The notes under the pieces are model-generated. The model did not search any database, had not been told where the DNA came from, and was given only the letters and a program-made list of their open reading frames with translations. Made by a program: the position numbers and the translations under genes. From contig JAFNUD010000026.1 of assembly GCA_017384225.1 (NCBI GenBank), positions 1 through 63,585 of the forward strand: DNA of 63,585 nt, written 5' to 3'. This DNA is from Paludibacteraceae bacterium (GTDB lineage: Bacteria; Bacteroidota; Bacteroidia; Bacteroidales; Paludibacteraceae). This document shows, one piece after another, positions 1 through 63,585 of the stretch. Position 1 is the first letter of the stretch; every line of letters begins with the position of its first letter.

Positions 1-3000
1 AGTTGGAGCTACTTCACTGTCATCTTCCAATACGGTCATATGCAATACATAAGTTACTATACCGCACTCCAATGTGTCGTATGCATAGTGGTAACCCTCT
101 GTGGTGATTTCTTGACCACGCCATTCTATAGATTCACCTGGGCAAAGAACGGTGTCGCTCTTAAGAGTAGTATCACATGGAACTGGTTCTGGATCAATAG
201 GTTTGAGGTCAACCACCTTGAGGTACATCTCGGTTGGATTAGGAATCAACGCACGACCTTGTGGTTGAGAACCTGCATTTAGCAAGACTTCAAGTTGCTT
301 CAACAAAAGTTGTACTAAATTCTCAAAATTAGCATAAGGAACGCGAATATCATCATTTCTACCAAAGTCAAATGTTTGAGTAGAAGTAGAAATTGCGGTT
401 GTGTCTTCGCAATCTGCATAGATAGCAGTAACCAAAGTTGCTTTTTTATTCAACTCTAAGTCGTTATCAATAGTGAGTTTGATACCTCTTCTTATTGCAG
501 CTGCAGAAAGGTTGTAAAGCGAAGCAATATCCAACTTATAAAGATTGCCTACGAGCAATGATTTGAGCGAAATAGGAGCATTCCAGTTCAATGGCTCAAT
601 AGTAGCACAAGGATCTGGAACTGTATCACAAGAATCACATGGAACAGTGCCTACACAAATCGTCAAATCGTGATTTGATTTAAGACGGATATAGCATGAC
701 GCATCATCTCCAATATATTTGCTGTATTCCTTCAGTTGATCGTTCAGGTACGTAGGAGAAAGTGTCAGAGCCAAAGAATCCTCAAATGGAATTGTTTTTC
801 TCTCTGTAATACTCAACATCATAGGACAAACAGGAGATGCCTCTGCTTCGATAGTCACATCAGCTGGATTTTCCTTATATAATGTAACATTGAGTGATTC
901 ATTCAGATTCTTAACTATATTCGTATTTACTCTAAACAACTTATCTTCATTGGCTTTCAACTCATAGCAACCTGGCAATAAGAGGTCTTGAGCTGAACCA
1001 CAAACAGGACCTGTTGGATCAATGCTGAAAGCGAATGGATTGTCAGCAGTTACTTGGAACAACAACTCGGTGACATCCGAATCAATGAATTTGCGAACAG
1101 CTTGGAAGAACAAGCGTGGGATACGCACTGAGAACTCACGGTTGTGGAGGTGTTGACCCAATATATGTGCTGGAATCTTAGCATTTACCTTGGTCAAAAT
1201 ACCATACTTGCAATCCACAGTCATACCAGCAGAGAATGAAATCGCATTGCTGCTCAGGTTCTCGAAAGTGAATTTTGGCAAACGACCCATATCTGCAAGC
1301 AGGTCATTAGAGAACTTATACCAAGTAGTACCTGGTTTGTGTGTATATTTCTCACCTACCTTCACATCTACATGGTTGATGCAGTTTGTTGGCTCTTCAA
1401 CCGTTGCATCAATCAAGGTAGCACCCAATTCAATCTTGCCTTCGGTGATTACTGCTACATATACATTATTAATAGGGTTGGTTGCTACAAAGCTATAGTC
1501 AATCACTTTATCCACGCTACGACCTGGCAATACAGGTACGATAGTTGGCATAACCACCTTCAGCGGACAAGTGAGAGAAGCCATAGAAGCCACCCATACA
1601 ATCTCATCAGAATGGTTGGTGAAGGTCAGTTTCAGGTGACTGCCTGAAGCCTTAACAGTGTTCAAATCAAAATTGTACCATTGCGCATCGCGAGAATTGA
1701 TAACAGCACCCTTCTCCCAATCGAAGACGATAGCGTCGTCGCAGCCGAGCATAGTACCAAGATTCAAATCGAAGCCAAATACCATTGGTTGGTCAGCCTT
1801 AACTGACAAATAAAACTCAGAAATCTCCTTGTCAGTAAGAGCACTCGCCAATTGGTAGAGGCCACTTGGATAATAGCTTGTCAAGTCGAACCATGTTGGT
1901 ACGGTTTGAGTGATTGTAGTAGCAATACCATACTTGCAATCTGCAGTTGCACCAAAGGTCACATTGGCGTCCTGCTTACCATTGTTGATAATGGTCAGTT
2001 TCTCCAAGAGTCCCAAGTCCTTCAAGAAGTCGCCAGTTACGCGATACCATTGGGTCTTACCTGGCTCCAAGTGGTACTCTACGCCCTTCTCCAGCGTTTG
2101 GTAAGTCGCCTCACAATAAGATGGATCTACCAATGCAGAGATACGCTTTGCTTTGATCTCGATCTCAGCATTGAAATCCAATGAAACCATATTCATCAAA
2201 TCTGCTTGTGATCTCACAGAAGCAAACTCTGCCAAGCTCTTAGCAGTAGTAGGCATCATGGTTACAGACACATACGCTTTTCCTAATGGAGAAGCAGCCA
2301 ACAAACTGTAATCCACCACTTTGCTAATGCTCATACCTGCAGGAACAGGGCAGATAAATGGAATAGTATCGGTAGAGTTGCAATCCAGCAAGATAGAACC
2401 CATAACCAACACTACTGAATTATAATGGTTGGTGAAAGAGAGTTGTACGTGCTCTTCATTTTTCTTGAGCGAAGTAATATCCAGTTCATACCACTTGGTC
2501 ATGAGCGCCTTTTGCTTAACAGAAGAGTTCCAGTCAAAAGCATAACTATCCTCGCAAGTAGGTGCAAGGATTGCTGGGGTAGAAGGAGCAGATGGATCTA
2601 CTGGCTTAGAGGTCTCCAACTTCACATGCTCAATCACGAGATTCAATGTCTCGTCGGTTGTCAAACGGAAATAAGCTACATCTGTATTAACACTCTCAAT
2701 TTGCTTGTTAGGAATATTGATTTCCAACTCAGCACCAGCTGCCACGAGCAAGTTCTTCTCTTGTACATTATTAGAAGTTACTGGAGTAGAGAATGCAATC
2801 TCTTGTTTGAGATTAACAGCCACGCCATTGGTATTAGCGATATGGCATACAGTCTTGTAACCAACAGGTGCTTTCAATGCAGCCAAATCCACCTTCAACA
2901 CGGTCTTACCGTTAAGCGAATACTCTTTGCCAATCTCCAATACTGGAGCTGCGCTTGGATTGAAGAGCTCAACCGCAGGAGGCAATACCTCTTCTTCTGC

Positions 3001-3900
3001 TTTTAAGGTAACTGCTTGATCAGTAGTCAACTTGAGATATACATAATCTCTTGTCATTTGGTCAAGGAAGAAGCGTCCGAGAGCCTCTTTTACCTCGCCA
3101 CCAGCAAGGATAGCCCAATCGTAATCCAAAAGGATAGCACTAGCAGGGCAGTCTGCATAGAGATCAAAATTCACATTAGCCTCAACAGCACCGTTGTTCT
3201 CAACTACGAAGTTGAGCTTCTTGCCGCTGTTTTTCACTGCATTGAGGTCCAGATAGAACCATGTCTCGCCCGCCTCTACAGTTTCGCCAGCCCATTGGAA
3301 ATCAACTGCTTTGGTACAAGCATCATCCACAATCTCAGCTGTCTCATACACATCAGCTGCAATAGCGATTTGCTTGTTAGAGGAAACTTGCAGATAGACA
3401 TTGCTCAAACCATACTGCACCAATTGGATCAAAGACACCTGACTCAAATCCCCAAACAACTTTGACAAGGCATCTTTAGCTTGACCTTCATCAATAGCAG
3501 AGAGATCGTAAGTGGTAGGCATAGTCCAAACCACGTGTTTTTTACCCTCAATAGAATAAGTCTCTGTTGCATCATCACCTACATACTGCAACAAATCAAT
3601 TTCCTTAACTACCAATGAGATAGGGAATGGGAATTTGAGTACTGCACTACCAGACAACTCCACATTCGCCGTTTCATTAGCGAGGTTAGTTAAATAAAGA
3701 GCCACAGTAGGATCCTCGGCCTCTTTATTCAAGTTAGATAGCTTGATACAGTGCCAAGAAGTGGAATTCGCTTCATGGATGTATGTGCCATCCCAATCAA
3801 AGTCAATCGCATTCGCTTGACTTGAACCACTGCCATTTCCGACAGCCAACATGGTGGCGGTCATCAGCAAGGCAACGGCGGATAGTAAAAATTTACGCAT
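1..3900 (-). CDS. Giant modular secreted protein, C-terminal part beyond left edge
   Basis: An open frame runs from an ATG at 3900 on the minus strand to the window edge without a stop, giving at least 1,300 residues. It begins with a signal peptide (MRKFLLSAVALLMTATMLAV) and continues as repeated beta-rich modules of about 130-200 residues. Each has a W-Y/F-x-L/F-D-L core, a short Cys-containing strand and a closing strand of the type VYLxVxxxxxI. Close to the edge there is a segment with CPGESIEWRGQEI, a module also seen in the secreted protein at 22336-24582. A T9SS tail would be expected beyond the edge but cannot be seen. Role unknown; surface or exported protein by inference. A good promoter precedes it. 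Confidence 0.85.
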   Translation of the reverse strand, partial: MRKFLLSAVALLMTATMLAVGNGSGSSQANAIDFDWDGTYIHEANSTSWHCIKLSNLNKEAEDPTVALYLTNLANETANVELSGSAVLKFPFPISLVVKEIDLLQYVGDDATETYSIEGKKHVVWTMPTTYDLSAIDEGQAKDALSKLFGDLSQVSLIQLVQYGLSNVYLQVSSNKQIAIAADVYETAEIVDDACTKAVDFQWAGETVEAGETWFYLDLNAVKNSGKKLNFVVENNGAVEANVNFDLYADCPASAILLDYDWAILAGGEVKEALGRFFLDQMTRDYVYLKLTTDQAVTLKAEEEVLPPAVELFNPSAAPVLEIGKEYSLNGKTVLKVDLAALKAPVGYKTVCHIANTNGVAVNLKQEIAFSTPVTSNNVQEKNLLVAAGAELEINIPNKQIESVNTDVAYFRLTTDETLNLVIEHVKLETSKPVDPSAPSTPAILAPTCEDSYAFDWNSSVKQKALMTKWYELDITSLKKNEEHVQLSFTNHYNSVVLVMGSILLDCNSTDTIPFICPVPAGMSISKVVDYSLLAASPLGKAYVSVTMMPTTAKSLAEFASVRSQADLMNMVSLDFNAEIEIKAKRISALVDPSYCEATYQTLEKGVEYHLEPGKTQWYRVTGDFLKDLGLLEKLTIINNGKQDANVTFGATADCKYGIATTITQTVPTWFDLTSYYPSGLYQLASALTDKEISEFYLSVKADQPMVFGFDLNLGTMLGCDDAIVFDWEKGAVINSRDAQWYNFDLNTVKASGSHLKLTFTNHSDEIVWVASMASLTCPLKVVMPTIVPVLPGRSVDKVIDYSFVATNPINNVYVAVITEGKIELGATLIDATVEEPTNCINHVDVKVGEKYTHKPGTTWYKFSNDLLADMGRLPKFTFENLSSNAISFSAGMTVDCKYGILTKVNAKIPAHILGQHLHNREFSVRIPRLFFQAVRKFIDSDVTELLFQVTADNPFAFSIDPTGPVCGSAQDLLLPGCYELKANEDKLFRVNTNIVKNLNESLNVTLYKENPADVTIEAEASPVCPMMLSITERKTIPFEDSLALTLSPTYLNDQLKEYSKYIGDDASCYIRLKSNHDLTICVGTVPCDSCDTVPDPCATIEPLNWNAPISLKSLLVGNLYKLDIASLYNLSAAAIRRGIKLTIDNDLELNKKATLVTAIYADCEDTTAISTSTQTFDFGRNDDIRVPYANFENLVQLLLKQLEVLLNAGSQPQGRALIPNPTEMYLKVVDLKPIDPEPVPCDTTLKSDTVLCPGESIEWRGQEITTEGYHYAYDTLECGIVTYVLHMTVLEDDSEVAPT

Positions 3901-3995
3901 CACTTTGATTTTTTGTTTGTTAATAAATTATTGTTATTTTGTTTTCTTTCTCTGTTTTTTGGGCGGGATACAATACCACACAATAAATCAGGCTG

Positions 3996-4027
3996 CAAAA
4001 TTACTACATTTTTCGCAATTGTGCAAA
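3996..4027 (-). promoter_or_regulatory. Bacteroidetes-type promoter for the left-edge secreted protein gene
   Basis: On the minus strand TTTG (4027-4024), 20 nt, then TAATTTTG (4003-3996). This matches the Bacteroidetes -33/-7 consensus and lies about 95 bp upstream of the ATG at 3900. Confidence 0.7.
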
Positions 4028-4295
4028 TAAATTCGACATTTTTTGCTATAACGAGTGCATTTTTATAGTAAAAAAAGCACAACGGGGGGGGGTATTTCGC
4101 TGATTTACAGTCAATTACAACCAACACGCATAGCAAACATATTAGGCAAAAAAAATACACCCTTCGGGCACCCCTCACGTACAGAGTGGTAACGGAGTGG
4201 TAACCGAAGATACGAGTGAGGCGGAACAAGGGAAATTGATTAAACCCAAATCGGTCATTAGATTTGGGTAAAAAACAAAATTTTCTTGATTTGGG

Positions 4296-4335
4296 TAAAA
4301 AAACGACGAAAGGTCAGGGAAATCCCAACCTTTCG
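4296..4335 (-). terminator. Rho-independent terminator after the 4363-5331 gene
   Basis: On the minus strand CGAAAGGT (4335-4328) pairs with ACCTTTCG (4314-4307), with an inner GGGA/TCCC pairing. The stem is followed within a few bases by a run of T (4303-4296). It lies about 30 bp after the stop of the upstream gene. Confidence 0.75.
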
Positions 4336-4362
4336 CAGTATATCGGTTTAGCAGCTATACTA

Positions 4363-5331
4363 TTATAGTTTGCTACCCAAAACGGTATATTTCACGCCAT
4401 CGCGGAGGATATAGAGTTCACCATTGGTGCTCAATACAAGGTGAGCATCTGTGGTAGGAGCAGTGAGATTGTCGCAGCCAGTAGGCGTATTTGGTTCAGA
4501 AGGTTTCCCGTTGGCTGTTACATTCAAGTGAATACGTCCCACTCCATAGTGATCCCAGAAATACACGTAGAGTTTCTCTTGATTATCACGCGCATTTTTG
4601 AGTAGTTCAGCATCAAGCGTATATGTACCATTTGCATCCATATACTCAACCACCTCTGGGTCAGCCATGCAATCACCGCGAGAGATTTCTAATGTACAGT
4701 TGCCGTCCGAAATCCACTCAATGGTAGCAGTAGCATTTTCTGGAATCAAGTTAGGATCCAGTTCAAAGACATCACCAGCGTGTGAGCTGACAAGTACCAT
4801 GTTTGGCAACATTGGCAAGCAATCATCGCAGGTGGATTCAGGACCTGTGCCATAAGCTGCAAGAATAAAACGCGTCTCCACACCTTCCTCCTCTGGTGCA
4901 ATGCAGAAATACATTTTGGTTGCAAGTCCAGTTGCACCATGCTCTTCTAACACCTTGTTGATGTCTTCGGAAGTCACATCACGCGTTTGGTTGCTGGTAA
5001 TCACATAATCTCTGTAAAGTCCATTGCCTGGTGAGTTTTCGCATTTCTGTGTCACGATGAACTTAACATTCGTATCCGAAAAAAGATACACTGTCAAACC
5101 TTTCAAAAACAATTTAGATGAAGTAGCATACCAAACCGTATCTGTGATAGTAATATCAAGTGGATCTTTTAAATTCGCGAGCATATTCACCTTACTCTGA
5201 TTTTTGCAATCGCAATAGTAAGATGGGAAGTCCGGTTCCCAACCATCGCAGTCGGTGGATACAGATTGATTAGCCAAAGCTGGTGCTGCCAAGAGGATGG
5301 CAGTAGAAATAAAAGTAAAAATCTTTTTCAT
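4363..5331 (-). CDS. Secreted protein with IRDGVKY-type C-terminal motif (paralogue 1)
   Basis: 322 residues with a signal peptide (MKKIFTFISTAILLAAPALA). The mature part has a Cys-rich start (CDGW...YYCDCKN), a strand pattern TVYLFSDTNVKFIV, and two Cys-anchored segments (STCDDC, NCTLEISRGDC) before LYVYFWDHYGVGRIHL. The last residues, LYILRDGVKYTVLGSKL, match the ends of the proteins at 5386-6354 and 57737-61138, which suggests a shared C-terminal sorting or anchoring signal. It is homologous over its full length to the next gene upstream; the 54-bp gap suggests one transcript. Function unknown; exported by inference. Confidence 0.85.
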   Translation of the reverse strand: MKKIFTFISTAILLAAPALANQSVSTDCDGWEPDFPSYYCDCKNQSKVNMLANLKDPLDITITDTVWYATSSKLFLKGLTVYLFSDTNVKFIVTQKCENSPGNGLYRDYVITSNQTRDVTSEDINKVLEEHGATGLATKMYFCIAPEEEGVETRFILAAYGTGPESTCDDCLPMLPNMVLVSSHAGDVFELDPNLIPENATATIEWISDGNCTLEISRGDCMADPEVVEYMDANGTYTLDAELLKNARDNQEKLYVYFWDHYGVGRIHLNVTANGKPSEPNTPTGCDNLTAPTTDAHLVLSTNGELYILRDGVKYTVLGSKL

Positions 5332-5385
5332 TGTTGTGTTGTTTTATTTTAATTTAGAATTATTTTATCAAGTCTATCGTGCAAA

Positions 5386-6354
5386 TTAGAATCTATTTCC
5401 CAAGATGGTATAACGTATTCCATTGCGGATTACATAGAGTACGCCATCGGTTCGCAGCACAAGTTGCTGTTTGTCAGCAGGCGCGTGCAATTGTTCCGAA
5501 GCAGTAGGTGTAGCAGGCTCCACGTATTCACTCAAGCGGATACGTCCGACCGTGTTGCTTGCGTGAGCAAAACGCAGATAAAGGCTTTCGCCCGTAGCTC
5601 GCACCTCATCCAGCAACTCCATGGGCAAGCGATAGGAATCCTCCGCAAGGAGCTCAGCCTGGATAATCGGCTCTGCGCTGCAATCGCCACGCGATACGCT
5701 GAAAGTGCAGTTCACATCACCAGCCCAGTGAACATCCACGCCATTGACAGCTGGCATATTCGCCACACTCAACTCATAGACATCGTTGGTGTGTGAACTA
5801 ACAAAAGTCATAGACATAAGTAGCGCATAGGCGTTCGTGCACGTGGACTCAGGACCTTGGTTGTTAGGATAGCACAAGAGTTGACCATTGCCCGATCCTG
5901 TAATGCGGAAATACACAGCCATGTTATCTGCAACACTTCCCGACATGCCCATCTCCGCCAGTTTCTCTTTGATCTTTTCGCTATCTATATCACGCGTTTG
6001 GTTGTTGAAAATCGTATAAGAATAGCTGGGTGAGAATAATGAGCAGTCGCCATACACATCAAAGGTGACATCGTTGTCCGAATAGAGGTAAACCGTCATA
6101 CCATTCTTGATGGTTTTGAAAGCGGTTTTGTACCACTTGCTGCCATCTACAGCAAGCGTAGATGGCAGTTTGAACTTAGCGGCATCTTCAAGACATTCGC
6201 AATAATAGGATGGTACGGCACCTGTTTTTTCAGTAAGTTCGCATAGCCAAGATGCTTTAGCAGGTGGGGTGATTGAATCAGCCCAGAGGCTCTGTAAGCC
6301 ACAAAAACTCATCAAAAGGAGCAGAGCAAGATATGTTTGATATTTCGTTTTCAT
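5386..6354 (-). CDS. Secreted protein with IRNGIRY-type C-terminal motif (paralogue 2)
   Basis: 322 residues, the same length and layout as its downstream neighbour at 4363-5331. It has a signal peptide ending near SLWADS, a Cys-rich start (SYYCECLEDA), TVYLYSDNDVTFDV, the pair STCTNAYA and NCTFSVSRGDC, then LYLRFAHASNTVGRIRL, and the tail LYVIRNGIRYTILGNRF. The two genes are a tandem duplication that has diverged. The N-terminal cluster and the SRGDC cysteines are conserved between them, so disulfides are likely. Probably first gene of a two-gene transcript, since a good promoter lies just upstream. Function unknown. Confidence 0.85.
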   Translation of the reverse strand: MKTKYQTYLALLLLMSFCGLQSLWADSITPPAKASWLCELTEKTGAVPSYYCECLEDAAKFKLPSTLAVDGSKWYKTAFKTIKNGMTVYLYSDNDVTFDVYGDCSLFSPSYSYTIFNNQTRDIDSEKIKEKLAEMGMSGSVADNMAVYFRITGSGNGQLLCYPNNQGPESTCTNAYALLMSMTFVSSHTNDVYELSVANMPAVNGVDVHWAGDVNCTFSVSRGDCSAEPIIQAELLAEDSYRLPMELLDEVRATGESLYLRFAHASNTVGRIRLSEYVEPATPTASEQLHAPADKQQLVLRTDGVLYVIRNGIRYTILGNRF

Positions 6355-6403
6355 TGTTTAAAAAAGTATTTTTTTGAATAGTGCTATTGCGGTTTTTTGA
6401 TAA

Positions 6404-6434
6404 CAAAAATACGCTGCGCTACGCTTGCTACAAA
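6404..6434 (-). promoter_or_regulatory. Bacteroidetes-type promoter for the 5386-6354 / 4363-5331 pair
   Basis: Minus strand: TTTG (6434-6431), 19 nt, TATTTTTG (6411-6404), 50 bp before the ATG at 6354. Confidence 0.6.
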
Positions 6435-6583
6435 AATAATTAAAAATCAGAGTGTTATGTTTAGTTTTTCGCTCAAATAAACGCATCACGCTGCATTGGT
6501 GAGCGAAAAACTAAAACAAATCAATAAAAATGATGTTGCTGTAATTAATTTATAATCATTGTATTACACGTGATCATAATAAA

Positions 6584-9500
6584 TTATCGCATTAGTATTT
6601 TTTGAACTTCGTTTTCGCCTGTAACCACATATACGCCAGCAGTTGGTAGGGTGACATCCACTGCGTTTTGTACCATGCCGTTGTAGAGGAGTACGCCAGT
6701 AGATGAGAGTACGCGCACATGTTGTGGCTCTGCCACTGCGATGTTGATACCATTGGTCGTCTTGGTGATGAAGAGGCTATGACCTTCGCTAACACCTGGA
6801 CGTTGTACATTGGTTGGCGTGTTGTTTTCGCTGCCGTTGGTATCATAGATCACCTGACCCGAAGTGGTGACGCCACGTGCAGGCATACCATTTCTTGAAG
6901 GGATATTTGCCATCAAGAAGGACTCTGTAGGATTCACATTCACACCAAATTTATTGTAGCTGAAAGTGGAGTGTTGCAAATCTCCAACATAATTCCAAAT
7001 ATACGTTTCTTCGGTGTTTACGGCATTGAAGGTGTGGTTACCCGTCAGTTTCGCATCATAGTTATTAGGAGCAAATTCGGTAGGGTCTGCATCTACCACC
7101 TCATTGATAGCGTCCGTTCCATCCACAATATGAGGGCCAGCAGTACTCTCGAAGATAAGGAATTTACCCGACCAGTAATCCCAATACTCACGAGAATCAA
7201 TATCGTCACCACATTTTGTACAGAAAGGCAAAAGCATAGAATAAGTCCTACCTTTGTGCATGAGTTTTCCATCAGAAGCATCAGCAAAAACCCATTCGGT
7301 ATTGAACTCTTTTCCTTCAGTACCTGTATATTGCCATACTCCGACATTCTCGTTGAGATAGAAGTCAGAGGTAGCCCAGTTGCTTCCGTTGTATGGCACC
7401 AACGCGGATTTACCGCGGAGGGTGTAAGCCCCCTTTCCATCCCAAGCGCCACTTGCCTTATCTTGGATTTTAGCCCAATCGATATACTCACGGTAGATGG
7501 TCTCGAAGTCCTTTGGTTGTCCAAGTGCTACAGTCACCGCAAAGAACGCAGCAAAGTCCGCATTGTGTTTTGCTTGCTCCAAGAGAATTTGACTTCTTCC
7601 TACTTGCACTTCCTCCCCATTTACTATGATAGTCTCTCCCTCCATATCTTGTAAGAGTTTCTCTGGATAAGTCTCCATGATATAGATATTTGCCACATCG
7701 AATGGAGCAGTGAAGGCTTTCCATACGTCAGCAGTAGCCGTGGTGATATAGTATATCTTATTTTCCACTTGGAATGGTTTTTCGTTGGTAATATAGTATT
7801 CTATTTCATCGCTCACATAACTTGGGTGCACTGGTAAGTATGCCTCACCCACATGTGCAGGGTTCTTTACAGGAGCTTGATAAGAGTCTTTACCAATCTC
7901 TGCGAGAATATTTTCATCAATCTTACAGTACATCAGGTTGACGATTTCCTCGTATTGCATGTCATTAGCCATTGCTACGGAGGCAGTGCCACCGACAGAG
8001 CCACCGTATCCACCATACTGTGCTGCAATCTCGGTCATACAGGTCTTCCAGAATGTTGAAGGCATATCTATCTCTGGTTGAGCAGAAGGCTCGAAGTCTG
8101 GGTCGAACCAGAAGTTGAGGAAGTCGTCGTCCTTATTATCCTTGGTACCATTGTTGTTAGGTGTGACACTCTTCACATTGTATCCTACAGGCACTTGGTG
8201 ATTAACAGGGTCTTCGTCCGATGTCACCACTTTCACCAAACCATTTTCGCCTTCGGTCCAACCGCCCTTCTTACCTGCATCAGGATTCTTAGGGAACTTA
8301 TACAGACCAAGGAGTTTACCCTCGTTACCTGCCTTGTCTTTAGGTGCACCACCCTTGCTGGTAGGAGAAGAACAAGCACGCATCATGCAGTGCGAACCAC
8401 CCTTAACGAAGGTGTTTTGTGGTGTACGCAAGCAGGAGGTAGTAGTGAGTTCATTTCCGCTTGCATCGGTATCCATGAGGTAGTATTGGCGGTAGTTGGC
8501 AGCCACTTCCATAGTAAGAACGGTAGTCGTACCATCGTTGAAGTTGACCGTACCACCTACACCATCGGTACCCATACCGTATGCCAAGAAGATACCAGCA
8601 AATTTACCTATACGTTCGCAAATAGCCATTGAACTTACGTAGTTGGTAGATACAATTTGTGCGTTTTGCAACTCTACTTGACCACCATTGAAGTTCACGG
8701 TAGTGTTTTCCGCACCCATATCAATGGATGGCGCATTGTTGTGTTGTTTTTGCAGACTGAGGAAGCCATTGGTGCGTTTTCCTGCACCAGTCTTGGTGTG
8801 TTGCGATGCTGGCCACTCGTCGGTAAAGTTGAGAACCGTGGTTGTCGTTTTATAGTAGGTATCATCTATCAAACGAATCTGTACAGCAGGCGATACTTGG
8901 AACGCACGTCCCGCAGCAGACTGCAAGAAGCAACCGTAGTTACTCTTGAGCAAAGAGGAATCCAACGTACAGATGGTGACATTCATTGGATTGTCCTCAT
9001 TGTCTTTGTTGTTACAAGCAAATACTAAGACAGCACCCGAACCGCAAGAATATGCACTTGAGAAACTGTTACCATCTTGACGATCTACGAATGAGTGACC
9101 GTCGTGGGTCTTAGCGCGGCTGTAGATATAGCAGTCTTGCAGATAGACATTGATGGACTGACCTGCATTCGCACGGAAATACCACACACCTTCATCGCCC
9201 TTGGTGTAACCTGTAGAAGCGTATGGGCAGAAACCTGTGATATACATGCTGACAGCGGTTTGTCCATCAGGTATTTGCACGGCATCCATATCCTCTTGCG
9301 AAGTTTCGTTCCATGCTTTCTCTTTGGAGTTAGCATTCTCGACACTCTTATGGAATTGATATTGAGTACCGTTCTTCTTGTAAATATAACATGGTGTCTT
9401 AGCATTAGAACCGAGGAGAGTGTTAGGTTGGTTGATGGTTTTACTACCATCGGAAGTGGTAGTTTCGCCATACACGACTACATAATCGAACAGCGCATCA

Positions 9501-12500
9501 CCATTAGGATCAAACGCAGCGTCAATATTCACAGGACGGTGCGTATCGCCTTGCCATTTGCCCGTGAGGGTAACACCATCAGCCTTGTATTTGCCTGCCA
9601 AGGTATAGCCAGGAGCTACACCCGTAAAGATACCAAGGTCACCGCTGGTAATACCTTGTTTCACACCGATAAGTTCTACGGTAGCTAAAAGCTTGGTTTC
9701 GCCATTAACGGAAGCTGTCAACTCGAGTGTTCCGTGTTCGATGGCTTCAGAACCTAACCATTTCACTTTGAGCGGAATATCGCCCATGCCACTACCATTA
9801 AGAATAGCAAAGTGTGTGTTGTCGAGCGTACACTCGGTTCCAAACGAAGTACCGTTATCATACGATACAGTAAAGTTAGGGTTTTTAGAGGTGATAGTGA
9901 GGTTAGGCAAGTTGATTGCAGATACGATTAAATCCTTTTCTACATCGTAATCCAACTCCAAGCGAGCAGGGTTTGCGATGGCACTGGCATCGCCCACGAT
10001 GACGAGGTTAGTCACATCTACCTTCTCCGCATACTCACTCTGATAGATAAGACGAAGCTTGTTGGCAGTAGCCTTGACAAAACGTTTGAATGTACCAGGT
10101 ATGTTATTCTCTACGTCACCGTTATCCAGCACATCACCGTTAGCTGGTGTATGCGGCACAACAATCCAACTATCGCCAATATATTGCTCCAACTCCCAAG
10201 TTCCTTTAGCGGTATTAGCGTAGTTAAAACTGATATAAGTAGGGTTGCCCTTAAACTCGAATATCAGGTATGGAGCTGCATCGGATACTGCATTGTTCAA
10301 TGTAATGGTACGCACACCATCACGACCGTCCCATTCCGCATTGTGGGTGTGGGTCGTCACATAATAGTAACGGTCACCGCCATCGGGTTTGTCGGTTGCC
10401 AACTTGATAGGCAATTCTTGTGGGAAGAGGTAGGTTTGGATAGGAATTTGAAGTTTAAGAGTAGTTCCTTCATATACCTCTAAATAGCCCTCCATCTCTT
10501 CGGTGGCTGTACTCACCACCTCAATACCCTTGACGCCAAATGGATTCTCCTCAGAAGTAGCTGATATTTCCACGAATTCGGTAGGAGCATCGGAAGTGGT
10601 AGATTCTTTTACCTTAAATGCATCATCATTCGATGTTCTCACATACATAATAGATGTATTCGCGTAGGTAAATACCACCTCTTTGGTATAAGGAATCACA
10701 TTGCCATCGGCATCTTTTTGCACGGGTATATAGAGTTTCTCCACATTGGCTTTCACATCTGTCAGCTCGGTGATATAGAGTTCGCTGAGCGAAGCAGGAG
10801 CTGTATTGCCTGCTCCATAGCTGATACGTAAGTAGCGAGTAGATGGCAGGAGCGAATGTTCGAAGACAGTTTTAGCAGCGATATTCTTCCATGGGAAAGA
10901 GGTTGTCCAGTTCGTACCATTGGATGACTCTTCGATTTGCCATGTATTGGCACCCGCAGCTTGGAAATAAATCTTATCAGGTACACCAAAGAAACCTAAT
11001 CTCCATTGTGAGATGCTGCTATTGGTAGATTCGAAGACCACTTTACCATCCGCGCCGTTCTGTCCTGCTACAAATCGTACATCGTCATTTGCAGAGAGTG
11101 TCACCGCACGGAAGACGGTATCGTTGTTGACATCCACACGCAAGTGTCGTGGGTCAACAATGACATGACTGGTGAAGGGTCTGCTTTGTCCGTTTTGCGT
11201 GAAGGTAAAGTCGATCTTGAACGATCCTGCAATCAAGTTCGCCACCGAAGCGGTGTAGTTAGGTGCCGTACCTTGGAAGTTAATGATATTGAACTCATCC
11301 TTTGCTTCCGTGAGTGTCCAACCTGTAGTATTATCTAACATGGTGATAGGTGTGTCGTATTGCTCACCGAGATAGAGGACATCCCAATTCCATTGTACAG
11401 GGTCATTGACCTCGATGGTTTTGGTGAGAGTGGTGCCCGCAATGTTGTTGGTTAGGTCATCTGGTTGTGTAGCAGTAATAGTCACTTCGCCGATAGTATT
11501 AGCAGTCAAAGTAGCCTCAGCGGTATTACCATTGATCGTCACACTATTTGCAGGATTAGCAGTGATAGTGATTGGCTTCGTGTTGTTACCGCCTGCTTTG
11601 AAAATGTACACGCCAGTTTGTCCCTTATATACGGTGTTCAAATCCGCAAACGCAAGGGTATTCGCATTGAGGTAAGAGGCATTACCTGTGAGATGAATAT
11701 CTTTGGAATATACATATTTTCCCGTTACACCATAAGCGTCCTTATAAGTATAAGTTGCGGTAATACGTAGTGTTGCGGTTTTTACGCCATCAGACTTCGG
11801 TTCGAAAGTAATCGTTACAGGAACCGCCGTTGATGATTTGGCACCCAAGGTACAACGGAACTGGTTGGCATGTTCTCCATACAATGTAGATGACCATGTC
11901 AGGCTCGTGCTTGTCCAATTCACATTGGGGTTGTTGGTTGTAATGGTTGTAATTCCTTCAGAGCGGCTTCCTCCTACATATGCTGATGTTGTGTAATCAG
12001 TTACATTAAACATTGGTACATAAGAAACGGGAGTTGGGATATTAGGTCTTTCAGTTTCACTCGTGTTTGGTTTCCAAAGTCCATTTACATACGTATATGT
12101 AGTATTAGCAGCAGGAACTTGGTATGTACCTGTTGCATTTAGCAAACGTGCAGGCGAAACTGGCACAGTAACGGGATTAATTGTACCTCCAAGCATTCCA
12201 GTAGTATATTGACCTTGTTTGGTATTTGAAACTGTACCTAAACTATTAAACACCACCTTACCTCCACCATTTGAGATAATAGCAGCATGATCCACTGTTT
12301 CTGATGTGCTATTTGTAGTATATAAATATCCGTTAGGGGTCTTAACAATACCATCAACCACGAATTTAGCATCTTGTATGCTTGCAGAATTTCGAACATA
12401 CTTTATTCCATCAGGACGAGTTTTAATCGTATGGAACTCTTTATTTGTAGCACCACAATATCCAGTACCACCTATAGTACTATATTTTTTATCATAAACA

Positions 12501-15500
12501 AACACATTTGCGTTTGAAGAGGCACCCAAAATTACCTCTGCACCTTCTGAAACATAAAGCGTTGAACCGGGTAAGAATGCAACATCATACAATACATTCG
12601 TTTTGGTATTCTTGCCCAAAATAACATCATAGTTATGAGGTAGAGGTAAAACATAGTCAGCACTACTTACTGTACCCAATCCTGATATATCCAAAGTAAT
12701 ACTTCCTAATTCCACTGAACCTGTAGCACCATTTTCTGCATCAATAGAGAATTGAATTCGATCGCTATTGACATCATAATACTTTGTTATAGAATATCCA
12801 CTACCCAATTGGAAGAATCCATCATTTTGACTAATAAAAGTAAGTGGCATACGCACAGGGTCATCACCAGCAGCAATTCCTGCCTCAAGAATTTCTTCCG
12901 CACCTGCCTTTATCGTCAAAGGGGCTTCAATATTTTGAACAAAATATTGATTGATAAGAAATATTTTATTATTTTGGAACTTTTGTGTAAGATATGCAGA
13001 AGATGTTGCTGTACCACCTCGCCAGTCATATACTTGCAAGAACTCTTTCACTCGAGAACCATCATTCATAACGATTGAAGAGGATTTTGGTCCTGTAACA
13101 TATCCAAAAGAAATCAATTTGGAGCCACCTAAGAAATTGAGATTACAATTCTCTTTAAGTTCTATATGTCCGTAACTAAATGGTAAACCATTAGGGTTGT
13201 CCGCACCAATTGATACAACCATAGACTGTACACATATAGCAGAACCAGCACTTATAGTAATCGTTGTCCCCTCCTCAACAATCCAACGAATATGTTCAAT
13301 TTTCTTAAATGAACTTGCTGATGCATACTTATATTCTGCAGATGTACCCTTATGAAAATCTGTTGATTCTAAATCTTCTCTATAATCATAAAGACCTTTT
13401 CCTGGAATTATAAATCGTACATTTGCAGGGATAGTGTAATTACCTTTAGGCAATATAGCACTTTTAACAGAATCTCCGTGAGCCACATCGTTCAACAAGA
13501 CAGTTTGAGTACCATTGGTTGCTACCAAACGCTCAGCATCTTTCATCACCAATGCAAAATCGTGATATACAGTTTTATTTGGATCACCTACAATGCTATA
13601 GGTAGCAATGTCCTTATGTACGAATTCAGCCTTAACCTTAACCGCTTTAGTAAATTGATAAGTTGTCAGATCTTCGTATGAAAGATATGTCACGTTGCCC
13701 TCATCAATCATCTGCCATCCAAAGAAATAATACTCATCAGCATCCACATCAGAGGTAAGTGCCATCTCTATATTAGACATACTCTCGTGAGTAACTGCGA
13801 CTTTCAATTCCTCTTTTGCTGAAGCAGTCATCGTGTAGTTTACGCCAGATCCATTGGTCATCTTCACAGTATAGGCACCCTTGCCATCTGTAGGAAGGAA
13901 AGTAATAATTGGTGCTTTCTCCACTACAATAGCCACAGGACGCGTAATGGTTTGTCCTCCGTATGTAGCAGACAATGTAATATTTGCCACTTTACCAACT
14001 GCTGCAGCCAAGTCACCAGTGTATGTTACAACCAATTCGATAAGACCTTGTGTCGCATCGAATGTAATGCTCTGACCATTTCGCGATCCACTGCGGTTAG
14101 ACAATGTAAAATTAGAAGCATCCGCACCAGAGAGAGTTGCTGTCAGCGTATTTCCCTTTTGGAAGTCAATGAGTACTTTTGAATCGTTGATATTACCATT
14201 GCCTTCATCATCAATATAGACAATCATACGATCTTGCTGACGAATATCTATATCCGAGCGGAAGACAGCATAGCGTGGTGCCTCTACCTGTGGGATATTA
14301 GCATTAGTAGAAGAAGTTTCACAATCTACAACTTCTTCTGGATTTTGACTAATAATATTTAGTCCATCAGGAGTAGAAGACCATCCTACAAATTGAGCGC
14401 CTGGACGAGGTTTCGCATAATAATAGACTTTGTATGGAGTAGTTCTATTATTAGCAGCAACTTGATAGGTTTCATCGCTTACTGGTATTTGTTCGCGTGT
14501 ACATTGATCTACACTACTTGGAGTGAGACTAACATGTACATATCCACTACCCAAAGAAGGGGTAGCAACTGCCACTGATGGCGTTTTGTAGTAATGCGAC
14601 TCAAAAACCGCATAGAAAGTAGGAGTACGATATGGTTTTTCTGGCGACATGTTTTCAGAAGTCACTGTATGGGTATAACTAAACACCTCCCCTTCTGCCA
14701 CGACATATGAAACCTCTCCACTTGGAGTTGTTGCCCATCCTTTGAAAGCAATTTTAGTTGGATCTAAGGATTTAGCATAATAGTAATAAGTGTAATCCTT
14801 GTTTTTTTGAGAATACACCTGATCATCCCTCTTGCTAACGACCCACATATTGTTTGCGACATTAGCATTAGATCCTGCCTCACCATTATCCGCATATACT
14901 CGTCCTTTAGCTTCTCTCTCAAATTCATCGCCAGCAATATTCACAGACACACCATAGTGATAGTATGTTTGCGTCTTACGGAAGACGGCATACATAGTTT
15001 CTGCTTTTGGTGCTTTGGCTTTATTGGAATATTTAGTGGTAGATGTATATGTACGAGAATACATTTTATTGGTATTATCCGCAATATTTGGACCTATCAC
15101 GCCATAGTCAGTAAGTTGCTTGTTTAGCGTAGTAGCACTATACCATCCTACGAACTCATAATCATTTGCCTCATCTGCTTTTGCATAGTAAACATAGGTC
15201 CATTCTGCTTTATCGCCATTATATGTCTTTATATTAGCATCTGCAGTACCTCCTACAGTAAAAGTTGGCGCATTAGAAGCCTCCTCATTGATTGCTACCC
15301 AACCACCATCTCGGATATAGTCATCATTAGCATCTTTCAAAATATTACCAGTTCCATCGATCAAAATTACTTCTGCATGAGCGTAGTCATAATATACAGT
15401 CTGCTCTTTGAAAACTGCATAGTAAGTTTTGGTAGTTGGACTACTACTTTTGCCAGTCGCTGAAAATGACAGATGATAGGGTTGCACATTCGTATTTGCA

Positions 15501-15808
15501 ATCGGCGATGATCCGTTTGCATTGGTACTCCAACCTACATGATAATAACCTGTATTAGGTTTGTTATATAACCAAAATTCAGCTGTAATGCTACTACGTA
15601 TAGTCCATTCTGAATCTGTTGAATTATCGGTAGTTAAGTACTCATTATCTGCTGGCGGATTATTCTCCGACTTCGTCACCCATACCAATCCATAATTCGT
15701 TGAATTAGTTGCAACATTTACAACACACTTTCCGTAATATGTACCAAGAGCCATAGCACTCATTGAAAAGAGTGAAGTAAAAATTAAAATTGATAATAAT
15801 TTTTTCAT
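6584..15808 (-). CDS. Giant T9SS-exported surface protein (3,074 aa)
   Basis: A signal peptide (MKKLLSILIFTSLFSMSAMA) is followed by four or five modules of about 100-130 residues. Each ends in a YYAVF(K/R) strand followed by aromatic-rich YYxYxVxV, resembling InlB-B / Listeria-Bacteroides beta-grasp repeats (roughly residues 20-530). The middle is a long series of Ig-like and discoidin-like beta modules. The last ~70 residues are a typical T9SS type A sorting domain: an LFITKTTNG strand, VRVLSSTGVLLYNG, VDVTLPTAGVYVVTG, and a final KILMR. Export by T9SS and attachment to the surface follow from that family knowledge; the ligand is unknown. No T9SS machinery genes lie in the window. Upstream is repeat-rich and no clear promoter was found. 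Confidence 0.9.
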   Translation of the reverse strand: MKKLLSILIFTSLFSMSAMALGTYYGKCVVNVATNSTNYGLVWVTKSENNPPADNEYLTTDNSTDSEWTIRSSITAEFWLYNKPNTGYYHVGWSTNANGSSPIANTNVQPYHLSFSATGKSSSPTTKTYYAVFKEQTVYYDYAHAEVILIDGTGNILKDANDDYIRDGGWVAINEEASNAPTFTVGGTADANIKTYNGDKAEWTYVYYAKADEANDYEFVGWYSATTLNKQLTDYGVIGPNIADNTNKMYSRTYTSTTKYSNKAKAPKAETMYAVFRKTQTYYHYGVSVNIAGDEFEREAKGRVYADNGEAGSNANVANNMWVVSKRDDQVYSQKNKDYTYYYYAKSLDPTKIAFKGWATTPSGEVSYVVAEGEVFSYTHTVTSENMSPEKPYRTPTFYAVFESHYYKTPSVAVATPSLGSGYVHVSLTPSSVDQCTREQIPVSDETYQVAANNRTTPYKVYYYAKPRPGAQFVGWSSTPDGLNIISQNPEEVVDCETSSTNANIPQVEAPRYAVFRSDIDIRQQDRMIVYIDDEGNGNINDSKVLIDFQKGNTLTATLSGADASNFTLSNRSGSRNGQSITFDATQGLIELVVTYTGDLAAAVGKVANITLSATYGGQTITRPVAIVVEKAPIITFLPTDGKGAYTVKMTNGSGVNYTMTASAKEELKVAVTHESMSNIEMALTSDVDADEYYFFGWQMIDEGNVTYLSYEDLTTYQFTKAVKVKAEFVHKDIATYSIVGDPNKTVYHDFALVMKDAERLVATNGTQTVLLNDVAHGDSVKSAILPKGNYTIPANVRFIIPGKGLYDYREDLESTDFHKGTSAEYKYASASSFKKIEHIRWIVEEGTTITISAGSAICVQSMVVSIGADNPNGLPFSYGHIELKENCNLNFLGGSKLISFGYVTGPKSSSIVMNDGSRVKEFLQVYDWRGGTATSSAYLTQKFQNNKIFLINQYFVQNIEAPLTIKAGAEEILEAGIAAGDDPVRMPLTFISQNDGFFQLGSGYSITKYYDVNSDRIQFSIDAENGATGSVELGSITLDISGLGTVSSADYVLPLPHNYDVILGKNTKTNVLYDVAFLPGSTLYVSEGAEVILGASSNANVFVYDKKYSTIGGTGYCGATNKEFHTIKTRPDGIKYVRNSASIQDAKFVVDGIVKTPNGYLYTTNSTSETVDHAAIISNGGGKVVFNSLGTVSNTKQGQYTTGMLGGTINPVTVPVSPARLLNATGTYQVPAANTTYTYVNGLWKPNTSETERPNIPTPVSYVPMFNVTDYTTSAYVGGSRSEGITTITTNNPNVNWTSTSLTWSSTLYGEHANQFRCTLGAKSSTAVPVTITFEPKSDGVKTATLRITATYTYKDAYGVTGKYVYSKDIHLTGNASYLNANTLAFADLNTVYKGQTGVYIFKAGGNNTKPITITANPANSVTINGNTAEATLTANTIGEVTITATQPDDLTNNIAGTTLTKTIEVNDPVQWNWDVLYLGEQYDTPITMLDNTTGWTLTEAKDEFNIINFQGTAPNYTASVANLIAGSFKIDFTFTQNGQSRPFTSHVIVDPRHLRVDVNNDTVFRAVTLSANDDVRFVAGQNGADGKVVFESTNSSISQWRLGFFGVPDKIYFQAAGANTWQIEESSNGTNWTTSFPWKNIAAKTVFEHSLLPSTRYLRISYGAGNTAPASLSELYITELTDVKANVEKLYIPVQKDADGNVIPYTKEVVFTYANTSIMYVRTSNDDAFKVKESTTSDAPTEFVEISATSEENPFGVKGIEVVSTATEEMEGYLEVYEGTTLKLQIPIQTYLFPQELPIKLATDKPDGGDRYYYVTTHTHNAEWDGRDGVRTITLNNAVSDAAPYLIFEFKGNPTYISFNYANTAKGTWELEQYIGDSWIVVPHTPANGDVLDNGDVENNIPGTFKRFVKATANKLRLIYQSEYAEKVDVTNLVIVGDASAIANPARLELDYDVEKDLIVSAINLPNLTITSKNPNFTVSYDNGTSFGTECTLDNTHFAILNGSGMGDIPLKVKWLGSEAIEHGTLELTASVNGETKLLATVELIGVKQGITSGDLGIFTGVAPGYTLAGKYKADGVTLTGKWQGDTHRPVNIDAAFDPNGDALFDYVVVYGETTTSDGSKTINQPNTLLGSNAKTPCYIYKKNGTQYQFHKSVENANSKEKAWNETSQEDMDAVQIPDGQTAVSMYITGFCPYASTGYTKGDEGVWYFRANAGQSINVYLQDCYIYSRAKTHDGHSFVDRQDGNSFSSAYSCGSGAVLVFACNNKDNEDNPMNVTICTLDSSLLKSNYGCFLQSAAGRAFQVSPAVQIRLIDDTYYKTTTTVLNFTDEWPASQHTKTGAGKRTNGFLSLQKQHNNAPSIDMGAENTTVNFNGGQVELQNAQIVSTNYVSSMAICERIGKFAGIFLAYGMGTDGVGGTVNFNDGTTTVLTMEVAANYRQYYLMDTDASGNELTTTSCLRTPQNTFVKGGSHCMMRACSSPTSKGGAPKDKAGNEGKLLGLYKFPKNPDAGKKGGWTEGENGLVKVVTSDEDPVNHQVPVGYNVKSVTPNNNGTKDNKDDDFLNFWFDPDFEPSAQPEIDMPSTFWKTCMTEIAAQYGGYGGSVGGTASVAMANDMQYEEIVNLMYCKIDENILAEIGKDSYQAPVKNPAHVGEAYLPVHPSYVSDEIEYYITNEKPFQVENKIYYITTATADVWKAFTAPFDVANIYIMETYPEKLLQDMEGETIIVNGEEVQVGRSQILLEQAKHNADFAAFFAVTVALGQPKDFETIYREYIDWAKIQDKASGAWDGKGAYTLRGKSALVPYNGSNWATSDFYLNENVGVWQYTGTEGKEFNTEWVFADASDGKLMHKGRTYSMLLPFCTKCGDDIDSREYWDYWSGKFLIFESTAGPHIVDGTDAINEVVDADPTEFAPNNYDAKLTGNHTFNAVNTEETYIWNYVGDLQHSTFSYNKFGVNVNPTESFLMANIPSRNGMPARGVTTSGQVIYDTNGSENNTPTNVQRPGVSEGHSLFITKTTNGINIAVAEPQHVRVLSSTGVLLYNGMVQNAVDVTLPTAGVYVVTGENEVQKILMR

Positions 15809-15845
15809 ATTTTAATGTTTTAGTTAGTTAATATTCTTTTTTTTA

Positions 15846-15905
15846 GGTTAAAGGTTAGAGGCGAGAGGTTAAAGGCACGGGGTCTTCATCGCTACGCTCG
15901 GAACC
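15846..15905 (+). repeat. GGTTAGAGG-type intergenic repeat, copy 1
   Basis: About 60 bp: GGTTAAAGGTTAGAGGCGA, then AGGTTAAAGGCACGGGG, then TTCATCGCTACGCTCGGAACC. Related copies lie at 16912-16972, 18301-18358, 18367-18424 and, in part, 22251-22284. All are on the plus strand and all lie between minus-strand genes. Confidence 0.8.
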
Positions 15906-15916
15906 TGATTTATATT

Positions 15917-16018
15917 GAGACCACTTTGCTGTTAGACCATTACATTGTTAGATCGTTCACTTCGTTCTCTGTTAGAAGTTAGACCTTCGAATAGTCAAAC
16001 CGCTTCGCTGTCGGATTG
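15917..16018. repeat. Modular hairpin array, spacer TGTTAGA(T/C)C
   Basis: The spacer TGTTAGA(C/T)C recurs about every 20 bp with different inserts between, for example GTTCACTTCGTTCTC and CCGCTTCGCTG. It lies between the stop of the DinD-like gene and the start of the 3,074-aa protein. Related to the arrays at 57578-57730, 27834-28000 and 29124-29290. Confidence 0.6.
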
Positions 16019-16043
16019 TTCTTATCTTAAACGATTTATTGTT

Positions 16044-16883
16044 TTATTCTTCTGACGCTTCTTCTATCGGACGGATATAGTCACTCGCTTTGATTGGTGT
16101 TACGACACTTTCGCCAATTGTTGTTTCTAATTGTAATCGTGCTGCTTTCGCCACCTCTCCGCCTTCTTTTGCTACCAGCATATTCTGTTTCATTGTTTTG
16201 GGATTTCTGCGTTTAGAAATCTCTGTTGTAGAAGCTTCTGCCAAAGTATTAAGCGCCAGCTCAATGGTGGACATATTATCACGTAAGTTCTCTTTAGTCA
16301 ATCCCTTAAATCGCTTATATTCCTTTGTCGTTTTACCACTCCAAGTTTTCGTAATTAAGTCGGTTAACAGTGCAAAATCACGCCCCTCTGTCATTCCTGA
16401 TCGTTTCCATTCATTGGTTAGTTCATTTCGAGCATCAATCGACTTTACGCGATTAGCTATCCACTTCTCCGAATACCCCAATTTCTTATAATCCGCTACA
16501 GCCTGCTGTATCGAACGCTCTGGATCTATCATTTGTTGAATACGCTCGCTACCGACCTGAGCCAACCATTGCTTTATAGGTTCTGCTTTCTTACTTGGAA
16601 CAGACTGAATAATACGAAAAATCCCCTCTAAATCAGCAACATCAGTCAAACGCATTTTGCCATCAGCGGATGGGAGTTTCAAAGCGTTACAATTTGTAAC
16701 GGTTTCATTACCCTCATCCAAAAGTCTCTTTTTTAACACTCTCCAATATGTTTGAGGATTTGCACTATCCGTCAAAACATGGAGAACATCCACCACAGAG
16801 AAGAAATATTTTTCCTTCTCATCATCCCATGCAACGCGTATCTTTGCATTGTCGAAGAGTTGTATTTGCGTTTCTATTCCCAT
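16044..16883 (-). CDS. DinD-like protein with N-terminal BRO-N domain
   Basis: 279 residues. Residues ~1-110 fit a BRO-N / antirepressor fold (IRVAWDDEKEKYFFSVVDVLHVLT...YWRVLKKRL...MRLTDVADLEGIFRIIQSVPSKKAEPIKQWLAQVG). The rest matches the DNA-damage-inducible protein D family, with ARNELTNEWKRSGM and a C-terminal segment rich in basic residues; length agrees with that family (~275 aa). Characterised DinD binds RecA filaments and is LexA-controlled; here the role is inferred. It lies just downstream of the YhcG-type nuclease gene but is separated from it by a repeat copy, so it may have its own transcript. No LexA-like site recognised. Confidence 0.85.
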   Translation of the reverse strand: MGIETQIQLFDNAKIRVAWDDEKEKYFFSVVDVLHVLTDSANPQTYWRVLKKRLLDEGNETVTNCNALKLPSADGKMRLTDVADLEGIFRIIQSVPSKKAEPIKQWLAQVGSERIQQMIDPERSIQQAVADYKKLGYSEKWIANRVKSIDARNELTNEWKRSGMTEGRDFALLTDLITKTWSGKTTKEYKRFKGLTKENLRDNMSTIELALNTLAEASTTEISKRRNPKTMKQNMLVAKEGGEVAKAARLQLETTIGESVVTPIKASDYIRPIEEASEE

Positions 16884-16911
16884 ATTTTTTTTGCGGCGGA
16901 GCCGCTTGTTA

Positions 16912-16972
16912 GGTTAGAGGTTATAGGCGAAAGGTTAAAGGCAAGGGGTCTTCATCGTTACGCTCGGAACCT
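16912..16972 (+). repeat. GGTTAGAGG-type intergenic repeat, copy 2
   Basis: Same layout as the copy at 15846: GGTTAGAGGTTATAGGCGAA, AGGTTAAAGGCAAGGGG, TTCATCGTTACGCTCGGAACC. It sits directly upstream of the DinD-like gene. Confidence 0.8.
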
Positions 16973-17050
16973 TGGGTTATATATTTTTGTAAATTTAATG
17001 TTGTCCTTTTAATTTATCCAACAATTGTTGGAGTTTTTGGGTGTGCTGTA

Positions 17051-18166
17051 TTATTTTACTAAAAAGTTTGTAAACTCTTCTAAACTGCGTTGTAATACGC
17101 TTCCAACCTTCAAATGCTCTTCGTACATCGATACCATTGTGGGGCTCATACTGCGATTAAGCGCATAGCGAACCACTTCTGAATTAGCATCCTTGCACAT
17201 TAAGATACCTATACTTGGATTTTCGTTGCTACGACGTTCTGTTTGATCCAATGCCTCTAAATAAAATTCTAATTGTCCTAAATCTCGAGGATCAAACTCG
17301 GTAGTCTTCAATTCTATTGCTACTAAACACTGCAATGCCCTATGAAAGAACAACAAATCACAGCGATATGTCTTACCTCCAACTTCCAAAGCATGTTCTT
17401 CATCCACAAATAAGAAATCTTTTCCCAACTCCACAATAAACTCTCGCATATGCTCCACAATACCTTTGCGCAAACGTGACTCTTTATATTGCTTAGGTAG
17501 TCCTAAGAACTCCAATATTGCCTTATCCTTGAGCAACAATTGAGTCTGTGGATAAGTGTTTTTTAACATTTCTGACTGCCATTTCTTATCGCTAAGCATA
17601 CGCGAATAGGTATCTGCTTTGATGGCGCGTTCAAGTTCTTTATTCTTGAGATGCTCATATTCAGCATAAAGAATATAGAAAATGTATTGGTCTATTGTAG
17701 TACAGCGTTGAAGAATCAATTGGTGATTAGTCCAACCTGTACGTAATAATAAACTTGGTATTTGTGTCATTTCCACCGACACAAATGATAAATCTCGCAA
17801 TTGTGTCATTTCTGATGACACAATTTCTTGAGAGCCCAACACTTTAGCAGGTAACTTTGCTATATATGACACAAATTGTTGACTAGAATAAGTATCGTAC
17901 AATTTTACCATTCGATATATAGTGACCTTACTCCACCCCTTTAGTGTTGGATCCTGAGTATGTATATATTCTGCCAACTGTTGCACTACCTTAGCACCCC
18001 ATTTGGCATTCTTTATTTTATTAGACACATATGCACCAACATGCCATGCAGTCAGTATTGATGCATGGTTAATAACTTGAACAGCCTGAGTACGATGGTA
18101 TTGAATAATCTCCAATACGCGAGAGAAGTCAAGCTTCATGTTATCTGTCAGTATTTCTTTGGTCAT
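17051..18166 (-). CDS. YhcG-type PDDEXK nuclease domain protein (DUF1016)
   Basis: 371 residues. The N-terminal half (about 10-150) is the DUF1016 helical domain (SILTAWHVGAYV..., GWSKVTIYRMVKLYDTY). The C-terminal half is a PD-(D/E)XK nuclease fold with the likely catalytic D270 in YRCDLLFF, E285-x-K287 in IELKTTEF and Q298 in GQLEFYLEAL. Family members are often found beside restriction or toxin-antitoxin genes and are thought to act on DNA; the target here is unknown. Odd feature: the linker near residues 112-138 is encoded by two successive DNA hairpins (17761-17785 and 17799-17825), so it looks like an in-frame repeat insertion. A second Met at residue 10 is an alternative start. Confidence 0.88.
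   Translation of the reverse strand: MTKEILTDNMKLDFSRVLEIIQYHRTQAVQVINHASILTAWHVGAYVSNKIKNAKWGAKVVQQLAEYIHTQDPTLKGWSKVTIYRMVKLYDTYSSQQFVSYIAKLPAKVLGSQEIVSSEMTQLRDLSFVSVEMTQIPSLLLRTGWTNHQLILQRCTTIDQYIFYILYAEYEHLKNKELERAIKADTYSRMLSDKKWQSEMLKNTYPQTQLLLKDKAILEFLGLPKQYKESRLRKGIVEHMREFIVELGKDFLFVDEEHALEVGGKTYRCDLLFFHRALQCLVAIELKTTEFDPRDLGQLEFYLEALDQTERRSNENPSIGILMCKDANSEVVRYALNRSMSPTMVSMYEEHLKVGSVLQRSLEEFTNFLVK
17761..17825. repeat. Two hairpins inside the YhcG-like coding sequence
   Basis: TTTGTGTC (17761-17768) pairs with GACACAAA (17778-17785). AATTGTGTCAT (17799-17809) pairs with ATGACACAATT (17815-17825) around a 5-nt loop. Both share the core TGTGTCATTTC. One further arm (ATGACACAAATT) lies about 40 bp on. 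The reading frame stays open throughout. Confidence 0.85.
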
Positions 18167-18197
18167 ATTGTTTTTAGTTGTTAATATTTCTTATTTG

Positions 18198-18270
18198 GTC
18201 GCTTCGCTCCGTTATATGCTTCGCGTTGTTATGTTACATGCTTACGCGTTACATGCAGCTGAGCTGCGTT
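18198..18270. repeat. Modular hairpin array, spacer GTTACATG
   Basis: Spacer GTTATATG / GTTACATG alternates with short self-complementary inserts CTTCGCG, CTTACGCG and GCAGCTGAGCTGC. Same spacer as the array at 62331-62400. Confidence 0.7.
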
Positions 18271-18300
18271 ATTTTTTGTTTATTAATATTCTGTTATTTA

Positions 18301-18424
18301 GGTTAGAGGTTAGAGGCGAAAGGTTAAAGGCACGGGGGCTTTATCGCTACGCTCTAAACTTATTTTGGTGTATAGTGTAGAGTGTAAGGTGTAAAGGCGA
18401 GGGCACTTTTCGTTACACTCAAAG
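18301..18424 (+). repeat. GGTTAGAGG-type intergenic repeat, copies 3 and 4 in tandem
   Basis: Copy 3 (18301-18358) has GGTTAGAGGTTAGAGGCGAA, AGGTTAAAGGCACGGGGG, TTTATCGCTACGCTCTAAAC. Copy 4 (18367-18424) is diverged: GTGTATAGTGTAGAGTGTAA, GGTGTAAAGGCGAGGG, CTTTTCGTTACACTCAAAG. A partial fifth copy lies at 22251-22284. Confidence 0.75.
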
Positions 18425-18553
18425 TTATTTTATGTTGTTCGCCCGAGGGCGGGGTTGTTTCAGTTTATGATTAATAATTAATAGTTAATATCTTTTTTAG
18501 GGCGGCGAAGCCGCGGTATATTTTATCAAAACAATAGAAAAAACCGATATGCT

Positions 18554-18646
18554 AATTTGCTCGGCACTGCTGAGCAAATTACAAAATGCTGAATATCAGC
18601 ACTAATAGGTATTATTCCTAATTCGTTCGACACTGCCGAACGAATT
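18554..18646. repeat. Cluster of three hairpins, outer two with CACTGC loops
   Basis: AATTTGCTC (18554-18562) pairs with GAGCAAATT (18572-18580). TGCTGA (18587-18592) pairs with TCAGCA (18596-18601). AATTCGTTCG (18620-18629) pairs with CGAACGAATT (18637-18646). The first and third have different stems but both carry CACTGC in the loop. Confidence 0.85.
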
Positions 18647-18705
18647 TCACAAATGCCTTTTTTCGTTTCTTTACTATTGTTTCACTATTTCAACGATCAC
18701 TTTCG

Positions 18706-18838
18706 GCTCCTCAGCGAGGAGCGTTGTGTGCAGCGGAGCTGCGTTGTTTGTCCGCAAGCGGACGTTTCATGCACCTTTGGTGCGTTGTATGTGGCAAAGC
18801 CACGTTGGTTGGTTATTTTATGTTGTCGCCCGAGGGCG
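18706..18838. repeat. Six-hairpin modular array (copy A), spacer GTTGTRTG
   Basis: Perfect inverted repeats in order: GCTCCTC-AGC-GAGGAGC (18706), GCAGC-GGA-GCTGC (18730), GTCCGC-AA-GCGGAC (18750), GCACC-TTT-GGTGC (18771), GTGGC-AAA-GCCAC (18791) and CGCCC-GA-GGGCG (18827). The first five are joined by GTTGTGTG, GTTGTTTG, GTTTCATG and GTTGTATG, with a period of 20-21 bp. A near-identical copy lies at 20441-20573, on the other side of the ATPase gene. Confidence 0.92.
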
Positions 18839-18921
18839 GGATAGTCGCAATGGACAATAACAAAAAACGGTAATTCCGTTTTTATTGAAATTACCGCTTA
18901 AATACACTATAGACAATTGGA

Positions 18922-20211
18922 TTAGTCTTTCAAACAGCCAATTGGAATAACATATACACCATCCTTTCGGCGTAATCCGACTTTGCCTCCTGTAAGAACT
19001 ATCAACAAGTCTGGCTCACGAATCGGCACCTGCTTCTCAGTCAGATTATGCTCACGAATCAACTCTTGCAACTCCAACAAATGAGCGGCACCTGCATCTA
19101 CATCAGCGCTTCCTAACTTACACTCAATAAGTGCATATCGACCATCATCCAAATGCAAAACAATATCAGCCTCCAAGCCATAACGATCATTATAATATGA
19201 CACCGTAGCATATTGGTCGGCTGTATATGCCTTCAAATCGCGAATACATAATTGCTCGAAAATAAAGCCAAATGTATTCAACTGCATCTGCATTGACTCT
19301 GGCGTTAATCCCAACAAAGCAACTGCTATAGAAGGATCACAGAACCCACGTTTTGAGCCACTACGGATAGTAGTCTTACTACGTATGGCTGGACACCATG
19401 CTCCTACATCTTGAATGACAAACAGTCGCTCTAAAGCATTCACGTAATCCATAAACGTAGGGCGAGTGCAATCCATATCATCTGATGCTACTACATCTTG
19501 CAACATTTGACTGGTCTTTGCTAATGTGGATATATTGCGTGCATACGAACGCAATATCTGACGTGTAAGTTGCGAATTACGGCGAACACCATCTATACGC
19601 ATTATATCAGAATTACAAACGGTATTCACATAATCACGCGCCACAGACAATGCAGCTTTTTTACTTTTTGCACAAACAGCAGCAGGCCATCCTCCACGAC
19701 AAGCAGCAAATATCAAATCATCTACTGAAAGAGTTGACAATACTTCAAAATCCATTTGAGGATTGTCAAACAATGCACTAAGAGAGATTGCACCATTGCT
19801 CTCTTGCGATTCCCACAAACTCATCGTACCCATCTGCAATCGAGAGATTCTACCTGTACCAGAGTGGCGTATCTGCGTTTCATCAACTACATTAGAACCC
19901 GTTAGAATAAACTGACCCGATAATTGTCGCTTATCCACTTCGATGCGCACAGCATCCCATACTACGGGGTAATCCTGCCACTCATCAATCAAGCGAGGGG
20001 TGTTACCCTGCAAGAACAACGAAGGACGATTTTTGGCAATCACATCATAATTACCACGCTCATCAGGGTCTTGCAAACGAATGATCGATTGAGCTTGTTG
20101 GGCAGCAGTAGTAGTCTTGCCACACCACTTAGGACCCTCAATCAACACTGCACCCATCGACTCTAACCGTTGCAACAACAATCTGTCCGAAATACGCTTA
20201 AAATACCTCAT
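18922..20211 (-). CDS. AAA_14 / DUF4143 family ATPase (paralogue A)
   Basis: 429 residues from the ATG at 20211; an upstream ATG at 20268 is rejected because it lies beyond the -7 promoter element. P-loop GPKWCGKTTT (26-35), Walker B-like PRLIDEWQ near 72-79, FILTGSN sensor near 98-104 and the DUF4143 C-terminal half, ending in a PD-(D/E)XK-like pattern (ADIVLHLDDGRYALIECKLG). The family is widespread in Bacteroidetes with no settled function; ATP binding is well supported. It is about 40% like the next gene upstream. The gene is flanked by near-identical hairpin arrays, and three 22-23-bp direct repeats sit upstream of its promoter. Confidence 0.88.
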   Translation of the reverse strand: MRYFKRISDRLLLQRLESMGAVLIEGPKWCGKTTTAAQQAQSIIRLQDPDERGNYDVIAKNRPSLFLQGNTPRLIDEWQDYPVVWDAVRIEVDKRQLSGQFILTGSNVVDETQIRHSGTGRISRLQMGTMSLWESQESNGAISLSALFDNPQMDFEVLSTLSVDDLIFAACRGGWPAAVCAKSKKAALSVARDYVNTVCNSDIMRIDGVRRNSQLTRQILRSYARNISTLAKTSQMLQDVVASDDMDCTRPTFMDYVNALERLFVIQDVGAWCPAIRSKTTIRSGSKRGFCDPSIAVALLGLTPESMQMQLNTFGFIFEQLCIRDLKAYTADQYATVSYYNDRYGLEADIVLHLDDGRYALIECKLGSADVDAGAAHLLELQELIREHNLTEKQVPIREPDLLIVLTGGKVGLRRKDGVYVIPIGCLKD

Positions 20212-20237
20212 AATTATATCACTTTTCAAATTCGCTG

Positions 20238-20269
20238 CAAAGATACTAATAATTATTGAATTACACAAA
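20238..20269 (-). promoter_or_regulatory. Promoter of ATPase paralogue A
   Basis: Minus strand: TTTG (20269-20266), 20 nt, TATCTTTG (20245-20238), 27 bp before the ATG at 20211. It decides the start codon. Confidence 0.8.
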
Positions 20270-20334
20270 TTATTTTACATTTTTGGGGCATTTTATTTTA
20301 CATTTTTGGGGCATTTAGTTTTACATTTTTGGGC
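20269..20334. repeat. Three ~22-23-bp direct repeats, possible operator of ATPase A
   Basis: Plus-strand copies at 20269-20289, 20290-20312 and 20313-20334, each containing TTTTACATTTTTGGG(G)C. They abut the -33 element. A run of about two helical turns per copy suggests binding of a protein to one face of the DNA. Compare 22037-22105. Confidence 0.75.
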
Positions 20335-20440
20335 ACAAGTTTGGAAAAATTGTGGTAAACACCATGCAGTTTGATATACACAAGAATTTATATTTCTTGC
20401 GTATATGCGGTAATTTCAATATTTCAAAGATCGCTTTCGG

Positions 20441-20573
20441 CTCCTCAGCGAGGAGCGTTGTGTGCAGCGGAACTGCGTTGTTTGTCCGCAAGCGGACGTT
20501 TCATGCACCTTTGGTGCGTTGTATGTGGCAAAGCCACGTTGGTTGGTTATTTTATGTTGTCGCCCGAAGGCGA
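20441..20573. repeat. Six-hairpin modular array (copy B)
   Basis: Nearly the same as 18706-18838, including the leader TTTCAATATTTCAAAGATCG just before it (20414-20440). Two stems have a single mismatch here: GCAGC-GGA-ACTGC and CGCCC-GA-AGGCG. It lies in the 434-bp gap between the two ATPase genes; apart from this array, the promoter and the direct repeats nothing else is seen in that gap. Confidence 0.9.
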
Positions 20574-20645
20574 TATCAAAATAGAATAAAAATAGAAATA
20601 GAGCCGTAAGCCCTATTTCATTTATGATAGCAGGAGATGTCGTAA

Positions 20646-21962
20646 TCAAAAACTCCGTTTGTATCCTACGAGATGTGTACTACTAGGTTTGAGACAGCCT
20701 ATCGGCACCACTAACGTACCATCTTGCATCTGAAAAGCCTTGTCACCAACCGCAGTCAAGACCATGCGAAAAGCAGGTTCTCCCACACGAGCCGTATCAA
20801 TCTTGGATGCCAATTGCTGTAATTGCTGAGCCGCTAGATTCACATTATCCTGACCACCTAATTTGATTTCTATCAAAGCATATCTACCATTGCGTAACTC
20901 CATCACCACATCACATTCCAACTCATCCTTATCTCGATAGTGATATACTTTGGCGTCTAACGCATCCGCATAAACACGCAAGTCACGAATAGCCATCGCT
21001 TCAAATAGAAAACCAAAAGTTTTCAAATCGCTGATTAAATCCTTAGGGCTAATACCCATAGCAGCCACTGCAATACTGGGATCAACAAAATAGCGAGTTG
21101 GCGAAGTTCGAATAACGGTCTTAGAACGAAGATTGGTACTCCATGCTGGCATATCTTCAACAATGAATATCTTACGCAAAGCCTCTATATACGAAGCTAC
21201 GGTATTTTCTGCCAACGTATTATCATCATTCGAAAGCATATCTTGGCGAATAACACCAATGGAAGTTTGCGTTCCTTGCAAACGCGCCAATGAGCGAAGC
21301 AGCATACGACTACGATTTTGGCTACGCAGCGTATTATCTACACGCACAAAATCAGTTTTTATCACAGCATCATAATAGTCACTCGCCACACGCAGAGCTG
21401 CTCTTGTAGAACGCCCCAAAGCAGAAGGCCATCCTCCACGACAAAGCATGAAAGCAATGTCTTCCAATTGGTGCTTGTTCTCACCTTTTATAGCCAAATC
21501 ACCATCGAAGAGTGCCTGAAGGCTGACATCTCCAGTCGATTCTTCAGACTCCCAAAGACTCATCGGACGCATGGTAATCCATGCAAAGCGTCCAGTACCA
21601 GTATGCACAATCTTATTCGATTCTACTGGAACGGCAGAGCCTGTGAGAATAAACTGTCCTTCCTCATTGCGGGCATCTACTTCATAACGAATATTGTCCC
21701 ATAATTCAGGAAGGGTTTGCCACTCATCAAATAGGCGAGGAACAAGTCCATTCAATAGATGCGAAGCACTCGTAGCAATCATACTCTTGCTTTGCTGCAA
21801 CACTTCAGGATTAGCCAACATGACCGTACTACGGGCTTGCTGGAGAGCCGTGGTTGTTTTGCCACACCACTTGGGTCCCTCTATCAACACTGCACCTACT
21901 TCTTCCAAACGTTCTGCCAACAATTGGTCCACGACGCGTCTTTTATACTTCTTTTCTGCCAT
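20646..21962 (-). CDS. AAA_14 / DUF4143 family ATPase (paralogue B)
   Basis: 438 residues. P-loop GPKWCGKTTT (29-38), PRLFDEWQ Walker B-like segment, FILTGSAVPVE sensor region, then DUF4143 with a C-terminal ECDVVMELRNGRYALIEIKLGGQ pattern that resembles a PD-(D/E)XK core. The paralogue at 18922-20211 shares the same blocks in the same order. ATP binding is well supported; the cellular role is not known. The promoter is of the same type, and three 23-bp direct repeats of a different sequence lie upstream of it, as for the paralogue. Single-gene transcript by inference. Confidence 0.88.
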   Translation of the reverse strand: MAEKKYKRRVVDQLLAERLEEVGAVLIEGPKWCGKTTTALQQARSTVMLANPEVLQQSKSMIATSASHLLNGLVPRLFDEWQTLPELWDNIRYEVDARNEEGQFILTGSAVPVESNKIVHTGTGRFAWITMRPMSLWESEESTGDVSLQALFDGDLAIKGENKHQLEDIAFMLCRGGWPSALGRSTRAALRVASDYYDAVIKTDFVRVDNTLRSQNRSRMLLRSLARLQGTQTSIGVIRQDMLSNDDNTLAENTVASYIEALRKIFIVEDMPAWSTNLRSKTVIRTSPTRYFVDPSIAVAAMGISPKDLISDLKTFGFLFEAMAIRDLRVYADALDAKVYHYRDKDELECDVVMELRNGRYALIEIKLGGQDNVNLAAQQLQQLASKIDTARVGEPAFRMVLTAVGDKAFQMQDGTLVVPIGCLKPSSTHLVGYKRSF

Positions 21963-21989
21963 AAATTTACCTTATAAAATTTGACGCTG

Positions 21990-22021
21990 CAAAGGTACTG
22001 CTTATTTTTCACATTTGCAAG
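21990..22021 (-). promoter_or_regulatory. Promoter of ATPase paralogue B
   Basis: Minus strand: CTTG (22021-22018), 20 nt, TACCTTTG (21997-21990), 28 bp before the ATG at 21962. Confidence 0.7.
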
Positions 22022-22036
22022 TACTTACGCATTTTT

Positions 22037-22105
22037 TAAGGTATTTGGCGCAAAATTTTTGAGGTGTTTGGCGGAAAATCGTTGAGGCGTTTGGCGGATT
22101 TTCGG
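22037..22105. repeat. Three 23-bp direct repeats, possible operator of ATPase B
   Basis: Plus-strand copies at 22037-22059, 22060-22082 and 22083-22105 share (T/G)AAGG or TGAGG, then G(T/C)(A/G)TTTGGCG, then a T/A-rich end. They sit immediately upstream of the -33 element, as in the paralogue, but with an unrelated sequence. Confidence 0.75.
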
Positions 22106-22140
22106 CACATAATCTCATAAATGAAACTACATTTATTCTA

Positions 22141-22205
22141 TTTCAATATTTCAAAGGTCACTTTTGCTCGGCATGCCGAGCGTTGTGTGCGGCGGAGCCG
22201 CGGTT
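22141..22205. repeat. Short hairpin array with shared leader, spacer GTTGTGTG
   Basis: Leader TTTCAATATTTCAAAGGTCA (22141-22160), then GCTCGG-CAT-GCCGAGC-like hairpin, spacer GTTGTGTG, and GCGGC-GGA-GCCGC. The remainder of the 373-bp gap (21963-22335) holds the ATPase promoter and operator repeats, a CCCCCTTC/GAAGGGG hairpin near 22222-22242, a partial GGTTAGAGG-type repeat and a long terminator-like hairpin. Confidence 0.75.
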
Positions 22206-22287
22206 TATTAAGCCTACCCCACCCCCTTCCTAAAAGAAGGGGAGTTTATTAGTGTAGGGTGTAGAGTGTAAGGTGTAAAGGCAAGAA

Positions 22288-22324
22288 TGTACGCGTATGC
22301 GCGGGTGCCCGCGCTACGCGTACA
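22288..22324 (-). terminator. Long GC-rich hairpin after the 22336 gene
   Basis: TGTACGCGTATGCGCGGG pairs with CCCGCGCTACGCGTACA around a 2-nt loop (17 bp with one bulged T). It starts 12 bp after the stop of the minus-strand gene. There is no T run, so termination is inferred from position and stability only. Confidence 0.5.
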
Positions 22325-22335
22325 TCAATATATTA

Positions 22336-24582
22336 TTACTCTGCTTGCTTGGTGGTCAACTCGCCCTCGAACTCTGACAAGCAACGTACATACAAGTAGC
22401 CCCCTTCATTCTTGTATTGACTCAATGCTTCTACCTCGCTCTTGCTCAATACCACACTACCATTAGCAGGCACCTCAATGTATTTCACTACATTCTTGTG
22501 CCCTTTAGCTAAAGCAAAATCTGGTTTTTTTGAGATGAAGATATGCAATGGAGAAGCACCTGACCAAAACAGTGTAACATCATTAGCTACCCATGCTGGT
22601 TGATCCATACCATATATCTGAGTTGCCAACGAATAGTTAATCAACAATGGCTCCTCAGAAGACTCCTCTACTACAGGATATTCAAACTCAGGTTTTTCCT
22701 CTGACAAAATGGTGAGAACAAGCGTAGCTTGGTAGTCGCAACCGTTCTCATCTTGGAGAGTGATAGTGTATTCACCAGACGCGGTATAGGTCTCACCATT
22801 CCACTCGTAAGCCTCGCCGAATGGGATTTCTATAGAATCTGTAGTAGCCTCGGTTTGAGGGTGAACGGTGAAAGTCAACTCAGTAATGGTAACTGCACCA
22901 TTGTCATCTGTCTCAGTGTGAGTGTATATGTCAGTCTTTGTGAGTAGTTGACCATTCCACTCATAAGTCTCGCCGAAGCAAACAGAAGCAGACTCATATA
23001 CATACTCTGATTCTGGAACGACAGGAGTTTCGTCAGCTGGTTTATCGGTTGCAAAAGTAAGTTCACCAGGATTATTAGGATTACAACGTACATAGAAGTA
23101 TCCATCTTCGCCTATTCGCGAAGCCCATGAATCTACTGTAGCCGCATCAATTACATAATCTCTTCCTGCTGTAATACTTGGACGAGGATTTACCAATAAC
23201 GCTGGATTATTGGTAGTTAAATCATAGTTACAAATATCTGATATAAATATAGGCAACTTATTTGAACTATCCCACTTGATAGTCAATGGGTAGCCAGAGA
23301 AGTCTGCATAACGAACACGATAAACCACAATACTAGATTTGGCATCAATAAACTGCGCTTTGTTAGGACGCAAGAGATAAGATTCATCTGCACACTCCGA
23401 AGCATTCCATTGATCAATTGCTACTTTAGTAGCTACAGAAGAGAAACGAACATACAAATAATCTCCCTTAGCATCGTTCGCCAAAGTTGACAACTCCTTA
23501 CCCGACAAATATACAGCACGATTCGCACCTTCTAAGTGCGCATCATAGACAGCCAACACATTCGCATCATTAGCAGAAGTTGTAAATTCTGCCACATTAG
23601 ATACATATACAGACAAAGGCTTAGAAGTAGCCGCTACAATCTGAGTCGCAGTCCAAGTCTTAGGAAAACAATACAAGATATCTTCCAATACGATTTCTGT
23701 TCCATGCTCCAATACTTGTGCATCGCCCTCTACTGCGCTCATTGGGATTTTCTCTACTACCAACTGACCAGCACCAGGAGCTACCACCTTAGCATAGTAC
23801 AAACCACCCTCCTTATTGGCTGTAATAGCTGCTTTCATGTCCTCAGAATAGAGCTTATGAGGAGCATCTTGTGCTACCACGAAATTATCAAAAACATACG
23901 AACTACCAGGAGCAAAAGAGCATTCTTGTACAGCCACATATACTTGTGCTGGTTCTGCACCCGTCCATACAAAACGAATGCTATCCTCTTGCCACTCTGT
24001 ATAAGGGAAAACAAAAGTGCGCTCTGTATCATTAGCAGAAATATCAAGCGTATCACCCAATGTCACATAGTGCGCATTCTCCATACAAGATGAGAAAACT
24101 GTGTCTGGAGTCATCGTAATCGTACCTGCCTCGTAGAAAGTAACCTTCACAAACGCTTGCAATGGATAAGTGATACCAAAATCAGCCAACTGCTCACGGT
24201 TGCTCTTCTGTACATCTATACTCCAAACAGTTTTCTGACCCAATTTATCTTCCTCAGAGAGCATCTCAATAGGAAATTTGATGTTGAAGTCAGAAACCAT
24301 ATTCACCAAACTATCCAACTTAGGATCGTCATATACACCTCGCTTACAGGTAAAGTCGATAGACACTTCTGGGCCCCAAAAGCTATCATCCGCATCAGGA
24401 ATAAAGTACACATGCAAAGGCAAATCATACGTAGTGGCAGTAAACCATAACTCACATTCGCCTTCTACGCGACCCTCATAATCATCGCCTACATAGATAG
24501 GATCCTCACAAGTAAGACCCGTTTGCGCCATCATCGAAGTGGCGAAAAGCACTACAAAGAGTGTTGAAAAAAACTTTTTCAT
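22336..24582 (-). CDS. Modular secreted protein with repeated LYVR modules
   Basis: 748 residues with a signal peptide (MKKFFSTLFVVLFATSMMAQ). Several modules of ~100 residues each close with an LYVRF/C or YFYVRC strand and a Gly-rich turn: GDYLYVRFSSVAT, GYFYVRCNPNNPGELTF, GGYLYVRCLSEFEGEL. Between them lie two copies of a Bacteroidales 'CFGETYEWNGQ / FGEAYEWNGETY' module (about 550-650). The protein ends right after a module, with no T9SS tail and no IRDGVKY tail, so it may be a truncated form or rely on another exit route. It shares module types with the left-edge protein. Function unknown; exported by inference. The gene at 24671 lies 88 bp upstream. Confidence 0.85.
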   Translation of the reverse strand: MKKFFSTLFVVLFATSMMAQTGLTCEDPIYVGDDYEGRVEGECELWFTATTYDLPLHVYFIPDADDSFWGPEVSIDFTCKRGVYDDPKLDSLVNMVSDFNIKFPIEMLSEEDKLGQKTVWSIDVQKSNREQLADFGITYPLQAFVKVTFYEAGTITMTPDTVFSSCMENAHYVTLGDTLDISANDTERTFVFPYTEWQEDSIRFVWTGAEPAQVYVAVQECSFAPGSSYVFDNFVVAQDAPHKLYSEDMKAAITANKEGGLYYAKVVAPGAGQLVVEKIPMSAVEGDAQVLEHGTEIVLEDILYCFPKTWTATQIVAATSKPLSVYVSNVAEFTTSANDANVLAVYDAHLEGANRAVYLSGKELSTLANDAKGDYLYVRFSSVATKVAIDQWNASECADESYLLRPNKAQFIDAKSSIVVYRVRYADFSGYPLTIKWDSSNKLPIFISDICNYDLTTNNPALLVNPRPSITAGRDYVIDAATVDSWASRIGEDGYFYVRCNPNNPGELTFATDKPADETPVVPESEYVYESASVCFGETYEWNGQLLTKTDIYTHTETDDNGAVTITELTFTVHPQTEATTDSIEIPFGEAYEWNGETYTASGEYTITLQDENGCDYQATLVLTILSEEKPEFEYPVVEESSEEPLLINYSLATQIYGMDQPAWVANDVTLFWSGASPLHIFISKKPDFALAKGHKNVVKYIEVPANGSVVLSKSEVEALSQYKNEGGYLYVRCLSEFEGELTTKQAE

Positions 24583-24670
24583 AACTGTATTGATTTTTTT
24601 AATTGATTATTTACAATCCTTATCTTTCTCCTCTCCGACAAGGAAAATGAGAAAGAGTGATTACTTTTCA

Positions 24671-25717
24671 CTATTTTTCTTCTTTTGTCTGAAACGTTAA
24701 GGTTCTTAACATCAAGAAAACAACATAAAGCAACGCCAATAGTAGCAACGGAACAATATCACCTACAGGCAACATCTTATACCAGTTACCATTGTACTCA
24801 TAACCAGCCTCTCCACCATTTTGGAACCAAGTAATCCATTCATCAATATCTGGCGCAGGACCCCACATAGGATCCCAATAGTTATTCACATAATCTTCAT
24901 ACGCAGCTTGCAAACCCGAGTAAGTGACTGTATAATACCAACCATCCGCATCAGAACCCGTTTTTGTACCATATTTATCATCGACCCAATTGCGAGACAA
25001 CCAATCCAGCAACGAGTTGGTATTACCCGATTTTTTGCGGCCACTTATACCCGAACGGCCACCGCCCATACTGCCATACGCACCCGAAGTGTAGGATTGG
25101 TAAAAACCAGCAGAGGTCATCTCGTCAGCAGAATAGCCATAAACAGAAGCCATCGCCAAATCAGGTGTCTGAGCAGACATCATAACAAGCTGCTCGCCCG
25201 ACACATTCATTCCACCATGACGAGCAGAACTATAAGAAATAGGCGTAGAGGCCATAGACAATCCAGCTCCAGATTGAGCACTGGCGATGGCTGATTGAGC
25301 TTTGGACATAGCACGTCCACCCATGGCTATACTACCATTACCGCCACCACCAAAAGACTTCATCTCGGCACTACTGGTGGTGTATAGACCCGCGCCAGAG
25401 GCACCACCCATAGGCGATGAGGCAAGAGGCGATGAGGCGGCAGGTGCGTAACTCGCGCCCGCGTAAGAAAAAGCAGGCGTACGACGCATAGAAGAACGAG
25501 AAGACATACTCAACGCCACTCCACCTGAAACTGGAGCACCAGAAGATATGGCGGTCGTATAAGAAGCACCAGTAGCGGAAGCAGACGTATGTATCTGATC
25601 ATAGATTTCGGTAGGTTTCCATGTATCCTCGTCACCAGCACTTTGCAACCAAACAAATGTTCCACATAATACTGCACATAGGACTACACCAATAAAAACA
25701 TTTACATTTTTCTTCAT
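24671..25717 (-). CDS. Gly/Ser/Ala-rich bitopic membrane protein
   Basis: 348 residues. An N-terminal hydrophobic segment (VNVFIGVVLCAVLCGTFVWL) is a signal anchor or signal peptide. Residues ~45-235 are low-complexity Ser, Gly, Ala and Met with many SSPMGGASG-like runs. A more ordered aromatic-rich part follows (WYYTVTYSGLQAAYEDYVNNYW), and a second hydrophobic helix (IVPLLLLALLYVVFLML) closes the protein with a short basic tail. I do not recognise a family. It precedes the modular secreted protein gene by 88 bp and may share its transcript, so a role in the envelope is possible. Confidence 0.75.
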   Translation of the reverse strand: MKKNVNVFIGVVLCAVLCGTFVWLQSAGDEDTWKPTEIYDQIHTSASATGASYTTAISSGAPVSGGVALSMSSRSSMRRTPAFSYAGASYAPAASSPLASSPMGGASGAGLYTTSSAEMKSFGGGGNGSIAMGGRAMSKAQSAIASAQSGAGLSMASTPISYSSARHGGMNVSGEQLVMMSAQTPDLAMASVYGYSADEMTSAGFYQSYTSGAYGSMGGGRSGISGRKKSGNTNSLLDWLSRNWVDDKYGTKTGSDADGWYYTVTYSGLQAAYEDYVNNYWDPMWGPAPDIDEWITWFQNGGEAGYEYNGNWYKMLPVGDIVPLLLLALLYVVFLMLRTLTFQTKEEK

Positions 25718-26297
25718 TTTTTTGTTACTTTACCTTTAAATATATCAAAATCAAACATTAATTCATTATTGTAAATAGCACAAAAAGCTACTAAACAACC
25801 TCAATTTTAAGCGCATGTACCCGCACATACACACGTACGCACAATGCGAATTTGGGCGCAAAGGTACAACAATTATTTGACCCGACCAAAAAAAAATAAT
25901 AAAAAAAGCAAAAAACTGACAAAAAATAACATTTTATAAAAAATTGACACTAAAATCTTAAAATTACACACTTTTTATAACAAAATAACCAAAATGGGGG
26001 GGTAATTTGCTGATTATCAATATATTACAAATATATTCACAACAAAAACAGCGATATAAGACAACATCATTAAGAATCGCCATGATTATGAGCCGTATTA
26101 TTGGATCTGAAGATTAGGCGATAGGCATGGTTCTTTTTGCAAAAAAAATATAAAAAAGATAAGAATTTGATGAAAAATACCACTGTTTTTTATTCTGATG
26201 TTGTATAATTCGGAATTTTTATGTAACTTTGCAGGCTTTTTGTGATTTGTACGCTGCATAATCTCAAAACACGATATTAACAATAAAACATACAATT
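25718..26297. other. 580-bp divergent intergenic region with G7 tract
   Basis: It holds two outward promoters: minus strand TTTG (25890-25887)/TACCTTTG (25866-25859) for the 24671-25717 gene, and plus strand TAACTTTG (26224-26231) with a weak GTTG at -33 for gpmI. Between them, at 25996-26002, is a run of seven G followed by TAATTTGCTGATTATCA. This resembles the sequence after the G9 tract at 4084. No gene seen. Confidence 0.65.
26224..26231 (+). promoter_or_regulatory. -7 element of the gpmI promoter
   Basis: TAACTTTG, with GTTG at 26200-26203 as a weak -33 element (20-nt spacer), 66 bp before the gpmI ATG. Confidence 0.6.
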
Positions 26298-27827
26298 ATG
26301 TCAAAAGCATTACTTATGATTCTCGACGGCTGGGGAATCGGAAACAAATCTAAAGCCGATGCTATTTCTGCTACTCCAACCCCACATTGGGACGCACTTT
26401 TGGAGAAATATCCTCATAGCCAATTGCAAGCCAGCGGCGAAAACGTAGGTTTGCCTGATGGTCAGATGGGTAACTCTGAGGTAGGTCACCTCAATATCGG
26501 TGCTGGTCGTGTGGTTTATCAAGACCTCGTAAAAATCAACCGCGCATGCAAGGATGGTAGTATTCTTGAGAACCCAGAGATTAAATCTGCTTTCGGTTAT
26601 GCCAAAGAGACCGGCAAGAAACTCCACCTCATGGGCTTGACCTCGAATGGTGGTGTACACTCTTCTTTCGACCACCTCTTCGACCTCACTCAAATTGCTA
26701 AAACCTACGGATTAGACGGACAAACTTTCGTTCACTGCTTTATGGACGGTCGTGATACCGATCCTAAATCTGGTCTTGGCTTCATTGAGCAATTGGAAGC
26801 ACACTTGGCTACTACTTGCGGTGAGATCGCTACTATCCAAGGTCGTTTCTACGTAATGGACCGCGACAAACGTTGGGAGCGTGTGAAAGTGGCTTACGAC
26901 TGCCTCGTTCATGGAGAGGGTAAAGCATCCGAGAATATGGTGCAAGCTATGCAAGAGAGCTACGCTGAAGGTGTAACCGATGAGTTTATCAAGCCTATCG
27001 TACACGTTCGCGATGGCAAACCTCTCGCACAAATTGAGGAAGGTGACGTAGTGATCTTCTTCAACTACCGCAACGACCGTGCGAAAGAAATCACCATCGT
27101 ACTTACCCAACAAGACATGCCAGAGCATGGTATGAAGACTATCCCAAATCTGCAATACTACTGCATGACTCCATACGACTCTTCCTTCCAAGGTTTGCAC
27201 GTACTCTTCCCAAAAGAGAACGTGACTAACACCATGGGTGAGATTGTTAGCAACGCTGGACTCAAACAACTCCGTATCGCTGAAACTGAGAAGTTTGCAC
27301 ACGTGACCTTCTTCTTCAACGGCGGTCGCGAAGCTGAATATGCAGGCGAGGAGCGCATTTTGATACCTTCACCAAAGGTGGCTACCTATGATTTGCAACC
27401 TGAGATGTCAGCTCCTGAGGTGACAGAGGCACTCTGCGAGGCTCTCAACACACAAAAGTACGACTATATCACTCTCAACTTTGCCAACGGCGATATGGTG
27501 GGTCATACAGGAATCTATGAGGCTATTGAGAAAGCAGTTAAAACTATCGATGAATGTGTGGACAAAGTGGTGAACGTAGCGCTCAAAAATGACTACGAGA
27601 TCATCATCATCGCGGACCACGGCAACTGCGACAATGCTATCAATGCCGACGGCACTCCTAACACCGCGCACTCTTTGAACCCAGTACCATTTGTATATGT
27701 GAGCAAAGAGCACACCAATGCGCAACTTGAAGATGGTATCCTCGCCGATGTGGCTCCATCACTCTGCTACATCCTTGGCGTAGAGCAACCAGCAGAAATG
27801 ACAGGACATAACCTCATTAAGAATTAA
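26298..27827 (+). CDS. gpmI: 2,3-bisphosphoglycerate-independent phosphoglycerate mutase
   Basis: 509 residues, the usual length. It interconverts 3- and 2-phosphoglycerate in glycolysis through a phosphoserine intermediate and two Mn2+ ions, in the cytoplasm. Visible signatures: MILDGWG metal ligand (residues ~7-13), [14 protein letters not shown] with the phosphorylated Ser (~60), [10 protein letters not shown] (~150), NYRNDR (~255), [12 protein letters not shown] and IIADHGNCD metal motifs in the C-terminal phosphatase core. Single gene with its own promoter (TAACTTTG at 26224) and a hairpin array straight after the stop. Confidence 0.97.
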
Positions 27828-27833
27828 TAAAAC

Positions 27834-28000
27834 AGATCGCCCTGCGGGCTGTAGATCGGCGCAAAGCGCCTGTAGAACTTAGATCGGCTTCGCCTGTAGA
27901 CTACCACAATAATCTACAGCGAGTGTAACGAGCGATCTACAACGAGCGAAGCGAAGTGATCTACAGTGAAACGATCTACAGCGAGCACTGCGAGCGATCT
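27834..28000. repeat. Modular hairpin array, spacer TGTAGATC, copy upstream of ychF
   Basis: 167 bp. The first half reads GATC-GCCC-TGC-GGGC-TGTAGATC-GGCGC-AAA-GCGCC-TGTAGA, then GATC-GGC-TTC-GCC-TGTAGA. The second half carries the spacer inverted (GATCTACA) between GCGAGTGTAACGAGC, ACGAGCGAAGCGAAGT and GCGAGCACTGCGAGC. So the spacers point towards the middle from both ends. Only four positions differ from the copy at 29124-29290. Confidence 0.92.
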
Positions 28001-28014
28001 AAAAACTAGAATAC

Positions 28015-29121
28015 ATGGCTTTACAATGTGGTATCGTGGGTCTGCCTAATGTAGGCAAATCGACCCTCTTCAACTGCCTTAGCAATGCCAAGGCGCAGTC
28101 AGCAAACTTCCCTTTCTGCACCATCGAACCTAACGTGGGTGTGATTACCGTGCCAGATGAGCGACTCATCAAACTGGGCGAGCTCTGCAAACCAGAGCGC
28201 GGTGTTATCCCTACTACCGTTGAAATCGTGGATATTGCTGGATTGGTGAAGGGTGCAAGCAAAGGCGAAGGATTAGGTAATAAGTTCCTCGCAAATATCC
28301 GTGAGACGGACGCAATTATTCACGTACTCCGTTGTTTTGACGATGAGAACGTAGTACACGTGGACGGTAGCGTAGATCCTATTCGTGATAAAGATATCAT
28401 CGATGCAGAGCTTCAGCTCAAGGACCTTGAGACTGTGGAGTCTCGTATCCAAAAGATTGAGAAGCAAGTGCGCGTCGGAGGCGATAAACAAGCAAAAGTA
28501 GCACTCGATGTACTCCTCAAATACCGCGATGCCCTCTCTCAAGGCAAATCTGCTCGTACTGTGGAACTTATCAATAAGGACGAGGAGCAAGTAGCCAAAG
28601 AAACCATGCTACTCACCAGCAAGCCTGTGCTCTATGTCTGCAATGTGGATGAAGCATCGGCTGTTGATGGCAATAAGTATGTGGAGCAAGTGCGCGAGGC
28701 AGTGAAAGATGAGAATGCACAAGTGCTTATCGTAGCTGCTAAGATTGAGAGTGAGATTGCCGAACTTGAGACCTATGAAGAGCGTGAGATGTTCCTATCT
28801 GAAATTGGACTTACCGAATCTGGTGTTAGCCGTCTCATCAAATCAGCGTATGCATTACTTGAGCTCCGCACCTTCCTTACCGCTGGTAGCGACGAGGTAC
28901 GTGCTTGGACCTTCAAAGCGGGTAGCAAAGCGCCTCAATGTGCGGGTGTGATCCACTCCGACTTCGAGCGCGGTTTTATCCGTGCTGAGGTAATTAAGTA
29001 TGAGGATTATATCGCACTGGGTGGTGAATCGCAATGCCGTCAAGCGGGCAAACTGGGTATCGAAGGCAAGGAGTATGTCGTTCAAGATGGCGACATTATG
29101 CACTTCCTGTTTAACGTATAA
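28015..29121 (+). CDS. ychF: Redox-sensitive ATPase YchF (Obg-related, OLA1 type)
   Basis: 368 residues, the usual length. P-loop GLPNVGKSTLF (8-18), DIAGLVKGASKGEGLGNKF switch II (about 72-90), and NVDE in place of NKxD at about 209-212, the change that makes this family prefer ATP. A C-terminal TGS domain follows (RAWTFKAGSKAPQCAGVIHSDFERGF). YchF associates with ribosomes and affects stress responses in characterised bacteria. The gene stands alone between two near-identical 167-bp hairpin arrays, an unusual setting for such a conserved gene. Confidence 0.97.
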   Translation: MALQCGIVGLPNVGKSTLFNCLSNAKAQSANFPFCTIEPNVGVITVPDERLIKLGELCKPERGVIPTTVEIVDIAGLVKGASKGEGLGNKFLANIRETDAIIHVLRCFDDENVVHVDGSVDPIRDKDIIDAELQLKDLETVESRIQKIEKQVRVGGDKQAKVALDVLLKYRDALSQGKSARTVELINKDEEQVAKETMLLTSKPVLYVCNVDEASAVDGNKYVEQVREAVKDENAQVLIVAAKIESEIAELETYEEREMFLSEIGLTESGVSRLIKSAYALLELRTFLTAGSDEVRAWTFKAGSKAPQCAGVIHSDFERGFIRAEVIKYEDYIALGGESQCRQAGKLGIEGKEYVVQDGDIMHFLFNV

Positions 29122-29123
29122 TC

Positions 29124-29290
29124 AGATCGCCCTGCGGGCTGTAGATCGGCGCAAAGCGCCTGTAGAACTTAGATCGGCTTCGCCTGTAGACTACTACAAT
29201 AATCTACAGCGAGTATAACGAGCGATCTACAACGAGCGAAGCGAAGTGATCTACAGTGAAACGATCTACAGCGAGCAATGCGAACGATCT
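29124..29290. repeat. Modular hairpin array, spacer TGTAGATC, copy downstream of ychF
   Basis: 167 bp, differing from 27834-28000 at four positions. It begins three bases after the ychF stop and ends 14 bp before the antiporter start. Confidence 0.92.
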
Positions 29291-29304
29291 AAACAATAAA
29301 AACA

Positions 29305-30375
29305 ATGTTCGAATTTTTAAACACTTGGCTTGCCAGCGGTGGCTTTTGGGTGGCTATCCTATTGATTATTGTGGGCTGTGCTGCGCTCATTAAGGGTGCA
29401 GATTGGCTCGTAGATGGTGCTTCTGGTTTGGCTAAACAATATGGTATTAGCGATATTGTCATCGGTCTGACCGTTGTAGCATTTGGTACTAGCATGCCTG
29501 AGTTTGTGGTCAATATGGTGGCGGTAGGACAAGGTAGCACCGAGATTGCTATCACTAATGTCCTTGGCAGCAATATCATCAATATCTTCGTGATATTGGG
29601 TTTTACTGCGCTGATTTGTCCGATTTCATCGCAACGGCAGTCACGCCATTTCGACATTCCATGGAGCGCATTGGGTGCGCTACTGGTGCTGGTATTCGCC
29701 ATATACAATAGTCCTGCTTGGTTGAATATTGAAGGATGGTTGAATGTACATGTCAACAATCCTTCTCTCCGTGACCTTGGGTCGTTGGATTGGGGAGCTG
29801 GTAGCATGAGTTTTATCTCTCGTGTGGGTGGTACTATCCTTTGGGTTTTCTTTATCTTCTACCTTTGGCAGACTTTTAAGAGCGCTAAGTCAAGCGATAG
29901 CGACGAGAGCTATACACCTGTACCTATTTGGAAAGCCTTGCTCTTGATTGCTGGCGGTTTGGTAGGATTGGTTATCGGTGGCGAAGTCATTGTGAAGAGT
30001 GCCACCAGTATTGCACAGTCTTTGGGCGTTAGCGATGCTATTATTGGTCTGACCGTCGTGGCATTAGGCACATCACTACCAGAGCTGGCCACCTCTTGTA
30101 TGGCAGCCCTCAAGAAAAACTGTGATATTGCTTTGGGCAATGTGGTGGGTAGCAATATCTTCAATATCTTCTTTATTCTAGGTACAAGTGCATGTGTGAT
30201 GCCGTTGCCTGGATACAAAGGTTTGGAGATTGACGCTATTATGGCGGCATTGGGTAGTGCATTGGTATTGGGTTTCGTATATATCAACAAGCAGCGCGTC
30301 ATTCAACGTTGGCACGGTGCACTGCTCTTGTTGGCATACGCAGGCTACCTTACTTACCGAATCATGGGATTGTAA
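29305..30375 (+). CDS. Calcium/sodium antiporter (CaCA family, YrbG type)
   Basis: 356 residues, about ten membrane segments. Two inverted alpha-repeats carry the ion site: GTSMPEFVVN...VLGSNIINIFVILG (about 70-105) and GTSLPELATS...VVGSNIFNIFFILG (about 255-295). The acidic residues of the two GTSxPE motifs bind cation. It exchanges Ca2+ or another cation for Na+ or H+ across the inner membrane. First gene of a close-packed plus-strand run (gaps 37, 29, 22 and 10 bp) that ends with the YihY gene. Confidence 0.94.
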   Translation: MFEFLNTWLASGGFWVAILLIIVGCAALIKGADWLVDGASGLAKQYGISDIVIGLTVVAFGTSMPEFVVNMVAVGQGSTEIAITNVLGSNIINIFVILGFTALICPISSQRQSRHFDIPWSALGALLVLVFAIYNSPAWLNIEGWLNVHVNNPSLRDLGSLDWGAGSMSFISRVGGTILWVFFIFYLWQTFKSAKSSDSDESYTPVPIWKALLLIAGGLVGLVIGGEVIVKSATSIAQSLGVSDAIIGLTVVALGTSLPELATSCMAALKKNCDIALGNVVGSNIFNIFFILGTSACVMPLPGYKGLEIDAIMAALGSALVLGFVYINKQRVIQRWHGALLLLAYAGYLTYRIMGL

Positions 30376-30412
30376 CATGCATAATTTTCGAAACGCTAAA
30401 ACATAATATACT

Positions 30413-32371
30413 ATGGAGCAACAAAACAAAATTCAACTTCCCGAGAATGCATCACGTCCTCTCAAACCAGGAGAGAAATACGAGCCTATTCTCAAACCAC
30501 AAAATTCGTATCCTGAGATCACTCCTTATAGCGTAATTATGGGTGTAGTGATGGCAGTCATTTTCTCTGCCGCAGCTGCTTATCTGGGCTTGAAAGTAGG
30601 TCAAGTATTTGAAGCTGCTATTCCCATTGCTATCATCGCTGTAGGTCTCTCTTCGGCTATGAAGCGCAAAAACGCTCTGGGCGAGAATGTGATTATCCAA
30701 TCCATCGGTGCATCTAGTGGTGTGATTGTGGCGGGTGCTATCTTCACTTTGCCTGCGCTCTATATTTTGCAAGCAAAGTATCCAGAGATTACTGTCAACT
30801 TTATGCAAGTATTCTTATCATCCTTGCTCGGTGGTTGCTTGGGTATATTATTCCTCATACCTTTCCGCAAGTATTTCGTACAGGAGAAGCACGGCGAATA
30901 TCCATTCCCTGAGGCTACTGCTACAACCCAAGTCCTTGTGTCTGGCGAAGGCGGTGGCAATCAAGCCAAGCCCCTCATTTGGGCCGCTGGAATCGGAGGT
31001 TTGTACGATTTTGCAGTTTCTACTTTTGGTCTTTGGACCGAGCAACTCACTACCCGCATGATAGGTTGGGGCGAGGCGTTGGCAGCTAAGTTCAAACTCG
31101 TATTCTCTATCAACACATCGGCAGCGGTACTTGGTTTGGGTTATATTATCGGCTTGAAGTACGCAGCGGTTATTTGCGCTGGCTCGTTCTTCGTATGGTG
31201 GGTATTGCTCCCATTGCTGGGTAGTGTGCCTGGTATGGAGGCGATGGACCCAGACTTGATGTTCAAGGACTATGGTCGTAATATCGGCATTGGCGCTATC
31301 GCTATGGCAGGTCTTATCGGTATTGTCAAGAGTTGGGGCGTGATCAAATCTGCTGTTGGCTTGGCAGGAAAAGAGCTTGGCGGCAAAGGTAAAGCCGTTA
31401 TTACTGCATCGTTGCGTACGGAGAAAGACCTCAGTATGAAGTTCATCGTTTTGGCTATTGCGGTGGCGTTGCTCGTGACATTAGTATTCTTTTGGATTGG
31501 TGTATTGGGCAATATCTGGCAGGCTTTGGTAGCTTTTTTGGTGGTGGCTGTGATTGCTTTCCTCTTCACTACCGTGGCAGCTAATGCGATTGCTATCGTA
31601 GGAAGTAACCCTGTAAGCGGTATGACCTTGATGACACTCATTATTGCATCTGTAATCTTTGTAGCCGTAGGTATGAAGGGCGCAAGCGGTATGGTAGGCG
31701 CTATGGTGATTGGTGGTGTGGTTTGTACCGCGTTGTCTATGGCAGGTGGTTTCATCACCGACCTCAAGATTGGTTATTGGATTGGTACTACTCCTCGCAA
31801 ACAAGAGAGTTGGAAGTTCCTCGGTACGCTCGTGAGTGCAGCTACCGTAGGTGGTGTGATGATTATTCTCAATAAGACATACGGTTTCGTAGGCGACAAC
31901 GCTCTTGTTGCTCCTCAAGCCAACGCGATGGCAGCAGTTATTGAGCCATTGATGAGTGGTCAAGGCGCACCATGGATGTTGTATTTGGCAGGTGCTATCT
32001 TGGCATTGGTACTTAATATATTAGGTGTGCCTGTATTGGCATTTGCATTGGGTATGTTTATCCCATTGAGCTTGAACACCCCACTGCTCGTAGGTGGTGC
32101 TATCTCTTGGTTGGTAAGCCGCAAGCGCGAGAAAGACGGCGAGAAAGCCGAGGAGTGGGCTGCAGCTCGCAACGAGAAAGGTACCTTGATTGCCTCTGGC
32201 TTTATTGCAGGTGGTGCATTGATGGGTGTAGTAAGTGCACTCATTAAGTTCTGTGGCGTAGAATGTTATTTGGGAGCTTGGGCTGCAAGCAATGGCGCTG
32301 CCCTCGTTGGTGTAGCAGCATATATCGCCTTGATTGTGTACTTCATCCTTGCAAGCAAGAAAACAAAGTAA
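30413..32371 (+). CDS. OPT family oligopeptide transporter
   Basis: 652 residues with about 14-16 hydrophobic segments. Family hallmarks: the start LPENASRPLKPGEKYEPIL, the helix GVVMAVIFSAAAAYLGLKVGQVFEAAIPIAI, and EYPFPEATATTQVLVSGEGGG (about 160-180). OPT proteins import oligopeptides or metal chelates with protons; the bacterial branch seen here is usually annotated as a peptide importer. Second gene of the 29305-35789 run, 37 bp after the antiporter. Confidence 0.94.
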   Translation: MEQQNKIQLPENASRPLKPGEKYEPILKPQNSYPEITPYSVIMGVVMAVIFSAAAAYLGLKVGQVFEAAIPIAIIAVGLSSAMKRKNALGENVIIQSIGASSGVIVAGAIFTLPALYILQAKYPEITVNFMQVFLSSLLGGCLGILFLIPFRKYFVQEKHGEYPFPEATATTQVLVSGEGGGNQAKPLIWAAGIGGLYDFAVSTFGLWTEQLTTRMIGWGEALAAKFKLVFSINTSAAVLGLGYIIGLKYAAVICAGSFFVWWVLLPLLGSVPGMEAMDPDLMFKDYGRNIGIGAIAMAGLIGIVKSWGVIKSAVGLAGKELGGKGKAVITASLRTEKDLSMKFIVLAIAVALLVTLVFFWIGVLGNIWQALVAFLVVAVIAFLFTTVAANAIAIVGSNPVSGMTLMTLIIASVIFVAVGMKGASGMVGAMVIGGVVCTALSMAGGFITDLKIGYWIGTTPRKQESWKFLGTLVSAATVGGVMIILNKTYGFVGDNALVAPQANAMAAVIEPLMSGQGAPWMLYLAGAILALVLNILGVPVLAFALGMFIPLSLNTPLLVGGAISWLVSRKREKDGEKAEEWAAARNEKGTLIASGFIAGGALMGVVSALIKFCGVECYLGAWAASNGAALVGVAAYIALIVYFILASKKTK

Positions 32372-32400
32372 GAGTTGATTGAAAAAAAATAGTAATTACC

Positions 32401-32829
32401 ATGGACAAGAAAACTCAACGCGACTACCTATACATGCGCATGGCGCGCACATGGTCTGAAAATAGTTATTGTGTACGACGCAAAGTAGGTGCCATCTTGG
32501 TGAAAGATCAGATGATTATCTCCGACGGCTATAACGGTACACCGAGTGGTTTTGAAAACGTATGTGAAGACGAGAATAATGTGTCTAAACCATACGTCTT
32601 ACATGCGGAAGCAAATGCATTGACTAAAGTGGCCCGTAGCCATAATAGCAGCGACGGAGCTACTCTCTATGTGACTGCCTCGCCCTGTATGGAATGTGCA
32701 AAACTCATCATACAATCTGGCATCACACGCGTTGTATATGGCGAAAAATACCGTATTATGGATGGCGTAGAACTCCTCGAAAGAGCTGGTGTACAAGTGG
32801 ATTTTATGCCCGATCAAAATGATTTATAA
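32401..32829 (+). CDS. dCMP deaminase family protein
   Basis: 142 residues. Zinc site: HAEANAL (His and catalytic Glu, about 80-86) and SPCMECAK (about 97-104, two Cys). The N-terminal RDYLYMRMARTWSENSYCVRRKVGA and the GYNGTPSG motif match dCMP deaminases, which turn dCMP into dUMP for dTTP synthesis. It is cytoplasmic. It sits between a transporter and a protease gene with no pathway partner nearby. The MutL and housekeeping neighbours give no extra clue. Confidence 0.93.
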   Translation: MDKKTQRDYLYMRMARTWSENSYCVRRKVGAILVKDQMIISDGYNGTPSGFENVCEDENNVSKPYVLHAEANALTKVARSHNSSDGATLYVTASPCMECAKLIIQSGITRVVYGEKYRIMDGVELLERAGVQVDFMPDQNDL

Positions 32830-32851
32830 ACATTATTACCATAACAAAACT

Positions 32852-34465
32852 ATGAAGAAATATCTGTTTCCCACCCTTACCATCGTTTGCCTCTTGTTAG
32901 GCTTTTTGATTGGTAATGCCGTTTCCAACAAGGTAAACGCACAACGTTTTTACATTCAAAACGGACAACTATTCCAACAGCCTGAATCGAAGATTGATCA
33001 AGTAATTGCTCTTATTCAAGCGGGCTATGTGGATGCTATCAATGTAGATAGCATCACCGAAGAAGTCACCAAAGATCTCATCAAGCGTCTGGATCCTCAC
33101 TCGGCATATATTCCGAAAGAGGACCTTGAGATGGTGAACTCCGAACTATCTGCCTCGTTCTCGGGCATTGGCGTACAATTCTCCATCCAGAACGATACCG
33201 TACAAGTAGTGGCTGTCATCTCTGGCGGTCCATGCGAAGGTGTGGGCGTATTAGCTGGCGATAAGATTGTACAAGTCAACGACTCTAATTTTACAGGCAA
33301 GACCATTACCAATGAAAAAGTAATGCATGCATTGCGCGGTCCAAAAGGTACCGAAGTCAAGATTGGCGTGGTACGTAGCGGTACTGAGGAAATACTACCT
33401 TTCACTATCATCCGTGGTGACATACCCGTACATTCTGTAGATGCAAAGTTTATCATTGTAGAGAAAGGCGAAAAGATTGGTTTCGTGCGTGTTAGCCGTT
33501 TTGCAGAAAAGACGTACGACGAATTTATTTCAGCTCTTGCTACCCTCAAAGGACAAGGTGCCACCTCTTATATCATTGACCTACGAGAGAACTCGGGCGG
33601 CTACATGGATCAGGCAATCAAAATGGCTAATGAGTTTTTAGGAAAAGGTGATATGATTGTCTATTCCGAAGGACGTGCTTATCCTCGTTTTGATGCAAAA
33701 GCCACAGGTTCTGGACGATTCCAACGTGAAGAGTTTGTCGTGTTAATAGACAATTTCTCTGCATCTGCCAGCGAAATCTTTGCAGGTGCAATGCAAGATA
33801 ATGATCGTGCAACCATCATTGGTCGTCGCTCTTTTGGCAAAGGACTTGTGCAACAGCAAATACCTTTTGCAGATGGTAGTGCAGTACGTTTGACTGTAGC
33901 TCGCTATTATACCCCATCGGGACGTTGTATCCAGAAACCATACAAATTAGGTGAACAAGAGGATTATGCACAAGACCTATTAGATCGTTTTGAGCATGGT
34001 GAGTTTTTCTCTGCCGATAGCGTACATTTTGCCGATTCCACCGTATATTACACCAAGCAAGGTCGCCAAGTGATGGGTGGCGGAGGTATTATGCCAGATG
34101 TGTTCGTGGGTAGAGATACAACACTCTATACACCATATTTCAATATCGTTTCTAACCGCGCATACACATATCAGTTTGCTTATCAATACACCAATACGCA
34201 TCGATCGGAACTCAACAAGTACAAAGATTGGCAATCGCTGGAGAAACATTTGCTGAAAGCCAATTGGGTGGATGAATTCGTAACATTTGCCAAGGAGAAA
34301 GGAGTAGAGCCTAATCCTGAGCAATTGGCAATTTCTAAACCATTACTTATACGCATCGTAAATGCCTATATTGTGCGGAATATACTGAATGACGAAGGTT
34401 TTTTCCCTCTCTTTGAACGCGATGATGATATCGTAAAGAAAGCTATCGAAGAACTCACAAAATAA
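32852..34465 (+). CDS. S41 family C-terminal processing peptidase (CtpA type)
   Basis: 537 residues from the ATG at 32852, chosen because it starts a normal signal anchor (MKKYLFPTLTIVCLLLGFLIGNAV) and lies after the stop of the deaminase gene; the longer frame would overlap it. PDZ domain about 95-180 (FSGIGVQFSI...VLAGDKIVQVN). Peptidase core with the nucleophile Ser in SASASEIFAGAM and the general base Lys in GRRSFGKGLVQQQ. It cuts periplasmic or envelope proteins near their C-terminus. Neighbours are membrane proteins. Confidence 0.95.
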   Translation: MKKYLFPTLTIVCLLLGFLIGNAVSNKVNAQRFYIQNGQLFQQPESKIDQVIALIQAGYVDAINVDSITEEVTKDLIKRLDPHSAYIPKEDLEMVNSELSASFSGIGVQFSIQNDTVQVVAVISGGPCEGVGVLAGDKIVQVNDSNFTGKTITNEKVMHALRGPKGTEVKIGVVRSGTEEILPFTIIRGDIPVHSVDAKFIIVEKGEKIGFVRVSRFAEKTYDEFISALATLKGQGATSYIIDLRENSGGYMDQAIKMANEFLGKGDMIVYSEGRAYPRFDAKATGSGRFQREEFVVLIDNFSASASEIFAGAMQDNDRATIIGRRSFGKGLVQQQIPFADGSAVRLTVARYYTPSGRCIQKPYKLGEQEDYAQDLLDRFEHGEFFSADSVHFADSTVYYTKQGRQVMGGGGIMPDVFVGRDTTLYTPYFNIVSNRAYTYQFAYQYTNTHRSELNKYKDWQSLEKHLLKANWVDEFVTFAKEKGVEPNPEQLAISKPLLIRIVNAYIVRNILNDEGFFPLFERDDDIVKKAIEELTK

Positions 34466-34475
34466 TCTATAGAAG

Positions 34476-35789
34476 ATGAAACAACGTCTGCAAGATTTTA
34501 AAGATTTTATACAGTACGATTTGTGGCGGCAGTCGCATACGGGCATTCATGCACCCAAAAAGCGCTTGCTATATCGAACATTACAGACAATTATTCTTGT
34601 AGCACGCGGATTCAAGGATCAAGTACTCGTTGTACGTGCCAATTCCTTATCTTTTGCTCTGCTCTTTGCTTTCATCCCAATGCTGGCATTGATCTACGCC
34701 GTTGCTCGTGGTTTTGGATTTGAGGAACTAGTGATTGCTCAACTATCAGGTAGTTTCTTAGCAGAAGCCAATATTACTCCTATTCTGTTGGAATGGATTG
34801 AACGCTATTTAGAAACTGCACGAGAAGGACTTTTCTTAGGAATCGGATTGATTGTACTGACTTGGGCTGTATATGCTTTCTTTAATATGCTGGAGAACTC
34901 TTTCAACAGCATTTGGAACGTTAAGCAGTCGCGTTCGTTTGGTAGGCGAATGACCAATTATGTAATGACACTATTATTGGTGCCTGTATTGGTAGTTGTG
35001 ACTTCAGGTATCTCCATCTTCTTAAATTCCACCGAAATCTTATCTTCAGTATTAGAGGCCATAGAACCATTACGTAAATTCATGTTACGATTTATTCCAT
35101 TTGTCGCCACCGCTGGTGTCTTCACCTGGATATTTATCGCTATTCCTAACACGAAAGTCAAATTTTTATCTGGTCTCATACCTGGTATCGTGATGGGATT
35201 GCTCTATCAAGTAGTACAAGCATTCAGTATGTATCTGGTAGTGCTCTTCACACGCATGAGTATCGTATATGGTGCATTTTCTGCAATTCCATTGGTGCTG
35301 ATATGGTTGAATATCACATGTTGGTTGCTATTGATTGGTGCAGAATTGGCATTTGCCATTCAGAATAATGACTTATTTGCCTACGAAAAAGACCTCAAAA
35401 CCATGTCGCGCAGGTATAAAGACTATGTGATGCTATATCTATTGTCCGTGATTATCAAACGATTCGAACAAGGAGAAGCACCACTAACAGCTCAACAAAT
35501 GGCAGAACAAAAGCAGTTGCCAATTCGTTTGGTGCAACAACTACTTAGTCGCATGGAAGAAACGGGTATTGTGCATCGCGTATCTATAGTTCAAGAAGAT
35601 GACGAGGCATTTGTTCCTGCATTAGATATACATACCATCACCGTGGAGATGGTTATTGGTCGGATTTCCGCTCAAGGAACAGAGGAATTTCTGCAGAACA
35701 CACCCAAGGAGATGCAAGATTTTTGGAAGCACTACTTAGATATGGTAGAAGCAAATCACTCGGACGATATCCTTGTTTCAAAGCTTTAA
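34476..35789 (+). CDS. YihY/BrkB family inner-membrane protein
   Basis: 437 residues. Residues ~35-300 hold about six membrane helices with the YihY pattern (ANSLSFALLFAFIPMLALIY, WAVYAFFNMLENSFNSIWNV, GLLYQVVQAF, YGAFSAIPLVLIWLNITCWLLLIGAELAFA). The C-terminal ~110 residues form a cytoplasmic part that looks like a winged helix (TAQQMAEQKQLPIRLVQQLLSRMEETGIV). Once annotated as ribonuclease BN, the family has no proven RNase activity. Last gene of the plus-strand run; it meets the minus-strand nadB tail to tail, 12 bp apart. Confidence 0.92.
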   Translation: MKQRLQDFKDFIQYDLWRQSHTGIHAPKKRLLYRTLQTIILVARGFKDQVLVVRANSLSFALLFAFIPMLALIYAVARGFGFEELVIAQLSGSFLAEANITPILLEWIERYLETAREGLFLGIGLIVLTWAVYAFFNMLENSFNSIWNVKQSRSFGRRMTNYVMTLLLVPVLVVVTSGISIFLNSTEILSSVLEAIEPLRKFMLRFIPFVATAGVFTWIFIAIPNTKVKFLSGLIPGIVMGLLYQVVQAFSMYLVVLFTRMSIVYGAFSAIPLVLIWLNITCWLLLIGAELAFAIQNNDLFAYEKDLKTMSRRYKDYVMLYLLSVIIKRFEQGEAPLTAQQMAEQKQLPIRLVQQLLSRMEETGIVHRVSIVQEDDEAFVPALDIHTITVEMVIGRISAQGTEEFLQNTPKEMQDFWKHYLDMVEANHSDDILVSKL

Positions 35790-35801
35790 TCAACAACTAT
35801 C

Positions 35802-37400
35802 TTACCAAACCTCGCTATTATTGGTGTTGGGATTTTTAGGGTAATCAATGGTATAATGCAAGCCACGGGATTCCTTGCGCTCCAGAGCTTGGCGGGTAAT
35901 CAAATAACCCACATTGATCATATTGCGGAGTTCGCAGATATCCTTGGTAGCCTTCACGCGTTTGAAGAGGTCTTCGGTCTCTTCGTAGAGCAAGTCGAGG
36001 CGCTCCCAAGCACGGCGGAGACGCAAGTCGCTGCGGACAATACCCACATAGGTGGACATCACTTGGCCCACTTCGCGCATGTCTTGTGAGATGAGGACAT
36101 ACTCCTCGTTGGTCATGGTGCCTTCGTCGTTCCAGTCAGGTATATTCTCGTTGAAATCGTAGGTTTCGATCACGCTGAGCGAATGTTTGGCTGCTGCATC
36201 GGCATAGACAACTGCCTCAATGAGGGAGTTAGAAGCCAAGCGGTTGCCACCATGCAAGCCCGTGCAACTGCACTCGCCCACCGCATACAAGCGGCGGATT
36301 GTGGATTGCGCATCCAAGTCCACCTTGATACCGCCACACATATAGTGCGCACAAGGGGTGACAGGGATATATTCCTTGGTAATATCAATGCCGATACTAA
36401 GACACTTGGCGTAGATATTTGGGAAATGGTGCTTGGTCTCCTCGGGGTCTTTGTGGGTGACATCGAGGCAGACATGGTCCAGACCGTGGATCTTCATCTC
36501 GTTGTCGATGGCGCGTGCAACGATGTCGCGTGGCGCAAGAGAGAGGCGTGGGTCGTATTTCTGCATGAATTCCTCGCCATTAGGTAGGCGCAATATACCT
36601 CCGTAGCCACGCATGGCCTCGGTGATGAGGTAAGCGGGGTGCGTTTCAGTTGGGTTATACAGGGCAGTTGGGTGAAACTGCACAAACTCCATGTCTTTGA
36701 CTTGTCCTTTGGCACGATAGACCATGGCTATGCCGTCGCCCGTAGCCACATTAGGGTTGGTGGTAGTAGCATAGACAGCACCTGTGCCACCTGTAGCCAT
36801 AAGGGTGACGCGGCTTAGGTAGGTGTCGATCTTGCCTGTCTCAGGGTTGAGGATATACGCACCATAGCACTCGATGTCGGGTGTGCGGCGGGTGACACGA
36901 ACGCCAAGATGGTGCTGGGTGATAATCTCTACGGCAAAGTGATTTTCGAGAACATCAATATAGGGGTTGTTGCGTACCGCAGCCATGAGTCCACGTTGGA
37001 TCTCTGCGCCTGTATCGTCAGCATGGTGGAGGATACGGAACTCGGAGTGTCCGCCCTCACGGTGGAGGTCAAAGGTGCCGTCATCTTGCTTGTCGAAGTT
37101 AACGCCCCAGTTGACAAGTTCCTCGATTTGGCGAGGTGCTTGGCGCACAACTTGCTCTACCGCAGCAGGGTCGCTGAGCCAGTCGCCCGCTACCATGGTG
37201 TCGTGGATGTGCTTTTCGAAGTCATCTACGAGCATGTTGGTTACACTGGCGATACCGCCTTGTGCACGACTGGTGTTGGTTTCTTCGAGGGTCGTCTTGC
37301 AGCAGAGTGCAATGCGATACTTCTGGGTGCGAGCTACTTTGAGCGCAAAGCTCATGCCCGCTACACCGCCACCGATGATGAGAAAATCATACTTTTTCAT
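35802..37400 (-). CDS. nadB: L-aspartate oxidase
   Basis: 532 residues from the ATG at 37400, which gives the flavoprotein start MKKYDFLIIGGGVAGMSFAL; a start 15 bp upstream is possible. It oxidises L-aspartate to iminoaspartate, the first step of de novo NAD synthesis. FAD motifs: GGGVAGM, SRAQGGIASV (about 49-58), ATGGTGAVY (about 207). Substrate-site residues sit in HHADDTGAEIQ, QFHPTALY and PCAHYMCGGI. The C-terminal helical domain is complete. nadA and nadC are not in the window, so the pathway is split. Confidence 0.96.
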   Translation of the reverse strand: MKKYDFLIIGGGVAGMSFALKVARTQKYRIALCCKTTLEETNTSRAQGGIASVTNMLVDDFEKHIHDTMVAGDWLSDPAAVEQVVRQAPRQIEELVNWGVNFDKQDDGTFDLHREGGHSEFRILHHADDTGAEIQRGLMAAVRNNPYIDVLENHFAVEIITQHHLGVRVTRRTPDIECYGAYILNPETGKIDTYLSRVTLMATGGTGAVYATTTNPNVATGDGIAMVYRAKGQVKDMEFVQFHPTALYNPTETHPAYLITEAMRGYGGILRLPNGEEFMQKYDPRLSLAPRDIVARAIDNEMKIHGLDHVCLDVTHKDPEETKHHFPNIYAKCLSIGIDITKEYIPVTPCAHYMCGGIKVDLDAQSTIRRLYAVGECSCTGLHGGNRLASNSLIEAVVYADAAAKHSLSVIETYDFNENIPDWNDEGTMTNEEYVLISQDMREVGQVMSTYVGIVRSDLRLRRAWERLDLLYEETEDLFKRVKATKDICELRNMINVGYLITRQALERKESRGLHYTIDYPKNPNTNNSEVW

Positions 37401-37601
37401 TGTTGTATATAACAAAAATTACTCTACTTTTTAAGACAATTATTGTCAACTTGATTGTCAATTAGGGTCAATTCTAGAAAATGTTTTTGTTTGCCCAAAT
37501 GAATGCAATACTGCATTGGTGGGCAAAACAAAAAATATTTTTTTTACGACAATATCGACAATATTGCGCCCAAATCAATATCTCTTGGGCGCGAGGGATA
37601 A

Positions 37602-39041
37602 TTATTCATTGGCGATTTTTAGTAAATATGCTTTGGCAGCCTCGTACTCGTTGGGGATGATGCCGTCGAGTATGGCGTCTTTGATTGCGTTTTTGAGTTC
37701 GCCGACGCGGGCGCAAGGTTCGAGATTAAGCAGCTGCATGATCTCTTCGCCACGCACAGGCGGTTGGAAATTGCGGATACGGTCTTTCTCCTCCAGTTCG
37801 ATCATCTTCTGCCGTACCAGTTCGTAGTTCTTGTGGAAGCGACGCACTTTCTCCTCGTTCTTGGAGGTAATATCTGCATCGCAGAGAAGCATCAGGTCAT
37901 CGATATCATCGCCCGCCTCAAACAATAGACGGCGAACAGCGGAATCGGTGACTGTATCTTCGATCAGATTAATAGGGCGCATATGCAGATCTACCATCTT
38001 GATGACATACTGCATTTTCTCGTTCTGCGGCATCTTCATGGTCTTGAAGATACGTGGAATCATCTTGGCGCCGAGGTAGTTATGGTTGCGAAAGGTCCAA
38101 CCTGCTTGGTCGTCCCATGCTTTGGACTTAGGTTTGCCTATATCGTGCAAGAGGGCAGCCCAACGCAGCCAGAGGTTGTCGGACTTTTGGGCAAGGTTAT
38201 CTAGCACTTGCAGGGTATGGAAGAACACATCTTTGTGTCCTTTTCCGTCTTTGGTCTCAACGCCTTTGAGTGCGCTGAGTTCGGGAAAAATAAGCGGAAG
38301 AAGTCCGGTCTTATCAAGCAAGATCCATCCCACAGATGGCTTGCGCGAGAGCATGATCTTGTTGAGTTCCTCTACAATACGCTCTTTGGTAATGATCTTG
38401 ATTCGTTCGCGGTTGCGTTCGATGGAATCGAAGGTTTCTCTATCCAGATAGAACCCGAGTTGTGTAGCGAAACGGATGGCACGCATCATACGTAGCGGGT
38501 CGTCGCTGTAGGTAATATCAGGATCAAGTGGCGTGCGGATGGTGCACTCGTTCATGTCGCGTATGCCGCCGAAGGGATCAAGCAGTTCGCCATAGCGGTC
38601 GCGGTTGAGGCAGACAGCCATAGCGTTGATGGTGAAGTCGCGACGGTTCTGGTCGTCCTCCAGGGTACCATCTTCCACAATTGGGTTGCGCGAATCGTGC
38701 TGATAACTCTCGCGGCGTGCCCCGACAAACTCTAACTCTATTTTACCACGTTTTACCTGTGCCGTACCATAGGTCTTGAAGACACTAAGGTGTGCCCCTT
38801 TGCCAAGGCGTTTGGCAACGGCTTGCGCGAGGTCAATGCCACAACGGGTTCCCTGGCTTGCCTCGTGGGCAAGCAGGGTGTTCTTACCTACCACAACTAC
38901 ATCAATGTCGGTACTGTCGCGATGCAGGAAGATATCGCGGACATAACCGCCAATGACATAGCATTCCAGACCGAGACGGTCAGCTTCTTCACCCACGAGG
39001 TGAAGGATGGGGAGGTCAATTTTGGGATGAGTGGCTAACAC
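37602..39041 (-). CDS. CCA tRNA nucleotidyltransferase / poly(A) polymerase family, HD domain
   Basis: 479 residues if the GTG at 39041 is the start; an upstream start at 39110 would overlap the preceding small gene by 68 bp. The GTG follows that gene's TAA by one base, which fits translational coupling. N-terminal nucleotidyltransferase: GGYVRDIFLHRDSTDIDVVVVG with the metal-binding DxD, then RRDFTINAMAV and DPLRMMRAIRFA. Central HD domain LLHDIGKPKS (about 310). It adds CCA to tRNA 3' ends. Lone gene for this function in the window. Confidence 0.92.
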   Translation of the reverse strand: MLATHPKIDLPILHLVGEEADRLGLECYVIGGYVRDIFLHRDSTDIDVVVVGKNTLLAHEASQGTRCGIDLAQAVAKRLGKGAHLSVFKTYGTAQVKRGKIELEFVGARRESYQHDSRNPIVEDGTLEDDQNRRDFTINAMAVCLNRDRYGELLDPFGGIRDMNECTIRTPLDPDITYSDDPLRMMRAIRFATQLGFYLDRETFDSIERNRERIKIITKERIVEELNKIMLSRKPSVGWILLDKTGLLPLIFPELSALKGVETKDGKGHKDVFFHTLQVLDNLAQKSDNLWLRWAALLHDIGKPKSKAWDDQAGWTFRNHNYLGAKMIPRIFKTMKMPQNEKMQYVIKMVDLHMRPINLIEDTVTDSAVRRLLFEAGDDIDDLMLLCDADITSKNEEKVRRFHKNYELVRQKMIELEEKDRIRNFQPPVRGEEIMQLLNLEPCARVGELKNAIKDAILDGIIPNEYEAAKAYLLKIANE

Positions 39042-39042
39042 T

Positions 39043-39240
39043 TTAATCTTTGTCTTTGTTTTTTTTTCTTTCAGCAATCTCAAAGCTTGCGATGAGAATG
39101 GCAATGACAAGAAATCCTAAATTGCTTACTAACATGGCTATGGGCTTGCTTATCTCATCTACCCACGTAAAGACAATTGATATAGAGCAGATGAGTACAA
39201 CAATCCAAGAAATGGTTTTTAGCGTATTTTTTGCATCCAT
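39043..39240 (-). CDS. Small two-helix membrane protein
   Basis: 65 residues. Two hydrophobic helices (ISWIVVLICSISIVFTW and MLVSNLGFLVIAILIASF) and a strongly charged tail (EIAERKKNKDKD). Family not recognised. It lies directly before the CCA-adding enzyme gene with one base between its stop and the suggested GTG start. A hairpin terminator of efp lies upstream. Confidence 0.6.
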   Translation of the reverse strand: MDAKNTLKTISWIVVLICSISIVFTWVDEISKPIAMLVSNLGFLVIAILIASFEIAERKKNKDKD

Positions 39241-39258
39241 GTTATTAATGTTTATGTT

Positions 39259-39311
39259 AAAAAAGTTTCAAGGGCTTCAGTACTGAATGATTGAAACCTT
39301 TGAAACTTTTT
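39259..39311 (-). terminator. Terminator after efp
   Basis: AAAAAGTTTCAAGG-type arm (39259-39273) pairs with CCTTTGAAACTTTTT (39297-39311). The minus strand then runs into TTTTTT. An inner palindrome TTCAGTACTGAA lies in the loop. Between this and efp are several TGAACAA copies and the palindrome GTTCTATATAGAAC. Confidence 0.6.
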
Positions 39312-39402
39312 AATTTTGTTCAATATTGTTCATTGCTTCGCGTTCAAAATTGTTCATCATAGTTCTATATAGAACCATGTTGAACAACTGTTGAACTATT
39401 TT

Positions 39403-39966
39403 TTAGCGTACACGCTCGCAGTAGCTACCATCGCGGGTATCTACGCGGATGATCTCGCCCTCGTTGCAGAAGAGAGGAACACGAATCTCGGCACCAGTCT
39501 CGAGAGTAGCTGGCTTGAGGGTGTTGGTAGCGGTATCACCTTTGAGACCTGGCTCGGTATAAGCGATAGCCAACTCTACCTTAGTTGGGAGCTCAGCGAA
39601 GAGGATAGTGTCGGTAGATGCGTCAGAAACAACCTCGCAAATGAATCCCTCTTTCAAGAATTCAACACCAGTGATAAGGTCGTGACCGATAGGCACTTGC
39701 TCAAAAGTTTCTTGGTTCATGAAGATATAATCCTCACCCTCTTTGTAGAGGTATTGGTATGGACGGCGCTCTACGCGAACATCCTCCAATTTCTCACCAA
39801 TGTTGAAGCGGCGCTCCAAAACGCGACCATCTACTACATCTTTAAATTTAACACGCATAATGGTGTTACCCTTTCCTGGCTTAACGTGCAGGAAGTCAAT
39901 TACAAAATACAAACGGCCATCCATGCGGATACATACACCGTTCTTTACGTCTTGAGAGTTAATCAT
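39403..39966 (-). CDS. efp: Translation elongation factor P
   Basis: 187 residues, the usual length. It enters the ribosomal E site and relieves stalling at consecutive prolines. Domain I KOW-like fold with the tip loop HVKPGKGNTIM (the Lys that can be modified), domain II YLYKEGEDYIFMNQETFEQV, and the EF-P C-terminal signature GLKGDTATNTLKPATLETGAEIRVPLF with the final GSYCERV. Own promoter. No lysine-modifying enzyme gene nearby. Confidence 0.97.
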   Translation of the reverse strand: MINSQDVKNGVCIRMDGRLYFVIDFLHVKPGKGNTIMRVKFKDVVDGRVLERRFNIGEKLEDVRVERRPYQYLYKEGEDYIFMNQETFEQVPIGHDLITGVEFLKEGFICEVVSDASTDTILFAELPTKVELAIAYTEPGLKGDTATNTLKPATLETGAEIRVPLFCNEGEIIRVDTRDGSYCERVR

Positions 39967-40051
39967 AATCTATTATCTTTTTTGTCTATTTTTTGCTACA
40001 ATATTGATTTGTGCCACACCGAGCCAAGTTAATCAATTTTGAAATCGGCTG

Positions 40052-40059
40052 CAAAGGTA
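40052..40059 (-). promoter_or_regulatory. -7 element of the efp promoter
   Basis: TACCTTTG on the minus strand with CTTG (40083-40080) 20 nt upstream. A divergent promoter for the MarC gene lies about 45 bp away. Confidence 0.6.
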
Positions 40060-40101
40060 CAACAAAAAAAGCAAATACGCAAGCAAAAAGCACAGAAAGT
40101 A

Positions 40102-40133
40102 TTTGCATATTTGCAAAAAAAGCAGTAATTTTG
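40102..40133 (+). promoter_or_regulatory. Promoter of the marC-tlpA-queG-rpiB operon
   Basis: TTTG (40102-40105), 20 nt, TAATTTTG (40126-40133), 38 bp before the MarC start. Confidence 0.75.
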
Positions 40134-40171
40134 CAGTCTAATTGTAAATACAGACTAATTATCCTAAATTT

Positions 40172-40765
40172 ATGAAAGAATTTTTTGGAGCATTTGACAT
40201 TTGGCAAGTTTTGTCATCATTTATTTTCCTTTTTGCTATTATTGATCCATTAGGCAATATTCCTGTGACGCTGAACATGCAACGGAAAGGTGTGAAGATC
40301 AGTGCATTTAAGGTGTGTGTTGCTACTATTGTTATTCTGCTTGCATTTTTATTTGCAGGAGAATGGGTGCTCAAATTATTTGGTGTAAAGATTGAATATT
40401 TTGCCATTGCTGGTGGATTTGTCATTCTGCTAATGGCGTTAGAGATGGTGCTGGACATAACCATTTTTAAGAACGAAGGGTTGGATGGTTCTGGCAGCAT
40501 TGTCCCATTGGCATTCCCTATGTATGCAGGTCCTGGCGCTTTTACCGCACTATTGTCAATTACAGCAGAATATGATATTTTCAATTTGGTGATTGCTGTA
40601 GCTCTCAATACACTAACGCTGTATGCGGTACTACGAGGCACCAATTGGCTCAATAAATACTTGGGACAAACATCACTATATATTTTGCGCAAGTTCTTTG
40701 GTATCATCGTATTAGCAATTGCTTGTAAATTGATGTTTGCCAATTTAGCCATGGTGTTTAGTTAA
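40172..40765 (+). CDS. MarC family integral membrane protein
   Basis: 197 residues with six predicted membrane helices, the full family length. Signatures: FLFAIIDPLGNIPVTL (about 19-34), IAGGFVILLMALEM, VPLAFPMYAGPGAFTALL and the closing helix FGIIVLAIACKLMFANL. The family is widespread; a role in transport is suspected, and the old link to multiple antibiotic resistance is not supported. First gene of a close-packed plus-strand group that continues to 43955. Confidence 0.93.
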   Translation: MKEFFGAFDIWQVLSSFIFLFAIIDPLGNIPVTLNMQRKGVKISAFKVCVATIVILLAFLFAGEWVLKLFGVKIEYFAIAGGFVILLMALEMVLDITIFKNEGLDGSGSIVPLAFPMYAGPGAFTALLSITAEYDIFNLVIAVALNTLTLYAVLRGTNWLNKYLGQTSLYILRKFFGIIVLAIACKLMFANLAMVFS

Positions 40766-40780
40766 TTATTCATTGTCATT

Positions 40781-41851
40781 ATGTGTCGTACTAAAATAAC
40801 ACTTTTCTTCGTTTGCATGCTGGTGTTGGTATCTTGCCATCACGCACCTGTCTTTGTTGTTGAAGGCATTATCACCAATGCAGATGGCAAGACGCTCTAT
40901 TTGGAACATACTGCTTTGATGAAAACCGATGTGATGGATTCGGTTGAACTGGATCAATCAGGTACTTTTCGCTTGAAGGCAACAGCTCCTATAGCTCCAG
41001 ACTTCTATCGGTTGCGCATCGGTGGTCGTTCGTTGCCTTTGGTTATTGATTCTGTGGATAATATTAGGATTACTACCACATGGGATAGTCTTCCTTATAC
41101 GCTAACAATTGCTGGCAGCGAAGCATCGTTGCAAATGGCACAGTTACGTGCCGTAGCACGCAGCGCATCTCGCGAAGAATTACGCCATCATGCCATGCAA
41201 TTAATCATGCAAAATCCACGATCTTTAGCAGCATACTACGCTGTTTTTCTTAAGCAAAACGGAGAAGCAGTATGGAATATCTTGGACTCCAATGATCGCC
41301 GAATGTATCAAGTAGTAGCCACCTCTTTTCAAACATGGATGCCTGAGCATGAGCGCACAAAGGTATTGTGCAATCAGGTGAGAGAGGTTATTAAGACCGA
41401 GCGTGCCGTACAATCACAACAAGCTATCAACCAACTTGTTGCAAATGCTGAGAACGCCTTTTTGGAAATCGAGCTTCCGGATGAGAATGGAGAAATGCAA
41501 GCTCTCTCTCAACTGAAAGGACAGGTAGTTTTGTTGGACTTCTCATCTGTTGAAATGGAGCGGGCGATTGCTTATACATTTGAATTGCGCGAACTATACA
41601 ATAAGTACCACAAGCGTGGTTTTGATATTTATTCCGTGTCGCTCAATCGCAATCTTTTAGCATGGCAGGACGCTGTAGTTAACTTGCCATGGATAACAGT
41701 GCAAGTGGATGAAACGACTGCCGCTCCTGTCTTTATGCTATACAATGTACAAGCATTGCCAACTACATTCCTTTTGGACAGGAAAGGCAATATTCAAGGT
41801 CGATATACAGATTTTAACCAACTTGAAGCTGACATTAGCAAATATCTCTAA
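40781..41851 (+). CDS. TlpA/DUF4369-type thioredoxin-fold lipoprotein without CxxC
   Basis: 356 residues. Lipoprotein signal peptide with lipobox LVSC (C19). Residues ~28-125 fit the DUF4369 beta domain (VEGIITNADGKTLYLEHT...). The C-terminal ~135 residues are a thioredoxin fold: LPDENGEMQALSQLKGQVVLLDFSS, YNKYHKRGFDIYSVSLN, and the cis-Pro segment ALPTTFLLDRKGNI. At the place of the WCxxC active site there is SSVEMERA, so the redox cysteines are gone. It is likely anchored at the periplasmic side of a membrane; without the cysteines an oxidoreductase role is unlikely. The next gene overlaps its end. Confidence 0.88.
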   Translation: MCRTKITLFFVCMLVLVSCHHAPVFVVEGIITNADGKTLYLEHTALMKTDVMDSVELDQSGTFRLKATAPIAPDFYRLRIGGRSLPLVIDSVDNIRITTTWDSLPYTLTIAGSEASLQMAQLRAVARSASREELRHHAMQLIMQNPRSLAAYYAVFLKQNGEAVWNILDSNDRRMYQVVATSFQTWMPEHERTKVLCNQVREVIKTERAVQSQQAINQLVANAENAFLEIELPDENGEMQALSQLKGQVVLLDFSSVEMERAIAYTFELRELYNKYHKRGFDIYSVSLNRNLLAWQDAVVNLPWITVQVDETTAAPVFMLYNVQALPTTFLLDRKGNIQGRYTDFNQLEADISKYL

Positions 41852-42515
41852 GCTGGCACTGGAAGTTGGGTTTGATGCTTGTGGTGCAGCTCCCGTAAGG
41901 CGTCTAGATCAGGATGCCCAGTACATGGACGAATGGGTGGCGCTGGGCTTACATGGCAATATGGAATACCTCTCTCGCAACTGCGACAAGCGATATGATC
42001 CAGCCCTATTGGTTCCTGGAGCGCAGTGGGTGGTAGTGTGTTTGCTTAGTTATGAGCATTCTGGAAGAGACTACCATCGACGAGTGAAATCCATGCTATA
42101 CACGTTGGAATCGAAATTGCGAGAGGCATTTGGAGATGATATTGTATCGCAGACACACCAGCATATTTTTTGTGACTCAGCTCCTTTTTTAGAACGAGCA
42201 TGGTGTGTAGAAGCAGGTCTCGGATTTATCGGAAAAAATCGCCAGCTGATTCATCCTACCATGGGCAGTATGGTTCACCCAGGCGAGATTGTTTTGAATT
42301 GCTCGCTCACAGGAGTTGCCGAGCTTCCATCAGAAACACGCAATTATCACCAAACTGGTTTGAGACAAGGGTGTGAAAACTGTCAATTATGCATAGAGGC
42401 CTGTCCTACTGGCGCATTGCGCAACGAAGTGTGGGATGCCACGCAGTGTATAGCATACACAACACATCATTGTCTGCAATGCCAGATTATTTGCCCAATG
42501 AATAATAAAACTTAA
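41823..42515 (+). CDS. queG: Compact epoxyqueuosine reductase-like protein
   Basis: About 230 residues if it starts at the TTG at 41823 (MKLTLANISKLALEVGFDACG), the natural family start; an ATG at 41709 or 41745 would extend it into the previous gene. QueG makes queuosine from epoxyqueuosine in tRNA with cobalamin and two [4Fe-4S] clusters. Seen here: the DUF1730 N-terminal region, the likely catalytic Asp in FCDSAPFLERAWCVEAGLGFIGKN, cluster motif CENCQLCIEACPTGAL, and CIAYTTHHCLQCQIICPMN. The usual ~25-30 residues between CI(A/S)Y and the second cluster are missing, and the protein stops straight after it. Confidence 0.85.
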   Translation: MKLTLANISKLALEVGFDACGAAPVRRLDQDAQYMDEWVALGLHGNMEYLSRNCDKRYDPALLVPGAQWVVVCLLSYEHSGRDYHRRVKSMLYTLESKLREAFGDDIVSQTHQHIFCDSAPFLERAWCVEAGLGFIGKNRQLIHPTMGSMVHPGEIVLNCSLTGVAELPSETRNYHQTGLRQGCENCQLCIEACPTGALRNEVWDATQCIAYTTHHCLQCQIICPMNNKT

Positions 42516-42544
42516 TGTCATATATTGTAAACAAATTAGGTAAA

Positions 42545-42985
42545 ATGGTAAATTACAAGATTGGAATGGCGTCAGACCACGCTGGTTTTGCGCTCAAAGA
42601 GGTTGTTAAGATTTGGCTCGTAGAGCATGGCATGCAAGTGACCGATTATGGTTGCCTCTCTACAGACAGTTGCGACTATCCTGATTTTGCCCATCCTTTG
42701 GCAGCGTCAGTGGAGGATGGCACAAACGATTTTGGCATTGCCATCTGCTCTACGGGCAATGGTATCACGATGACATGTAATCACCATCAAGGTATTCGTG
42801 CTGCACTCTGCTGGGACACGCCGTTGGCTGCCTTGGCTCGTCAGCATAATAATGCCAATATTTTGGGTTTACCCGCCAACTATATTTCGATAGATAAAGC
42901 CGTAAAAATAGTAGAAATTTTCCTATCCACCGAGTTTGAAGGTGGTCGTCACGAGCGTCGTGTCAATAAGATTGCTTGCAAGTAG
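42545..42985 (+). CDS. rpiB: Ribose 5-phosphate isomerase B
   Basis: 146 residues from the ATG at 42545 (MVNYKIGMASDHAGFALKE), the family-like start. An ATG at 42515 that overlaps the queG stop (TAATG) would add ten residues and is a real alternative. It interconverts ribose 5-phosphate and ribulose 5-phosphate in the pentose phosphate pathway. Catalytic Cys in ICSTGNGITM (about 65), phosphate site SDHAGF, active-site His in NHHQGIRAALC. The C-terminal FEGGRHERRVNKI is complete. The next gene overlaps its last 50 bp. Confidence 0.94.
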   Translation: MVNYKIGMASDHAGFALKEVVKIWLVEHGMQVTDYGCLSTDSCDYPDFAHPLAASVEDGTNDFGIAICSTGNGITMTCNHHQGIRAALCWDTPLAALARQHNNANILGLPANYISIDKAVKIVEIFLSTEFEGGRHERRVNKIACK

Positions 42986-43955
42986 ATTTTTCAACCAACT
43001 GCGCTGTTGGGTTAGCTACGCGCTATCTCTTTTCGGGGTGGTGCATGTGCGTCATTTACCCACTTTTGTAAGCGTTGAACCCGCCAATTTCTGCCAACTG
43101 CGTTGCCCCGCATGTCCTGTAGGAATGAGAGGTAAAGAACAATCGTCAGTACAAAATAGATTGATGAGCATGGATGTTTTTTCGACTATTTTGGACAACG
43201 TGTGTATTAGTGCTCATACGATGCAGTTTTATTTTCAGGGTGAGCCATTGCTCAATCGTCAATTGCCAGACATGATATCACTGGCCCATCAGCGGGGGCT
43301 TTATACCATCGTATCTACCAACGCCCAAGCACTCACCACAACGATGGCAGAATCGCTGATTGATAGTGGATTAAACCGAATCATCGTATCTATTGATGGC
43401 TTTTCAGAAGCATCCTATGCCGCCTATCGCGTAGGAGGATGTTTGGCTCGTGCGTTGGAGAGTTTGAAATTGTTGCAACGCGCAAAAAAGAAGAAAAAGA
43501 GTGGCATTTGTATCGAGCTACAAGTCTTGCGCCTTCGCTCCAACGAGCATGAGTGGAAATGGATTCGGGAGCATTATCGCGAATTGGGAGCAACACGATT
43601 GGTTTTTAAGACGGCACAATTGTATGACTACCACCATGGTCATCCTCTCATGCCTACACAATCCCGCTATTCTCGCTATCGCTTGTCAGGGGATGGTACT
43701 TATCAAATACATCGCTCATGGTGGCAACGACATGGATGGCACACACCATGCTATCGGCTCTGGTCAGGCTGTGTGGTCACTGTAGCAGGACGAGTGCTAC
43801 CTTGTTGCTATGATAAGTCGTCGGAATACTCCTTTGGAGAACTCCTCTCTTCTTCTCTTGCTGCAATTTGGCACAGCGAACGTGCAAACGCATTCCGAAA
43901 AACGGTATTACACCATCGAAACCGTCTGCCTATTTGTCAAGAGTGTAATCAATGA
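42936..43955 (+). CDS. Radical SAM protein with SPASM-like C-terminus
   Basis: 339 residues from a TTG at 42936. The start is uncertain: GTG at 42942 or 42960 and TTG at 42972 are alternatives, all inside the rpiB end. Radical SAM cluster CQLRCPACP (C-x3-C-x2-C, about 52-59), preceded by SVEPANF. The fold continues with YFQGEPLLN, STNAQALT and VSIDG. The C-terminal part has further cysteines for an auxiliary cluster (CYRLWSGC, GRVLPCCYD, CQEC at the end). Such proteins modify peptides, sugars or cofactors; the substrate cannot be read from the sequence. Last gene of the marC operon. Confidence 0.88.
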   Translation: MKVVVTSVVSIRLLASRFFNQLRCWVSYALSLFGVVHVRHLPTFVSVEPANFCQLRCPACPVGMRGKEQSSVQNRLMSMDVFSTILDNVCISAHTMQFYFQGEPLLNRQLPDMISLAHQRGLYTIVSTNAQALTTTMAESLIDSGLNRIIVSIDGFSEASYAAYRVGGCLARALESLKLLQRAKKKKKSGICIELQVLRLRSNEHEWKWIREHYRELGATRLVFKTAQLYDYHHGHPLMPTQSRYSRYRLSGDGTYQIHRSWWQRHGWHTPCYRLWSGCVVTVAGRVLPCCYDKSSEYSFGELLSSSLAAIWHSERANAFRKTVLHHRNRLPICQECNQ

Positions 43956-43961
43956 TAGATG

Positions 43962-44777
43962 CTATTGCTTTTTTCGCTCGTATCGTTCGATCTGTTTGCG
44001 AGCGGTTTGTTGTATATCTTCTAAGCGTTTGATATCTTTCATAATCCACCCTAAGTGGTAAGTGGCGGATAGGGCTTGTTTTTCTTTGTCGTTAAGATAA
44101 TAGACCCATGTTTTTGTAGGTGAATCACCAGTTCCATTCACACGGATACGGCTATTGAAATGTGCACTTATAAAATTGAGTAGTTGCAACGCCGTTTCAT
44201 CTTCAAGAGTCATAATCTCGTGCCAACCTTCGGCTTCAAAACTATGGTTGCTACCAGTAAGACGCAACTCTTCAGCATCAGAATTTAGCGTGATAGCGCA
44301 TTGGTGGACACGATAAGAACCATAATAATAACTCTTCACAATCGTTTTTCTGTCATCACGAACATAGGCTTGCAAGAAGTTGCGCGACGTATTGCTGCCT
44401 GTGGTCAATAGGCGATGTATGTATTGCCCATGATCTTCGTATTTCTCGTTTTTCTCGTAGCGAAAGTAGTGCATAATGGAATCTGCTTGCGCGAACAGCG
44501 GCGGTAGCATTGTATCGGTGTAGGCTATGTTGGACTGCGCTTCTAAATAGATGATACTATCCTCCAATGATTTGGCCATTCTTCGCTGTGGCACTTCTTT
44601 GGGATAGACGCTATGTACCGAGTCCAGCACAATGCGCGCTTGTCGCCAATGTTCCGTCTCTACCAATGCCTGTGCTTTTGCCACTAACGCTTGCGCACAC
44701 TCGCTGTCAGAAGGCTTGCAACTAACAAGAGAAAACAGGCATACAAATGCAGCAAAACATAGATGTTTCATATCCAT
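43962..44777 (-). CDS. Lipoprotein of unknown function
   Basis: 271 residues. Signal peptide with lipobox LVSC (C20 from MDMKHL; C18 from the second Met). Residues ~25-85 look helical and TPR-like (ALVAKAQALVETEHWRQARIVLDSVHSVYP). The middle is beta-rich (YYYGSYRVHQCAITLNSDAEELRLTG), and a basic helix ends the protein (KDIKRLEDIQQTARKQIERYERKKQ). I do not recognise the family. It faces the radical SAM gene tail to tail, with 6 bp between, and has its own promoter (44809-44816). Confidence 0.8.
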   Translation of the reverse strand: MDMKHLCFAAFVCLFSLVSCKPSDSECAQALVAKAQALVETEHWRQARIVLDSVHSVYPKEVPQRRMAKSLEDSIIYLEAQSNIAYTDTMLPPLFAQADSIMHYFRYEKNEKYEDHGQYIHRLLTTGSNTSRNFLQAYVRDDRKTIVKSYYYGSYRVHQCAITLNSDAEELRLTGSNHSFEAEGWHEIMTLEDETALQLLNFISAHFNSRIRVNGTGDSPTKTWVYYLNDKEKQALSATYHLGWIMKDIKRLEDIQQTARKQIERYERKKQ

Positions 44778-44808
44778 TCTTTTTGTGAATTATACGTGGT
44801 TTTTGTTG

Positions 44809-44816
44809 CAAAAATA
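44809..44816 (-). promoter_or_regulatory. -7 element for the 43962-44777 lipoprotein gene
   Basis: TATTTTTG on the minus strand with CTTG (44840-44837) 20 nt upstream. Confidence 0.55.
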
Positions 44817-44875
44817 CTGCTTTTTTCTGACACCCACAAGAATTTTGAGTTTTTTTAACAAAAAAAAGGCAATTA

Positions 44876-44907
44876 TTTGGTTATTTATAAATATTTTCGT
44901 ACCTTTG
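44876..44907 (+). promoter_or_regulatory. Promoter of the TPR lipoprotein-mutL operon
   Basis: TTTG (44876-44879), 20 nt, TACCTTTG (44900-44907). A leader of about 80 bp precedes the ATG at 44992. Confidence 0.75.
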
Positions 44908-44991
44908 CAGGCGATAAAGTGTGCTTATTGCACGATTTTTGTAGAAACGACTACAAATAAACGACGATAACAAAACAAAATCTATTTTAAT

Positions 44992-46683
44992 ATGAAAAAA
45001 TCATTATTCCTTGTGTCGGCTATTGCTGTTGCAATTCTGACTTCTTGTGGTGGTACTGTTCAGCCAGAGCAAATCACCGTAAATCCAAGCCCATTGACTG
45101 TTGTGGGTAACCAAGTAGAGGCAGAGATTACAGGTACTTTCCCTGTAAAGAAATTTGCTAAGAATGCTGTATTAACTATCACTCCAGTACTCAAGTATGA
45201 GGGTGGCGAAGCTACATCTCAATCTGTAGTTTATGTAGGTGAGAAAGCTAAAGAGAATGGTCAAGTAATTTCTTTCAAAGATGGTGGTAAATACGCTCAA
45301 GTAGCATCTTTTGAGTATGTACCTGCAATGGCTAAATCCGAGCTTTTCTTGCAGATTACTGCTAAGACTGGCAACAAAGTGGAAGAATTGCCTTTGATTA
45401 AAATCGCAGATGGCGTAGTATCTACTGCTAAATTGGTGGTTGCTAACGCAGAAGAGGTGAAACCACAAATCACTGCTGATAAATTCCAACGTATCATCCA
45501 AGAGGTACAAGAGGCTGACATCCGTTTCCTTATCCAACAATCTACTTTGCGCAACTCTGAGCTCAAGAGTCAAGAGATGAAGGATCTTCATGCAGCTATC
45601 AAAGATGCGGACACCACAGCTAACAAGGCTATCAACAAACTTGAGGTAGCAGGTTACGCTTCTCCAGACGGCGATATGGATCTCAACACCAAGTTGGCTG
45701 ACGCTCGCCAAACAAAGGCACAAAAATATTTGCAAAAGCAGCTTAAGAAGGCTAAAGTTGACGCTGAGATCGAGTCTAACGTGACAGCAGAGGACTGGGC
45801 TGGTTTCCAAAAGGCGATGGAGGCAAGCAATATTCAAGACAAAGAGTTGGTTCTTCGCGTGCTCAGCATGTACACCGACCCAGAGGAGCGTGAGGCACAA
45901 ATCAAGAACCTCAGTGCAGTGTACAAGACTATTGCTGATGAGATTTTGCCAGCATTGCGTCGTAGTCGTCTTATCTTGACTACAGACTTGATTGGTAAGT
46001 CTGACGAGGAGATTGCTGCTTTGGCTAAAAACAACCCAAGTGCATTGACTGTAGATGAGTTGCTCTACGCTGCTACTCTCACCCAAGATCTCACAGAGAA
46101 GAGTGCTATTTACGCCAAGGCTACAGAGATTTACCCAGCTGACTACCGTGCTTACAACAACATGGGTATGGTTTACTTCACACAAGGTGATATAGCTAAC
46201 GCTCGTCGTAGTTTTGCTAAGGCACTTCAATTGGATGCTGCTAACCCAGATGTACACTACAACGCAGGTATTGCTGCTTTGGCAGAGAATGACCTCGTAC
46301 AAGCAGAGCAACATCTCGGTAAGGCTGCTGGTACACAAGCTGATTTGAAGGCGGCTATGGGTACCCTCTACACTATGAAGGGTGATTACGCTGCTGCCAA
46401 GGTAGCTTATGGCAATGAGGCTACCAACAACGCTGCTGTTCAACAAATCTTGAACGAGGATTATGCAGCAGCTCGTCAAACTCTTGCTCGCGTAGCTAAG
46501 CCTAATGCTACAACTGCTTACTTGTCTGCAGTTGTAGGTGCTCGCACCAATGATCGCGAAGCTGTATATGCTAACTTGAAGGTAGCAGTAAAGGGCAACG
46601 CACAATTGAAGGCAAAAGCACAAAACGATATTGAGTTTGCTAAATACCAACAAGACGAGCAATTCCAAGCTATCGTTAAGTAA
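44992..46683 (+). CDS. TPR lipoprotein with OmpA-like region, probably highly expressed
   Basis: 563 residues. Lipobox LTSC (C19). An N-terminal beta domain (about 25-150) is followed by a segment resembling an OmpA-type peptidoglycan-binding fold (EVAGYASPDGDMDLNTKLADARQ, about 215-240). TPR units follow from ~375 (YRAYNNMGMVYFTQGDIANARRSFAKALQL and ...NPDVHYNAGIAALAENDLVQAEQHLGKAAG). Codons are strongly biased (GCT, GTA, CAA), which suggests high expression. Family members in Bacteroidales are outer-membrane lipoproteins; anchoring the outer membrane to peptidoglycan is an inference. Its stop overlaps the next start (TAATG). Confidence 0.88.
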   Translation: MKKSLFLVSAIAVAILTSCGGTVQPEQITVNPSPLTVVGNQVEAEITGTFPVKKFAKNAVLTITPVLKYEGGEATSQSVVYVGEKAKENGQVISFKDGGKYAQVASFEYVPAMAKSELFLQITAKTGNKVEELPLIKIADGVVSTAKLVVANAEEVKPQITADKFQRIIQEVQEADIRFLIQQSTLRNSELKSQEMKDLHAAIKDADTTANKAINKLEVAGYASPDGDMDLNTKLADARQTKAQKYLQKQLKKAKVDAEIESNVTAEDWAGFQKAMEASNIQDKELVLRVLSMYTDPEEREAQIKNLSAVYKTIADEILPALRRSRLILTTDLIGKSDEEIAALAKNNPSALTVDELLYAATLTQDLTEKSAIYAKATEIYPADYRAYNNMGMVYFTQGDIANARRSFAKALQLDAANPDVHYNAGIAALAENDLVQAEQHLGKAAGTQADLKAAMGTLYTMKGDYAAAKVAYGNEATNNAAVQQILNEDYAAARQTLARVAKPNATTAYLSAVVGARTNDREAVYANLKVAVKGNAQLKAKAQNDIEFAKYQQDEQFQAIVK

Positions 46684-46922
46684 TGTCGGTTCTTTTTCCA
46701 AAAGTACCCAAACCACGTGGGTGGGATTATCGCCCCATCTACTACGATAAAGAGAAGGAGGCGCGCAAGGAGAAACTTGCGCGTCTTCATCGTGGTTCGT
46801 TTCGTGAGGCACACGAAGCTAATACCTATCATCGCAAAGATCAAACCAAGCGCAAGTCCAAGTTGCTATTTTGGATTGCGTTGTTGGGTTTGTTGATGTT
46901 TGCATTTTATTATCTATTATGA
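46683..46922 (+). CDS. Small basic membrane protein between TPR lipoprotein gene and mutL
   Basis: 79 residues. A basic, Tyr-rich N-terminal part (PKVPKPRGWDYRPIYYDKEKEARKEKLARLHRGSF) and a single C-terminal membrane helix (LLFWIALLGLLMFAFYYLL), so it is probably tail-anchored. Its start overlaps the upstream stop (TAATG) and its stop overlaps the mutL start (ATGA), so the three are translationally coupled. Function unknown. Confidence 0.85.
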   Translation: MSVLFPKVPKPRGWDYRPIYYDKEKEARKEKLARLHRGSFREAHEANTYHRKDQTKRKSKLLFWIALLGLLMFAFYYLL

Positions 46923-48712
46923 GCGATATCATTCACTTGCTTGCGGATAATGTAGCTAACCAGATTGCGGCTGGTGAGGTTATTCAGCGTCCTGCTTCTT
47001 GCCTAAAGGAATTGGTAGAGAACTCGTTGGATGCAGGTGCCACGCATATCCGCGTGATAGTGCGCGATGGTGGCAGGACATTGCTGCAGGTGATTGATAA
47101 CGGCAAGGGAATGAGTCCTGCCGATGCGCGTATGGCGTTTGAGCGTCATGCCACTTCTAAGATTAGTCAAGCGTCCGATCTCTTCCAACTGCGCACAATG
47201 GGTTTTCGTGGCGAAGCGTTGGCAAGTATCTGTGCGGTAGCCCATGTAGAGGTGCATACCCGCAGACCTGAAGATGAGATAGGCACACGCTTAGAGATAG
47301 CGGGGTCAGAGGTCATCGCGCAGGAGTTTGCGCAATGTCCTGTAGGTACGAATATCCGCGTTAAGAATCTCTTCTACAACGTACCAGCTCGTCGTCGATT
47401 CCTCAAGACCGATCAGACGGAAATGCGCAATATCACTACCGAATACCATCGCATCGCGCTGGTGTATCCGCATGTGCAATTCACCTTGGTGAACAACGAC
47501 GAAGTGGTATCTGAATTGCCTGTATGCAGTACGAAACAGCGGATTGAGGCTATTTTTGGCCATTCATCCAAAGCGTTTACAGGAAATCTGGTCGATGTGA
47601 TGGCTAATACAGAATTGGTCAATATCTATGGTTTTGTGGGAAAACCAGAGATGACAGCCAAGAATAGTCAGCAATTTTTCTTCGTCAACGGACGATATAT
47701 GCGTCATCCTTATTTTCACAAGGCTATCTTGACCGCATATTCAGGATTGTTGGCGGCTGACCATACTCCTTCCTATTTTATTTATTTTGACATCCAGCCC
47801 GATGCTATTGATGTCAATATCCACCCTACAAAGACGGAGATTAAGTTTGCCGATGAGCAAGCTATTTTCCAGATTTTGTTGGCTACTGTGCGCGAGGCGT
47901 TGGGCAAGTTCAATATTGCTCCTTCTCTGGATTTTTCGCTGGAGACGCATATAGAGATGCCTGCGTTGTCTGATCAGCCAGCTACTATATCCATGCCTCG
48001 ATTGCAGGTCAACCCTAATTACAATCCATTTAAGCAAACAGCGCAACCAAAAACAGCGGCTACCAATTGGGAGCGGCTCTATCCTTCTGTGCCTGCGGAG
48101 CAATTGGGGATGCAGATAGAGCAAGCCTTGTTTACTTTGCCCGAGATTAACGAGCAAACACCTCTAATGCAGTGGTTAAACAAGTATATTATTGTTCCAT
48201 CTGACAAGGGGCTAATGCTATTGCATCAGCATCGTGTACACGTGGCTATTTTGTATCAAGAGTTGATAGAGCAGTTTAAGCAGCACAAGGGGATGTCGCA
48301 ATCCTTGCTATTTCCAGAGGTGCTTGAACTTACTCATGATGATATGTGTACGATTCAGTCCTTGCAAGATGACCTGCAAGCGATTGGTTTTGCTATGGAC
48401 CAACTCTCTCCTAATGCCTATACTATTACGGCTATACCTGTTCAGTTAGGACAAGCCAACCCTTGCGACACCCTCTTGCAGGTGATTCATCAGGTACAAG
48501 ATACGGGTTCTAATGCCACGCAGCAATGGCGAGAAGCTATGGCGCTCGCATTAGCAGATCGTATGGCTATACCTCTTGGCAAACAACTCAGCGATGTAGA
48601 AATGCGCGATTTGCTCGTTCGATTCTATGAGCATCATTCGTCGCAATATCTCAATAATGGTCAAACTATATATACAATCTTCACGCCCGATGAAATACAG
48701 AAGCGTTTTTAA
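46919..48712 (+). CDS. mutL: DNA mismatch repair protein MutL
   Basis: 597 residues from the ATG at 46919, which overlaps the stop of the previous gene. The GHL ATPase domain is complete: ELVENSLDAGATH (about 34-46), DNGKGMS, TMGFRGEALASI, GTNIRVKNLFYNVPARRRFLK. MutL couples mismatch recognition by MutS to strand removal. In the C-terminal dimerisation domain the metal-binding endonuclease motif DQHAxxExxxxE is changed to HQHRVHVAILYQE: both the Asp and the first Glu are missing. The first residues of the next gene lie inside its end. Confidence 0.95.
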   Translation: MSDIIHLLADNVANQIAAGEVIQRPASCLKELVENSLDAGATHIRVIVRDGGRTLLQVIDNGKGMSPADARMAFERHATSKISQASDLFQLRTMGFRGEALASICAVAHVEVHTRRPEDEIGTRLEIAGSEVIAQEFAQCPVGTNIRVKNLFYNVPARRRFLKTDQTEMRNITTEYHRIALVYPHVQFTLVNNDEVVSELPVCSTKQRIEAIFGHSSKAFTGNLVDVMANTELVNIYGFVGKPEMTAKNSQQFFFVNGRYMRHPYFHKAILTAYSGLLAADHTPSYFIYFDIQPDAIDVNIHPTKTEIKFADEQAIFQILLATVREALGKFNIAPSLDFSLETHIEMPALSDQPATISMPRLQVNPNYNPFKQTAQPKTAATNWERLYPSVPAEQLGMQIEQALFTLPEINEQTPLMQWLNKYIIVPSDKGLMLLHQHRVHVAILYQELIEQFKQHKGMSQSLLFPEVLELTHDDMCTIQSLQDDLQAIGFAMDQLSPNAYTITAIPVQLGQANPCDTLLQVIHQVQDTGSNATQQWREAMALALADRMAIPLGKQLSDVEMRDLLVRFYEHHSSQYLNNGQTIYTIFTPDEIQKRF

Positions 48713-49514
48713 TAGTGCCCTATTGTGCCTTTTTTGTCTGTTGGCAGCTTGTGCTCCTAAGGAAACTACTCTTGTTATTTTGCACACCAACGATACGCAC
48801 TCGCAGATCGAACCTATTGCTCCAGGCAAGCGGGATGGCAATCATGCGGGCTATGCTCGCCGTATGGGACTCATAGAGCAAGAACGGAGTGCTCATCCAG
48901 ATCTTCTCTTGCTGGACGCAGGCGATTTTAGCCAAGGAACGCCATATTTCAACTTCTATCACGGACGTATAGAAGTGGAAGCCATGAACCGAATGGGATA
49001 CGATGCTATCACGCTCGGCAATCATGAGTTTGACTATGGAGTGGACACTTTGGCAGCGGTATTGAAAGATGCTTCTTTTGCAGTAGTGTCTTCCAACTAT
49101 GATGTACGAGGCACTGCTTTAGAGGGTATTGTCAAGCCCTACCATATCCTTACGCGCGCGGGCGTGCGCATAGGTATATTAGGTATAGGCATTCATCCTG
49201 AAGGATTGATATCCACTAAGAACTTTGCTTCTATTCGCTATTTAGAACCTATTGCAGCGGCTCAAATGGTGGCTACAGAGCTCAAGACAACGCATCATTG
49301 CGACTTAGTGATTTGCCTTAGCCATCAAGGAACGCATGTGGATGAGACGCTCGCCAAACAGACAAATCACATTGATGTGATTATCGGTGGGCACACACAT
49401 AAAGTAGTAGAAAATCTATATGTCGAAAACCTCGACGGAAAACCCGTTTTACTTGCTCAAATGGGCAAATCTGGAGCCCGAATAGGTAAAATAACACTCA
49501 AAATGGGCAAATAA
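48690..49514 (+). CDS. Lipoprotein metallophosphoesterase, 5'-nucleotidase N-terminal type
   Basis: 274 residues from the ATG at 48690, which starts a clean lipoprotein signal (MKYRSVFNSALLCLFCLLAAC, C21) and overlaps mutL by 23 bp. Metal-site motifs in order: HTNDTHSQIEP, DAGDFSQGTPYF, GNHEFDYG, LSHQG and GGHTHKVVEN. The C-terminal substrate domain of UshA-type 5'-nucleotidases is absent, so this is the catalytic domain only. It probably hydrolyses nucleotides or related phosphoesters at the cell envelope. Last gene of the operon starting at 44992. Confidence 0.93.
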   Translation: MKYRSVFNSALLCLFCLLAACAPKETTLVILHTNDTHSQIEPIAPGKRDGNHAGYARRMGLIEQERSAHPDLLLLDAGDFSQGTPYFNFYHGRIEVEAMNRMGYDAITLGNHEFDYGVDTLAAVLKDASFAVVSSNYDVRGTALEGIVKPYHILTRAGVRIGILGIGIHPEGLISTKNFASIRYLEPIAAAQMVATELKTTHHCDLVICLSHQGTHVDETLAKQTNHIDVIIGGHTHKVVENLYVENLDGKPVLLAQMGKSGARIGKITLKMGK

Positions 49515-49535
49515 GTACACAAATATGCCAAAAAA

Positions 49536-49567
49536 TTTGCATATTCCAAAAAAAAGTAGTTACTTTG
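49536..49567 (+). promoter_or_regulatory. Promoter of acpP-fabF
   Basis: TTTG (49536-49539), 20 nt, TTACTTTG (49560-49567), 63 bp before acpP. Confidence 0.65.
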
Positions 49568-49629
49568 CAGTCGATTTCGCTTGAAAGAATAAAAAATAAA
49601 TATAATTAACAACTAAAAAAATTGTAATT

Positions 49630-49866
49630 ATGTCAGCAATTGAATCAAAAGTAAAAGCAATTATCGTTGATAAATTGGGCGTAGAAGAATCTCAAGTTAC
49701 TCCAGAGGCAAGCTTCACTGCAGATCTCAACGCAGACTCTCTTGACACTGTAGAGTTGATTATGGAATTCGAGAAAGAATTTGGAATTTCTATTCCAGAT
49801 GAGGATACTCAAAAAATCAACTGTGTAAAAGACGTTATTGATTACATTGAGAAACTTCAAGCATAA
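49630..49866 (+). CDS. acpP: Acyl carrier protein
   Basis: 78 residues. Phosphopantetheine site [11 protein letters not shown] (Ser at about 37), acidic helices throughout, closing IDYIEKLQA. It carries growing acyl chains in fatty acid synthesis. It is followed after 72 bp by fabF, the usual pairing. Full family length; the start is unambiguous. Confidence 0.97.
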
Positions 49867-49938
49867 GTTATCACGATTTTAGACTTTTATCATTGACGAG
49901 TTTGTAGAAAAATCTACAAACTCGTTAGGTGTTTGTAT

Positions 49939-51198
49939 ATGCAACAAAAACGAGTAGTAGTAACTGGAATTGGTATGGTCACTTCATTGGGAAATGATGT
50001 GGCTACTACGTGGCACCAACTTCTTCAGGGAACAAGTGGTGCTGGTGCTATTACTCATTTTGATGCTACAAAGTTCAATACTCGCTTTGCATGTGAAGTG
50101 AAAGATTTAGACATGACAGGATTGCTTGATGCCAAAGAAGTCAAACGTTATGATCGCTATCTTCACTATGCTATTAAGTCGGCCGAGGAGGCTATTACGG
50201 ATGCGCAGTTTGAAGCCCATCCGACTGACGCTTTGCGCTACGGAGTCATTTATGGTAGCGGTATGGGCGGAATCAACACGCTTGATGTTAACATTGCAGG
50301 TTTTGGTGCGGGCGATGGTACACCTCGCTATAGTCCATTCTTTATCCCTATGATTATCACCAATATGGCAGCGGGTATACTCGCAATGCGCTATGGTTTT
50401 AAGGGTGTGAATTTTGCCACAACCACCGCATGTGCTTCTGCAGCTCACGCTATTGCTAATGCCTGCTATCAGATTCGTATGGGCTTAGCAGACGTGATAC
50501 TCACAGGAGGCAGCGAAGCCGCCATAGAGGTGTCAGGAGTAGCGGGTTTCAATGCGCTACGTGCCATGTCCACTCGCAATCAATCGCCTCAAACAGCATG
50601 TCGTCCATTCTCTGCTTCGCGTGATGGATTTGTATTGGGAGAGGGTGCTGGCACGCTGGTATTAGAGGAATACGAACATGCCAAAGCACGAGGTGCACAT
50701 ATATATGCTGAGCTTGTGGGAATTGGTCTTACTGCAGATGCCTACCACCTCACGGCTTCCGACCCAGAGGGTACTGGCGTTAAGAATGCCATGCAAATTG
50801 CTCTCAATGAGGCAGGAATCACACCACAAGTGGTAGATTATATCAACACGCATGGTACTGCCACTCCTATCGGCGATATAGCTGAAGTGAAAGCGATACA
50901 AGAGGTCTTTGGCACACATGCTTATAATATCAATATCACGTCATCAAAATCCATGTTGGGTCACACTATGGGCTCAGCAGGAGCGATTGAAGCGATTGTG
51001 TCGATTCTATCTATGCAGCATAGCGTAGTCACTCCTACCATTAACCATGAGCCAGGAGATGAAGATCCTAACATCGACTATCGACTCAAATTTACATTCA
51101 ACCAAGCTCAGCCACGCCATATACAATATGCTATGAGCAACAACTACGGTTTTGGCGGACAAAACGCATGTTTGATCTTCAAAAACCCCAATCAATAG
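49939..51198 (+). CDS. fabF: 3-oxoacyl-ACP synthase II
   Basis: 419 residues from the ATG at 49939 (MQQKRVVVTGIGMVTSLG). The condensing enzyme that elongates acyl-ACP with malonyl-ACP. Catalytic triad: Cys in TTACASAAHAI (about 163), His in NTHGTATPIGD (about 303) and His in LGHTMGSAGAIEA (about 340). C-terminal NNYGFGGQNAC is present. It shares a transcript with acpP by inference. A weak hairpin GGGC-TTT-GCCC follows at about 51222-51232. Confidence 0.97.
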   Translation: MQQKRVVVTGIGMVTSLGNDVATTWHQLLQGTSGAGAITHFDATKFNTRFACEVKDLDMTGLLDAKEVKRYDRYLHYAIKSAEEAITDAQFEAHPTDALRYGVIYGSGMGGINTLDVNIAGFGAGDGTPRYSPFFIPMIITNMAAGILAMRYGFKGVNFATTTACASAAHAIANACYQIRMGLADVILTGGSEAAIEVSGVAGFNALRAMSTRNQSPQTACRPFSASRDGFVLGEGAGTLVLEEYEHAKARGAHIYAELVGIGLTADAYHLTASDPEGTGVKNAMQIALNEAGITPQVVDYINTHGTATPIGDIAEVKAIQEVFGTHAYNINITSSKSMLGHTMGSAGAIEAIVSILSMQHSVVTPTINHEPGDEDPNIDYRLKFTFNQAQPRHIQYAMSNNYGFGGQNACLIFKNPNQ

Positions 51199-51268
51199 CC
51201 ATTGACAACAACCGAAAAAAAGGGCTTTGCCCGATTTATATATTAACTGTTTTATTTTTTAAGGTATT

Positions 51269-51463
51269 ATGATTACAACTAAAATTGGTGAGAACGCAGG
51301 TTTGATCTGGAATGCGCTACAAGGTGGTGCTCTCACACTCAAGGCTTTGAAGAAAGCTACAAAATTGAAAAACGATGAACTTTACCTCGCTTTGGGTTGG
51401 TTGGCTCGCGAAGATAAAGTATCTTTCACAGAGGGTGAAGATTTGACTATCACTCTTCTTTAA
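51269..51463 (+). CDS. Small winged helix-turn-helix protein (DUF2582 type)
   Basis: 64 residues. The whole chain fits one winged helix: GENAGLIWNALQGGALTLKALKKATKLKNDELYLALGWLAREDKV, then a short wing (SFTEGEDLTITLL). Proteins of this size and sequence are common in Bacteroidetes and are thought to bind DNA, but targets are not known. It is followed by a hairpin terminator. Confidence 0.88.
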   Translation: MITTKIGENAGLIWNALQGGALTLKALKKATKLKNDELYLALGWLAREDKVSFTEGEDLTITLL

Positions 51464-51470
51464 TTCCGAT

Positions 51471-51505
51471 AGGGCTGCTGAGCATTGCTTGGCAGCCTTA
51501 TTTTC
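51471..51505 (+). terminator. Terminator after the winged-helix gene
   Basis: GGCTGC (51473-51478) pairs with GCAGCC (51492-51497), followed by TTATTTT. Confidence 0.55.
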
Positions 51506-51565
51506 CCTATCTGCACCATACAATAACCACACAATAACCATACAATAACCATACTATTCGTCACT

Positions 51566-52606
51566 ATGACTATCGCTATTGTAGGCGCATCAGGCGCCGT
51601 TGGACAAGAACTCCTTAAGATTTTGGCAGAACGCCAATTCCCAGTTACTCAACTTCGACTATTTGGTTCCGCACGCTCTGCGGGCTCTACATATACTTTC
51701 TGCAGCAAGGAATACACTGTCGAACTGCTCCAGCACGGCGATCTCTTCAAGGGTATCGACATCGCTTTTGTCTCGGCGGGCGGTTCTGTGTCTAAGGAAT
51801 ACGCTGAGGACATCACCCGCCACGGCGCTATCATGATTGACAACTCCTCTGCCTTCCGCATGGACGAGGAGGTACCTCTCGTTGTACCAGAGCTTAACGC
51901 AGACGACATCCAGCAGGCTCTCCAAGAGGGAGGTAAGCGTATCATTGCTAATCCCAACTGTACTACCATTATCATGGCGGTTTGCTTGAAGGCGATTGAG
52001 CAGCTCTCGCACATCAAGCGTGTGCATGTATCTTCTTATCAATCAGCTTCTGGAGCAGGAGCTTCGGCTATGGCAGAATTAGAAGAGCAATACCGTCAGG
52101 CTATCCATGGTGAAGAGGTTACACATTCAAAATTCCCTTACCAATTGGCATATAATCTCATCCCTCAGATTGATGTTTTTGGCGATGATGATTATACGAA
52201 AGAGGAGTTGAAGATGTACCATGAAACGCGCAAAATCATGCACTCGGATATTGCCGTTTCTGCCACTTGTGTGCGTGTACCCTCTTTGCGCGCTCACTCG
52301 GAGGCTGTTTGGGTAGAGACGGAGCATCCGCTCAGTCCTGAGCAAGTGCGCGAAGCACTCAGCAAGGCCGAAGGCGTACAAGTAATGGACAACCCTGCTC
52401 TTAATTCAAAATTCAAAATTCAAAATTCGGAATTCCCCTACCCTATGCCATTGTATTTGAGTGGTACAGATGATGTGTATGTGGGTCGTATCCGCAAGGA
52501 TTTAGCCAATGAGAATGGTATCACCTTCTGGTGTGTAGGCGATCAGATACGCAAAGGTGCAGCGCTCAACGCGGTGCAGATTGCCGAGAAAATCATTTTA
52601 GAGTAA
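51566..52606 (+). CDS. asd: Aspartate-semialdehyde dehydrogenase
   Basis: 346 residues. It reduces aspartyl phosphate to aspartate semialdehyde for lysine/diaminopimelate, threonine and methionine synthesis. NADP site [14 protein letters not shown] (7-20); catalytic Cys in NPNCTTIIM (about 130); [13 protein letters not shown] (about 158-170); catalytic His in [11 protein letters not shown] (about 244-246). Odd feature: residues ~280-291 ([11 protein letters not shown]) are encoded by an AATTCAAA microsatellite (52403-52435) and look like an insertion in a surface loop. The final [14 protein letters not shown] is intact, so the enzyme is probably active. Confidence 0.95.
52403..52435. repeat. 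8-bp tandem repeat inside asd
   Basis: Three units of AATTCAAA plus AATTC, then GGAATTC. The 33 bp stay in frame and add about 11 residues. A change by one 8-bp unit would shift the frame. Confidence 0.9.
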
Positions 52607-52749
52607 GAATAGGTTATCCTATCTTCTGACAAATTGCTTAAGCAGTAGCTCTTTTTGGGGGTGCACCATGCAATCAACGATCTCCCACGGGTTTGTAACG
52701 GGTTATTGACGGGTTCGTAGGACTATCCATGGACTATCTAAAACATGAA

Positions 52750-52830
52750 AACCGCCCTTGTGGGGCGGTTGGTGTGGATAGCAAAATGGGGCGTTGTACA
52801 AATGCCAAATGGTGCGTGGTGCGAATGAGA
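52750..52830 (+). repeat. AACCGCCC-type hairpin repeat, copy 1
   Basis: AACCGCCC (52750-52757) pairs with GGGCGGTT (52763-52770) over TTGTG, followed by GGTGTGGATA...CAAATGG. Other copies at about 53643, 54707, 56244 and 57347, all plus strand. Upstream at about 52685-52720 lie three imperfect ACGGGTT units. Confidence 0.85.
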
Positions 52831-52833
52831 ATG

Positions 52834-53477
52834 TTACACCAAGGAGACATCAGCATCAATCACAAATATGGCTAAACCATTATCAGATGCTAATACATTT
52901 TTGGGTTTAATATCACTCAACAAGTAATATCCATTTGAGAAAACACCATCTCTATCTTGTGGCTTGAACCCGCGAGATTTCATATATGCGAGAATCTCTT
53001 CTACCGTAGCGAAACGCACATTATCTACAAATGGTTGTGTGAATACAGGATAAGCATTACTTTCACTCATCACATGAAACCCCACGAACCGCAATGCAAT
53101 GTGTGGGAATAAGTGGTTGTATAACTCAACTCTATTTAATAGTTTTAGTATATCTCCACCAACATGCATGAGATTATTCATTTTATAGACCAAGTTTGTG
53201 GTGGGATCAATCCAATTCTCGCTTTCGTTACCACTTTGGAATAACAACAAATGTCGCTCTTTTGCAAAAGCGCCAAACATATCTACAACACAATGGTTTT
53301 CCCTTGCCCATTGTATTGCTACTGGAAATTGCTCAAATCGAGAAAGACCTACCAGGAGGTTTCGTAGGCTTTGTGCATTTGGTTGTGATGCTGAATCTCC
53401 CATTGGTAATCGATCGTTCTTTGAGATTGCTGAGCTAACCACTCTTGTGCATTATTTAAATAATCCGTTGCACTCAT
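52834..53477 (-). pseudogene. Polyvalent-protein-kinase-like domain gene, frameshifted near its 5' end
   Basis: The main frame (52834-53442, 202 residues from a GTG) carries a kinase-like core: WARENHCVVDMFGAF, LVYKMNNLMHVGG (VAIK-like Lys), LFPHIALRFVGFH, LSDIKPKNVL (catalytic-loop-like D-x-K-x-x-N) and FVIDADV (DFG-like). It matches the 'putative polyvalent protein kinase' type found in phage and mobile-element proteins. The likely true start is the ATG at 53477, 26 bp after a good promoter. That frame gives 42 residues (MSATDYLNNAQEWLAQQ...) and hits TAG at 53349, where the kinase frame overlaps it. So one indel in 53350-53440 probably broke the gene. Confidence 0.65.
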
Positions 53478-53502
53478 TAGTACATCATCCTTATTTTTTC
53501 TG

Positions 53503-53533
53503 CAAAGGTAGTAATTTTCTATTAATCAACAAA
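53503..53533 (-). promoter_or_regulatory. Promoter of the kinase-like gene
   Basis: Minus strand: TTTG (53533-53530), 19 nt, TACCTTTG (53510-53503). It supports the ATG at 53477. Confidence 0.7.
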
Positions 53534-53642
53534 ATAAAAATGAAAAAATACACTTTTCCAACATGTTTTTTTATGATTTTTACACTTTTCCAACATTATC
53601 TTGGCATTTTCTGACACTTTTCCAACTATATATAATTGCACC

Positions 53643-53710
53643 CAACCGCCTTGTGGAGCGGTTGGTGTAAATGAGGCAAATGGTTCGTGTACAAATGTCA
53701 ATTGCGGTTA
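53643..53710 (+). repeat. AACCGCCC-type hairpin repeat, copy 2
   Basis: CAACCGC (53643-53649) pairs with GCGGTTG (53658-53664), followed by GTGTAAATGAGGCAAATGG and TACAAATG, as in copy 1. The rest of the 359-bp gap (53478-53836) holds the kinase promoter and two copies of ACACTTTTCCAACAT/A near 53550-53625. Confidence 0.8.
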
Positions 53711-53836
53711 GTACAATTACCAAAGGGTGCGCGGAGCGAAACTCTACAGATACATAATCGAATATAACATTCAATACCCTTCTACTTTACACATAGTTAT
53801 ATTAGCGTTTAATGGGGTACGCATCCACACATTGAG

Positions 53837-54502
53837 TTATTTTCTAAATTGTTGCCATTTTTCAGGAATAGAATACTTTAATTCACCTTGTTGTACTGTA
53901 TCTTCCATTAAAGCATTTTCAAATTTTCGTAGATTATTACCCAACAGCACAGGTTTACTCCTGTGATGCAACATATTATCTTTCAAATCATTGCTAAAAT
54001 TAGACGGTGGAAAATAAACCTTAATACCCACTTTAGGGTAATGTTTTTGTATAAATTCTAATGGTGGTATCAAATCACTATCGGCACTTACTAATACGAT
54101 TTTATCTGTTCTGTTCAACACACAATCTTCAATCATTCGAACAGATATGTTCACATCAGTTTTTTTCTCTTCAGGTTTGTTAATGCTTCCTTTACAAAAT
54201 GGGCAAACGATAGTTTTTTCTAAGTACTTTCCTCTGATGATTTCAAAAGTCCCCTTATTAAGTAACTTATTTGCATTTAAGAAAGCACTCTGCCTACTAT
54301 TTTTCTCTGGGCTTAACGGTGAAGCAGTAAAATACACTACCTTTTCCAATTGCTGGTCAGGTCCCAAAAAGCTATCAAAGAGTTTAACTAAATTTATCCA
54401 ATAGGTGTTAGACCAAGCATTGTCCGCTTTGCGTGTTCTGCGTAGTCCAAAGTAGAAGTTAAAACCATCTACATAAAAAGTTACTCGTGTTTTATTTTCC
54501 AT
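53837..54502 (-). CDS. NYN-domain protein (PIN-like nuclease fold)
   Basis: 221 residues. The NYN/PIN acidic pattern is visible: VTFYVDGFNFYFGL (D12), EEKKTDVNISVRMIED (Asp near 118) and VLVSADSDLIPPLEFI (Asp near 140). A CPFC knuckle with a single pair of Cys lies at about 100-103. The closest family is that of NYN proteins with long linkers, thought to cleave RNA; activity here is an inference. It lies in a block of accessory genes and has its own promoter (54585-54592 with CTTG at 54616-54613). Confidence 0.85.
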   Translation of the reverse strand: MENKTRVTFYVDGFNFYFGLRRTRKADNAWSNTYWINLVKLFDSFLGPDQQLEKVVYFTASPLSPEKNSRQSAFLNANKLLNKGTFEIIRGKYLEKTIVCPFCKGSINKPEEKKTDVNISVRMIEDCVLNRTDKIVLVSADSDLIPPLEFIQKHYPKVGIKVYFPPSNFSNDLKDNMLHHRSKPVLLGNNLRKFENALMEDTVQQGELKYSIPEKWQQFRK

Positions 54503-54584
54503 GTTACGTCATATTATAAAAATAAGCCACTCGTAAGTGGCTCTTATCCCTACAAGAAAGTAGGGCGATGCTTTAATTTCGATG

Positions 54585-54616
54585 CAAAGGTAATACAAAA
54601 AAATGAATTGTACAAG
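54585..54616 (-). promoter_or_regulatory. Promoter of the NYN-domain gene
   Basis: Minus strand: CTTG (54616-54613), 20 nt, TACCTTTG (54592-54585). Confidence 0.6.
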
Positions 54617-54706
54617 TTTTTTTCTGAAAAAGTGACACTTTTTTCTATTTTTTTGTATTTTTGGATGAGTTTTATCAAAATTTATACCAAAACATATAAA
54701 ATAACC

Positions 54707-54730
54707 AACCGCCCCTTTGTGGGGGCGGTT
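54707..54730 (+). repeat. AACCGCCC-type hairpin repeat, copy 3
   Basis: AACCGCCCC (54707-54715) pairs with GGGGGCGGTT (54721-54730) over TTTGT. It lies 25 bp after the stop of the frameshifted secreted protein gene on the opposite strand. Confidence 0.8.
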
Positions 54731-54755
54731 TTCGAAGTTGTTTTGTAGTTGATTG

Positions 54756-55798
54756 TTAGAGCTTTTGTCCTTCGGCGCTGTATATAACGCTATCAATACA
54801 GATGAGGAGCTGACCATCTTTGATGGTCTTGAACACATTCTTGTTGGTTGTGATTTGTTCAAGAGCCGTAGTAACCGCTGTGCCAGTGATTGTCATTGCA
54901 TAAATGGCTGTCTCTTGAGCGTGAATAAACTCACCTGTAAGTGTAAATTCACTATCTGTAGTGCTGAAAGTCACTGCGGTAGAAGTAGCTGAGATGTCAC
55001 CTGCTTGTAACTCTGCCTCTTCATAGACGATATGATCCGAAGTGGATGTACCATACAATGGATTGTAAGGTTGGTATTATTATCCCAAGCGCCCGTTACT
55101 ATTACATTACCATCGAGTTCGGTATAGTGAGCATTAACAATATTGACTGGAGTCTTTTTGAGTTGAGAAGCTGTCATAGAGACAGTATAAGTATTACCAA
55201 TGGCGTCTTGGAATGTACCAGATAGAGTGTATTTGCCTAAACCTGACACATTCACCGTTTCTGCCAGTATGTCTGTTTCGCCATACATACCCAATACATC
55301 AGCATTATCACCATTGACCATATTCTCTATGATGATTTTTAGTATAGTACCATTAACCTCACCAACAAATATTGTTTCCAACGCATTGGGCTTGTAATAA
55401 TGTGCGTCGTTGCAGGTCAATTCTATGGTCTTTAGTGATTCTAAACTTGCTATTACTTGGTATGTAATGGATGTATTTTCCTCTTCTTGGAGCGTAGCCG
55501 TAAGCGTTTCTACGCCATCAACAACAGCCCAAGTGCCTGTACCCGAAACGCTTACATTGTATTCGGACAAGTAGCCATACACATCAAAATCACCATAAGC
55601 ATCTTCTTTTCCGTTATAGATAGACAACTGATTGCCAATAGCGTCTTCCAATAATAGGAAGCGATAACTGCCCATACGAGAAACTGGTGTTTTTACCATG
55701 CCTGAAAGAGTGACATTGATTACTTGTTGGTCTTGTGCACTGAGGGAGAAGACCATAGCAAAGATTGCAAAGATTGTAAATGTTCGTTTCATATTCAT
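54756..55798 (-). pseudogene. Secreted beta-rich protein gene split by a frameshift
   Basis: Two frames form one gene. The 5' part (54971-55798) has a signal peptide (MKRTFTIFAIFAMVFSLSAQ) and two similar ~110-residue modules (VNVTLSGMVKTP..., ILKIIIENMV...) up to VIVTGAWDNNTNLTI. There the frame shifts, at about 55045-55050. The other frame (54756-55058) continues the same module with PLYGTSTSDHIVYEEAEL and ends in GQLLICIDSVIYSAEGQKL, a variant of the IRDGVKY tail. Restoring one frame gives about 345 residues. Family unknown. The break could be real decay or a sequencing error. Confidence 0.75.
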
Positions 55799-55836
55799 TG
55801 AAGTTGTATAAGTTAATTCACATAATTATATTAGCG

Positions 55837-56159
55837 TCAGTTTGATAAAAATAGCGTTAAATATTGTACGCCATCGTTAGTAATATAATACTTTTGTGTA
55901 GGAGATGTTGGTTTTTGCGGTTCAGTCATAGACATTAATCCTGCTTCTATCAATGGTGTAATATAATCACGCTTGAATTTATAAACATCCTTAAAACCAA
56001 ATCCTTGGCAAATTTGATGTGCTGAGCATGGGGATGTGTATTTTAGTATTCGTTGTGTAATTTGTTGTATAGTTAGTTGATTTCTTACTGCCAACTTGCT
56101 GCCAACTTACTGCCAACTTGTTGCTCATTGTTTAGATGGATAATTTCTTCTATTGTCAT
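55837..56159 (-). CDS. Winged-helix protein, out of frame through an 11-bp tandem repeat
   Basis: The open part (55837-56094, 85 residues from a TTG) is a winged helix like the C-termini of Fic and RecG-like AAA_4 proteins: GFGFKDVYKFKRDYITPLIEAGLMSMTEPQKPTSPTQKYYITNDG. The likely start is the ATG at 56159 (MTIEEIIHLNNEQQVGSKLA), placed 20 bp after a perfect promoter. Between them lie three copies of AAGTTGGCAG(T/C). The ATG frame then ends in TAA after 25 residues; with two copies instead of three the two parts would join into one frame of about 103 residues. So copy number may switch the gene. Confidence 0.6.
56073..56107. repeat. 11-bp tandem repeat, three units
   Basis: On the minus strand AAGTTGGCAGT, AAGTTGGCAGC, AAGTTGGCAGT. 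The ATG at 56159 and the downstream frame start at 56094 are 65 bp apart; removing one unit gives 54, a multiple of three. Confidence 0.85.
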
Positions 56160-56178
56160 ATTCTTCTGAAATTTGCTG

Positions 56179-56210
56179 CAAAGTTACACTTTTTTGTGCA
56201 GATATGCAAA
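56179..56210 (-). promoter_or_regulatory. Promoter of the switchable winged-helix gene
   Basis: Minus strand: TTTG (56210-56207), 20 nt, TAACTTTG (56186-56179). Confidence 0.75.
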
Positions 56211-56243
56211 TATATGCATATATTTTGTTTACATAATACATCC

Positions 56244-56310
56244 AACCGCCTTTGTGGGGTGGTGGGGGGGGGGAAGATACAAATGGTTCGGGGTAACGAA
56301 ATTGCACAAT
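56244..56310 (+). repeat. AACCGCCC-type hairpin repeat, copy 4, with G10 tract
   Basis: AACCGCC (56244-56250) pairs imperfectly with GGGGTGGT (56256-56263), then ten G (56264-56273), then AAGATACAAATGGTTC. Confidence 0.75.
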
Positions 56311-56417
56311 GGCTTATTTAATGGCAAAATTATCCTATGCGGCGCATAAATTACCACTAAAGTAGAAGAAAAAGCATAAAAATCAACATAAAAGTTGATT
56401 ATTTCAAAAAAATGTAT

Positions 56418-56425
56418 TATCTTTG
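56418..56425 (+). promoter_or_regulatory. -7 element of the toxin-antitoxin operon
   Basis: TATCTTTG, with GTTG (56394-56397) 20 nt upstream; 31 bp before the first gene. Confidence 0.65.
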
Positions 56426-56455
56426 CACAAAATTTGCAACTAAACAACAAAAGAT

Positions 56456-56935
56456 ATGGCAACTGTTATTATTGAAGAGATTACCAAAACTGAAAAAGCA
56501 GGTTTATTTACCATCTGTTTTGAAGGTGACGCAGCAACTGAGTTTGAGAAATTTATGAACAAATTCAAGGAAGATGCGGAGCGTAAAGACGACTTATCTA
56601 TTATATTGACAGCCATCAATAAAATGCTGACAGCAAGTGGTTTCTTGGAGAGATATTTTCGTTACGAAGGCAAAATGAGCGATCGAGTTGTAGCACTTCC
56701 TATTGAACCATTGAAAATACGATTGTATTGTTTGCGATTGTCAGATAGCATTTTGATTGTAGGTAATGGAGGTATTAAAGATACTAAAACATATCAAGAG
56801 AATGATGAGTTGAATGGATATGTGATAACTCTACAGCAATTAGACAATCTTCTCAAACAAGCAGAAAAGAGTGGTAAAATCACTATTGAGAAAACAGATA
56901 TATCAGGTATCAATACTCAAAAATTTGAATTATGA
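56456..56935 (+). CDS. Putative RelE/HigB-like toxin
   Basis: 159 residues. The C-terminal half has the RelE-type pattern IRLYCLRLSDSILIVGNGGIKDTKTYQENDEL, which is typical of toxin proteins of host-phage Gp49-like and HigB-like families. The N-terminal half (about 1-70) is acidic and helical. It overlaps the HTH gene that follows by four bases (ATGA), as in higBA-type operons, where the toxin comes first. An mRNA-cleaving role is inferred from the fold and context; no catalytic residue can be named with confidence. Confidence 0.7.
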   Translation: MATVIIEEITKTEKAGLFTICFEGDAATEFEKFMNKFKEDAERKDDLSIILTAINKMLTASGFLERYFRYEGKMSDRVVALPIEPLKIRLYCLRLSDSILIVGNGGIKDTKTYQENDELNGYVITLQQLDNLLKQAEKSGKITIEKTDISGINTQKFEL

Positions 56936-57195
56936 GCAAGACAAAACAATTATTCGATGAGTTAGTAACAACCACTCCACCCGAGATTAAGCAACGAGTG
57001 GATTGGTCGTTTGCTATAGCAGACAAGATTAGCAATATACTGAAACAACGAGGTATGTCACAAAAAGAATTTGCTCATCTTGTAGGTAATACAGAAACAG
57101 AGGTAAGCCGTTGGTGTGGAGGAACACATAACTTTACACTTGCAACATTAGCAAAAATCTCATCTGCTTTAGGAGAGTCTATCATAACAATATAG
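56932..57195 (+). CDS. XRE-family HTH antitoxin
   Basis: 87 residues. HTH motif about 41-77: RGMSQKEFAHLVGNTETEVSRWCGGTHNFTLATLAKISSAL. The leading helix (QRVDWSFAIADKISNIL) fits antitoxins of HigA type. It overlaps the upstream toxin-like gene by four bases and so should be translated with it; it would bind the toxin and repress the shared promoter at 56418. Followed by a strong terminator. Confidence 0.85.
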   Translation: MSKTKQLFDELVTTTPPEIKQRVDWSFAIADKISNILKQRGMSQKEFAHLVGNTETEVSRWCGGTHNFTLATLAKISSALGESIITI

Positions 57196-57222
57196 TTGAT
57201 AGCAAAATTCCCCTTACACAAG

Positions 57223-57258
57223 AACAATCGTGCCTTTGGGACACGATTGTTTTTTTTA
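57223..57258 (+). terminator. Rho-independent terminator after the toxin-antitoxin pair
   Basis: AACAATCGTG (57223-57232) pairs with CACGATTGTT (57242-57251), followed by eight more bases of T-rich sequence (TTTTTTTA). Confidence 0.9.
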
Positions 57259-57346
57259 TATTCTCCTTGCCTATGGCAGAAATCTAAACTATCCCAACTA
57301 ATAAATGGAGGTATATTACCAACAACTTCACCACAATAAAATAACC

Positions 57347-57369
57347 AACCGCCCTTGGTGGGGGCGGTT
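57347..57369 (+). repeat. AACCGCCC-type hairpin repeat, copy 5
   Basis: AACCGCCC (57347-57354) pairs with GGGGCGGTT (57361-57369) over TTGGTG, followed by GGATATGGAATAG and TACAAATGAG. It lies about 55 bp from the stop of the 44-residue peptide gene. Confidence 0.8.
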
Positions 57370-57425
57370 GGATATGGAATAGCCTGACGGCTTGTAGTAC
57401 AAATGAGAATTGTTAAAGGTAGCGA

Positions 57426-57560
57426 TTAATCTCCGTAAGCACCGCTAACAGCGTCACCTGTTGGGATAAAGCTTGCACCCTTAGGACTACCAGCCATGAT
57501 TGCGTTCTCACCAAGGAGCTCAATTGCCTCAGTTTGAGGCGCGATATATGATTTTTTCAT
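57426..57560 (-). CDS. 44-residue peptide gene (MKKxYIxP type)
   Basis: An ATG at 57560 opens a 44-codon frame: MKKSYIAPQTEAIELLGENA, then IMAGSPKGASFIPTGDA and VSGAYGD. The start MKK(S/T)YIxPxxE is a pattern common to short peptides of Bacteroidales, usually with a variable Gly/Ser/Asp-rich end, as here. There is no signal peptide and no membrane helix. Function unknown. It lies downstream of the 1,133-aa starch-binding-type protein gene, from which a hairpin array separates it. A coding gene is favoured by the conserved start and the composition; length alone would not support it. Confidence 0.65.
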   Translation of the reverse strand: MKKSYIAPQTEAIELLGENAIMAGSPKGASFIPTGDAVSGAYGD

Positions 57561-57577
57561 AATCAAAACTTTGTTTT

Positions 57578-57730
57578 GTGACCGCTTCGCTGTTGGATAT
57601 TAGACCGTTTTGTTTCACTTCACTGTTAGACCGCGACTTTCGTCGCTGTTGGATTTCTAGTATCTAACAGGGCATTCGCCCGATCTAACAACGATAGTGA
57701 TCTAATTTCTAACAGCCGTTAGGCGATCTG
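57578..57730. repeat. Modular hairpin array, convergent TGTTAGATC spacers
   Basis: First half: TGTTAGACC and TGTTGGAT around CGCTTCGCTG, GCGAC-TTTC-GTCGC and others. Second half: ATCTAACA and GATCTAACA around GGGC-ATTC-GCCC, ACGATAGTG and GCC-GTTA-GGC. The spacer flips orientation near 57655-57665, as it does in the ychF-flanking arrays. Confidence 0.8.
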
Positions 57731-57736
57731 AAATTA

Positions 57737-60700
57737 TTATAATTTTTGTCCTTGTACGTTATACTTCACACCATCACGGATGATGATGAGTTGACCGTTC
57801 TCGATAACCTTAACAGGAGCGTCGGTAGAGAAGATATCCTCAACGCCAGTAGCCTCATTCTCGCCTTGAACGCTCATGCCGATGTAACGACGACCTGGCA
57901 TTGTTTGAGTTGGTTTGACACCTTCTACATCAGACAGATTAAGATATGCACGATAAGCGTTTACTTTGTTTGTTGTACCATCAGCAGGGATAAATGCATT
58001 GCTGTAGAGGATGTAGTTTCCTGCAGGAACAACTGTTTCATTGGTGAAGTTACCAATCAAACCGTTAGCATCAGTAGGATCGTTTGCTTTATTGCCTGTG
58101 TAAACAACCTTGATTTGGTTTGCAGTTGAAGCTTTCTCAAATATGTAAGGAACGCCAGCCTCCAATTCTGTAACACTCGCGAGATATACGGCAGGCTTAC
58201 CATCTTCTGTTCCTTGACCTACAACTTCGAAGAATGTAGCACCGCTTGTGCTTGCAGAAGCGTATGGCAAGCAAATAGTACCATAGGTATTGGTTACATT
58301 GCGAGCGTAGCCAGTTTGGTTGATGGAGATATTATTTGCAGTCTTCTTGAAATAGAATGTGTAGATACCATCTTCAAGAACGATATTATCTTCACCTCCA
58401 CCTGTGTATGTTGCATTGCTGTAAGCATCTACATTACCGCACCAAGCAGTTGCTGTACCATCGGTGAGAGTAACTACCTTAATAGCGTCAGTTGCTTTGA
58501 TGATAACTTGATCTGTAAGTACATACTCATCTGCATTACCAGGGTTAACGGTCATTGGAATACCATTTGTCCAGTCACCGTTTACACCCATGAGAACGTA
58601 AGTGATAACTGCAGGAGGAACATCACCTGTCTTAGTCAATGTAACAGCAATGTCTTTAGAAGACTCTGTGAAGGTGATTGTTACGGTGTAAATAGCGTTG
58701 CCTTCATAATTTTCAGGAACGATATTCCAGTTTTCTGCAGGATATTCACCATTACCAAAGTCATGGTTCTTAACCACCTTGAATCCTACTGTACCTGTTA
58801 TTTTAACACCAGTTTTTGCCCATGTGAATGTGCCATCGCCTTTATCGGTCATGTTATTAGTATTGTCGGTTGGGTCCCAGTTAGTACCACACAAAGCAGC
58901 GTCACCAGCAACGGTATAAACTGCTTGAGCAGGAGTGTATTCGCCTGTTTTCTCAGGTACAGCAGTCAATGAAGTGCCAACAGTGTATGTATAAACGATA
59001 GTATATACACCGTTTTCATCGATAGTTACTTTTTGGTTACCCTCTGCTGGATATGCACCATCACCCCATGCGCCATTCTTAGCCACTTTATATTCATAGT
59101 CGCCAGCTTCAAGTTGAAGACCTGTTTTGGTAAGTGTATAAGCCTCACCATCTTTAGTCATAAGGTTTTCTGCGTTTGCTGGATCCCAGTTTGCGCCAGT
59201 AATAGCAGTAGCACCTACGATGGTGTATGTTGGAGGAGTAGCCCATTTAGCTACTACGTCGTTTGCAGTCCATGTGCGGTTAGCGTCTAAGTCATTACCA
59301 TCTTCTTTTTTCTCAACATAATCCCAACTTGCTTGGCAAGCGTATTTGTATCCGTCGGTTTCTCTTGCACCAGCGATTTCGATAGTAAATTCATTAGCAT
59401 TAGCTGTTGCTGTCATCTCTTGGAAGTTCCATCCATTCATATCACCCGCGATATAGCACTTCTCGGTGCCAGCAGGAACGGTAACAGTGTAAGTGAGAGG
59501 AGCAACATAAGGTGTCAAGCCGTCGAAGGTAATTTTACCAGCAGTAGCATCAAAGATAACAGTGATTTCTTTCTCTGCTGCGAGAGTAATCTTGATGTTG
59601 TTGTAGCCATCATTAGGATTAGACACTTCTTCGTAAGCTGCACCGAGTTCGGTATAACCCCATGTTTTCTCCCATGTACCATTGGTTACTTTGAGCGTAT
59701 GATCGCCATCAGCAAGAGTTACAGTAGCTTTGTAAACAGTGCCGTCAAGGGTCATACCATTCTCTGCTTTTTTAGGATTATCACCATTGAATGAACCTAC
59801 GATGTAGTAGTCAAAGATTGGATCTGGTGCTTTCTCTGTCAAACCTTCGAGGGTAATTTTCTTTTCGTTCTTATCGAACTTAACGGTAATAGTTTTCTCT
59901 GCGTCGAGAGTAACTTTAATATTACCACTTGCATCAGCAGTCTCATCGTATGCTACTGCCAAATCGCTAAATCCCCAGTGGCATCCGTCATTCCAAGTAC
60001 CGTTGTTCACTTTCAGTTCATTAACACCAGCAGCAAGAGTTACCTCTTTCTCATAAACGCCGTCAGCGTTCTCATCGGTCATACCGAAGTTGGCATCTTT
60101 CAAGCCCCAATTGTTAATAGTACCTATAACATAGTAATCAAATGTAGGAGTTGGCTCTGGTTTTGCCTCTGGTTCAATAGCTGCCTCGCAATCAACTTCA
60201 GTAACAGAACATTTGCCACCTACTTTATTGAGTGCAGAAATTTGGTAGCAAGCATTTTCGGAAACACCTTCAATATTTACTGTTTGGTTCTCATCTCCGT
60301 TCCAACCTGTACCATTCTTGAAGATTACATTCAATTCAATGCAGTTCTTTGTAATAACATACCAGTTGCCATCTTTGGTTGGAGTAACTTCTTCGCCTTC
60401 GCCACCAGTAGGCCATACCCATGCTGTAATCTCATTCTCCCATGCACCAGGAACAACAGCTTTCACAGTAATATCTTTTGCAACAGCGCCGCAATCAATA
60501 ACAGTTGCAGTTCCTTTAGTTGAACCTGATTGGTTGATTTGAAGACAAACATCCTCTGTGTAGCACAAGTCAACAGTTTGGTTTTTGTCTGACCAAGCTG
60601 AACCGTTTTTGAAGATCACATACAATGCACCAGCATTTTTTGTTACTACATAGTAGTCGCCTTCTTTTGTAAGAGGACCTACATCACTACCTGAGGCGTT

Positions 60701-61138
60701 TTCCGATGTCCACACATGAGCATAAATATCGTTTGTCCAATGTGCAGGTACTTGAGCTCTTACAGTAATATCGTGAGGAGCAGGTGCAGTAGGATAAGTT
60801 ACAGTAAGTTTTTTAGTAGATGTGTTGAAAGAGAATGTATAAGTGCCAGGAATGTTGGTGTTAAGCGTAACATCACCTCCTGATGTGCTAAAAGTACTAG
60901 TTGTAGTTGTTGCAGAAATAGTTGTGTTGTTTCTGCCATACCAAGTACTACCATTTTTCACCTTGAGAGTGTAGGTGGTCTTTCCTGGCAAATCAACGGT
61001 ACAAGTAGCAGTTGATCCAGAAACGGTCATTGCCTTACCAGAACTCCAGTCTGTCAATGTTCCCATAAGGGCCCATTGGGCATTCGCTGTCATCGCACAC
61101 AGGATGGCTGCGAAAAATAAAAAGATTGATTTTTTCAT
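57737..61138 (-). CDS. Secreted starch-binding-type multimodular protein (1,133 aa)
   Basis: Signal peptide MKKSIFLFFAAILCAMTANA. Residues ~120-320 hold two CBM26-like modules (DITVRAQVPAHWTNDIYAHVWTSENA...LYVIFKNGSAWSDKNQTVDL and DITVKAVVPGAWENEITAWVWPTGG...LNVIFKNGTGWNGDENQTVNI). The next ~500 residues are SusE/F-like beta modules with repeats of YYVIGTINNWG, YYIVGSFNGDNP, CYIAGDMNGWNF, YTIVGATAITGANWDP and YTVAGDAALCGTNWDP. A domain with GTICLPYASAST follows, and the tail KVIENGQLIIIRDGVKYNVQGQKL, the motif shared with other secreted proteins here. Binding of starch or related glucans is inferred from module type. No sus genes lie next to it. Confidence 0.88.
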   Translation of the reverse strand: MKKSIFLFFAAILCAMTANAQWALMGTLTDWSSGKAMTVSGSTATCTVDLPGKTTYTLKVKNGSTWYGRNNTTISATTTTSTFSTSGGDVTLNTNIPGTYTFSFNTSTKKLTVTYPTAPAPHDITVRAQVPAHWTNDIYAHVWTSENASGSDVGPLTKEGDYYVVTKNAGALYVIFKNGSAWSDKNQTVDLCYTEDVCLQINQSGSTKGTATVIDCGAVAKDITVKAVVPGAWENEITAWVWPTGGEGEEVTPTKDGNWYVITKNCIELNVIFKNGTGWNGDENQTVNIEGVSENACYQISALNKVGGKCSVTEVDCEAAIEPEAKPEPTPTFDYYVIGTINNWGLKDANFGMTDENADGVYEKEVTLAAGVNELKVNNGTWNDGCHWGFSDLAVAYDETADASGNIKVTLDAEKTITVKFDKNEKKITLEGLTEKAPDPIFDYYIVGSFNGDNPKKAENGMTLDGTVYKATVTLADGDHTLKVTNGTWEKTWGYTELGAAYEEVSNPNDGYNNIKITLAAEKEITVIFDATAGKITFDGLTPYVAPLTYTVTVPAGTEKCYIAGDMNGWNFQEMTATANANEFTIEIAGARETDGYKYACQASWDYVEKKEDGNDLDANRTWTANDVVAKWATPPTYTIVGATAITGANWDPANAENLMTKDGEAYTLTKTGLQLEAGDYEYKVAKNGAWGDGAYPAEGNQKVTIDENGVYTIVYTYTVGTSLTAVPEKTGEYTPAQAVYTVAGDAALCGTNWDPTDNTNNMTDKGDGTFTWAKTGVKITGTVGFKVVKNHDFGNGEYPAENWNIVPENYEGNAIYTVTITFTESSKDIAVTLTKTGDVPPAVITYVLMGVNGDWTNGIPMTVNPGNADEYVLTDQVIIKATDAIKVVTLTDGTATAWCGNVDAYSNATYTGGGEDNIVLEDGIYTFYFKKTANNISINQTGYARNVTNTYGTICLPYASASTSGATFFEVVGQGTEDGKPAVYLASVTELEAGVPYIFEKASTANQIKVVYTGNKANDPTDANGLIGNFTNETVVPAGNYILYSNAFIPADGTTNKVNAYRAYLNLSDVEGVKPTQTMPGRRYIGMSVQGENEATGVEDIFSTDAPVKVIENGQLIIIRDGVKYNVQGQKL

Positions 61139-61238
61139 AAATGTTTTTGATTTAAAAAGTTAAATAAAAATTGTTAGTTGTTTTTATGTTGTTTTTGTTT
61201 GTTTCAGAGTTTCATGCAGCGGAGCTGCTTGTTTCACG

Positions 61239-61350
61239 CCCGTTGGGCTGTTTCTATTCTTTGCCTTTCTAGGCGGATGCCGCTCTTTCCATTCCGTTGG
61301 AAAGACGCTCCGGGCTGAAGCGAAATTGGTTTCGCTATCGCTTCACGAAT
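61239..61350. repeat. 112-bp direct repeat, left copy
   Basis: Identical over all 112 bp to 62478-62589. It contains hairpins CCCGTTGGG, GGCG-GAT-GCCG (approx.), TTCCGTTGGAA and a larger GAAGCGAAA/TTTCGCTATCGCTTC pairing. The two copies bracket the YafQ-type toxin-antitoxin pair. Confidence 0.95.
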
Positions 61351-61382
61351 AATGGCTAAAGCGTTGTTATATGAAAATAGAC

Positions 61383-61411
61383 AAAAAAGTCTGACAAGTT
61401 GTTGTCAGACT
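61383..61411 (-). terminator. Terminator after the YafQ-type toxin gene
   Basis: AGTCTGACAA (61388-61397) pairs with TTGTCAGACT (61402-61411) over GTTG. The minus strand continues as TTTTTT (61388-61383). Confidence 0.85.
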
Positions 61412-61458
61412 GAAAGTATGTGAAGGACTATAAAACTACCGAAATAGGCGGGTTTAAA

Positions 61459-61734
61459 CTATCCAAAAATATCAGAGTGGGTACCCGTACCTGTAAATAT
61501 TAATGTCAATTCATTATCATTTTGAATCCACACCAACAACCAATCCCCTTTAATATGCGCCTCCCAATAGTTGGCATAATTACCAGATAACTTATGTGGA
61601 CGATATGAGAGAGGCAGTTGACCTTTCTCTGCCAAAATACGAATAGCCTCTTTTAACAACTCCAAATCGTAGCCGCGTTTTTGGCATCGCTTGGTATCTT
61701 TGTTAAAAGCATTAGTGTATTTAACCTTGTACAT
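61459..61734 (-). CDS. YafQ-family toxin (RelE superfamily)
   Basis: 91 residues from the ATG at 61734, two bases after the antitoxin stop; a TTG at 61740 is an alternative. Family pattern: YTNAFNKDTKRCQKRGYDLELLKEAIRIL, LPLSYRPHKLSGNYANYWEAHIKGDWLLVWIQ and the end LIFTGTGTHSDIFG. The His in the HKLSG segment, the HIKGDW segment and the C-terminal THSDIFG match YafQ, a ribosome-dependent mRNA endonuclease. Partner of the upstream antitoxin gene, with a terminator after it. Confidence 0.92.
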   Translation of the reverse strand: MYKVKYTNAFNKDTKRCQKRGYDLELLKEAIRILAEKGQLPLSYRPHKLSGNYANYWEAHIKGDWLLVWIQNDNELTLIFTGTGTHSDIFG

Positions 61735-61736
61735 AC

Positions 61737-61946
61737 TCAAATACCTAATGATTTGAACATATCATCTACCGAGTCAAAGGCCTGAACTCGACCATGTTTG
61801 ATGTCTTCCATAGAACGCTCAAGACTACCCTTCTTACGAAGAGCCTTAGGGGTGCGTTGGATATTGACCCTCAATGTCTCTAAGTACGCCAAAAGTGCCT
61901 TGCCCTGAGCCGAACGCTCGTTGATAGTTAATGTGTAAGTTGCCAT
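61737..61946 (-). CDS. Antitoxin partner of the YafQ-type toxin
   Basis: 69 residues from the ATG at 61946, chosen because it lies 31 bp after a promoter; the longer frame to 62030 would include the promoter. The start MATYTLTINERSAQGKALLAYLETL fits small antitoxins found before YafQ-like toxins in Bacteroidetes, with a ribbon-like first strand. The rest is polar with a hydrophobic C-terminus (VDDMFKSLGI) that could bind the toxin. Probably represses its own promoter. Confidence 0.85.
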   Translation of the reverse strand: MATYTLTINERSAQGKALLAYLETLRVNIQRTPKALRKKGSLERSMEDIKHGRVQAFDSVDDMFKSLGI

Positions 61947-61976
61947 AATATAATCGTTAATTGAGATTTTGCGGTG

Positions 61977-62008
61977 CAAAATTACAGAAAATAATTCATG
62001 TACACAAG
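61977..62008 (-). promoter_or_regulatory. Promoter of the YafQ-type toxin-antitoxin operon
   Basis: Minus strand: CTTG (62008-62005), 20 nt, TAATTTTG (61984-61977). Confidence 0.6.
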
Positions 62009-62330
62009 AGTTATTGCAAAAAATGTGCAAAACGCAGGCATTTTTTACTCCAATGCAACCTGATACATACTTATCAGTCTATTTTCAATATATCAAAGAA
62101 CACTTGGCTTTGTGTGCAGGCACACAAAAATACCAACTATGCCGTCACGTGGACAGGTATAGATGGTATGATATAGTATGCGCTATTGGCGCAGTTGTGT
62201 TTTGCGAATTGAGAATCACCCCCCCCATTTGCTCTAATTCGCAGTAGATTAGAACATTAGACATATTTAAGTGGTTGGAAACCATTTGATAAATAGGTGA
62301 TATGTTAGAGGTGGTGTACATGTTGTTTCA

Positions 62331-62400
62331 CGTTACATGCGGCTTGCCGCGTTACATGCGCTTTAGCGCGTTATTATGTTACATGTGGCTGTGCCACGTT
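62331..62400. repeat. Modular hairpin array, spacer GTTACATG
   Basis: GTTACATG alternates with GCGGC-TT-GCCGC, GCGCT-TT-AGCGC and GTGGC-TGT-GCCAC. The three stems share no sequence but each pairs perfectly. Confidence 0.9.
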
Positions 62401-62477
62401 ATTTCGATTGTTTGTATTATTAAGCAAAATTAAATTTGTTTCACTTCGTTCACGTTTATGGTTCGCTGCCGCGTGCA

Positions 62478-62589
62478 CCCGTTGGGCTGTTTCTATTCTT
62501 TGCCTTTCTAGGCGGATGCCGCTCTTTCCATTCCGTTGGAAAGACGCTCCGGGCTGAAGCGAAATTGGTTTCGCTATCGCTTCACGAAT
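62478..62589. repeat. 112-bp direct repeat, right copy
   Basis: Identical to 61239-61350. Confidence 0.95.
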
Positions 62590-63012
62590 AGTATTATTTG
62601 GCGTATTTGAGGTTTAACGCAACTACAATTTGTTAGGTCCCTCTCGCACCCGTGCATACGCACTTACCCTCGCGCGTGAATTCTCGCCACAAAACAGCCT
62701 ACAAAGGTAGTAAAAATTTAAACAATATACAAGAAAATGCAGCAAAACATGTTATCAAACATATAATTCGCTGTTTTTTCGTTAAAAGACACTACTGTCC
62801 ACTAAAAAACAAGGGAGATTTATTAAAAACAAAAATTAGTCAAAATTAGATCAGAAATTATCAAAAATTAGAGTTTGCACTACCAAAATTGTTGTATATT
62901 GTCATTACTTTCCCTTGAAAATCAGGATAGACTTGCATTATTCAACAAATAATAGTACCTTTGCAGGCGAAAACAAAAAGACAATAACACCAACAATATC
63001 CCCAACACAACT

Positions 63013-63585
63013 ATGGCACTAAAAGGGAAATACCAACAAACAAACGGATGGGTGAAATGCATACAGTGGTTAGGATGCATATTCCTACTCAGCATACCTG
63101 CAATGGGAAGCATCGTACTCTTTCCACAACCACTAACCATCACATCACTCAAGTGGATACAACTCATACAAACGAGCAGCCTGCTTCTACTGCCACCACT
63201 CATCATGGCATACCTATGGAGCCCAGAACCCATCAGGTGGTTGTGCTTAGAAAACAAAAATGGCAACGAAGAGAAAGGAATAGGAAAATGGTTATTAGCT
63301 ATCGGTATCATGATAGCTGCATTGCCTGCCATCAATATGCTATCCTACTGGAACCAACAAATGGATCTGCCTGCCTTCTTGGCACCTATGGAAGCATGGA
63401 TGAAAACCAAAGAAGAAACAGCCAAGATCCTCACCGAACAATTTATGAGCGTAAACACCGTAGGCGGACTTGTGGCAAACCTACTACTAATGGCAGCACT
63501 ACCAGCCTTGGCAGAAGAATTGACATTCCGTGGCGTGCTACAGAGGTTATTTCAGGCGAGAGACGATTTCGTTGGGAATAGCCTC
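63013..63585 (+). CDS. CPBP-family intramembrane glutamic protease, partial at right edge
   Basis: 191 codons in the window, no stop before the edge. Several hydrophobic helices (WLGCIFLLSIPAMGSIVLF, SSLLLLPPLIMAYLW, WLLAIGIMIAALPAINML) and the first catalytic motif LPALAEELTFRGVLQ (EExxxR) of the CPBP (CAAX protease / bacteriocin-processing) family at about 172-184. Later catalytic His motifs would lie past the edge. Such proteins cut near membrane-bound C-termini or protect against bacteriocins; the substrate is unknown. A frame at 63048-63581 in another phase is rejected as an overlap. Promoter TACCTTTG at 62956. Confidence 0.88.
   Translation, partial: MALKGKYQQTNGWVKCIQWLGCIFLLSIPAMGSIVLFPQPLTITSLKWIQLIQTSSLLLLPPLIMAYLWSPEPIRWLCLENKNGNEEKGIGKWLLAIGIMIAALPAINMLSYWNQQMDLPAFLAPMEAWMKTKEETAKILTEQFMSVNTVGGLVANLLLMAALPALAEELTFRGVLQRLFQARDDFVGNSL

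Follow-up and report, generated by a model that had tools for sequence, protein, structure and literature searches.

Tandem hairpin arrays with variable, self-complementary stems in a Paludibacteraceae genome and its relatives: a possible family of small mobile palindromic repeats

A row of hairpins at positions 18706-18838 raises the question of how the two arms of a stem stay complementary when the stem sequence differs from one hairpin to the next. The row lies in a contig of 63,585 nucleotides from a Paludibacteraceae bacterium, the whole of which is called the window here. We analysed about 30% of the window's own genome (G000), one contig (280 kb) of its close relative G014, the further close relatives G073, G041 and G055, and individual loci designated by L numbers. 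The genomes are metagenome-assembled; G000 is 88% complete and 5.8% contaminated, and G014 is 98% complete.

The six perfect inverted repeats in a row reported by a sequence-only reading were confirmed, since the 146 nt from 18700 to 18845 contain six perfect hairpins that do not overlap and that have arms of 5 or more and loops of 2 or 3 nt (Table 1). Among 5000 dinucleotide shuffles of this stretch, 4117 contained no such hairpin, 826 contained one, 56 contained two and a single one contained three. The start-to-start steps were 24, 20, 21, 20 and 36, and the period of 20-21 bp proposed for the first five hairpins therefore holds for three of their four steps and fails for the first. The four linkers that join these five hairpins are all 7 nt long. 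In the second copy of the array (copy B), one pair of word 2, at 20464, is broken (GCAGC gga ACTGC). The copies at 18680 and 20414 adjoin two related DUF4143 genes (44% identical). An open reading frame of 3074 aa (6584-15808, minus strand) lies near the array region.

Table 1. Hairpin words, linkers and array copies in the window
Feature	Positions	Strand	Basis or context
Hairpin word 1, GCTCCTC(agc)GAGGAGC	18706..18722	.	hairpin scan
Linker GTTGTGT	18723..18729	+	direct reading
Hairpin word 2, GCAGC(gga)GCTGC	18730..18742	.	hairpin scan and linker-defined words
Linker GTTGTTT	18743..18749	+	direct reading
Hairpin word 3, GTCCGC(aa)GCGGAC	18750..18763	.	hairpin scan
Linker GTTTCAT	18764..18770	+	direct reading
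Hairpin word 4, GCACC(ttt)GGTGC	18771..18783	.	hairpin scan and linker-defined words
Linker GTTGTAT	18784..18790	+	direct reading
Hairpin word 5, GTGGC(aaa)GCCAC	18791..18803	.	hairpin scan and linker-defined words
Hairpin word 6, CGCCC(ga)GGGCG, at wider spacing	18827..18838	.	direct reading; included in shuffle count
Whole focal array (copy A)	18680..18838	+	window repeat search
Copy B, 97% identical to copy A	20414..20572	+	past DUF4143/AAA_14 gene 18922-20268
Words with GTTATAT/GTTACAT linkers: GCttcGC, GCAGC(tga)GCTGC, imperfect GCTTACGC	18200..18270	+	
Two-word array GCTCGGC(at)GCCGAGC gttgtgt GCGGC(gga)GCCGC	22166..22201	+	
Short array GCAGC(gga)GCTGC / GCCC(gtt)GGGC, adjoining a 113-bp repeat	61216..61250	+	
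Three-word array with GTTACAT linkers: GCGGC(tt)GCCGC, GCGCTTTAGCGC, GTGGC(tgt)GCCAC	62331..62400	+	
TGTAGATC/GATCTACA-dialect array	27830..28011	+	between iPGM gene and ychF-type GTPase gene
96% copy of the 27830-28011 array	29120..29301	+	other side of the ychF-type gene

The side loci at 18200, 22166, 61216 and 62331 that had been named together with the focal array are real but smaller, with two or three words each and one imperfect word. Copy B and the arrays at 27830 and 29120 are additional to the loci named in the sequence-only reading. Single genes were found to be flanked by near-identical arrays that lie 1.3-2.0 kb from each other. The array at 27830-28011 lacks palindromy in some of its words, and the genes bordering this array and its copy at 29120 show no sequence similarity to each other; in L148, copies at 7380 and 9350 border another DUF4143 gene. 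The window contains six direct-repeat families of at least 40 nt, with nearest copies 1.0-1.75 kb apart and two of the six in similar coding DNA, and no inverted repeat family of that length. The order array-gene-array, with copies flanking single genes, two of them of the DUF4143/AAA_14 type, is consistent with integron-like attachment sites (structure-recognised attC) between cassettes. We regard this reading as extremely improbable, since a flanked gene may be of the housekeeping type (ychF), arrays also lie inside genes and the words are tandem.

Three further observations concern the sequences around these arrays. The GTT-dialect arrays at DUF4143/AAA_14 ATPase genes (window 18680, 20400 and 22140; L148 7380 and 9350) have in common a TTTCAATATTTCAAAGA-like stretch directly before the first hairpin. 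A YafQ-type toxin gene (61459-61740) and a small ORF (61737-62030) lie between the two copies of the 113-bp repeat (61239-61351 and 62478-62590), which are 100% identical. Repeats of the AGGTTAGAGGTTAAAGGCGAGAGG type, at window 15818, 16884 and 18273 and at the ychF flanks of L360 (G041), are a low-complexity element of gene junctions and gene interiors in the clade and are partly self-complementary as a whole.

Comparison of the loci showed that the array unit is a linker of 7-8 nt and a short, mostly perfect hairpin word, typically with a 3-nt loop closed by C-G. The linker patterns, which were picked after inspecting the data, fall into the dialects GTTWCAT, GTCCWRTA, GATCTACA and RGTWRTG, which differ among loci and species. 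The single constant GTTnnATG spacer first proposed was thus replaced by a linker that varies by locus and species; the proposal of variable stems on constant spacers stood insofar as stems vary while linkers stay alike, but no one linker is constant. In several long arrays (the lipoprotein-gene arrays, C1, C40 and window 27830), the linker switches halfway to its reverse complement. L160 and L239 contain plain 15-bp units whose stems have two base pairs, the run in L160 (8315-8645, G000; unit GATCTWCA GCnnnGC) lying within an ORF, and such units may be the simplest form of the arrays.

A linker-blind scan for hairpin clusters (at least three hairpins, score at least 24) over 0.84 Mb, made up of the window, about 500 kb of G000 and 280 kb of G014, gave 16 clusters, some of which resemble chance within coding DNA, as against 1 in one shuffled set. 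Beyond the GTT dialect, the clusters showed four linkers (RGTWRTG-like, GTCCWRTA, GATCTACA and a longer GTTTAGTGGAC-like one). Next to hairpins, the hexamer TATAGG was seen 15 times in G014 (2.5 expected, 0 in the mirror control) and TTACAT 18 times in G000 (6.3 expected, 1 in the mirror control), where two hexamers rank higher; the smaller samples of G073, G041 and G055 gave no clear linker signal. In 57 selected distinct words (at least 3 outer pairs, loop of at most 5; a few resemble chance), the stems were 3-6 bp and began with G or C in 47; the loop was 3 nt in 41 and the closing pair C-G in 45, as against 887 and 994 of 2902 background hairpins.

Pairing was then measured by an arm-swap test, in which words were defined by linkers alone, their arms were scored and the 3' arms were swapped among words (2000 swaps). 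In the GTCC dialect of G014 (280 kb, pattern GTCC[ACT][AG]TA), 90.5% of the arm positions of 16 distinct words were paired, 12 of the 16 words fully, as against 58% on average and 77-78% at most after swapping. In the GTT dialect of G000, 24 of 162 segments were fully paired and pairing was 38.8% (swap mean 25.9%, maximum 32.2%); this result was obtained with a tighter regular expression, which was adopted because an initial loose one (620 distinct words, 26.2% against 25.4%) was dominated by chance segments. Two dialects thus show non-random pairing of stems that vary. The GATCTACA dialect of G000 reached 56% (swap mean 47%, maximum 66%), with 14 of 24 segments fully paired, mostly as two-base stems. 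The GTT dialect of G014, with 5 of 60 segments fully paired, remained at 30.9%, below the swap maximum of 36.8%, and fully paired GTT segments numbered 1 of 21 in G073 and 0 of 15 in G041 and G055 together. The GTT dialect was at chance level in the 74 named control loci, which are more distant (1 of 245 segments fully paired, 22.7% against 24.5%); 4 of 9 GTCC segments were fully paired there, all in L239. Stem mismatches were too few to show a wobble bias by eye; one altered stem reads T-G.

A detector requiring similar linkers gave 4 hairpin arrays and 0 mirror-repeat arrays in G014 at a score of at least 20, and 9 and 5, respectively, in the G000 sample outside the window. In 80 named loci it gave no high-score excess, mirror repeats outnumbering hairpins there. 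Two named Bacteroidales MAGs that are more distant have hairpin clusters with similar linkers, at L277 16228-16288 and L279 16849-16897; these may be due to chance or be arrays of independent origin.

The claim that pairing exceeds chance was thus borne out by both the shuffles and the arm-swap test, which contradict chance as the origin of the arrays. Ordinary terminators were considered together with chance, since bacterial genes often have hairpins behind their stop codons. An intrinsic terminator is a GC-rich hairpin followed by a T run; direct reading of 18706-18845 showed no long T run behind the hairpins, and the words are tandem and have in-frame copies. CRISPR consists of identical repeats, unique spacers and cas genes; here there is no long constant repeat with unique spacers, the constant part being 7-8 nt and the variable part palindromic. 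Chance, terminators or CRISPR-like repeats are accordingly a very improbable explanation.

We then compared orthologous sites at tpiA, ychF, ddl and a lipoprotein gene, where some genomes have an array and others have none or a replacement. The distance from the tpiA stop codon to the next ATG is 2 nt in six close relatives (G014, G073, G055, G041, L224 and L226), and the same junction carries an array in G000, with about 217 bp extra, and in L228. The first stem and the last stretch of these two arrays are common and the middle is different; no clear site duplication was seen by eye. In the tpiA neighbourhood of L228, positions 11524-11597 (minus strand) gave an Rfam match to the Bacteroidetes FopS family of paralogous sRNAs. 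The same GATCTACA array lies on both flanks of ychF in G000 and in G014. In G041 both flanks have another repeat, G073 has two different elements and G055 has nothing; in six more distant genomes neither flank has the GATCTACA array. The ddl junction has an array in G014, one short word in G073 and no array in G000 or G041; G055 gave no ddl match. The sequence-only reading had held that arrays occurring only here would point to chance or a local duplication, and this did not apply because arrays with other stems recur in the genome and in relatives. The carriers probably belong to the Paludibacteraceae; most of the named relatives retrieved via TpiA carry the label Paludibacteraceae or Bacteroidales MAG, and they come largely from the gut of ruminants and horses.

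The lipoprotein gene has arrays in G000, G014 and G041; none of this kind was found behind two lipoprotein paralogues of G000 or at two gene ends of G055. Seven of the nine G014 words were comparable to those of G000 by eye, in register. Both arms had changed in four of these seven words (including one gained and one lost pair), one arm in one word (T-G in coding orientation) and neither in two; the loops had changed in six of the seven. The main rival explanation is that the hairpins are selected as RNA structure (mRNA 3'-end protection, attenuation or operon-internal processing), with free sequence and constrained pairing. Several arrays begin a few nucleotides past a stop codon (window 27830 and 29120, L129 4975, L131 8208, L164 5537 and tpiA), and whole arrays fold stably, with z of -2.5 to -5.0 against mononucleotide shuffles, which are a weak control. 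The in-register words with two-arm changes and the identity of arrays above that of coding DNA also fit such selection. Against it, sister species have nothing or unrelated elements at these junctions, shared arrays keep their loops and linkers as well, beyond what selection on structure alone demands, and no Rfam match was found in the window or, at gathering scores, over the arrays of nine loci. The position of some arrays within coding sequences (rsmH, FAD, M16 and glycogen synthase genes) also speaks against selection as RNA structure, which we consider rather unlikely.

The arrays are not confined to non-coding DNA. In G014, in-frame words occur at two sites of a FAD-dependent protein and also in rsmH, in an M16 peptidase, in an RNase H protein and in an ORF whose AAA_33 match is weak and below threshold; in G000 they occur in glycogen synthase. 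Alignment with one to eight relatives each showed that the in-frame words of rsmH, the FAD gene, glycogen synthase and the RNase H linker are variable loops or linkers between conserved segments; the M16 word is in frame, and its ortholog is absent from the sequences compared. Site 2 of the FAD gene differs in content in each of five close genomes: G014 has a GTCC-dialect word, G000 a word whose linker is of the GTT dialect, G073 a tandem microsatellite, G055 a further word of GTCC type and G041 almost nothing. At the loop of the same gene that holds an in-frame insert, G041 and G055 carry unrelated inserts. In being inserted in frame in conserved genes and absent or different in relatives, the arrays behave like RPEs.

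Compared between genomes, shared copies had 96-100% identity, as against 61-65% at third codon positions. The two ychF arrays of G000 and G014 are identical at 321 of 334 positions, as against 1940 of 2297 in neighbouring coding DNA and 222 of 365 at ychF third positions, and identity drops to 0.78-0.93 in the hundred bases adjoining the arrays. The FAD insert is identical at 57 of 57 positions between G000 and G073 and at 56 of 57 between G000 and G014; elsewhere in the gene, third positions are identical at 328 of 512 and 330 of 509, respectively. Such identity points either to strong constraint or to recent arrival or exchange; because sister species hold other or no content at these sites, recent spread or exchange accounts for it better than base-by-base selection. 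The suggestion that the arrays are a mobile repeat gained support from presence and absence at tpiA and ychF, from the array copies flanking genes and from the identity of the FAD insert.

Mobility could be due to an enzyme that recognises hairpin shape and linker and not stem sequence, such as a single-strand transposase or recombinase. In favour of such an enzyme, copies of a dialect are dispersed, some sites are empty, some insertions are in frame, and several species hold near-identical content at corresponding sites. Against it stand the lack of a clear site duplication at tpiA and the Y1_Tnp (RAYT) search, which gave no match in G000 (88% complete) or G014 (98% complete), and we judge it unlikely. 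Among nine genomes searched, Y1_Tnp matched in two, above the cut-off in G065 and below it in the close relative G041; the search control matched in 5 of 14 genomes.

Two other candidates were rejected. For carriage by phages, the paired GTTWCATG pattern occurred in 38 stretches of viral contigs, none with five paired bases; two other dialect patterns occurred in 3 and 18 stretches (3 and 19 matches), of which 1 and 2 were palindromic by a loose criterion. Neither a blastn search of one array against plasmids nor such a search of a second array against phages gave a match. Loss of exonuclease VII is not the cause in G000, because the gene is present in 16 of 18 genomes, being missing in G055 and G075.

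On balance, we think it probable, by a narrow measure, that the arrays are a small mobile REP/RPE-like palindromic family whose drifting stems stay self-complementary, perhaps via hairpin-templated copying. In a folded single strand, one arm could template the other (quasipalindrome template switching), and the arms would thus stay complementary; slippage and recombination may copy and multiply the linker-word units, and the arrays may persist as tolerated or selfish DNA and not as a required control element. Template switching is described as making quasipalindromes perfect or more perfect (PMC7202029). The broken stems (as in the word at 20464) and the pairing of the GATCTACA dialect and the G014 GTT dialect below the swap maximum speak against this explanation. 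A further reading, possible though doubtful, is that of an element that writes palindromes: the linker dialect and the hairpin shape would be inherited and spread, and the stem letters would be rewritten and kept complementary by copying, in non-coding DNA or in frame in a conserved gene, and with exchange between species involving little flanking DNA. If this were true, one element could carry almost any stem.

The arrays allow one to ask how a genome keeps writing perfect palindromes, in carriers that are some gut bacteria. They form a natural series (empty site, units with two-base-pair stems, elaborate words and in-frame copies) for testing the birth, spread and arm matching of palindromic DNA, and they are a source of new peptide loops in conserved proteins. 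A literature search by title and the start of the abstract, with most subscription journals outside its coverage, gave no description of such arrays.

The claim that REP patterns do not fit has to be qualified, since the behaviour of the arrays resembles that of REPs and Rickettsia palindromic elements. RPEs and CGTC REPs are described as short palindromic sequences that occur between genes and also in frame within conserved genes and are sometimes clustered (PMC3733652, PMC2229807), and the arrays are like them in location, palindromy and in-frame insertion; for CGTC repeats, PMC3733652 gives a dedicated transposase as not known. The CGTC REPs of that source have stems of 8-9 bp that almost always begin with A-T, loops of 4-5 nt and tails that are mostly CCA (PMC3733652). 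Compared with these and with RPE-4 and RPE-6, the present stems are 2-7 bp and largely free in sequence, the loops are mostly 3 nt and the constant part is the linker. The RPE tabulated in PMC2229807 is a 105-146-bp element with 12-bp terminal inverted repeats, whereas the arrays are open-ended and made of units of about 15-24 bp. GTAG REPs, which are associated with RAYT, lie mostly near gene 3' ends, supply stop codons and include many families with 2-3-nt loops and subfamilies with complementary stem changes (PMC3733652). The arrays resemble them in these respects, but have no general GTAG tag, no Y1_Tnp in G000 or G014 and no stem conserved in the family; an unpaired GTAG is absent from the linkers GTTWCAT, GTCCWRTA and RGTWRTG, and only the TGTAGATC dialect has GTAG, one base off the stem.

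The repetitive hairpin-forming elements of sponge mitochondria are likewise tandem hairpins with a lineage-specific invasion of intergenic DNA and genes (PMC2800124). As described there, their stems are conserved and their loops variable, whereas here both stem arms vary, the linkers are conserved and the host is bacterial. Quasipalindrome template switching also perfects imperfect inverted repeats, but as described in PMC7202029 it concerns single reporter or hotspot sites and not spreading arrays with a constant linker. In the work cited, palindromic repeats of bacteria and mitochondria are recognised by conserved tags or stems; in the present arrays the linker is kept, the stem is largely free and the dialects differ between species. 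Because REPs and RPEs have tags and stems that the arrays lack, we file the arrays as palindromic mobile repeats outside any named family.
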